This document shows, in pieces, positions 1 through 32,270 of a stretch of DNA of 32,270 nucleotides. The position numbers and the translations under genes are program-made. How positions within the stretch are numbered: the stretch's first letter is position 1; each line of letters opens with the position of its first letter. The notes beneath the pieces are model-generated. The model saw only the letters and a list, made by a program, of their open reading frames with translations, had not been told where the DNA came from and ran no database searches. This DNA comes from a virus. The DNA is taken from positions 1 to 32,270 of IMG/VR virus record IMGVR_UViG_3300021579_000026; one strand, written 5' to 3'.

Positions 1-3000
1 CGCAGCCTTGATGGCTCGGGCATAGCCGGATGCGTCCAGCACCTGCTTGCTCATGGGCCCGGGCTTGGCTGGTGATGTCGGCATCTTCGGCTTTTCGCCG
101 CGCTCCATCTCCAGCATGGCGCTCCATGCGTCCAGCGCCTTGCCGGCATCTTCCTTCTTCTCCAGGTACTTGGCGTATTCCTCGGTGTACTTGGCGTCGG
201 CTGCAGCCATGGCGGCCTTGAAGTCTTGGGCGGTGCCCGACTCTTTGCCCACCGTCACGCTGTCGGCGTTGGCATCCTTGGCAAACTTGATCAGAGATTC
301 AGCGGCCGCCATGTCGCGGGCGTAGTTCTCCATGAAGTTCTTGGCCTGACTCTTGGCCAGCACCACGCCACGGGTTTCGGCGTCCAGCAGGTCAACCTCG
401 CGCTCGGCCTCCAGCTTCAGCTTGAAAACCGGGTTGCCGGTGGATTGGGCCATGAACTCGGCGTACTGGTTGGCGTCTCCCTCGTTTTCGTCGGTGGAAT
501 CCATGTCCGTCTTGCGGAATTCCTCGATGGCCTTGGATTTGCGCTCCAGCACCTGCCACATCACGGCGTCGGATGTTCCGTTGGTCGAGTAGGCGGTGAT
601 GCTCACCGTGAATCCATCGGGGTCACGCTGGTACAGCATGTTGCCCTGCCGGATGATCCGGCCCTCGCGCTGCTCCACGTCAGAAGGCCTCCATGGCGCG
701 TCCATGTGGTGCAGGCCGACAAGGCGCTTCTGGGCGTTGGTGCCCGCGCCCATCTTGGCCGATGATCCCAGCAACACCCGGATCTCGCCATCGTTCACGG
801 CTTGGAACAGTTTCGCCTTCTGCTCTGGCGTGTTGTAGTCGTGAATGAATGCGATCTCGCGCTCGGGGATGCCCTTTTCTGTCAGCAACTGGCGCAGGTC
901 GTCATAGACTGAAAAGCCCACGTCGGCTGTGGTCATGGTCGCTTCCACGTCCTCCAGCCCGCCCAGGTAGGCTGCGATCTTGTCCGCCACCTCTGGATTG
1001 GTTTGCGGGTTCTCCATAATGTCTTCTGCAAGCGACTCGATGTAGCGCCATTGCTGCACGAATGTGCCTTGAGCCTCTACGCGGGCCCTGATGCGCTTCG
1101 CCTCAGTGGGGCCGACAATCTTGTCCAGGCTGTTGCGGACAAAAGCCTTGGCATTCTTCAGCGCAGTCTTGGCTGGGGTGGACAGGTCGCAGAAAACCAT
1201 CTGCGCGCCCTTGTCGGCATCCCACTTGTCGTAGATCGTCTTGATGCGCTCGGCTGCGCGCGCCACCTTGCCGTTTTCGTCGCGCGGCGCGGTGGGGTCC
1301 ACAATGCGGATGTCCAGCGACATCTTGCGGGCGTCGGTCAGCACGTGCAGCGGGTTATCGATCTTGGCGTATTCCTTGTTGCTCTTGTTCTGCTCGATGG
1401 CGTTCATTCGAGCGACAAGGTAGTCCATGTACTGGCTCTGGGCGGAGGTAATGGGTCCAGCGTCCAGTTGGCGCTTCCCGCCTTCGACCTTGGGCACCGG
1501 GAATTCTGTCCGCTCGTTGGTGCCAAGCATCTTGTTCTTGGCCTTCACGTCGTCGGAGTACATGCGCTTGAGGTCATCCATGCTGATGACATCCGCGAAT
1601 GACTCGTAAATCTGCTTCAGGGCGCTCAAGTTGTTCAGGCCGGCCAGCACGCGGCGGGGCTTGAGTTTCTGGGTCGCCGTGTATTCCAGCTTGTTCTCGG
1701 TGCGGGCATAGGCACCGGACCACGCATCAAAGTTGGCCTGGTTGCGCTCGGTCAGGTCTTTGAATGCCAGGTACTTCATCATCGTGTAAAGCTCCACAAG
1801 GGAGTTTGACACTGGCGTACCCGTCGCGCCGGCCACGGCACCACCTCGGGACTGAATGCCCCGGATCTTGATATACAGGTCGAATGCCTTTTTGCTGCCG
1901 TTGGGGTCATTCATGCCGACGACATGCTCGCCGGCAGAGGAATACTCCAGGTTCTTGAATTCGTGCATCTCGTCCACGGCCAGATAGTCGATGCCCATGG
2001 ATTCCAGGTCGATGCCGATCTCGTCCTTCTTGGCGTCCATCAACTCTTTCAGCTTGAACTGGTACTTCTGCAGTTTTTCCTGAATCTGCGTGACAGTGCG
2101 GCCGCTTTCCTTTTTGGCCTTCATCTCGTTGAGCACATCCTGCAGTTCGGTGATGTTCTCATTGACGATGCGTTGCTGGTCTTCCATCGGTGCCGGGATG
2201 AAGCCCAGCGAGCTATGGCCGATGATCACAGCGTCATAGTCGCCCGTCGCAATGCGGGAAAACATGCGGCGGCGGTTCTTCAGCGAAAAGTCATCCGGGG
2301 TGGCTGCAAGGATCTTGGCACCCGGGTACATCACGTAGAACTCTTTCGCCCACTGCGTCACCAAATGGTTGGGGACTACGATCATGGGCTTGCGGGACAG
2401 GCCCAGGCGCTTGCGCTCCTTCACTGCCGTCACGATGGTGAACGTCTTGCCCGCCCCAACAACGTGGTCCAGCAACACGCCGTCATCCTGAATCATGCGC
2501 CAAGCGGCATTCTTTTGGGTGGTGCGCAGCACGATTGACGGGCTGGCCCCCACGGTCTTCAGGTACTTGTTGCCGTCGTACTTGCGCGGGATGTGGGTGT
2601 TCATCTTCTCGTTGAAGGCATCCACAATCGCATTCATGCGGTCATCGTTGGCGTAGGCCCACTCTTCAAACACCTTGGTCATGCGCTCGGCCAGCAGGTT
2701 CACCTCTTTGGTGGCCGCCTCGTTCTTGACTCGTTTCCCATCAGAAGACTCAACCCAGATTGTGATGCTCTTGCCGCTGGCGGCTGAGTTGAAGATGTCG
2801 GTCACAGTCTTGATGCCCGACTTGAACTGTGCGCCGAATTCAGTCTCACGCAATGCGCCACCGTTCGCCAAGATCATGCCCTGCGAGGCGATGATGTTCA
2901 CGCGCGGCTTTTGCACACCGATGTCCGTCAGGAACTGCTCGAACACCGATTCAGGCATCCATGAGCCCCGAATGCTGGGCTTCACGTTGTCGCGGGTCTT

Positions 3001-6000
3001 CGGCTCGGGCTGCACAGCCTCCAGCGCCTTGATGTTTTCCTTCAGGCCATTGGTCCGGGCAATTTCCAGTTTGCGCTTGACGTTGCCAGACAGGTAGTTG
3101 TCCGCGTCCGTGTACTCGTTGGTGTCCGGGTCAAAGAAAATCGAGGGGCTTTCGCCGGAAGACAGTTCATTGATGACTTCGACCTTGCTCTTTTTGGTCA
3201 GCTTGGCGATGTACTCAATGTCCAGTTTCCCGCGCTCGGACATGCTGATTTGCAGGCCGTCATGCGCGTTCTTGGCGCTGGTGATCTCTTTGTAGGGGAA
3301 GTTCACGCGCTGCCTGAAAATGTCCGACTTGCCGGCGCTGGCTTTGGCCTTCCCATTCTTGGGCTTGAATCCGGTTTCCAGACCCGATTCCACACCAACA
3401 TCACCGTCCAGCAGGTTTGCATTTGCCGGATCGCTCACGTACCCGTGCTTGGCCACGTAGGCGTCGTACTCGGCGTTCAATTGCGTGCGCAGGGACTCCA
3501 TGCTGGGTGCGCTCTGCATTTCGGCTGCGATCAGCCTCAAAGCCGTGTTGCGCAGTCCCAGCAAGCCCTTCAGGCTCTGGTATCCATCTTCGCCCAACTT
3601 CTTGCGCTGCAATGATGCGGTGATTTCTTTCAGTTGCTCGTTGTGGGACCACTGGTAAGCGGGCGCGTCCAGGCTATCGCGGATGTCGTAAACAGCCTGC
3701 TCGGCCTTGGTCGGCTTGGGGCGCTTCTCGCCCTTGGCCGTGTAGGCAATGGCTGTCGCTTCCACAAACTCTGTGGCTGCGGCTTTGAAGTCCTTGCCAT
3801 CACGCAGCGCCTTGGCCGCGCGCTCCACGTCCTGCCATTGCTCGGCCCCATCCTTCCAAAGCGTCTCGGGCGTCACTTCCTTGATGACGGCATTGCCCGC
3901 CTCGTCATCCATGTCGCGCTTCAGGATCTTGCCAGCCTCGTCGAGCATCACGCCACCAATGGGCATGTCGCTCTGCTTGATCATCACGGCCGCAACATCC
4001 TGGTCAGCGTTGGTCGGCTTGGCCACGTCCTTCAGGTCGGCCCACTTGTTGGCCACAAGGTCAGATATGGCTTTCGTCAGGTCGCGGCCATCGCCGTGTA
4101 CCGTGTACTCACCTTCGCCTCGGCCGGCGTACATGGTGCCGTCCATCGCAGAGCGGCCCAGAATGTTCTCGGGGTTGGCTTGGTAGTAGCGGTTGACCCG
4201 CATTTCCACGCCGTCCACCGTGATCTTGCCATCGGTGTCCAGCCATGCGGTATCGGTCGCCTTCTCGCCCTCGCGCAGCTTCTGCAGGAAGAGAACGTCG
4301 GTCACCACATCGGTGCCGGCATTGGCCTTGAATGCGTCGTTCGGCAGGCGGAATGCGCCCAAGAACTTGAAGCTCTTCGCCAGGTGGTCGCGCGCCTCGG
4401 GGTTGGCGGTGTCCAGAAAGCGGTGCGTCACCACCATGGCCATCACACCACCGGGGCGCAGGTGCTCTCCGGTCTTGGCAATGATGTAGTTGTGGATCTT
4501 CATCTGCGGGATATGCGCATAGGCGGGCACATCGCTCTTGATGGTCAGGCTTCCAAATGGCGGGTTGCCAATGGCAAGGTCAAATGCACCTTTGGCAAAC
4601 GGTACGGACTCAAACCCGGTCCCGGCATGGATTGCCGCCTCGGGGTAGATCAGCTTCGCCAATTGCCCGGTGATGGTGTCCAGTTCAGCGCCATGCCACT
4701 CGGTAGACGCGGCCAGGTTCGGCGGCTGCAGGCCGATGAAGTTGCCGATGCCCGATGTCGGCTCCAGCGCGCGGCCACCGGTAAATCCAAAATGGGAGAC
4801 TGCTCCCCACATGGCTTTCACGATCTCGGGCGCGGTGTAGTGGGCGGCCGTCGTGGATCGCTGCAGGGCAATCCAGTCTTCGCCCTTGTCGCCGTTCACC
4901 AGAAGTGGGGCCTTGCCGTTGGTGCCCAGCAATTCAGCCCGGGCTTCAATCCACTGCTTGCCGGTGGTGTTGGGGTCGATCAGTTCGCGCAGCCCGCCCC
5001 ATCCAACAAACTTGGCCATGGTCGCTTGCTCGGCTGGTGTCGCGGCGCGGTCCTCTTTCTGGATCTGGCGCAGCGTCCGGATGGCCGCCATGTTGTTGCG
5101 CAGCTTCTCGCCCTTGGTGCCTTCGCCGATCTTGTCTTCATCGGTGATCTGGAAGTTGCCGATGCCACCCAGGGGCAACTGGTTGGGAGAATCGTCCTTG
5201 CGGTTCAGCGGTCCGTTGTCGAGCGGTCGTACTTCGGCGGTGGGGCCATGCAAAACAGGCTTTTCGCCTCGTCCCACGCCTGTTCTTCGCTTACTCCCAC
5301 TGCGATTTGCGCGTCCATCTCCATTCGTGTCAGGGTCGCGCACGCTCTCGCCTGCCTCAGAAGCCACGTCCTGGGCAAGCTCTGGATTTCCTTTCGGTAG
5401 TTCGTTGTCCAGTGGTTCAACGTAATCTGCGTCATTTCCTGTGGTGTCATTAGCTTTCTCCTGAGCCTTTGGCTCTTCTGACTGGTCGTTGCTGGCCTGA
5501 AGCTCTTCCATCGTTTCAAAGCCTGCAACCTCTTTCTTTGGGGTCACGGGCTTGTCCTTGTGGCGGCCGGCAGTGGCAATGTACGCGCCCTGAAGCGTGT
5601 CAAACGGGATCGAATCCGCCGTTTCCCGGTCGATGTTCTGGCCGATGAAGTCGCGCACGTAGTTGACGGCCTGCTTGAACTTGACCTGTCCAAGCTCCAT
5701 CGCGCCATCAAACAGTTCAATCATGATGGGAAGTAGCTGCTGCTCTTCCTCGGGCGTCCAGTTGGCGCGGGTGTTCTTGGATGCTAGCGCGGCCAGCTTG
5801 CCCACTGCGGCCAGCATCTTGGCTTTGGCTGCTCGCTCTTTGTCGGTCAGGGCGTCTTTTTGCTCCGGGCTTGCTGTTGGCGCTACTTCTTCTTTGCCTG
5901 CATCGGGTTGAACAGTGGCGGCCTGCTCGGGCTGGGCATCGGCTTTTTGGACCACTTCTTCTGCGCTTGCGGGCTTCCCGCTGGTATCGTTGTTGTTGCC

Positions 6001-9000
6001 ATTGATAATCTCCGTATCGGTGAATCTCTTGATTACCTGCTCGTCAGTCACAACACCCTCGGCACCGAATGATGCAGGTAATTTTTCTCCATCCGTATGG
6101 ATGCTCACTGCCACAACCTTTGCAGGATCAGACTTGTTGCGGATAATTTTTAGTGTTGCTGGCTTGCCGTCAGCATCTATAACGCGATGTTTAGTCACGA
6201 TTTCCTGAGATTCTGGCTTTGCCACGATGTCCCATCGCCCACCATTGCCCTGTACAGCTCGGTGCGTGTCCTTCAATCCGTTCTTGGTAATGAAGTCCTT
6301 AGCTTTCACGCCATCGTTGAACCAGGCTTTGCCGGCTGCGATGCGCTCTATGGCCTTTGCGCGCTTGGTGTCCACGCCAAACAGGTGATCGAGGTCGGCC
6401 TTGGCGCTTCCAAGGCTGGCGGGGCCTACTTTTTTTCCTGTCTTTGAAGGCTTGGCATTCAGTCCAGATTCATCGGCTGCAATCTTGGCTCGAATAGCAT
6501 CATCACCCTTGAGAATGCGGACCTGCGAATTCTTGACTCCATTGCCGATGTCTTCGGCATCACTCTCGGCTGCGATCCCGCCTTCAACTCCTTGGGTTAC
6601 TGTGTGAGGCTTGCCATCAATCAGTACCTTGTCGCCCATCTTGATGTCGGTGGGCGGCAGTGGCTTGTCGGCTGCATCGCTTCCCGTTGGCGCTGGCGTT
6701 TGATCTGGCGCGGCTTTGGCTGAATGCTGGGCTTCCAGCAAGTCATTGATGCGGGACATGGCGGCGTTGCCAATTCCACCCTTTGTCAAACCCTCGATCC
6801 GGGCGACGATCTGCTCGCGAGATTTTCCTGCGGACACGCCATCTTTAATGGCTTTGACCACCATCTTCTTCAAAAGTTTTTGGTCGTCTATGCTGATTTC
6901 ATCGTTAGGACCGTCGGCGCGTGCTGGCCCTTCAACTGCACCGATTAAGACAGCCCATTCGTCGTCTGTGAGCTGATTAACCGGCTTTGCTGTCACCTTG
7001 GCCACCGGCTCTGCGACATCCTGCGCGGACTTTACTGCTGGGGCTTGCGCTTCTGGCTGTTTCGCTTCTGCTTGCTGGGCTTGATCGGCTTGAGTGCCAT
7101 TGATTTCTCCGGTTGGTTGAGTGGGTAACTCTGGTTGCGCGGCAGTGGCTGGCTGCGATGCACTTCCTTTTACTGCATCTGCAATCTTTGCATCAATCGC
7201 CTTACGCTCGGCTGATCCGATTTTCGTCTTGGCACGTTGCTCAAGCATGGCGCGCACGGTATCGGCAACAGTTTTGTTCGGCGGTACCCATGCCGTGCCA
7301 TTGGACTGGTTGTTGATCAGAACAGAGGACGCAGGCACCAGCTTGCCATCTTTTGTGACAACCATAGTCAGCGGGTTTGTATCGTCCGAGCCTTTTCTGA
7401 CCTCATACGTGAAAGCGCCGATGTCTGCAGTCGGGTCGAGTAGGTTGGACCCTTTCTTGTGCTGATCCACGCGGATGCGGTAGCCGTCTTGGCCATCAAT
7501 GAAGCCGGAATTCTGGTTGGCCTCTGGTGTCGCAGCAACTTCCGCACTCTTCACCCGGGCATTGATCTCGCGCTCTACCTTGCGGCGCTCCTTGACCAAC
7601 ATCTGGCTCCATCCGCCATTGCTCTTCGCCTGGTCAGCTATGTACTTCAGGCGCTCGCGCAGGGCGGGCTCGTCCATTTCCTTCAGGTTTGGCGGCTTTG
7701 GCGCTTCGGCGGCTGGTGCTGCTACCGGTGCTTGCTCCGGGGTAGCGGGCTGCTCCGGGGTTGCGATTGGGTTGTCGGCATGCTTGTCGGCTGCGCTGGC
7801 TAGTGCATTGGTCAGGGGTGTGCCCGGGTCTTTCTGCTCCACCGGGGTGATGCTGATGCTGCCATCGGGACCGGTCACCGCGTTGTACGTGACGCCATCG
7901 TCGCCAACGATCTGCACGGGCATGGCCTGGGTGACGCCTGCCGCCGTCGCGGTGGCGCGCTCCAGTGGGCCAGAAGCTGGAGCGGGGGCTGCGGGCGCTG
8001 CTTGCTGCTCTGGTGCCGCCTGAATGTTGGGCACAGGTGCGGGCGCTGGCTGGCCGGTTGCCAATGCGTTGGCGCGGCGCTGGTCCAGCACTTCCTTGCC
8101 GCCAGATACGATTGCTCCCGGGCCAGATCCGATGCCCGTCTCAACAATGGTCTGTCCGACATCTTTCAGTGCCGGCCGGTTGTCATATTTCCCGGCCTGC
8201 AGGTTGGTTGCGATCTTGGGGGCAACCTCTTCGCCTTGTTCTCCAGCGGCCTCGATGCCAAATGCCTTGAGCCCGGCCACGGCGGCATTGCGAGGCGCTG
8301 CTTTGGTCGCACCCTGCACCAATACCTTTTCAATGCCGGTTTTGCCGCTCACAGCGCCAGCCACACCGCCCACGGCGGCCACCACGCGCGAGTCTGCCAG
8401 TGCCATCGCCTCGGCTTCAGGTTCAGACTTACCCTGAGCCATCAGGGTGCGCTTGATGTCTTGGAAGGCTTCGCCACGCGCGCCGCCAGCGTTCATCACG
8501 GCATTGACACCTGCTGCCGCCGTCGTTGCGGTGCCTGCTGCCTTGGCCACTGTCGCACCACGGGCCAGTGCTGCAGCCTGGGCTACTTTGGCTGCGCCAA
8601 TGCCCGGGATCATGCTGGGCAGGTTCGTCGTGACAAACCGAGCGGCCAGTCCGGGGTCGCTGAAATACTGCTTTGACGCCTCTACGATCTGGGCGACAAC
8701 TCCGTCATTGCCAGCCACATCAATTGCCTTGTTGGCGGTATCCATGCGCTGCTGCAGGGATGCAGACTGCTTTTCACGCCACGCCTTGGCATTGTCATCA
8801 AAGAACCCCGCCACCGATCCCTCGGGGGCAATCAGGCTTGGTATCGCGCCAAGCATTGTGTTCACGCCTTCGGCAAGCTGAACTCCCGTGTCGCCGGCTA
8901 CCTCGCCCCACGTTCTGGTGGCTGGCTTCTCGGGCGGCGTGTCGGTGAAGTCATCCGGCGTAAGCGCCATCGCTCCGGGTTTGGCGGTCGGCGGTGCGTC

Positions 9001-9519
9001 TGCAAAGTCATCAGCCGTCAGCCCCTGGGGCTTGCCCGCGCGCCCGGCCACGCTGCGCGCGTAGGCTGCAGTCGTGATACTGCCATCGTTCGTGCTCGGG
9101 ATGCGCCCAGCCTTCAGGTCGGGGTGCCCATACCCAGCATGGTAGCCGGCCGCCAACAGTTCGGGGTCTTTGGTGCCCAACGTGGTCTGGCCGTGCTTCA
9201 GGTAGCGCAGGCCGGCTTCCATGTTGTTGAACTGGTCGTCTTGCCCGTCTTCCGAGCCCATCATCTGCCGGTAGGTGCCCGGCATCACCTGAAAGCCGCC
9301 TCGCGCGCCCTTGGTGCTGGTGGACGGATTGCGTCCGCTACTCGATTCTTGTGACCAAATGGACAATGCAAGGTCAGGATCTACGCCAAGCTCAGTAGCC
9401 CGGCGCACCACGTCATTGGCGGTCGGGGTTCTGAGTGGGGCCCTTACTGTGGGCCTGACCGATGTGAAGTCATCGGCGGTTGCTTGGGGAGGGGAACCGA
9501 AAAGGGGATTTTGAGCCAC
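1..9519 (-). CDS. Giant virion-type polyvalent protein: lytic transglycosylase + N6 methyltransferase + SNF2 helicase (3' end beyond window)
   Basis: The frame is open for 3,173 codons and leaves the left edge, so the C-terminus is missing. Residues 35-135 look like a lytic transglycosylase (SLT) domain, with candidate catalytic Glu58 in WSQESSSG and a GGFQVMPGTY motif at 74-83; this would open peptidoglycan during DNA entry. Residues 200-470 are Ala/Gly-rich and helical, followed by long low-complexity linkers. A methyltransferase core has EPTSGIGN at 1586-1593 and NPPF at 1652-1655, the N6-adenine type. An SNF2-type helicase follows, with VGAGKT at 2354-2359, DEMH at 2516-2519, ATGTPVSN near 2560 and an arginine-rich motif VI (EGRIIRQGN) near 2955. 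This order matches DarB-like polyvalent proteins, which are carried in virions and protect or help deliver entering DNA. The GTG start is fixed by an in-frame TGA 12 bases upstream and a GAGG ribosome site at 9527-9530. It is the last visible gene after two other ejection-type genes. Confidence 0.9.
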   Translation of the reverse strand, partial: MAQNPLFGSPPQATADDFTSVRPTVRAPLRTPTANDVVRRATELGVDPDLALSIWSQESSSGRNPSTSTKGARGGFQVMPGTYRQMMGSEDGQDDQFNNMEAGLRYLKHGQTTLGTKDPELLAAGYHAGYGHPDLKAGRIPSTNDGSITTAAYARSVAGRAGKPQGLTADDFADAPPTAKPGAMALTPDDFTDTPPEKPATRTWGEVAGDTGVQLAEGVNTMLGAIPSLIAPEGSVAGFFDDNAKAWREKQSASLQQRMDTANKAIDVAGNDGVVAQIVEASKQYFSDPGLAARFVTTNLPSMIPGIGAAKVAQAAALARGATVAKAAGTATTAAAGVNAVMNAGGARGEAFQDIKRTLMAQGKSEPEAEAMALADSRVVAAVGGVAGAVSGKTGIEKVLVQGATKAAPRNAAVAGLKAFGIEAAGEQGEEVAPKIATNLQAGKYDNRPALKDVGQTIVETGIGSGPGAIVSGGKEVLDQRRANALATGQPAPAPVPNIQAAPEQQAAPAAPAPASGPLERATATAAGVTQAMPVQIVGDDGVTYNAVTGPDGSISITPVEQKDPGTPLTNALASAADKHADNPIATPEQPATPEQAPVAAPAAEAPKPPNLKEMDEPALRERLKYIADQAKSNGGWSQMLVKERRKVEREINARVKSAEVAATPEANQNSGFIDGQDGYRIRVDQHKKGSNLLDPTADIGAFTYEVRKGSDDTNPLTMVVTKDGKLVPASSVLINNQSNGTAWVPPNKTVADTVRAMLEQRAKTKIGSAERKAIDAKIADAVKGSASQPATAAQPELPTQPTGEINGTQADQAQQAEAKQPEAQAPAVKSAQDVAEPVAKVTAKPVNQLTDDEWAVLIGAVEGPARADGPNDEISIDDQKLLKKMVVKAIKDGVSAGKSREQIVARIEGLTKGGIGNAAMSRINDLLEAQHSAKAAPDQTPAPTGSDAADKPLPPTDIKMGDKVLIDGKPHTVTQGVEGGIAAESDAEDIGNGVKNSQVRILKGDDAIRAKIAADESGLNAKPSKTGKKVGPASLGSAKADLDHLFGVDTKRAKAIERIAAGKAWFNDGVKAKDFITKNGLKDTHRAVQGNGGRWDIVAKPESQEIVTKHRVIDADGKPATLKIIRNKSDPAKVVAVSIHTDGEKLPASFGAEGVVTDEQVIKRFTDTEIINGNNNDTSGKPASAEEVVQKADAQPEQAATVQPDAGKEEVAPTASPEQKDALTDKERAAKAKMLAAVGKLAALASKNTRANWTPEEEQQLLPIMIELFDGAMELGQVKFKQAVNYVRDFIGQNIDRETADSIPFDTLQGAYIATAGRHKDKPVTPKKEVAGFETMEELQASNDQSEEPKAQEKANDTTGNDADYVEPLDNELPKGNPELAQDVASEAGESVRDPDTNGDGRANRSGSKRRTGVGRGEKPVLHGPTAEVRPLDNGPLNRKDDSPNQLPLGGIGNFQITDEDKIGEGTKGEKLRNNMAAIRTLRQIQKEDRAATPAEQATMAKFVGWGGLRELIDPNTTGKQWIEARAELLGTNGKAPLLVNGDKGEDWIALQRSTTAAHYTAPEIVKAMWGAVSHFGFTGGRALEPTSGIGNFIGLQPPNLAASTEWHGAELDTITGQLAKLIYPEAAIHAGTGFESVPFAKGAFDLAIGNPPFGSLTIKSDVPAYAHIPQMKIHNYIIAKTGEHLRPGGVMAMVVTHRFLDTANPEARDHLAKSFKFLGAFRLPNDAFKANAGTDVVTDVLFLQKLREGEKATDTAWLDTDGKITVDGVEMRVNRYYQANPENILGRSAMDGTMYAGRGEGEYTVHGDGRDLTKAISDLVANKWADLKDVAKPTNADQDVAAVMIKQSDMPIGGVMLDEAGKILKRDMDDEAGNAVIKEVTPETLWKDGAEQWQDVERAAKALRDGKDFKAAATEFVEATAIAYTAKGEKRPKPTKAEQAVYDIRDSLDAPAYQWSHNEQLKEITASLQRKKLGEDGYQSLKGLLGLRNTALRLIAAEMQSAPSMESLRTQLNAEYDAYVAKHGYVSDPANANLLDGDVGVESGLETGFKPKNGKAKASAGKSDIFRQRVNFPYKEITSAKNAHDGLQISMSERGKLDIEYIAKLTKKSKVEVINELSSGESPSIFFDPDTNEYTDADNYLSGNVKRKLEIARTNGLKENIKALEAVQPEPKTRDNVKPSIRGSWMPESVFEQFLTDIGVQKPRVNIIASQGMILANGGALRETEFGAQFKSGIKTVTDIFNSAASGKSITIWVESSDGKRVKNEAATKEVNLLAERMTKVFEEWAYANDDRMNAIVDAFNEKMNTHIPRKYDGNKYLKTVGASPSIVLRTTQKNAAWRMIQDDGVLLDHVVGAGKTFTIVTAVKERKRLGLSRKPMIVVPNHLVTQWAKEFYVMYPGAKILAATPDDFSLKNRRRMFSRIATGDYDAVIIGHSSLGFIPAPMEDQQRIVNENITELQDVLNEMKAKKESGRTVTQIQEKLQKYQFKLKELMDAKKDEIGIDLESMGIDYLAVDEMHEFKNLEYSSAGEHVVGMNDPNGSKKAFDLYIKIRGIQSRGGAVAGATGTPVSNSLVELYTMMKYLAFKDLTERNQANFDAWSGAYARTENKLEYTATQKLKPRRVLAGLNNLSALKQIYESFADVISMDDLKRMYSDDVKAKNKMLGTNERTEFPVPKVEGGKRQLDAGPITSAQSQYMDYLVARMNAIEQNKSNKEYAKIDNPLHVLTDARKMSLDIRIVDPTAPRDENGKVARAAERIKTIYDKWDADKGAQMVFCDLSTPAKTALKNAKAFVRNSLDKIVGPTEAKRIRARVEAQGTFVQQWRYIESLAEDIMENPQTNPEVADKIAAYLGGLEDVEATMTTADVGFSVYDDLRQLLTEKGIPEREIAFIHDYNTPEQKAKLFQAVNDGEIRVLLGSSAKMGAGTNAQKRLVGLHHMDAPWRPSDVEQREGRIIRQGNMLYQRDPDGFTVSITAYSTNGTSDAVMWQVLERKSKAIEEFRKTDMDSTDENEGDANQYAEFMAQSTGNPVFKLKLEAEREVDLLDAETRGVVLAKSQAKNFMENYARDMAAAESLIKFAKDANADSVTVGKESGTAQDFKAAMAAADAKYTEEYAKYLEKKEDAGKALDAWSAMLEMERGEKPKMPTSPAKPGPMSKQVLDASGYARAIKAA
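5205..5450 (-). CDS. Nested out-of-frame small gene inside the giant gene (81 aa, unknown function)
   Basis: This 81-residue frame lies wholly inside the giant gene, shifted +1 relative to it. Its ATG at 5450 is preceded by AGGAG at 5458-5462 with a 7-base spacer, as good as any ribosome site in the window. The product looks like a real protein rather than a shadow: it starts MTPQEMTQITLNHW and has an amphipathic helix ending in EEQAWDEAKSLFC, and it lacks the Arg/Pro/Ser excess of the other out-of-frame readings. The ending resembles a type of small phage protein I recall (helix, then 'E-x-AW-x-E-x-x-x-LFC', then a proline-rich tail), but I cannot name the family. In the giant frame the same DNA encodes a charged linker just before the methyltransferase region (giant residues about 1357-1439), where two frames can be tolerated. 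The frame extends upstream to an ATG at 5528, but that start lacks a comparable ribosome site. Function is unknown. Confidence 0.65.
   Translation of the reverse strand: MTPQEMTQITLNHWTTNYRKEIQSLPRTWLLRQARACATLTRMEMDAQIAVGVSEEQAWDEAKSLFCMAPPPKYDRSTTDR
5458..5462 (-). promoter_or_regulatory. Ribosome binding site of the nested gene
   Basis: The minus strand reads AGGAG, then 7 bases, then ATG at 5450. It sits inside the giant reading frame, where no ribosome site is needed, and so is the main support for the nested gene. Confidence 0.6.
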
Positions 9520-9526
9520 GTCGCAA

Positions 9527-9530
9527 CCTC
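9527..9530 (-). promoter_or_regulatory. Ribosome binding site deciding the GTG start of the giant gene
   Basis: The minus strand reads GAGG, 7 bases, then GTG at 9519. An in-frame TGA between them excludes any earlier start, and the nearby ATG that overlaps GAGG is in another frame. Confidence 0.75.
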
Positions 9531-9576
9531 ATTGAATCGTTGGTGCGATTCTATCTGGGTTGGACGTGAATTGAAA

Positions 9577-9608
9577 CCACGGGCAGGCAAGTGGAAAACC
9601 GCCCGTGG
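9577..9608 (-). terminator. Hairpin in the gap before the giant gene (possible weak terminator or processing site)
   Basis: CCACGGGC at 9577-9584 pairs with GCCCGTGG at 9601-9608 around a 16-base loop. It lies just after the stop of the 642-residue gene in a 97-base gap. On the minus strand it is followed by GTTTCAATT, not a proper U-tract, so full termination is doubtful. It may reduce or separate expression of the giant gene, or mark an RNA end. Confidence 0.35.
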
Positions 9609-9616
9609 TCGGACCC

Positions 9617-11545
9617 TTACTGGCCCAAAAGCTGCTTCAAGATGCGCGGCGCGTTGTTGCCAAACCGGTCGAGCACCTGCTGCTCCAGGCTTTTTCGCAG
9701 CGTTTCCTTCTGCTCAAGGTATTTGGCCATGGCCTGCTGGTCACCGGATCTTGCTGCAGCAATGTAGACCTGCTCGGCCTTTTTGAACTGCTCGGCCATC
9801 GGGGCAACGGCCGCCATATTGTCAGCCTCGATCTTGTCCAGTGTGCTCATGGGCTTTGGCGCTGTCGGCGTATTGGGCTGCGCTGGAGCGGGCGCGGGGG
9901 CTGGCGCTGCCGGCATACCCGTTGCCGCTACTGCTGCCGGCGTCGGCGCTGCTGGTTTTGCCGGTGCTGGGGCAGGTGCTGCGCCGGCATTCCCGGGTAC
10001 TTCCACATTGATTGGCGCGTAGCTTCCATCAGGCATGAGGTGGTAAGGCTTGCCGTCGCGCTTGTTCCACTTCACGGGCAGGTCTTTACTGTAGGGGACC
10101 GGCTTGTCCGAGATGGCCACGGCCGGCGCGGCCGGTGATGCGGGTTTGCCTGGTGCTGCAGCCTTGGGGCTATCAGCGATGGCAGACATTGCGCTGTCAA
10201 TGCGCTTGCGCTGCTCTTCTGGCGTCGCCCGGCTGAATGTCGGGTCTGACTTCATCAGTTCAGTGCCGATGATGGCCCGGCGCTCGGCGGGGTCTGTCAT
10301 CTTCTTGTACTCTCCGGCCTTCAAGAGAATCGGGACCATGCCCTTGATTTCTTCTTCGGTGTGGCCGGTCGCCCGCAAAATCTCGATCTTGGCATCGACC
10401 GCCGCCTTTTCCTTGACCCCAAGGTTTGCGGTTTCCAGTTGGTCCTTGAGCGTGAGCATGGACAGCGCATTCTGATTCTTGCGCTGGTCGCGCTTGTCCG
10501 CCCGGTCCTCGATCATGGTCTGCTTGGCCATGTCGCGGTTGAAGTCGGCGTCTTTCTCCATCTTCTTCAGCTTGAACTCGGTGCCAGCTTTCACCGCGGC
10601 ATCGCGCTGCTTCATGCCGTGCTCGAAAAGCGCCTGTGGATTGTTCGCGTAACCCATCTGCATGATCTGGTCTTGCGTCATCTCCATTTTTGTCTCTTTG
10701 CCGGTCTTCTGGTCTTTCAGGGTGATGACCCCGACCTGTGAACCGTCAGACTTCGTGATGATTTCGTGGCTCTTGTAATCCACGCCATCATTGATGTGCT
10801 TGGTGTAGAACTGGCCGGCATTGCCAATCAGGGCGTCGAAGTCCGGCGACATCGCCATCTTCTGCCAGTCCTTCATGACAGCCTTGCCCTGCTGGGAGTT
10901 GCCGTACTCTCCCCACTTCTGGGCCATCTCCGGGTTTCCTTGCGCCAGGTATTCCTCCTGGATGCGCGGGACCACGTTCTTGGCGAAGTGATCAGGTCCA
11001 GACAGCCCGCCTGCGTTCTTCGCGGCCTGCGCGCGCGTGTCGTAGGCGTTGGACCCGTTGTAGAACTTTCCGGCCTGCACACCCGTCGTAGCGGCCACGC
11101 CCTGCGGGGTAGCTGCCTGTGCCGGTGCCGGCTGCACCACGCTGTCGGGCTTCGCGCCAAAGTCTGCTGGCGCTGCCGGCGTCTGGGTCGATACCGATGG
11201 TGGCGCAGCATAGGTGCCCGATGCGGTCGCTGCTCCGGCTGGGTCTGGGTTGGCCGTGGGTGCCAATTCTGTGCCAGTGGCCGTGCCTGTGCGCACCGGT
11301 GATACCGTCGCCCCGGTTTCAGGGTCTTGGTAGGCCTCGCCCGCCTTGGCTGGGCCGGTTTCTACCTTCGATGCCTGCCCGGCTTCTGCAACCTGCTCGT
11401 TGGCCCGCTTTTCAGCAATGCCCTGCTGGATGATGTCGCGGATGCGTTTCTGGTTCTGGAACTTGTCGATCTTCTCCACCAGCGACAAGCCACGATCAAC
11501 CCCGTCAGATACGCCACCGGCGAATGCTCCAAAATTAAAGCCCAT
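9617..11545 (-). CDS. Probable internal virion (ejection) protein, 642 aa
   Basis: I do not recognise a named family. The N-terminal 60 residues are helical and begin MGFNFGAFAGGVSDGVDRG. Residues 60-190 are an Ala/Pro/Thr-rich linker. Residues 190-450 are mostly charged helix, with a likely coiled coil (KLKKMEKDADFNRDMAKQ and following). A second Ala/Pro linker spans about 460-570, and the C-terminus is again helical (YLEQKETLRKSLEQQVLDRF). Its place between an S74-domain protein and a giant protein with an N-terminal transglycosylase mirrors the order of podophage ejection proteins (T7 gp14-gp15-gp16), so a role as a middle ejection protein is inferred. Its start overlaps the previous gene by 11 bases and has a clear AGGTGGT ribosome site 5 bases before ATG. 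No catalytic motif is visible. Confidence 0.75.
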   Translation of the reverse strand: MGFNFGAFAGGVSDGVDRGLSLVEKIDKFQNQKRIRDIIQQGIAEKRANEQVAEAGQASKVETGPAKAGEAYQDPETGATVSPVRTGTATGTELAPTANPDPAGAATASGTYAAPPSVSTQTPAAPADFGAKPDSVVQPAPAQAATPQGVAATTGVQAGKFYNGSNAYDTRAQAAKNAGGLSGPDHFAKNVVPRIQEEYLAQGNPEMAQKWGEYGNSQQGKAVMKDWQKMAMSPDFDALIGNAGQFYTKHINDGVDYKSHEIITKSDGSQVGVITLKDQKTGKETKMEMTQDQIMQMGYANNPQALFEHGMKQRDAAVKAGTEFKLKKMEKDADFNRDMAKQTMIEDRADKRDQRKNQNALSMLTLKDQLETANLGVKEKAAVDAKIEILRATGHTEEEIKGMVPILLKAGEYKKMTDPAERRAIIGTELMKSDPTFSRATPEEQRKRIDSAMSAIADSPKAAAPGKPASPAAPAVAISDKPVPYSKDLPVKWNKRDGKPYHLMPDGSYAPINVEVPGNAGAAPAPAPAKPAAPTPAAVAATGMPAAPAPAPAPAQPNTPTAPKPMSTLDKIEADNMAAVAPMAEQFKKAEQVYIAAARSGDQQAMAKYLEQKETLRKSLEQQVLDRFGNNAPRILKQLLGQ

Positions 11546-12707
11546 GATTCACCACCTTTGCGTAATCGACCATCTTGTACCCGTCGCGCCACTCGCTCAC
11601 GGCTTCAGGGATGACCTTTTCGACCTCTTGCGCCAGCACGCCAATCTGCATGCCATGGCCAAGCTCTTCCTGAAATTCAGGCTTGAACTCATAGCGGTAG
11701 AGCGCAATGCCGCTGTCCAGCGATCCAATTTTCTGGATGTTGGTCTTCAGGCGCTCGTCCGATGCCATCAGTGCCGGGCCATACTTCATTGCACCCACGC
11801 CAACGGTCCCGATCAGATTCCCAAGGCCGGCAGAGCTCGTCGCATTGGCCTGCTGCTGGGCATTCCATGCGCTCAACTGGTTGCCATACAACTGGTTTAG
11901 CATGCTGCCGGCGCTGCTGTTGGCCCCGATGTTTCCGCTGAATCCCTGGTTCATGCCCGCCTGGTTGGCGTAGAAGTTGGCATTGCCGCTGGCGTTGTTG
12001 CCTACGGCTGAATTCCCGGCGTTGGTCCCGATGCCATAAGCGGCTGCCGTGCTCGATGCCAAACCCTTGCCCATGTTCACGGCATCGGCAGTCAGCGCCA
12101 AACCCTTGTCGCGCACCACCTGTCGGGCGTTGTTCTGGGCACCGGCTGCGGCCAGCGCCGTGTTGGTATCCTGCGTGCGATCAATCCCGGCAAAGCGCCC
12201 AGAATCCGGCGATACGCCCATGGCGGCCATCTGGCGCTGGTTGGTCTGCCGTGCGATATTGGAACTGGCCAGCACGTCGGCCTTGGCGGTCGCTGCTGCG
12301 TCTTCCTGCTTGGCAGGTGTCGCGTAATCCTTGGCAGTCTGGGCAAAGCTGTCTTCCAGTGGCTGGAAGGTGTTCAGCGTGCGCGCGCGGTCCTGCTGCG
12401 CCCATGTGTTGGCCTGGTCCTGCGTCGCAAGCTGCTGGTTGATGACCTTGGTGTTCAGTTCATCGGTCGTGGCCTGCCGGACATTGCCTTGGGCAAACTG
12501 GTCTTTGGCAAAGCCAAGCCACTCCTTGCCAAGCTCCACGTTCTCCATGGCAGCTTTGCCAATGTTTGGATCTGGCGCTGGTGCGCTACCGCCTCCGCCC
12601 TTGCCACCATAAAGGCGCATCTGCCCAGCACCATGCCGCCCGCTGCGGGGTTGGAATGCGTCGCTGTCAAGGTCGGGAATGCCGAGTAAATGGAATGCTG
12701 TGCTCAT
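11535..12707 (-). CDS. Structural protein with C-terminal S74 intramolecular chaperone domain, 390 aa
   Basis: The C-terminal 75 residues begin at Ser316 with SDERLKTNI and continue through GVLAQEVEKVIPEAV, a classic Peptidase_S74 / endosialidase-type chaperone that helps trimers fold and often cleaves itself off. The body is Ala/Asn/Gln-rich, with a GGKGGGGS stretch near residues 34-41 followed by helical segments with many Gln and Asn, typical of podophage internal or tail-tip proteins annotated 'tail fibre domain-containing'. It is therefore either a fibre-like tail protein or the first of the ejection proteins that follow. The ATG at 12707 overlaps the stop of the acetyltransferase gene (ATGA) and has GGGAG upstream. 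An internal ATG at 12620 (MRLYGGKGG) is a possible alternative start but has a weaker ribosome site. Confidence 0.82.
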   Translation of the reverse strand: MSTAFHLLGIPDLDSDAFQPRSGRHGAGQMRLYGGKGGGGSAPAPDPNIGKAAMENVELGKEWLGFAKDQFAQGNVRQATTDELNTKVINQQLATQDQANTWAQQDRARTLNTFQPLEDSFAQTAKDYATPAKQEDAAATAKADVLASSNIARQTNQRQMAAMGVSPDSGRFAGIDRTQDTNTALAAAGAQNNARQVVRDKGLALTADAVNMGKGLASSTAAAYGIGTNAGNSAVGNNASGNANFYANQAGMNQGFSGNIGANSSAGSMLNQLYGNQLSAWNAQQQANATSSAGLGNLIGTVGVGAMKYGPALMASDERLKTNIQKIGSLDSGIALYRYEFKPEFQEELGHGMQIGVLAQEVEKVIPEAVSEWRDGYKMVDYAKVVNHGL

Positions 12708-13126
12708 GGGCTTCTCCCAATAAATCGGCAGTTCTTTTTCTGTAGGCCGAGCGAAATAAGGTCTTCACCATTCGGGCCGGCCTGGGGGTGGTATCCCTCC
12801 CGAACGAATCCGATGTTTTCATCAAACGCGAGCGCCTGCTCGTTGCTTGCCACCACCAAACCAGTCAGCCGCAACAGGCCAAGTTGGGTGAATGGGTATG
12901 CAAAGGCCGCCAGCAACAGTGATTTGGTCATCCATGCCCGCGTTCCGTCGCTTGCAATGTGCATGCAGGCATCGGTCTTGCTGAAGGTGTCAAACACCAC
13001 CACGGCCGCTATCTGGCCATCACGCTCCAGCCCAATGGTCTTTGCATCGTCCCGAAAAATGACGCCAATCCGCTCCTGCGCCCACGGCAGGTGACGATCT
13101 TCGCAGCCATAAATCACTTCGGACAT
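12704..13126 (-). CDS. GNAT-family N-acetyltransferase, 140 aa
   Basis: Length and pattern fit a small GNAT acetyltransferase, which transfers an acetyl group from acetyl-CoA to an amine. Visible signs are the central strand QIAAVVVFDTF (residues about 38-48), a helix MTKSLLLAAFAYPFTQLGLLRLTGLV, and the motif NEQALAFDENIGFVREG, which matches the GNAT C-terminal half (N-x-x-A-x-x-F-x-x-x-GF-x-x-EG). The usual R/Q-x-x-G-x-G/A acetyl-CoA loop is not obvious, so activity cannot be assumed. The substrate is unknown. Genes like this recur beside tail and internal-protein genes in podophages, which suggests modification of a virion or host protein (inference). It is coupled by a 4-base overlap to the S74-domain gene. 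Confidence 0.8.
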   Translation of the reverse strand: MSEVIYGCEDRHLPWAQERIGVIFRDDAKTIGLERDGQIAAVVVFDTFSKTDACMHIASDGTRAWMTKSLLLAAFAYPFTQLGLLRLTGLVVASNEQALAFDENIGFVREGYHPQAGPNGEDLISLGLQKKNCRFIGRSP

Positions 13127-13183
13127 GCTCGTCCCGGTTCAAATAAGGCACCATTGTAAGGTTTCAGCACCGCTTGCGCCACT

Positions 13184-13489
13184 TCAAACCTCCGGGATGG
13201 TCGCATTACCCAGAAGGTTCGATATGCGCTTCAGGGCGGCTGAGATGGTGGCAACGTCTGACTGCAGGGCGTTGAATTGCGCCTGCGTCGGTGCTGCTGT
13301 GACCTGGGTGGACTTCAGCTTGATGCTGGCCAGTGCCTGCAATTCGCCCCGGCGTACTGCTGACAGGCTCTTGTCGGCGTCGCCACGCTCGCCAGTCAAC
13401 TTCTCCACCTTTTCGCGGATGCGCTCGAAGTCTGACATCAACTTGCGCGCCTGGGCACCGTCCGAACTGACTGCATCGCCGCGTGCCAT
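13184..13489 (-). CDS. Small helical protein, 101 aa
   Basis: Not recognised. The protein is almost all helix: residues about 15-45 form a likely coiled coil (KLMSDFERIREKVEKLTGE), and a second heptad-like segment runs from about residue 70 to 92 (FNALQSDVATISAALKRISNLL). The ATG at 13489 shares its A with the TGA of the upstream tail gene and has GAGGT 6 bases before it; the GTG three bases earlier would leave too short a spacer. Its position directly after the probable tail hub gene suggests a small tail or assembly protein. The 57 bases between it and the acetyltransferase show nothing beyond a weak ribosome site. Confidence 0.7.
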   Translation of the reverse strand: MARGDAVSSDGAQARKLMSDFERIREKVEKLTGERGDADKSLSAVRRGELQALASIKLKSTQVTAAPTQAQFNALQSDVATISAALKRISNLLGNATIPEV

Positions 13490-15225
13490 CACTGCACCTC
13501 GTTCAGTTCACGGGCCGATGTCGCCAGCACCACGCGCTCAATCTCCGCCGTTCCGTTCACTTGGACCTCCCACGCCCGGGCCAACTTTGGCTGCAGGCGC
13601 TTCACTTCCCCGATCTGGTTGACAGTTCGCAGCAACTGGTCGTCAGCGTACACCCGCACCGATGCATACTTGGCTTCCGGTAGGGCCTGCATGCCGTCAC
13701 CGTTCAGCGAAAACTCGTTGAACTCCATGCCGTCGATCTCTGCGTTGAAGCCTGCGGTGAACAAGGCCGCGTTGGATGCCACAATCGCCGCGGTCGCTGC
13801 GTCGCTGGCCGCCTGCTCTTCCGCTGTCATGGACTTGCTGCCCTCCACCAGCACGGCACCGAACGAAACCGGATCAGGGAAAACCACCCGCTTGGATGTC
13901 CACGTCATGACCTCATTTGTCTGGCCCAGGGCGTCCCACTCGTACACAGTGTCGCCCACAAGGTAGAACAGGGAACCGGTGGGCAGGTCGTAGTAGAAGG
14001 CGTCGGGGGCCACGGTCGCGCGCAGCACAAACGGCTGCTGGCCGGTCAGGTCAATGATGCGAGTGCCCTTGGTGATCGATCCGTCCGCTTCAACATGGCT
14101 GAAGCTGGCAAAGTACCGCCCCGCGAATTGCCCGCCGATCAGCGTTGCCGGCGACAACTGTTGCCACTTCGGGCGGGTGTAGAGCGTATCAGTCACCACT
14201 GTGGCATTGCCGCCAGACACGACGACAAGCCCGTCATTGCTGGGATATGCCACGGAATACCCGAGATCCACCAGCCCGCGGCCATTGATGCACGGCAGGT
14301 TGACCTCGATCTTTTCCTCGATCATGTTCTCCGGCGCGCTGCCGGTCACCACGTAGGGGTAGCCACTGGTCCCGGCCACTATGGTGTTGCCGTAGCCGCC
14401 CAGCCCGACAATGGTGAATGGCGAAGTCAGGCGGTACTTCTGCGGCCAGGCGTGCGGCCTGTAGGGCTCGCTGAAGCATAGTTGCTTGCCGCTGAATCCG
14501 GCCATCATGCCGTTGGGCAATGAGATCAACCCTGCAAGGTCGGCAGGTGGTGTGTCGTAGTCTTTCGACGGGATCACATCTTGGAAGTCGGTCGGCGTGT
14601 GCGTGTCCACGTAGTTTGATGTCGAAGCCGTGCGCTCTTCGATCAGGAACAGGTCGGTCCCGTTCTGGCTGCTGCTCTGTGAGCGGTAGATGCGCTGCTT
14701 GGTGATCCCGCGCCCGGTCGGCACAGCCGGGAAGCCGGTCAGCGTGACAGTGATGCCCGATTGCCAAGCCACCTCTGCCGTCAGTGGCGATGGCTGGCTC
14801 TCTTCGCCAAACGATGTCACGTAGGTGAAGGCATACAGCCTGGTCGTCACGTCGCCTGAGCCCACGCCCGCCGTTGATACCGATAATGCCGCTGTTGGCC
14901 CGGCCAGCGCCAAGCCGTAGACCGTCGAGCCCACCAACATCTTGGGGGCCCCGTCACCGGTGTAGTACAGCCGGTCAGTGGCCACGGGCCCAGGCACCGC
15001 ATTGACCACCGATGTCCAGGAGAGCCATGTGCTGCCGAATTTGTAGATTGTCTGGATTCCAGTCAATCCGGTGAAGACGTGCTCAACCCGGGCTTTCCTG
15101 ATGGGCGTCAGCCCGCCGTCGTCCAGCCGCACATTCTCGGAATGCTGCGATCCGGTGTCGGGCAACAGGCGAGAAAGCAGGCGCGGGATTTCGCCAGAGA
15201 ATTGAGCAAGTCGGAGTTTTGCCAC
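13489..15225 (-). CDS. Probable tail hub / nozzle protein, 578 aa
   Basis: The protein starts VAKLRLAQFSGEIPRLLSRL and continues with repeated beta-rich blocks, for example GTDLFLIEERT, NGMMAGFSGKQLCFSEPYRP and GNTIVAGTSGYPYVV. This N-terminus and the beta-propeller-like body are typical of podophage proteins placed between the adaptors and the tail tip (T7 gp12 or P22 gp10-type role). That functional assignment is inference. A longer reading from 15300 exists, but GTG at 15225 is preferred: it has AAGG 6 bases upstream, directly follows the TGA of the previous gene, and removes a Ser/Arg/Pro-rich leader that looks non-coding. A short Ala-rich helical insert near residues 470-490 interrupts the beta-rich region. 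Confidence 0.78.
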   Translation of the reverse strand: MAKLRLAQFSGEIPRLLSRLLPDTGSQHSENVRLDDGGLTPIRKARVEHVFTGLTGIQTIYKFGSTWLSWTSVVNAVPGPVATDRLYYTGDGAPKMLVGSTVYGLALAGPTAALSVSTAGVGSGDVTTRLYAFTYVTSFGEESQPSPLTAEVAWQSGITVTLTGFPAVPTGRGITKQRIYRSQSSSQNGTDLFLIEERTASTSNYVDTHTPTDFQDVIPSKDYDTPPADLAGLISLPNGMMAGFSGKQLCFSEPYRPHAWPQKYRLTSPFTIVGLGGYGNTIVAGTSGYPYVVTGSAPENMIEEKIEVNLPCINGRGLVDLGYSVAYPSNDGLVVVSGGNATVVTDTLYTRPKWQQLSPATLIGGQFAGRYFASFSHVEADGSITKGTRIIDLTGQQPFVLRATVAPDAFYYDLPTGSLFYLVGDTVYEWDALGQTNEVMTWTSKRVVFPDPVSFGAVLVEGSKSMTAEEQAASDAATAAIVASNAALFTAGFNAEIDGMEFNEFSLNGDGMQALPEAKYASVRVYADDQLLRTVNQIGEVKRLQPKLARAWEVQVNGTAEIERVVLATSARELNEVQ

Positions 15226-15226
15226 G

Positions 15227-15799
15227 TCAGGCCTTGATCTCGGTGATGGTGATCGAGGAAATGAGCACGCCGCCCATGAGTCGTGCGCCTGCAGACCCAT
15301 TGATGGTCATGGTGACGGCACCCGAAGGGCCAACACGGACCCTGAACGTCGTCGCGCTTGTCGTGCCCGCTACCATCCGGTGCTTCATCACGACTTGGGT
15401 CACAGCATTGGCAACCCCCATGCTTGATACAGCGCCAGAGCATAGGGCATTGGCCGTCGAGTCCTGAAACAGCGCAGCCATGTTGGTGACGCCCGTATTG
15501 TTGGCCAGGTGCAGCACAACCGTGATGTCCAGCAAGTTGGATGCGTTGGTCGGCGTGATCGTTGCCGTGATGAACTCAGTCCCCTCAGTAATCTGGGGGA
15601 TGGTGTCATCGAATGGAATCACGACAACACTACTTCCCAGCGCACCGCTTTGGTTGTTCGCAACCTGCACCACGTCGCCGGATAGTTTCAAGGCCGCCGC
15701 TGCCGATGCTGCTGCTGCTGCCGCTGTAACGACATCAAGCTCCGCCTGAGTGGCCAAGTCGGCCTCCGTCATCGCTGCTGCAATTTTGGTCAATGGCAT
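15227..15799 (-). CDS. Small tail-fibre-like or virion accessory protein, 190 aa
   Basis: After a start reading MPLTKIAAAMTEADLATQAE, an alanine-rich helix (residues 20-35) leads into a beta-rich domain (VVVIPFDDTIPQITEGTEF to the C-terminal SITITEIKA). An N-terminal helix followed by a beta domain is common in short phage fibres and virion decoration proteins; no enzyme motif is seen. The ORF could start at a GTG at 15841, but this overlaps the previous gene by 31 bases, whereas the ATG at 15799 begins just after that gene's stop with GAAAGAA upstream. It sits between a one-helix membrane protein and the tail hub gene. Its exact role is unknown. Confidence 0.72.
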   Translation of the reverse strand: MPLTKIAAAMTEADLATQAELDVVTAAAAAASAAAALKLSGDVVQVANNQSGALGSSVVVIPFDDTIPQITEGTEFITATITPTNASNLLDITVVLHLANNTGVTNMAALFQDSTANALCSGAVSSMGVANAVTQVVMKHRMVAGTTSATTFRVRVGPSGAVTMTINGSAGARLMGGVLISSITITEIKA

Positions 15800-15810
15800 A
15801 CGTTCTTTCG

Positions 15811-16053
15811 TTAAATCTTCAGGCCGGCAGACTTCAGCCACGAAACAAACAAGTACCCGATGCTGGCGATTGAAAACCAGACAAGGCTCGTCATGCTCTT
15901 CTCAATGATGGCTTGGCGAAGTTCAATGCTCTGCGCCTCTTTCTTGATAGCCATCCTCACCCAACGCTGCTCGTCATCGGAAAGCCCCGGGGCTGATGCC
16001 TTGATGATTTCAGCCACGTCTTGGGCGAGTTGTTTGCGTTCTTCGTTTGTCAC
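15811..16053 (-). CDS. Small single-span membrane protein (possible holin-like), 80 aa
   Basis: The first 50 residues are charged and helical (MTNEERKQLAQDVAEIIKAS). They are followed by one clear membrane helix at about residues 53-73 (SLVWFSIASIGYLFVSWLK) and a short basic tail. That shape fits a small inner-membrane protein such as a class III-type holin or another lysis or entry accessory, but there is no diagnostic motif and no endolysin beside it. The GTG start overlaps the tail-fibre stop as GTGA and has AGGGA 7 bases upstream, so translation is coupled to the tail fibre. Confidence 0.7.
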   Translation of the reverse strand: MTNEERKQLAQDVAEIIKASAPGLSDDEQRWVRMAIKKEAQSIELRQAIIEKSMTSLVWFSIASIGYLFVSWLKSAGLKI

Positions 16054-18053
16054 AAGTTTTTCCCTCTCAAGTCCATCCAGCCAAGAGTGACAAGCTGAAA
16101 TGTTGAATTATCACCAGACCGGTGCCGAATCTGGCCGATGGTGTTTGTCCAACAATCTGTTCTATTCCCGTTCAGTGATGCGCCTGAACCTGAAAATACA
16201 TCAGCTAGTGGAGCCGCTGTTGAACTTGGTGCAATGTCAGAAATATCTGGGTCGCTGAGATATACCATTGCCGGCGTTACCGTTGCTCCGACTTTGATGT
16301 TGAATTTTGCCAACATTTTTCTACCAGACGGCACTGAACAAGTCAGGAGTGACGCTGTTGTGCTTCCTACTGCGTTCCAGTCCAGGAATGGATTTGACCA
16401 TTGGAAATAGTCGCCAAACTGCTTGAACGGCTCCCAGACTGATGCGTTCATATAGGTGGCACCGATGTAGCGGTATTGGGTGTACCCGCTTGGTAGTGTT
16501 GGGGCGGATGGTGACAACGAAAAAATCGCGTCTACAACCCCGGTGTCAGGCCGGCGAATGATGTACCAGTAGTACCAGGTGTTGGTGCTGTATGTGCCAG
16601 TGTCTAGGCCACCGCTTGTATTCCCAACGGCCCATGGAAGTCGCGACTTTTGCAGTGAAGATGTCAGATTGATGTACGTTGCATTTGTGCTGTCAGCGCA
16701 TTGACCTGCTGCTATGGTTATTAACGTAGCGCCCCACGTCATCCCAAAACCTGAGATGAATGACCGCAAAACATTGGGGTTTGGCAATGGGTCCAGCACC
16801 ACCCAATGCGTGCCGTCGTACTCCACGTCGGTCAACTGTCCGGCTGCAAGAACTGGATCAATTTTTGCACCCGTGCTGTCATACTGCTTGAAGGCTGCAA
16901 TTGCGCCGCCATTGGCTATCAGCGTACTTACCCCGGCAGTCGTCGAGGCATGTATCGAAAGACGAAGCCTGGTGCCAGCCGTCACGCTAACTGCTGGCGA
17001 TGCGGTCACCGTGTAGGATGGCGCAGTTCCTGCCGTTGTAAAAGCCGTGTAGGTTTGCTTCTGGATAGCCGCGCGCACCGTGTCGCCCAGCTTGGGCTCG
17101 GTCACAGCACCATCTTGCAGCTTGGCCGTGGTCACGCCCGCGTCTGCCAGCTTCGCCGTGGATACAGAGCCATCGCTGGGCACTCCAATGGTCAGTGGCG
17201 CAGACCATGCCACCTCCACCGATACGCCCGAGGAAACAGCCCCGCCCAGCGTCAGGCTGGTGCCGGCCAGCGTGTAGGTCGATTTCTGCTGGTACACGCC
17301 ACCGACAAAAACGGCGGTGTTGTTCTTGCTCACGGGGTCGCCGCTCAAAGTGAATGGCCCCGAGGTGCCAGAGCCGGTGAAGGCGTCAATCACCATGTTC
17401 GAGGCTGAATTCCCAGAGTTGATGGCCGTCCAGGTGTTGGTACTGCGGTCGGCAATCAGCCATGCACAGGACCACTGGAGCGAAAGCAGGTAGGTCGAGG
17501 CACCATTGATCAGGTTTCCGCCCGAGCCGGCAATGGTGACAAGGTTGGAGTCGCTGGTGATCTTGGCGACAATCATGTCAAAGTCATCGGTCAGCGTCGT
17601 GATGTCGGGCAGGGTGACAGTGCGCGCGCCGCCGCTTGAATCCACCCGAATCAATGTCGAGATGTCCGAGGCCAATACCGTGTAGTTGCCGGTCTTGTTG
17701 GTCGCATGTGTCAGGGCTGCAGCGTCCAGGCGGTCGAGCTCGTCAGCCACCGATGCCGCCGTCATGCGCAATTCGATGCGGTCGCCGGCCAAGAATGCGT
17801 AGGCCGTCTGCACACCGCCAACGGATTCCACTGCCCGGGTGATAGTGAAGGCGTCGCCGGCGCGTGCCGTGACCTTGACCACCTCTTTGGTGCCACTGGC
17901 ATTGATCAGCGTTGCCTTGAAATACTGCCCGGCAGCCAGTGTCGGGAACTTGCTGCCCTCGCCAGCCGTCACCGTTGCCGTGGTCCCGCCGCTTCCAAGG
18001 TTGGCCGCAAGTTTTGATGTTGCGTTGTTGGCAAACTGGATTTTTCTGGTCAT
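16050..18053 (-). CDS. Tail fibre protein, 667 aa
   Basis: The N-terminal 105 residues (MTRKIQFANNATSKLAANL to LRMTAASVAD) form a beta-rich segment of the kind that attaches fibres to the virion. Residues about 280-335 hold the fibre motif DGSVSTAKLADAGVTTAKL and variants, which form triple-stranded shaft segments. A region with VSVTAGTRLRLSIHAST follows, and the C-terminal 220 residues should hold the receptor-binding tip. The 3' part of the gene is much richer in A+T than the rest (about 42-43% G+C by hand count of two 60-base lines), as expected for an exchanged receptor-binding domain. It is followed by a coupled membrane-protein gene. Confidence 0.85.
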   Translation of the reverse strand: MTRKIQFANNATSKLAANLGSGGTTATVTAGEGSKFPTLAAGQYFKATLINASGTKEVVKVTARAGDAFTITRAVESVGGVQTAYAFLAGDRIELRMTAASVADELDRLDAAALTHATNKTGNYTVLASDISTLIRVDSSGGARTVTLPDITTLTDDFDMIVAKITSDSNLVTIAGSGGNLINGASTYLLSLQWSCAWLIADRSTNTWTAINSGNSASNMVIDAFTGSGTSGPFTLSGDPVSKNNTAVFVGGVYQQKSTYTLAGTSLTLGGAVSSGVSVEVAWSAPLTIGVPSDGSVSTAKLADAGVTTAKLQDGAVTEPKLGDTVRAAIQKQTYTAFTTAGTAPSYTVTASPAVSVTAGTRLRLSIHASTTAGVSTLIANGGAIAAFKQYDSTGAKIDPVLAAGQLTDVEYDGTHWVVLDPLPNPNVLRSFISGFGMTWGATLITIAAGQCADSTNATYINLTSSLQKSRLPWAVGNTSGGLDTGTYSTNTWYYWYIIRRPDTGVVDAIFSLSPSAPTLPSGYTQYRYIGATYMNASVWEPFKQFGDYFQWSNPFLDWNAVGSTTASLLTCSVPSGRKMLAKFNIKVGATVTPAMVYLSDPDISDIAPSSTAAPLADVFSGSGASLNGNRTDCWTNTIGQIRHRSGDNSTFQLVTLGWMDLRGKNL

Positions 18054-18068
18054 TTGAATATTCTCGCA

Positions 18069-18701
18069 TCAATAGAATCGAGCTTTGGTCCGCTTCCGGG
18101 CGTTCTGCTGACCCTTGGTTGCCATGCCCGATAGATTGTCTATTTTTTCCCTGAAGCGTGTGGCGTAGAAGGCTCCAAGATCCGGGTTGGTGTAGGACTG
18201 GCCGGGCACCGTCAGAATGCGGCCCAGCGCGCCCCAGCCGATGCACTCCGCGTACTTGGTCAGGAAGTCGGGCAGTGTCGTCGCCGTCTGGCTGGGCTTC
18301 AGGCGCATGCGCACATACAGGCTTCCATCCCCAATCGGGGCCGGAACGATTGTCAGCGTGTCGTGGTCGATCTGCGTGAGGTATTTGGGTGTGCCCGTTG
18401 AGGCTGAAGTGTCCCGCCACCCGGGCAACTTGGCGTCCATGTCGCGCGCTGCAATGGGGTCGAGTTCGATGGCTTCAAAGGTCGCCACCTCAATGTCGTG
18501 GGGCACGGAGCCGGCCGGCGAGGTCATGCTGCGTGTGCTGCTGTCAGTGGCCAGCACGGCGATGGTGTTCTCGTACTTCCACATCAGCGTCCGCTCGCAG
18601 AATTCGATGGCTGCGTTGCGGATAGCCCGGTAGGCCGTGGCGTCGGGCACACCCGGGGCCCATGGCCGGACTTCGGGCAAGAATGAATCAAGCGTGCTCA
18701 T
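18069..18701 (-). CDS. Head-tail adaptor-type protein, 210 aa
   Basis: The protein begins MSTLDSFLPEVRPWAPGVPD and continues with a helix AYRAIRNAAIEFCERTLMW, then a beta-rich middle (HDIEVATFEAIELDPI, DTLTIVPAPIGDGSLYVRMRL), and ends with a helix and a basic tail (KRTKARFY). This helix-beta-helix plan, and its position beside a second adaptor-like gene, fit podophage proteins that bind below the portal. I do not recognise a firm family. The start overlaps the previous gene by 4 bases (ATGA). A tail-completion role is inferred. Confidence 0.72.
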   Translation of the reverse strand: MSTLDSFLPEVRPWAPGVPDATAYRAIRNAAIEFCERTLMWKYENTIAVLATDSSTRSMTSPAGSVPHDIEVATFEAIELDPIAARDMDAKLPGWRDTSASTGTPKYLTQIDHDTLTIVPAPIGDGSLYVRMRLKPSQTATTLPDFLTKYAECIGWGALGRILTVPGQSYTNPDLGAFYATRFREKIDNLSGMATKGQQNARKRTKARFY

Positions 18702-19363
18702 ACACTATTGCCCGGTTGGTTTGGAGAAGATGCCGTCTTGGCCTGCTGGCTTCCGCCCAGGGCGTCAGTAAAGGCGCTGTAGAAGGCTGCCGCCTCGCCA
18801 GCATTCGCATACTGGCTGTCTTTGCTCTTGGCGCGGTAGGCGACATAGTTCACGATAGGCTCCATGTACTGCATGTCTATGTCGAGGCTATCGGCCACCG
18901 AGGTAACTGCTGCAGGAACGATTGAGCAGCCCACCAACACCTTGGTCCCAGCCACTGCAGGCGGTGATACAAAGTAGTTGTAGGGCATGCGGTCATCGTA
19001 GGTGAACTGACTGATCTCTGCGCTTGGCGTAGCCGTGTGCCAGTTCGGGTCGGTGTCATCGATGTTCTGGCGGTCAGTCCGGCGAATGGCCCGGCCCGGC
19101 GTTGCGCCGTCCATGCCCATGTTCCGCACCACGTCCAGCAATGCGACTGCATTGTCTGGGATTGCCTGCATGCTGCCGGCCACCAGAGTGGAAACCTGAA
19201 ACTTTCCGCCAGCTTCCGGGCGTCGGGTCATGATGGCCGCGCGGCTATCGTTGATCCAGCGCAGCAATTCAGCCGTAGACCAACGCGCGTCGGCGTCATC
19301 CCGGTCCTTGTCAATCATAAGGTCGGTAACGCGATCAACGATGTCTTGGACCGGGATTGTCAT
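18698..19363 (-). CDS. Phage adaptor protein, DUF6682-like, 221 aa
   Basis: The N-terminal pattern VQDIVDRVTDLMIDKDRDDADARWSTAELLRWINDSRAAI (given here as a region, residues 5-44) is the hallmark helix pair of DUF6682-type adaptor proteins, which dock to the portal ring in podophages. A beta segment PDNAVALLDVVRNMGMDG follows, and the C-terminal helix MQYMEPIVNYVAYRAKSKD with AFYSAFTDALG fits the same family. It lies 3 bases after the preceding 190-residue gene and is overlapped by the next adaptor-like gene. A portal-adaptor role is well supported by position; the DUF number is from memory. Confidence 0.8.
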   Translation of the reverse strand: MTIPVQDIVDRVTDLMIDKDRDDADARWSTAELLRWINDSRAAIMTRRPEAGGKFQVSTLVAGSMQAIPDNAVALLDVVRNMGMDGATPGRAIRRTDRQNIDDTDPNWHTATPSAEISQFTYDDRMPYNYFVSPPAVAGTKVLVGCSIVPAAVTSVADSLDIDMQYMEPIVNYVAYRAKSKDSQYANAGEAAAFYSAFTDALGGSQQAKTASSPNQPGNSV

Positions 19364-19366
19364 GGC

Positions 19367-19939
19367 TTATTCCTCGGCCAGTGCTGCCTTGATCTTATCG
19401 ATGCTCAGGCGGTAGTGGGGGGCAGAGCCAAATTTCGCCTTGTAGGCCTCGGCCAGTGCTGCGCGGTCATCGGCGGCAGGCGTCTTTTCGGCGCTGTCGG
19501 CAATGTCATCAAGGGCGATGTCGATTTTTGCTTCTCGGTCATCGGCTTCCAGGGCGTTCCACTCTTCAGCGGTCAGGCCCGAGGCTTGGAATGCCTTGCT
19601 CACGATGTCGCCCAACTGGTAGGTCTGGCCGCCGATTTCGTAGGTGGCCTGATGCACATTGCTACCGTGCAGCACGCGGGCGTTCACGGATTCGGACAGG
19701 CGGACATCTGCGCTGTCGTTCACGACGGCCATGGTCAACGTGCGGGGCTCGCCCTTGGGGCTGAGTTCGCCGCGGTACAACTTGTAGCCATCGGCAATAC
19801 CCAGGAATCGGTCGGCATGGTCCGGGTTTGCGACTTCGGCCACGTGTGCACCGTCGTCGAGCGGTTCAAAGTGGTATTCGATGCCGCCAATATCGACCTT
19901 GGAGCCACCGTCGCGGATGATTTTGCACTCGATTTTCAT
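19367..19939 (-). CDS. Unknown head-tail region protein, 190 aa
   Basis: Not firmly recognised. The N-terminal half is beta-rich (MKIECKIIRDGGSKVDIGG, EPLDDGAHVAEVANPDHADRF). The end of the protein, RAALAEAYKAKFGSAPHYRL followed by SIDKIKAALAEE, looks like a small helix-extension-helix (HeH/SAP-like) module of the type often found on phage head-tail connector proteins. The gene starts with ATG 8 bases after AGGA, just downstream of the strong terminator, so its transcript must come from read-through or a promoter I cannot see. It is followed at once by the two adaptor-type genes, which suggests a connector or head-completion role. Confidence 0.68.
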   Translation of the reverse strand: MKIECKIIRDGGSKVDIGGIEYHFEPLDDGAHVAEVANPDHADRFLGIADGYKLYRGELSPKGEPRTLTMAVVNDSADVRLSESVNARVLHGSNVHQATYEIGGQTYQLGDIVSKAFQASGLTAEEWNALEADDREAKIDIALDDIADSAEKTPAADDRAALAEAYKAKFGSAPHYRLSIDKIKAALAEE

Positions 19940-19968
19940 TGGAATTTCCTCTTGCTGTGGTTTGGTTT

Positions 19969-20003
19969 AAAAAAAGGGGATAGCCTTTGCGAGCCATCCC
20001 CTT
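19969..20003 (-). terminator. Rho-independent terminator after the capsid block
   Basis: On the minus strand AAGGGGATGGC pairs with GCTATCCCCTT (11 pairs, one G-U) around an 8-base loop and is followed directly by a run of eight T residues. It lies in the 83-base gap after the decoration protein gene and is the best terminator in the window. It should limit transcription from the capsid genes into the tail genes. Confidence 0.9.
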
Positions 20004-20022
20004 GCCGTGATCCCCAGAGGGA

Positions 20023-20523
20023 TTACACAGAGGCCTTCATCTCAAAGATGACCCGGATCTTACCGGTGGTGGTGCTGGCCTGCGTTGCGGCTGCAGCGGT
20101 CACCTTCAGGCCCAGCGAGCGGTCGGCACCAGAGGCCGCCACACGAAGCCCGGCGCTCTTCGTCATGCGCGAGATACCACCGGTGCGGATCGTGATGTCG
20201 GAAGCGAAGAATTCATTGCCCATGGTGCGGACACTCGTCGTATCGCCGGGGGTGCCGGACAACACACCAATGTCAATCGACATCGTGGGGGTGACGTTGC
20301 TGTCCATGTCGTCGGTATCGATGATCACATCGGTGACGGTATGGTTCGCCGGCAGGATGCCCAGGTCGATGATGTCGTTCAGCGCCAGCGTCACGCCCTT
20401 GATGGGTGCAACGGACCAGTCCACTTCGTAGACGTTGTGAACGACTTCGCCAGCGGCATCCGCCGTCACCACGTTGCCGTTGCCTTGACCGGGATCGGTC
20501 CACTTGAGTGCGTAAGTAGCCAT
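20023..20523 (-). CDS. Probable head decoration protein, 166 aa
   Basis: A beta-rich protein directly after the major capsid gene. It begins MATYALKWTDPGQGNGNVVT and has segments such as NDIIDLGILPANHTVTDVII and SIDIGVLSGTPGD, ending in TGKIRVIFEMKASV. Size, composition and position fit a small capsid decoration or stabilising protein, but no family is certain. A ribosome site GGAG stands 9 bases before the ATG. The strong terminator just after its stop suggests that the capsid and this protein share one abundant transcript. Confidence 0.7.
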   Translation of the reverse strand: MATYALKWTDPGQGNGNVVTADAAGEVVHNVYEVDWSVAPIKGVTLALNDIIDLGILPANHTVTDVIIDTDDMDSNVTPTMSIDIGVLSGTPGDTTSVRTMGNEFFASDITIRTGGISRMTKSAGLRVAASGADRSLGLKVTAAAATQASTTTGKIRVIFEMKASV

Positions 20524-20557
20524 TTTGGTTTACTCCGAAAAATTGGGGAAGGGTTGA

Positions 20558-20596
20558 ATTGAAGCGGCCGGCATATTTCAGCCGGCCTTGTTCAAT
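20558..20596 (-). repeat. Extended inverted repeat between capsid and decoration genes
   Basis: GGCCGGC (20566-20572) pairs with GCCGGCC (20581-20587) across an 8-base loop, and the stem can extend outward through ATTGAA (20558-20563) and TTCAAT (20591-20596) after a small internal loop. There is no U-tract, so it is more likely an RNA stabiliser, processing site or weak attenuator than a terminator. Confidence 0.5.
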
Positions 20597-21696
20597 TAGG
20601 GGTTGGGGTCAGCGGCAGCCGTGTCGATGGACAGGACACCGAAGTCCTTGCCGTTGAACACGGTTTTCTTGATGCCGCCGATGAAGCCCGAGGCCACCGT
20701 TGGCTCGTTGCCGTAGTCCTTGGTGTTCTCTTCCCAAGAGTAACGCAGGCCACCGGCCGTGCCGTAGGCAACCACTGCCGCCTGGCGTCCCATGAACAGG
20801 GCGCGAGCGGCCAGCACGTTGGCACCGGCACCGTAGTCACTGAAGCGGATCACGTTGCGATGCTTGTGCAGCACCACGCTGTTGATCATGCCCAGGCCAC
20901 CCATGAAGATGGGGTTTTTGCGGCCTTCCGAAGCTGCAGCGGCTTTCTGGATGTCGATCCACTGGCCGGTGCTGGTGTTCGTGCGCAGGCTGTACTCCTG
21001 GAAGGGAGACATCAGCAACACGTAGCAGTCATCGGAGCCGATGCTCACCGGGACCATGTTCGCGGTCGTCGGCGTGCGGGCCTGCATCATCTCGGCCTTG
21101 TTCGCAGCCTTTTCCACCACCGTGACAGTCATCACGTCGGCGGCAGTCAGCGTGGCCTTGCTGGTCACCACGCCACCGTACAACTGGTGGGCGGTATCAG
21201 GGGCGCTGAAAGCGTTGTTGGCGAAGCCGGTGTAGCCGATGTCTTCGATGAAGTCCTCGTTGATGCCGCGCGAGCCGGACAGGTACATGAAGAACAGTTC
21301 GTCGGTCAGACGTGCGAAGTAGTCGCCCAGGCGGTTCTTGGCGATCATGCGCATGTCGTGCGCCGTGCGCTTGCGGGACATCTTGCCGCCAGCCGATGCA
21401 GCGTGCCGCACCTGATCGATGATCACCTGGTCGGTGTAGAACTTCAGCGATTCCTCTTTGCCTTCCAGACGGGCATCGCCGTAGGTAGGCTTGGCGCGCA
21501 TCTGCACGCACAGGTCGAAACTGACAGTATCGCCGGCATCGGTTTCCAGTTCAGTCTTGCGCTGGATGACGCTGTTGTCATCAGTGCCGATGAATCGGTT
21601 CTCGAAGTACGATTTCTTGCGGGTGTCCACCGCCAGATTGGCGGACCATTTCTTTTGCGCCTTGGCATCGCCAAACGCTACTACGGTCGTAGTCAT
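20596..21696 (-). CDS. Major capsid protein (N4-gp56 / DUF4043-like), 366 aa
   Basis: The protein begins MTTTVVAFGDAKAQKKWSAN and shows the capsid family pattern: SYFENRFIGTDDNSVIQ (residues 29-45), then AGDTVSFDLCVQMR, then the stretch DQVIIDQVRHAASAGGKMSRKRT followed by helices, and ALFMGRQAAVVAYG near the C-terminal third. These match the N4-gp56/DUF4043 group of HK97-fold capsid proteins. It forms the head shell. It lies in the usual place after portal and scaffold and before a decoration-type gene; the scaffold is separated from it by the CsrA-like gene and a 113-base leader. Its ribosome site is AAGG 8 bases before ATG. Confidence 0.9.
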   Translation of the reverse strand: MTTTVVAFGDAKAQKKWSANLAVDTRKKSYFENRFIGTDDNSVIQRKTELETDAGDTVSFDLCVQMRAKPTYGDARLEGKEESLKFYTDQVIIDQVRHAASAGGKMSRKRTAHDMRMIAKNRLGDYFARLTDELFFMYLSGSRGINEDFIEDIGYTGFANNAFSAPDTAHQLYGGVVTSKATLTAADVMTVTVVEKAANKAEMMQARTPTTANMVPVSIGSDDCYVLLMSPFQEYSLRTNTSTGQWIDIQKAAAASEGRKNPIFMGGLGMINSVVLHKHRNVIRFSDYGAGANVLAARALFMGRQAAVVAYGTAGGLRYSWEENTKDYGNEPTVASGFIGGIKKTVFNGKDFGVLSIDTAAADPNP

Positions 21697-21736
21697 GGAA
21701 GTTACCTTTCAATGATGGTTGATAAATCATCGAAGA

Positions 21737-21749
21737 GCACTTCCTGCGC
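21737..21749 (-). promoter_or_regulatory. GGA-loop hairpin in the capsid leader, possible CsrA-type site
   Basis: On the minus strand GCGC-AGGAA-GTGC can form a 4-pair stem (one G-U) with GGA in a 5-base loop, 40 bases before the capsid ATG. CsrA/RsmA proteins bind GGA in hairpin loops, and a CsrA-like gene ends about 60 bases upstream. The stem is short and the link is speculative. Confidence 0.3.
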
Positions 21750-21774
21750 ACTTAGATTCGCGCATTTTCATACA

Positions 21775-21797
21775 AGTGGTTCGATTTTGCAACCACT
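21775..21797 (-). repeat. Perfect 7-bp hairpin in the 113-base gap between csrA-like and capsid genes
   Basis: AGTGGTT at 21775-21781 pairs with AACCACT at 21791-21797 around a 9-base loop. No U-tract follows on either strand, so it is not a clear terminator. I see no convincing -35/-10 pair in this gap. Confidence 0.5.
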
Positions 21798-21809
21798 CAA
21801 TGAAAAATA

Positions 21810-22001
21810 TCAAGACGGCATCAGTTTCCCGATGCCGCCCTGGGCGATCTGCGCCATGCTGCTGGTCTGCACTCGCTGAATTGGCACCGTCTTCGGGGCC
21901 TCAATGGAAAGCCGGGCAATCTTCCCGCTCTTGTCGTCAAGCGTGATGGTTGCATCACCGATGCGAATGCTTTCACCAACCCGGACTTCCATTTTCAGCA
22001 C
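21810..22001 (-). CDS. csrA: CsrA/RsmA-like RNA-binding translational regulator, 63 aa
   Basis: The protein starts with the CsrA pattern MLKMEVRVGESIRIGD and has the segment ARLSIEAPKTVPIQR. Against remembered E. coli CsrA (61 aa), Met1-Leu2, Arg7, Val8-Gly9-Glu10, Ile14-Gly15-Asp16, the Ala-Pro-Lys turn and the RNA-contacting Arg44 (here Arg43) are kept. Arg6 is replaced by Val and Leu4 by Met. CsrA dimers bind GGA motifs in mRNA leaders and usually block ribosome access. The GTG at 22001 is preferred because it restores the family's Met-Leu start, and AGGA lies 8 bases upstream. The gene sits 11 bases after the scaffold stop and before the capsid gene, so it is probably expressed with the head genes. 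The target could be host mRNAs or phage late mRNAs. Confidence 0.82.
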   Translation of the reverse strand: MLKMEVRVGESIRIGDATITLDDKSGKIARLSIEAPKTVPIQRVQTSSMAQIAQGGIGKLMPS

Positions 22002-22012
22002 AGTGCAGTTCC

Positions 22013-22894
22013 TTACGATGCCAGATAGGCGTCGCGCGCGGCCGGCGACATCTTGGCGAGGGCCTCTTCGTAGGCAATCGGGTCAGTGTTGGCCATGCGG
22101 TCCAGCACGGCAAACTGCCCACCGTTGGTGTCCTCGATCTCGGCCGATGGCACCTTTGCCAAGTTGGGCGGCAGTTCGCGCCGTTGCTTGGTCTGGGTCT
22201 TGTCGGCTGGTTTCTCGGTCCCCTGTGCTTCTTGCAGCCCAAATGCCGTGCGCAGGTTCTTGTGGGCTTCCGTCAGGAACTTCTGGCCGCTCCACGTTGC
22301 CGTTTCCGGCTTCTGGGCAAGCTCGCGCACCTCGGCGTCCAGGGCTTTGTAAAGCCTGGGGTTGTCCTTGTAGATCGGATTGGACTCCACGAAGTCGTTG
22401 CACGTCCGCGTCCACTCGTTCTGCAGGCGCTGCTGCTCCATTTGGGAGGCCAGTTCGGCGCGGTCCTGCTGGCGCTCGATGCTGCGCTCCTGCTTGGCCA
22501 GTGCATCGATCTGGGTTTGGTACTCCCGGGCCGTGATGTCGCCGTTGTCAAACTGGTCCAGAAGACTGGATTTCTTGCTGGCGATCTCGGAAAGCTGGGC
22601 GTCTACATTTTCTGGAACCTGCGCAACAAGAATGGGTGCCGATTGTGGCTGCGCTTCACTGGTAGTCGCTTCGGCTGTGGCTCCAGCATCTGCTGCTGCG
22701 GCAGCGTCGGCGGCTGCTGTGGCTCCGGCGTCGGCTGCGCCGCTATCCGCTCCCGGATCTTCGCTGCCTTTTCCCGTTTCCCCATTGTCTGCCCCTTCGC
22801 CGTTATCGGCGTTGTTGTCGGTCCCCGCGCCATCATCTTCAAGAAGGGCCGCGCGTTCCTCGTCAGTCAAACCATCGTCAATTTCTGTGCTCAT
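22013..22894 (-). CDS. Capsid scaffolding protein, 293 aa
   Basis: The N-terminal 85 residues are acidic and Ala/Gly-rich with almost no hydrophobics (MSTEIDDGLTDEERAALLED and on). The middle is a long helix, residues about 95-160 (SEIASKKSSLLDQFDNGDIT through RAELASQMEQQRLQNEW), and the C-terminal part carries KMSPAARDAYLAS. An acidic disordered start, central coiled coil and position immediately before the capsid block are typical of podophage scaffolds, which shape the procapsid and then leave. A strong AGGAG lies 7 bases before the ATG. No protease motif is seen, so it is a scaffold without a fused maturation protease. Confidence 0.85.
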   Translation of the reverse strand: MSTEIDDGLTDEERAALLEDDGAGTDNNADNGEGADNGETGKGSEDPGADSGAADAGATAAADAAAAADAGATAEATTSEAQPQSAPILVAQVPENVDAQLSEIASKKSSLLDQFDNGDITAREYQTQIDALAKQERSIERQQDRAELASQMEQQRLQNEWTRTCNDFVESNPIYKDNPRLYKALDAEVRELAQKPETATWSGQKFLTEAHKNLRTAFGLQEAQGTEKPADKTQTKQRRELPPNLAKVPSAEIEDTNGGQFAVLDRMANTDPIAYEEALAKMSPAARDAYLAS

Positions 22895-22915
22895 TGTTAG
22901 CTCCTGTGGTTAATC

Positions 22916-24340
22916 TCAGTCTTCCAGCAACATCATAGCCATGAGACGCATGATTGCATCGTCATCAGCTATGGCATCACGCCTTTCCTGCGCGATTTTA
23001 CCTATTGGGGGCTCAATCGGTGGGAATTCCTTCAGTCTGGCCTCTGCGTCAGCCTTGGCTTTGGCCTTTGCCGCCAGAAGGGCCTCAGCCTGCAGTCGCG
23101 CTTTCTCGGCTCGCTCGCGCTGTGCTTTGCGCTGCTCTTCCTGCTTGATGGCCTCCTGCCGGGCGGTCAGGTCTTGGCCCAGCTTGGCAATCGTCTCCCG
23201 GGCCCGCTGCTCGGCTGCCGCCTTGGCTGCTGCTGCGATGGCTGCGTCGGCAATAGCCTTTGCCTCGGCTTCAGCCTTTGCACGGGCTTCGGCCTCCAGC
23301 TTGGCGGCCAGTTCGGCGGCTTTGCGGGCCTTTTCCAGCGCCTCGGCCTGTGCTTTGGCCTCACGTTCGCGCCGGGCGCGCTCTTCCGCCTCGGACTTGG
23401 CCCGCCTGCGCTCCAGTTCCCTCTGAAGTTTGGCCTGCACCTGCTTGCGCAGCGCCTCGGTGACCTTGGATCTCTCCGGCTGTCGTGGTTTCAGTGCTTC
23501 GGCGGCCCGGTCGGCTTTCCGCGCCTTGTCGATGGCGTCGTACTTGTCGAGGATCTTCTGCAGGAGGTCGATGCTCTCCTGGTTGCGCCGCCCGTAGATC
23601 ATCGGCGGCTGCGCGAACGGGTCGATGGCCGTACCAAACCCAATGTCCGCGGCCTCGGTCACCAGCAATGTCGCTGTAACCTCTGGAAGCGGCAGGATTA
23701 CATTGCCCGTGAGCGTGTCCGGCGCTTCCGTGATGGTCGCCTGGGCAGATACCAGCACCGTGCCCGTGCCGGCTGCCGTGTCGGCGGCTTCAGTCGTGGC
23801 CAGTGCGCCGGTGATGCCGACTGCACCCGTGCCCGCGCCGGTGTCTGGGCTTTCTGTGATACCGGCCGACCCTGTGACTGGCACTGCCGCGCTGCCGGCC
23901 AGTGTGTCGGCGGCCTCGGTGACATTCAGTGTTGCCACCACCGTGTCGGTGATTGTGCCGGTAGCTGATAGGGTATCTGGGTCTTCCGTGACGTTCAGCG
24001 ATGCCAATACCGTCCCGGTTATGGTCCCGCTTGCCGCCAGTGTGTCGGCGGCTTCCGTGACATTCAGCGCAGCATCAACACCGACCGATCCAGTGCTGGC
24101 CAGCGTGTCCGCCGCCTCGGTGATGCCGGCCGATGCTGAAACAAGTACCTGCCCGGTGGCCGCCAGCGTGTCTGCGCCTTCGGTAACAAGGAGTGATGCC
24201 GATACTTGTATGCCGCCAGTAGCCGATGCCGTGTCTGCGGCCTCGGTGACGTTGAGCGTGCCTGATACACCATTGCCGCTTTTAGAAAACTGACCTGAAC
24301 CAAGCGGCCGACTGCCAAGCGGGAATGAACCAAGGGACAT
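22916..24340 (-). CDS. Repeat plus coiled-coil structural protein, 474 aa
   Basis: The start MSLGSFPLGSRPLGSGQF resembles the opening of many phage virion proteins. Residues 29-241 are ten tandem repeats of about 21-24 residues with the core VTEAADTLAATG, likely beta-rich. Residues about 249-455 are a long, highly charged Ala/Glu/Arg/Lys helix, probably a coiled coil (REREAKAQAEALEKARKAAE). The protein is unfamiliar as a whole. It could be a fibre or spike with a repeat head and a coiled stalk, or a morphogenesis factor. It lies between a glycine-rich adhesin-like gene and the scaffold, which is not a usual place for either. The ATG has GAAGG 7 bases upstream. Confidence 0.75.
   Translation of the reverse strand: MSLGSFPLGSRPLGSGQFSKSGNGVSGTLNVTEAADTASATGGIQVSASLLVTEGADTLAATGQVLVSASAGITEAADTLASTGSVGVDAALNVTEAADTLAASGTITGTVLASLNVTEDPDTLSATGTITDTVVATLNVTEAADTLAGSAAVPVTGSAGITESPDTGAGTGAVGITGALATTEAADTAAGTGTVLVSAQATITEAPDTLTGNVILPLPEVTATLLVTEAADIGFGTAIDPFAQPPMIYGRRNQESIDLLQKILDKYDAIDKARKADRAAEALKPRQPERSKVTEALRKQVQAKLQRELERRRAKSEAEERARREREAKAQAEALEKARKAAELAAKLEAEARAKAEAEAKAIADAAIAAAAKAAAEQRARETIAKLGQDLTARQEAIKQEEQRKAQRERAEKARLQAEALLAAKAKAKADAEARLKEFPPIEPPIGKIAQERRDAIADDDAIMRLMAMMLLED
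23618..24256 (-). repeat. Ten tandem 21-24-residue coding repeats (VTEAADT)
   Basis: Repeats begin at residues 29, 50, 71, 92, 115, 138, 159, 180, 201 and 225 of the 474-residue protein. The core T-E-[AGDS]-[AP]-D-T is kept in nine of ten copies; the last copy has ADI. Repeats 4 and 5 each carry two extra residues. The codons differ between copies, so the repeat is old or selected rather than a recent DNA duplication. Confidence 0.88.
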
Positions 24341-24363
24341 AGATTAGCCTTCGGCAGTATTGC

Positions 24364-25722
24364 TCACAGGTTGACCCTCAGTTGAGCGCCCGCTCCACCA
24401 AGTCCGCCAGTTACCCCCGATGCGGCCGTGCCAGCGCCTGCCGCTGTGGTTGCCGTGGTCGCTGCTGTAACGGTCTGGGCGCTGATGTTGAACAGGTAGA
24501 CACTGCCAACTGAAGCTCCCGGACGTGCTGCAACATTGCCTCCGCCGCCAGTTCCAAAACCGTTGCCGCCGTCGCCTGTTTTCCCGCCATCTGCAGCCAC
24601 TGCACCTGTCGCCACGCTGCCTGTCAATTGCTCAAAAATAACACGGACTAGCCCCCCGTTGCCTCCAAAACCTCCGCCACCTCCGCCTCCATTGCTGACG
24701 GCTCCTGCGGCAACCCCGTTAGCCCCTGCCCCACCGTTTGCACGAATTGCTCCGGCCGCTGTTGTTCCGCTTCGATTGATAACGCGGGCGCGAAGGTCAA
24801 TCACACCGCCGCCCGCGCCTGGGCCGCCTCCATTCCCTCCGTTTGTCGATCCTGTCCCGCCACCGCCACCACCGCCAGAGCCGGCAACACCGCCAAGTAT
24901 TAAAGTTGCAAAACGAGAAATGTATTCTGAAAGGTTTCGAGGAAAAACCGCTGTTGTCGTCACCACGCCTGCGGCACCACCTGCGCCACCGGCACCGCCA
25001 CCTCCAGTTCCTCCAACGCCACCAGCCCCACCTCCGGGGCCTAGCCCTAAAGCTAAAGCTGCGGCTTGTGTTCCCGCCGCGCCGGTAGTGGCAGTCGAAT
25101 TGCCACCAGCGCCTCCTGCGGCAGACCCTCCGGTTGTTGTGCCTCCAATAGCAGTGCCCGATGCTGTCAGGGCGCCATTATTTCCGTCAAAATTGATAGC
25201 GCCAGCCGGGGCTGCAGATATATCCAGCGTGTTGCGAACAAAAACGCGAAAGCCGTTTGTTTTAATAGCGCCTGTACCGCTGATCGTCAGGTTGTCATAA
25301 AACATGTCGCGCACTAGCTGAGTGGTGCCGCTACTGACCGTAACTGTGCCATCAGAGCCATCGCCAAACAGAGCCATGCGACCCATTGACAGCGATGAAT
25401 TGCCATCAATTGCGGACCATGCCAGTCCGATGCGTCTGGTGCCTGCAGCCCATGAGACTGCCGCGCCAGCGTTGGAACTTGCATAAATCTGGGTGCGGGC
25501 AAGTGTGCCGCCCGTGCCCCAAGTTCCGAGAAAAACCTCGAATCCACCAGAAGGCACACCGTTGATGTCTACGTCTTCAGCGTAGAAAACTTCAGTGTCC
25601 CCGTTGGCCATACCCGCTCCGCTGGCTGACAAGTAGCCAGTCACTGCCCCCGCCAAGGTGTACGTACCCGTGCCTGTGGTTGTGCTGGTCTCCAGCACGC
25701 GGTCATACTTTCTCTGGGCCAT
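24364..25722 (-). CDS. Glycine-rich adhesin or fibre-tip-like protein, 452 aa
   Basis: Residues 1-110 form a beta-rich domain (RKYDRVLETSTTTGTGTYTL and VFLGTWGTGGTLARTQIYAS) that I recall from several phage virion proteins. Residues 140-180 are beta-rich, and residues 193-395 are dominated by glycine, with runs of seven Gly at 283-289 and 345-351 and repeated 'GAI-x-ANGGAGANG'-type strands. Such sequences can form polyglycine-II helical sandwiches, as in the gp38 adhesins of T-even phages. The function would then be receptor binding or surface decoration (inference). It sits in the head module, after the portal and a 129-residue gene. Its start is next to the stop of the preceding gene. Confidence 0.75.
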   Translation of the reverse strand: MAQRKYDRVLETSTTTGTGTYTLAGAVTGYLSASGAGMANGDTEVFYAEDVDINGVPSGGFEVFLGTWGTGGTLARTQIYASSNAGAAVSWAAGTRRIGLAWSAIDGNSSLSMGRMALFGDGSDGTVTVSSGTTQLVRDMFYDNLTISGTGAIKTNGFRVFVRNTLDISAAPAGAINFDGNNGALTASGTAIGGTTTGGSAAGGAGGNSTATTGAAGTQAAALALGLGPGGGAGGVGGTGGGGAGGAGGAAGVVTTTAVFPRNLSEYISRFATLILGGVAGSGGGGGGGTGSTNGGNGGGPGAGGGVIDLRARVINRSGTTAAGAIRANGGAGANGVAAGAVSNGGGGGGGFGGNGGLVRVIFEQLTGSVATGAVAADGGKTGDGGNGFGTGGGGNVAARPGASVGSVYLFNISAQTVTAATTATTAAGAGTAASGVTGGLGGAGAQLRVNL

Positions 25723-25723
25723 A

Positions 25724-26113
25724 TCAGGTGTTCGCGCTGTTGATCTGGAAGGCCGTCACGGTCACGGTCTGGCCGCTGGTGATGGTGCCGTTCACCTGCA
25801 GCTCACCAGTGCCGATGCCGCATGTGCCCTGAATGTGACAGGTCGCACCCTGGAAGATGCGGAAGTGAGTAGGCGTTGCCGCTGCTCCGGCCGATGCGGT
25901 GCCGGTCCACGATCCCAAAAGCGTCTTCTGGGCGCTGGCCGCTGCGTTCATCCAGTCCGTTGGCAGCACCAGTGTTGCCAAAAGCGTACCAGTGTCGGCA
26001 GCCGCACAGTTTGCTGGGGCCGATCCGCTGTAAATCTTCAGGGATGGCGCGGTGCCCGTGGTGGCCTCAACTTGATCGAGCCGGGCGTTGTTCACTGCGA
26101 CTGAGTATTGCAT
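25724..26113 (-). CDS. Small virion-type protein of unknown function, 129 aa
   Basis: A beta-rich protein starting MQYSVAVNNARLDQVEATTG, with the segment SLKIYSGSAPANCAAADTGT and the ending GQTVTVTAFQINSANT. Short proteins of this look occur near phage portals and fibres, but I cannot give a function. It contains three cysteines. AGAGGAA just before the ATG overlaps the end of the portal gene, so it is translated directly after the portal. Confidence 0.72.
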   Translation of the reverse strand: MQYSVAVNNARLDQVEATTGTAPSLKIYSGSAPANCAAADTGTLLATLVLPTDWMNAAASAQKTLLGSWTGTASAGAAATPTHFRIFQGATCHIQGTCGIGTGELQVNGTITSGQTVTVTAFQINSANT

Positions 26114-26114
26114 T

Positions 26115-28718
26115 TCATTCCTCTACTTTCGTTCCGACAAATGTTCCATCAGCCTGTTTCGAGATGACCACCTTGCTGGCCTTGGGCTGTTTGAGTTGTG
26201 CGATTTCCTGCGCCATGGTGGCAATGGCATCCGTCACGGCTGTAAGCGCGGCCATGGTGCCGTCGCCTATCTGCTTCACGGCTTCCACGGCTGCATTGCT
26301 CTCGGCGTTGGGTCCGCCCATGCCAATCGGCGGGTTGCCGGTGCCCAGGCTGGCCAGTGGTGGCATGCTGATGGGCGGTCGCGCAACCGGTGCCGGCATG
26401 GCCTGTTGAGGCTCGGGCATGGGCTGGGGTTGTGGCTGTGGCTGCTCCTGCACGGGCCCGGGCGGTGCAATCTCTGGCATGGGCTGCGCTGGTTGGGCAG
26501 GCATGGGCATGCGCTGGATGGGCTGTGTGCCGGGCAGTGGTGGCAAGCCGATGGGGATGCCGCTCGGGGTCTGGCCGGCATAGTTCTTCCAGCCTGCCTC
26601 CTGCAGAATGCCGTCCGCTACCCGGGCGATGGTCGGCATGGTGATGACTGCCTGCGCAGCCGTCATGGCGTTCACTGTGGCCGCTACGCTGTCGCCCACG
26701 GCCAGGCGCTGCTCGCGGTCGGCCTGCACCTCGGCCTTTTGGGCGTCGGCGCGCTTCTTCTGTGCATCGGCCTGCTTGCCTTCCAGTTCAGCCATGAACA
26801 TGGCCTCCTGCGCTGCCGCCTGCTTTTCAGCCTGCTGCTGGCGCTGGATGTCCTCGGGCGTTGGCTCCTGCTGGTCCGGGTCTTTCATGTTGTTGACACT
26901 GCGAATCCGCTTGGCGATTTCCTCGCGGTTCGGCAGGTCCATGTTCTCCACGGCCAAGTCCAGCAACATCATGCCGATCTGAGGCGGCATCTTCGTGATC
27001 ATTTCCGACAACTGAGCGGCTGCAGCCTCGCGCATGGTTGCGCGCCACTCGGCTTCGCTGACAATGAAGTCGGCTTTGGTCCGGGTGATGTCGTTCTCTG
27101 GCAGGCCGTCGTTCAGGTCGATGAATTCAGGCGTCCCGCGCTCATTGGTGATGCGGAAGGTCTTCTGGTCAGTGAAAAACTGCTCGATCAGGCTCAGTTG
27201 GATCTCGCCCTGCATCTGCACGGCCAGTCGCAGGTTGTCGAATGGCTTGTTGGTGGCCAGACTGCCCTGTTCCTGCCGGCGCTGGATGGCGATGCCTGAA
27301 GACGCATTGGTCTGGCGGCCCAGGTTCTCGTCCGTCACCCCGCCCACCTGCTGAATCATGTTGATGCCGCGCGACATCAGTTCCAGGTGGGGCATGGCAA
27401 GCTCACGGTCTACGTTGAGCTCCATCGTCTTGCCGGCGCGCTTGACGATGATGGCGTCCGGGCGGGCAACCTCTTCGGCAAAGTCATCCATGGTAGTGCC
27501 ATCGGGCAGCGCGCCCTCATCCATGATCACCTTGTTGCTGCTCAGGATGTGCTGGGCCTTGGATGCGCGCTTGTTGATGTCGTCCTGAATGTCGCGCACG
27601 CCGCGCACAATGCCGTAGGGCAGGTTGTCCCGGCCTCGGCGGTAGCACCAGATGGGCGTGAACCGGAATCTGTTGTGTGCGTAGGGGCTCGGGCCCTCCC
27701 ATAACAGGTCTTTGGTCGTCATGTGCGCCAGGCGCACGCGCATCATCACCTTGCTGGCCACGCTCGAGGCGCCGGAATCGATGGCTTCCCGGTGTCGAGG
27801 GTTGTTTGGGTCGTAAATCTCGCCCTTGAAGACGCCGCCACGCAGGCGCTCAACCTTCTCGGGCACCCTGTACTCGCATTCGATCAGGCGCACCCGTTGG
27901 CGCTTGTGGCTTACCAGTGTCCGGGCCACGCCGTAGCTTGTCCGGTCGAATTCTTGGTAGTCCATGGGCACGTCACCGTCCACCATGTCAAAACTGCCGT
28001 ACAAGCTGGCATCGATGATGGCGCTGTCGATCTGCGCGCTACGCCTCGGGAAAAGCGCCTTGGCCACGTCCACGTCCACCCACTTGGAGCGGAAGATGTA
28101 CCGGGCGTCGCTCATGTCGAGTTCGGTGCTGGCGCTGTCGTGCAGGATGTTGCGCCAGGATTCATACCGGCTGTAGATTGGCTCGCCGTCGTCCTCGTCC
28201 TGCGCGCCGTCTTCCATCCAGCCAATGCCGACCGTGATGGCATCCTCAAAGGCGCGGGACCGGCTGAATGGCAACTTGTTCACGTCGCTCAGGTACTTGA
28301 GTAGCTTCGTCTTGCGCTCGGCCGGCTTGCTGTCTTCCTTGCCCCTGGGCAGGATCTTGAAGTCAGTCCGGCCGCGTTTTTCGCTGCCGATGATCCAGTT
28401 CAGGCTGGTGGCGGTCACGTTGTAGACAATCGGGGCTTGCCCGCGGTCCTTCAGCGTCTGGGCTTCCTCTTCGGACCACTGGATGTTGTCCTTGTAGTCC
28501 TCGTCGATGGCCATCTGGAAGCGGTTTTCGCTCTGGCGGTCGAGTTCCTGCCGGTAATACGAAAGCAGGCGCTTGTGCAGTTCCTGCCCGGTATTGCTGT
28601 CGAGCGGGTTTTCCACTCGCCTTGTCTCAACAGACGACGGTGGAGCCTCCGGCAGTCGGTCAATCGGAGTGCTATTCGTGCTGACCCGCGTCAGCATGTC
28701 ATCGTTGAGATCGAACAC
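26115..28718 (-). CDS. Portal protein (P22 gp1-like), 867 aa
   Basis: The portal ring is the DNA gateway at one capsid vertex and the seat for the terminase motor. Visible family signs are LHKRLLSYYRQELDRQSENR near residue 48, QWSEEEAQTLKDRGQAP, YNVTATSLNWIIGSEKRGRT, and the stem region MIQQVGGVTDENLGRQTNAS. This is the P22-type portal of podophages. The C-terminal part has a long charged helix rich in Gln and Ala (about residues 600-690) and a Pro/Met/Gln-rich disordered tail (about 720-800), probably the barrel and an extension. At 867 residues it is longer than the P22 protein (about 725). The GTG start has AAGGA 6 bases upstream. Confidence 0.93.
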   Translation of the reverse strand: MFDLNDDMLTRVSTNSTPIDRLPEAPPSSVETRRVENPLDSNTGQELHKRLLSYYRQELDRQSENRFQMAIDEDYKDNIQWSEEEAQTLKDRGQAPIVYNVTATSLNWIIGSEKRGRTDFKILPRGKEDSKPAERKTKLLKYLSDVNKLPFSRSRAFEDAITVGIGWMEDGAQDEDDGEPIYSRYESWRNILHDSASTELDMSDARYIFRSKWVDVDVAKALFPRRSAQIDSAIIDASLYGSFDMVDGDVPMDYQEFDRTSYGVARTLVSHKRQRVRLIECEYRVPEKVERLRGGVFKGEIYDPNNPRHREAIDSGASSVASKVMMRVRLAHMTTKDLLWEGPSPYAHNRFRFTPIWCYRRGRDNLPYGIVRGVRDIQDDINKRASKAQHILSSNKVIMDEGALPDGTTMDDFAEEVARPDAIIVKRAGKTMELNVDRELAMPHLELMSRGINMIQQVGGVTDENLGRQTNASSGIAIQRRQEQGSLATNKPFDNLRLAVQMQGEIQLSLIEQFFTDQKTFRITNERGTPEFIDLNDGLPENDITRTKADFIVSEAEWRATMREAAAAQLSEMITKMPPQIGMMLLDLAVENMDLPNREEIAKRIRSVNNMKDPDQQEPTPEDIQRQQQAEKQAAAQEAMFMAELEGKQADAQKKRADAQKAEVQADREQRLAVGDSVAATVNAMTAAQAVITMPTIARVADGILQEAGWKNYAGQTPSGIPIGLPPLPGTQPIQRMPMPAQPAQPMPEIAPPGPVQEQPQPQPQPMPEPQQAMPAPVARPPISMPPLASLGTGNPPIGMGGPNAESNAAVEAVKQIGDGTMAALTAVTDAIATMAQEIAQLKQPKASKVVISKQADGTFVGTKVEE

Positions 28719-28728
28719 TGGCGTTCCT

Positions 28729-29157
28729 TCAAATCTGCTTCACCGGCTCGTAATCTAATAGTTCTATCGAGCGTTTCCGGCCGCTTCCATCATCAACCGT
28801 GGCGTCGCCCACCACCACCGTCTCCGTGGGGTCTACCGGCATGCTTACAAGGTCGGGAAGATGCGAATGGATGATGTCCGCAATCTTGTGCGTCCTCTGC
28901 ATGCTGTCTTCAAAACCCAGCGCCTCGGCAATGTATTTGGCGGCTCTCACGCAGTATTTCGGGTCATTGTAGCGAAAAGCCGACGATAAAGCGATCACGC
29001 AAGGCTTCACGCTGCTGGGCGGCCGGTAGCGTGGCACGAGCACCAGCGCGGGCTCGGTGTCTTCTTGGTCATCATTAAAAACCCATGTGCCAAACAGGCA
29101 TAGGTCGCCCAATTCGCGCATGAAGTGGTGTCTGGTTAAGTCGATTGCATGGCTCAT
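28729..29157 (-). CDS. Unknown small protein before the portal, 142 aa
   Basis: Not recognised. It begins MSHAIDLTRHHFMRELGDLC and has the core EPALVLVPRYRPPSSVKPCV, followed by YCVRAAKYIAEALGFEDSMQ, a mixed alpha/beta composition. No catalytic or membrane motif is visible. The ATG overlaps the stop of the cysteine-rich gene (ATGA), and its own stop lies 10 bases before the portal start, so it belongs to the coupled cassette between terminase and portal. Confidence 0.72.
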   Translation of the reverse strand: MSHAIDLTRHHFMRELGDLCLFGTWVFNDDQEDTEPALVLVPRYRPPSSVKPCVIALSSAFRYNDPKYCVRAAKYIAEALGFEDSMQRTHKIADIIHSHLPDLVSMPVDPTETVVVGDATVDDGSGRKRSIELLDYEPVKQI

Positions 29158-29309
29158 TGTGGGCTTTCTTCTTCGTCAAAGGTCATAGTGAGGGGGTGCG
29201 GCACCTGTTTGTGTACCGTCACATCCCCATCGATGCACAGCAATTGCAGACAAGGGCCGCACACCACGCAGTAGTAGATGGCGGTTTGCTCGTCTGCTTC
29301 GGCCGTCAC
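29154..29309 (-). CDS. Cysteine-rich mini-protein (51 aa, possible zinc knuckle)
   Basis: The frame starts at a GTG that overlaps the TGA of the Tad2-like gene (GTGA) and ends in an ATGA overlap with the next gene, so both ends are coupled. Residues 13-24 read YYCVVCGPCLQL with another Cys right after, a cluster of four cysteines that could bind one zinc. The rest is short and acidic (MTFDEEESPQ). A longer reading in the same frame runs through the Tad2-like gene, but its upstream part looks non-coding. Function unknown. Confidence 0.68.
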   Translation of the reverse strand: MTAEADEQTAIYYCVVCGPCLQLLCIDGDVTVHKQVPHPLTMTFDEEESPQ

Positions 29310-29797
29310 TCCAGCACCACCCAATCCTCGGCCAGCATGTCGGTCTGACTTGCCAGCCAGCCCATCAGGATCTCGCCGGTAGCCGTCTTCATGGTGATGC
29401 ACGGCAGCACCTTTGCCATGCGCTCGGGCTGCTCGGCTGCATAGGTGGAATTGTGTGTAGACCAAAATGCCTCGGCTGGCACATCTTTGGCGATGTTGGC
29501 CACGCCAGACAGTGACAGCCACATGTCCTTGCCATTCCAGCTTTTGCGGGCCACGCGCTTGCCGCTCTTCAGGGCATGGATGGCCCCGCCAAAGTCGGTC
29601 AATTCGCCAGGCGTGACGGCCAGCAAGTGCTTGATCATGGCCTCCGCCTGTCCGGCATCAAGCAAGTTGGTGCCAGTTGGCCATGTTCCCTTCTCGGCCT
29701 TCTCGCGGTCAAACGAGATGTAGCAGTCAGGGTAGAAGTTGAGGGGAAGCCGGAAGCTCAGGAAGCGGGATACTGCCCGCGCGATGGTGATGCTCAT
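29306..29797 (-). CDS. tad2: Two-domain protein with C-terminal Tad2-like (DUF2829) anti-Thoeris domain, 163 aa
   Basis: Residues 68-163 match the DUF2829 pattern: DFGGAIHALKSGKRVARKSW, then NGKDMWLSL, then ITMKTATGEI and the closing WLASQTDMLAEDW (147-159). DUF2829 proteins include Tad2, which binds and sequesters the TIR-derived signal nucleotide of the Thoeris defence so that the effector is not activated. Residues 1-67 are a separate segment with RFLSFRLPLNFYPDCYISFD and WPTGTNLLDAGQAEAMIKHL, which I recall as a phage-specific conserved segment of unknown role. The gene is coupled to its neighbours by 4-base overlaps, and AAGGG lies near the ATG. Whether it acts on Thoeris here is inference. 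Confidence 0.82.
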   Translation of the reverse strand: MSITIARAVSRFLSFRLPLNFYPDCYISFDREKAEKGTWPTGTNLLDAGQAEAMIKHLLAVTPGELTDFGGAIHALKSGKRVARKSWNGKDMWLSLSGVANIAKDVPAEAFWSTHNSTYAAEQPERMAKVLPCITMKTATGEILMGWLASQTDMLAEDWVVLE

Positions 29798-30198
29798 GCT
29801 GCGCCACCCTTCAGATTCTCGATCACAGCCAGCTTGCTGCGCAGTTCATAGCCCATGAGCGGCCAGATTTTGGCCACGGCATTCTGGCGGGCGATCTTTC
29901 GGCCAATCTCGGCGTCGAAGTTCTCCGGGCTGGCGCAGGCGCTCTCTCCGGTCACGGTGAAGCCGTTGCGCAGTACCAGCACGCAGAATGTCAGGAGGCG
30001 CAACGATCCATGCATGTTTTCCCTGACTTCATCCACCTCTTCCGCCAACTCTGTTTCAATAAACATACTGCCAGCAATGCCGTCTTCTGCCGTGAAGTAG
30101 TGCTCGCTGGCAATGTTCGCCTCGATGTCGGCCGGCGTGATGCGTGGCGCGGTCAACCCCTTGGCTTGAATTTCCCGCTCGGTTTGGTCGTCTGTCAT
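29794..30198 (-). CDS. Gp49-family phage protein (N4 gp49 / Sf6 gp66 type), 134 aa
   Basis: The pattern RITPADIEANIASEHYFTAE, followed by LRLLTFCVLVLRNGFTVTGE and SACASPENFDAEIGRKIARQ, is the signature of the widespread 'Gp49 family' of small phage proteins, whose function is not known. The ATG at 30198 has AGGA 6 bases upstream; the ORF extends to 30267, but that leader overlaps a hairpin and looks non-coding. It is the first gene of the small-gene cassette after the terminase, and its stop overlaps the Tad2-like start. Confidence 0.85.
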   Translation of the reverse strand: MTDDQTEREIQAKGLTAPRITPADIEANIASEHYFTAEDGIAGSMFIETELAEEVDEVRENMHGSLRLLTFCVLVLRNGFTVTGESACASPENFDAEIGRKIARQNAVAKIWPLMGYELRSKLAVIENLKGGAA

Positions 30199-30213
30199 TG
30201 TTGTCCTTGGTAC

Positions 30214-30233
30214 GCGGCCACATGCCCGGCCGC
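30214..30233 (-). repeat. Hairpin in the 73-base gap between terminase and Gp49 genes
   Basis: GCGGCC at 30214-30219 pairs with GGCCGC at 30228-30233 around an 8-base loop. No U-tract follows on the minus strand (it reads GTACCAAGGAC, the ribosome site region of the Gp49 gene). It may affect RNA stability or translation of the next gene. Confidence 0.45.
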
Positions 30234-30271
30234 TTGGGCGGTTCGATTCTAGTACCAGTGTCGGCAAATGG

Positions 30272-31828
30272 CTATGCCGTTCGCCAGCTTCTGGTTTTGC
30301 TGCGCTTCACCTGCGAAGTGCTGCCCGTGCTGATGATCTCGCCTCGCATCTGGCCAAACCCTCGGAAGGCATCGGCCCCGTTGCTGGCCTTGTCGTGCCG
30401 GGGCTCGTCCTTCCATACTGCGCGCTGCGCATCCCATTCCTTGCGGTACATGTCGAGGTGCTTGATGCCCTGGGCGCACTCAGTTTCATCAAACCATGCG
30501 CTGCTGAATGCGTTGCGGGTCATCTGGATGCCTGTCTGCACCCGGTCGATTCGGGGCACTATCTCGATGTTGCGCAGGCCCAGCTTCTCCAGCATCTCCT
30601 TGGGCGTCCAGTTCTTCTCCATGCCCAGGCGCTTCGTGTCGCCGTCGTGGGGCAGGTAGTGGCGTCCCCACACGTAGCCGTGCTTCTGCAACTCCGCCAC
30701 GTAGTGGTCGAAGCTCTCGCCGGTGTTCTCGTAGTACCGAATGAACCGGTCCTGTGTGCCAATGCGCTGATGGAACCAGATGGCCATCTCGTCGTTCAGG
30801 CCGATGTCCCACCAGGTATTCACGGGAATGGCCTTCTCCCATGGAACTACGGTTATCCGGCCCTGCTTGCGGGCGGTGGCCATCTCGTTGACGTAGTAGC
30901 AACCCTCGGTCGATCTCTGGAATGACTCTTCAGGCGTGCTTGGGTACTCCTGCCACATCCGCTCGGGGTTGGTGCTGAAGTCCGCCTCTCTGGTGGCCAC
31001 GTACCATGCGCGCTGTTCGGGCGTGATGGTCTGGCCTACCAGTGACTCCACCTTGGTGAAGTATTCCTCGTCCTTGCGGGTCATGATGACGCCGGCCGGG
31101 TCCATGGTGTACTCAGGTGCCCGCCACCATGGGAAAAAATGGAAGCGGTAGTCCCGGAAGGTGAGCTCGCGCTTCTGGTGGTCCAGCGCCATCGCGCGCT
31201 GCGTCAGGTCGTAGAACTCGCCCTCTTGGCCCTCTGCCGTGCTCTCGATGATGATGATGCCGGATTTCGGCACTGCCGGAATGGAGCCGGTCATCACCTC
31301 GGCGGCCTTCTGCGGGTACTTGGCGCAGATTTTCCCGAATTCCGAGATGTGCAGTCGGTGGATAGTGCCCGACCGCATACTGGTGGCCACGCGGATGCTG
31401 CTGTTGTTGTGGGCGAAAAGCAGTTCGCTGGCGTTGTCGGCGGCCAGTGGGCAAAGCTGCTTGATCTCTGGCGGCAGGTTCTCGTAGGCGAATTTCACCT
31501 TGTCGCGGAAGATGACGCCTGCAGCCTCCTTGTCCTGGGCGATGATGCCGCACCGGACATTGGGATTGAACAGGGCGTGATCCAGCCACACAAGACAGAT
31601 CAGGGTGGTGAAGCCCAACTGCCGGGCCTTCAGGATGATGTTTCGGTGCCAAAGGCGCTCGATAAATCGGCGCTGGGCCCGGTTGGGCTTGAACTGGATA
31701 ACCAGATCGTCCTGCCCCTCGTCGCCTTTGATCAGGATCTTGTAGAGGTTGGACAGCCGCCACATCGGGTCGGCCATGTTCCGCTCGAACTCGGCCAGTG
31801 CAACGGGATCGACATCCAGGTCACTCAC
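30272..31828 (-). CDS. terL: Terminase large subunit, 518 aa
   Basis: The ATPase and nuclease of the DNA packaging motor. The ATPase domain has KARQLGFTT at 67-75 as a deviant Walker A, LHISEF at 159-164 as Walker B and ESTAEG at 195-200 as the coupling motif. The C-terminal RNase H-type nuclease shows Asp341 (WWDIG), Asp395/Asp397 (PHDGD) and Asp486 (GADAF) as likely metal ligands. It matches the Terminase_6-like group used by podophages. The GTG start overlaps the small-subunit stop (GTGA) and has AAGGA upstream. It acts with the portal encoded downstream. Confidence 0.94.
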   Translation of the reverse strand: MSDLDVDPVALAEFERNMADPMWRLSNLYKILIKGDEGQDDLVIQFKPNRAQRRFIERLWHRNIILKARQLGFTTLICLVWLDHALFNPNVRCGIIAQDKEAAGVIFRDKVKFAYENLPPEIKQLCPLAADNASELLFAHNNSSIRVATSMRSGTIHRLHISEFGKICAKYPQKAAEVMTGSIPAVPKSGIIIIESTAEGQEGEFYDLTQRAMALDHQKRELTFRDYRFHFFPWWRAPEYTMDPAGVIMTRKDEEYFTKVESLVGQTITPEQRAWYVATREADFSTNPERMWQEYPSTPEESFQRSTEGCYYVNEMATARKQGRITVVPWEKAIPVNTWWDIGLNDEMAIWFHQRIGTQDRFIRYYENTGESFDHYVAELQKHGYVWGRHYLPHDGDTKRLGMEKNWTPKEMLEKLGLRNIEIVPRIDRVQTGIQMTRNAFSSAWFDETECAQGIKHLDMYRKEWDAQRAVWKDEPRHDKASNGADAFRGFGQMRGEIISTGSTSQVKRSKTRSWRTA

Positions 31829-32270
31829 TCTGGTGTGTCCTTCTTCACCGGCAGCGATGACCCGGCGATGCGCTGCAGGATCGAGGCCAGCGGGTTCATG
31901 ACCTGCTCGTTATCGCGCTGGTACTGGCCAAGGTGCTTCATGGCCTTGTCCAGCGCCGCGTTCTTGTCTGCGATCTTGTACTTCTTGATGTAGCCCACAA
32001 ACACGCGGTCCGCGCCCGTGCCTTCGTACTGCTCCATGATGTCCAAGCCGGCCAGGCAGGCAGCCGTGTCGTCGTCCAGTTCCGTGATGGGCTTGGGTGA
32101 TCCGTCTGCATTCAGGAGTTTGCGCGGGTCAAAGAAGGCCAGCCGGGCAACTTCGCGCAGGGTTCTTTCTACCGTAAGTTCGGCTTTTTGCTCCGCCTTT
32201 ATAACCACGGCTTCTATAGCGTCCCGAATCATTGCATTTGATAACAGGCGCGATGCCTGCTCTTGGGCGC
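31825..32270 (-). CDS. terS: Terminase small subunit, C-terminal part (5' end beyond window)
   Basis: The frame is open through the right edge: beyond the internal ATG at 32232 the residues AQEQASRLLSNAM continue the protein, so the true start and its DNA-binding N-terminus are outside. The visible 147 residues contain RTLREVARLAFFDPRKLLNA, the usual Terminase_2 small-subunit segment, then DDDTAACLAGLDIMEQYEGT and IADKNAALDKAMKHLGQY. The protein recognises phage DNA and recruits the large subunit, with which it is translationally coupled. Confidence 0.88.
   Translation of the reverse strand, partial: AQEQASRLLSNAMIRDAIEAVVIKAEQKAELTVERTLREVARLAFFDPRKLLNADGSPKPITELDDDTAACLAGLDIMEQYEGTGADRVFVGYIKKYKIADKNAALDKAMKHLGQYQRDNEQVMNPLASILQRIAGSSLPVKKDTPE

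Follow-up and report, generated by a model that had tools for sequence, protein, structure and literature searches.

Comparative evidence for a gene family nested in the +1 frame of giant DarB-like genes of phages, plasmids and Bacillota elements

A family of small open reading frames (ORFs), each embedded in the +1 frame of a giant DarB-like polyvalent gene, very likely represents a genuine overlapping gene, a conclusion reached by comparison and without expression data. Homology and a fixed start site are shown by comparison, as is the same +1 arrangement in phages, plasmids and Bacillota elements. The earlier note, which considered a single viral sequence, had proposed that one such ORF is a real nested gene; this interpretation is supported through the relatives, the original copy being divergent. 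The finding exceeds that proposal, as the nested gene very likely is conserved across a whole class of giant genes, although its function and expression are inferred only.

The nested frame and its host gene in the window

The window, i.e., the whole stretch of DNA analyzed, is a virus record of 32,270 bases, which carries a podovirus-like structural module with matches to terminase, portal, major head and internal virion proteins. The host of the nested ORF is a giant gene composed of lytic transglycosylase, N6-adenine methylase and SNF2 helicase parts (Table 1). Its product matches phrog_10089 ("DarB-like antirestriction") in PHROGs with E=0. In Pfam, SLT, SNF2-rel_dom and Helicase_C all exceed their cut-offs, and Eco57I, at 25.0 bits, falls just under its cut-off of 25.3. 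The gene meets the criteria for a DarB-like antirestriction gene, namely an N6-adenine methylase joined to an SNF2/SF2 helicase together with a match to the DarB profile, and in this family membership (phrog_10089) resembles P1 DarB. P1 DarB is reported to be present in virions and to protect injected DNA (PMC5512222); gp69 of JC1 has likewise been detected in virions (PMC9144972). By analogy with these two proteins, the giant protein of the window may be packaged and may protect DNA, an inference for which there are no data here.

The earlier note had described, without assigning a strand, an 81-codon frame that is shifted +1 relative to the giant frame, begins with an ATG preceded at 7 bases by AGGAG, encodes the motif E-x-AW-x-E-x-x-x-LFC, and lies over a charged linker of the host protein. 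All of these observations were confirmed. The ORF, which the minus strand encodes, covers host codons 1357–1439, where the host frame indeed encodes a low-complexity charged linker. The corresponding stretch of the host protein is also low-complexity and poorly conserved in relatives.

Table 1 Coordinates of the nested genes, their host genes and associated features
Feature	Sequence and positions	Strand	Remarks
Giant DarB-like polyvalent gene	window, 1..9519	minus	GTG start at 9519; 3173 codons; open at the window edge
Methylase-side part of the giant gene	window, 4020..5202	minus	directly after the nested gene; query for finding relatives
Host linker across the nested gene	window, 5202..5451	minus	NDTTGNDADYVEPLDNELPKG...GPLN; low complexity, charged
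Nested small gene	window, complement(5205..5450)	minus	ATG at 5450, TGA end at 5205; 81 codons + TGA; product of 81 aa, MTPQEMTQITLNHWTTNYRKEIQSLPRTWLLRQARACATLTRMEMDAQIAVGVSEEQAWDEAKSLFCMAPPPKYDRSTTDR
Shine-Dalgarno-like AGGAG	window, 5462..5458	minus	7 bases 5' of the nested ATG
PBC5 orf33/methylase overlap	L027, ~6697-7273 (L009/L027)		natural indel and sequencing error both possible
Second nested +1 ORF	L031, ~13553-13720	+	DPPATFDTLQKWKDWHASVSQWPARDPDRQGYLKQARQIIREKS
Second nested +1 ORF	L039, 13478-13681	+	
PBC5 counterpart of the second nested ORF	AF448724, 19744-19872	minus	51% identity over 43 residues

It should be noted that synonymous recoding of the host leaves the +1 frame open for 80 codons in 55% of cases, and that the window lists 188 ORFs of at least 60 aa. 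The length of the ORF alone is therefore no evidence, and conservation must decide. Taken alone, the nested protein of the window has no match in Pfam, PHROGs, phages (tblastn) or viral contigs. Nevertheless, a profile of the relatives from which the window had been excluded places this ORF first among the 585 ORFs of the window, with E 1.4e-5 compared with 1.7 for the next. The same profile assigns it 19.3 bits, above the 17.3 bits of the best control among 20,000 shuffles and 20,000 host recodings. The window copy is only 15–26% identical to its relatives and has no near relative in the data at hand, so that selection on it cannot be measured. It keeps the start, the Shine-Dalgarno sequence, the frame and the position, as well as the HW, L, A, G, EAW, L and P residues that characterize the family.

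Structure predictions were limited to window and IMG/VR sequences. An AF2 model of the window protein, built with 27 relatives, has a mean pLDDT of 91 and predicted helices at residues 3–17, 19–22, 27–50 and 55–65. Its top fold match in BFVD is Q8W6J4_2, which we take, from its length, to be the second half of orf33 of Sinorhizobium phage PBC5. Among solved structures, a sequence search returned a single match, to a designed helical protein (E 0.085), Foldseek found nothing at E ≤0.001, and the best VIA-align match (2apl, Z 7.4) is within the range reached by unrelated helical models. The window copy is, in our opinion, likely to be a real nested gene, a judgment that rests on the relatives and not on expression data.

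Relatives in phages, plasmids and Bacillota elements

Relatives of the giant gene were collected with its methylase part, and their six frames were then scanned with the nested protein of the window. The best match (E 3e-5) was found in locus L002, alongside many chance matches; those in L002, L008, L007 and L003 all fall at the equivalent site, just 5' of the methylase. A second, sharper query, the nested protein of Pseudomonas phage Itty13, matched 21 phage records and 12 IMG/VR loci, and an alignment search matched 58 IMG/VR loci. Nine loci, obtained by searching genome contigs with a narrower alignment, are outside the analyzed set. The phage records span eight host genera (Pseudomonas, Erwinia, Klebsiella, Sinorhizobium, Agrobacterium, Ochrobactrum, Vibrio and Microcystis). 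A separate annotation of the nested gene is absent from all 21. In Itty13 itself (L008/L036) the giant DarB-like gene is unannotated on its own strand, and three large ORFs are annotated on the opposite strand.

Apart from PBC5, every phage match that was fetched is offset +1 from the giant frame. Of 59 distinct loci, 57 have the nested gene enclosed, at the +1 offset, by a host frame of no fewer than 700 codons; PBC5 enters this count through its methylase frame, and the two exceptions are L068, where the host frame is broken, and L080, which lies at a contig end. All 53 distinct nested starts examined are ATG or GTG, and 46 of them are located exactly 12 codons 5' of the HW pair. Moreover, 98% of nested starts, vs 20% of control ATGs, are preceded by a Shine-Dalgarno match of at least 4 bases. 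The proteins, predicted to be all-helical and 80–110 residues long, share the motif MNLQNWI.QAR.HWKEH.P.RY.EL...G.L..AL..AAE.T..E...LE..G....EAW...RE.YL..P. The nested gene was not seen in the DarB-like genes of L108 and L121. In P1, no candidate was found upstream, and the stretch that was scanned holds no nested gene of this family. The partners of P1 DarB are Ulx, DarA and Hdf. Ulx was considered as a homologue of the nested protein and was dropped: unlike the nested gene, ulx is an ordinary gene downstream of darB.

The arrangement in PBC5 differs. Its upstream protein, orf33, continues in frame into the nested domain, and the methylase frame overlaps that domain. The C-terminus of orf33 (phrog_938, ~2084–2173) is the same domain as the nested protein, read here in frame with the upstream protein, whereas elsewhere the domain is a separate +1 ORF. 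Because orf33 runs on into the nested frame, phrog_938 ends with the nested domain; this family is matched by 20 of 21 members, and those examined align to its C-terminal end.

In plasmids of Pseudomonas, Xanthomonas, Paraburkholderia and Acidovorax, RefSeq annotates a "hypothetical protein" of ~100 residues just 5' of the methylase. In L106, L109, L014, L012 and L013 the methylase frame has starts upstream and continues without a stop across this small gene, which is therefore nested +1 in these plasmids too. For the same five loci, a stand-alone plasmid ancestor located 5' of the methylase was considered and dropped. The annotated methylase/helicase starts lie at or inside the conserved part of the protein (6079, TTG, in L106; 6079 in L109; 8142 in L012; 6091 in L105), and upstream in-frame ATGs are available in L106, L109 and L012. 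These late starts likely result from the nested gene being called first. Near the end of the nested gene of L105 (Pseudomonas putida plasmid pPp1290, 5440–6200) the host frame changes or is broken; an indel, an error and a frameshift site are all possible. The small gene also begins 28 bases into the SNF2 gene of a Citrobacter plasmid, and in BcepIL02 an AAGGAGG precedes the ATG of a nested +1 ORF. Among plasmids, related genes in the nested +1 position are seen in those of Pseudomonas, Xanthomonas, Burkholderia and Citrobacter. It should be noted that plasmid and phage nested proteins have weak sequence similarity, and thus the case for their common origin leans partly on position and frame.

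A third set of loci connects the family with TnpV (PF14198), which is the only Pfam family to match most of the members (15 of 21, best E 5.9e-6). TnpV-like ORFs are nested +1 in methylase-SNF2 frames homologous to the giant in a Subdoligranulum plasmid (L120), in L118 and in L006 (IMG/VR), and likewise in a Monoglobus plasmid (L123) and a Cohnella plasmid (L124); RefSeq labels the nested ORFs of the last two as TnpV, and the Bacillota ORF of L006 (13938–14315) scores 152.9 bits against PF14198. In L124 (Cohnella herbarum plasmid, 1158–7253), TnpV is annotated and the surrounding methylase-SNF2 frame of 2086 codons has no gene call.

The order of helices agrees between AF2 models of TnpV and of the nested protein, and Q8W6J4_2 ranks third among the BFVD matches of the TnpV model (E 1.4, prob 0.89). 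Profile comparison of the two families with hhalign is weak, giving P values of 0.005–0.013 at low probability. Two differences should be mentioned. TnpV has an N-terminal extension, which the phage-type nested protein does not. In addition, TnpV occurs also as a free-standing gene in Bacillota, and all phage-type members examined fall below the curated cut-off, the best relative (L026) reaching 26.7 of the 27 bits of the gathering score and the window copy giving no hit. Since the curated score is not met, the window protein is not assigned to TnpV. Nevertheless, the Pfam match, the helix order, the suggestive profile comparison and the shared nested position make a common origin of the two families likely. 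The literature searched treats TnpV as a transposase-type gene; to our knowledge, no function has been established for it.

Selection on the two frames

Comparison of related loci shows purifying selection on the nested frame and suppression of synonymous change in the host frame. This result applies to the family and not to the window copy. The pairs compared are not independent, and effect sizes are given without p-values; the effects are very large and consistent across groups.

Seven groups of related loci were compared. In the nested core, 2.0% of comparisons at host fourfold-degenerate sites show a difference, vs 39.9%, 40.7% and 40.9% in three flanks, and the core is below the downstream flank in 7 of the 7 groups. 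Host third positions, ordinarily those that vary most, vary least within the core, where the most variable sites are the host first positions, which are the third positions of the nested codons. The transition is abrupt: host synonymous differences of 0.23–0.5 upstream drop to 0.000 at the block that starts with the nested start codon. The pN/pS ratio of the nested frame is 0.12, 0.23 and 0.39 across bins of rising divergence, compared with 2.0, 1.6 and 1.5 for the host frame in the same DNA. Until DNA divergence reaches 40–50%, the nested frame has the highest amino-acid identity of the three frames. Plasmid pairs (L106, L109 and L014) have a selection pattern that matches that of the phage loci.

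The earlier note had named stand-alone homologues or lowered synonymous variation as support for a nested gene, and a lack of homologues, frequent stops in close relatives and unconstrained synonymous sites as evidence against it. The outcome of these checks favors the gene: homologues are present in the phage records and IMG/VR loci enumerated above, the nested frame is open at the equivalent site, and host synonymous variation is about twentyfold lower, the drop being sharply bounded at the nested start.

A second trough in host synonymous variation was observed in the giant genes of Agrobacterium/Rhizobium phages, ~2170–2260 host codons after the first nested gene. It corresponds to a second nested +1 ORF, which has a counterpart in PBC5 (Table 1). 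The equivalent of this ORF in the window would fall past the window edge.

Expression, possible function and significance

We infer that ribosomes would initiate at the internal Shine-Dalgarno sequence and ATG on the message of the giant gene, and that the product would be an all-helical protein distantly related to TnpV. The linker that joins the N-terminal part of the giant to its methylase-helicase part would then have been written over an older nested frame. The nested frame is conserved and has free-standing relatives, and the host frame there is variable filler; for this reason, the linker of the giant is likely the younger of the two readings, although this is not proven. The suggestion of the earlier note that an ancestral stand-alone gene was overrun by the giant is thus favored and remains unproven; in its favor are the conserved, folded nested protein, the filler character of the host frame and the stand-alone TnpV genes of Bacillota.

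With regard to function, the nested protein may assist the DarB-like methylase-SNF2 protein as an accessory subunit, as a chaperone or in packaging, and a single message for both would supply the giant and the nested protein together. A partnership in assembly, packaging or activity is inferred because the nested gene travels with one host family across phyla; we regard it as a tentative proposal, with the balance of evidence slightly short of favoring it. A bolder reading is that an ancient nested gene, always in the +1 frame, is common to DarB-like polyvalent genes in phages, plasmids and Bacillota elements, and that its TnpV-like product has been retained as an obligate partner of the methylase-SNF2 machine; this is equally no more than a hypothesis that we hold with some doubt.

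The main alternative concerns only this inferred function. The nested gene may encode a real protein that is an independent anti-defense or host-takeover effector without a physical tie to DarB, which remains possible. Small helical proteins of mobile elements often act alone, and TnpV is also found as a free-standing gene; against this reading, phages, plasmids and Bacillota elements all retain the nested gene within one and the same family of host genes. The earlier idea of a separate effector is accordingly undecided, a DarB-like partner being at least as likely.

Other alternatives question the nested gene as such. Ribosomal frameshifting from the giant frame would make the nested domain the C-terminus of the N-terminal part of the giant, with no internal initiation. 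The entry of the upstream frame into the domain in PBC5 is consistent with this possibility, and a programmed shift would be compatible with the invariant +1 offset. However, nearly all loci have a fixed start codon and a Shine-Dalgarno-like site, the nested frame of Erwinia and Klebsiella phages contains stops just two codons before the ATG, and constraint on host synonymous sites starts at the nested start codon. The edge of constraint at this codon, together with the Shine-Dalgarno sequence, favors internal initiation, and frameshifting is very unlikely. A chance-open frame, i.e., a stop-free GC-rich linker in which the start, the ribosome-binding site and the helix are coincidental, is also very unlikely and is refuted for the family. 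The frequency of open frames in recodings and the absence of any family or relative match for the window protein alone speak for it; the conservation of protein, start, Shine-Dalgarno sequence and synonymous constraint in relatives, and the first rank of the window ORF with the window-free profile, speak against it. Finally, RNA structures and regulatory signals also reduce synonymous change, but such a signal without a protein is all but excluded by the codon pattern, i.e., change concentrated at nested third positions with a low nested pN/pS, and by the superior amino-acid identity of the nested frame.

An overlapping gene thus remains the preferred explanation. Embedded o-spanins (Rz1 in Rz) are fully nested overlapping phage genes, and the likeness is clear: a complete small gene with its own start is read in a different frame within a larger phage gene. 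The difference is that the proteins are unrelated, and that the host described here encodes a giant injected protein, the pair spanning phages, plasmids and two phyla. Conservation of a fully nested same-strand gene over such a range is rare; in this case, phages of many hosts, plasmids and elements of a second phylum have all retained the same protein within a giant injected gene. Neither a nested gene in DarB-like genes nor a nested TnpV was reported in the literature searched, which mostly did not include subscription journals.

Current annotation breaks the pair: where several plasmids have the small gene annotated, the host is either shortened to a false internal start or omitted. A search for synonymous constraint in the stop-free linkers of polyvalent genes is worthwhile; the second nested gene came from such a scan. 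The nested gene offers a handle on TnpV, a common family, and on the assembly and packaging of DarB-like proteins. If the bolder reading is true, TnpV, which is often labeled transposase-related, would act as an accessory factor in antirestriction, and further nested genes would be present in giant polyvalent genes.
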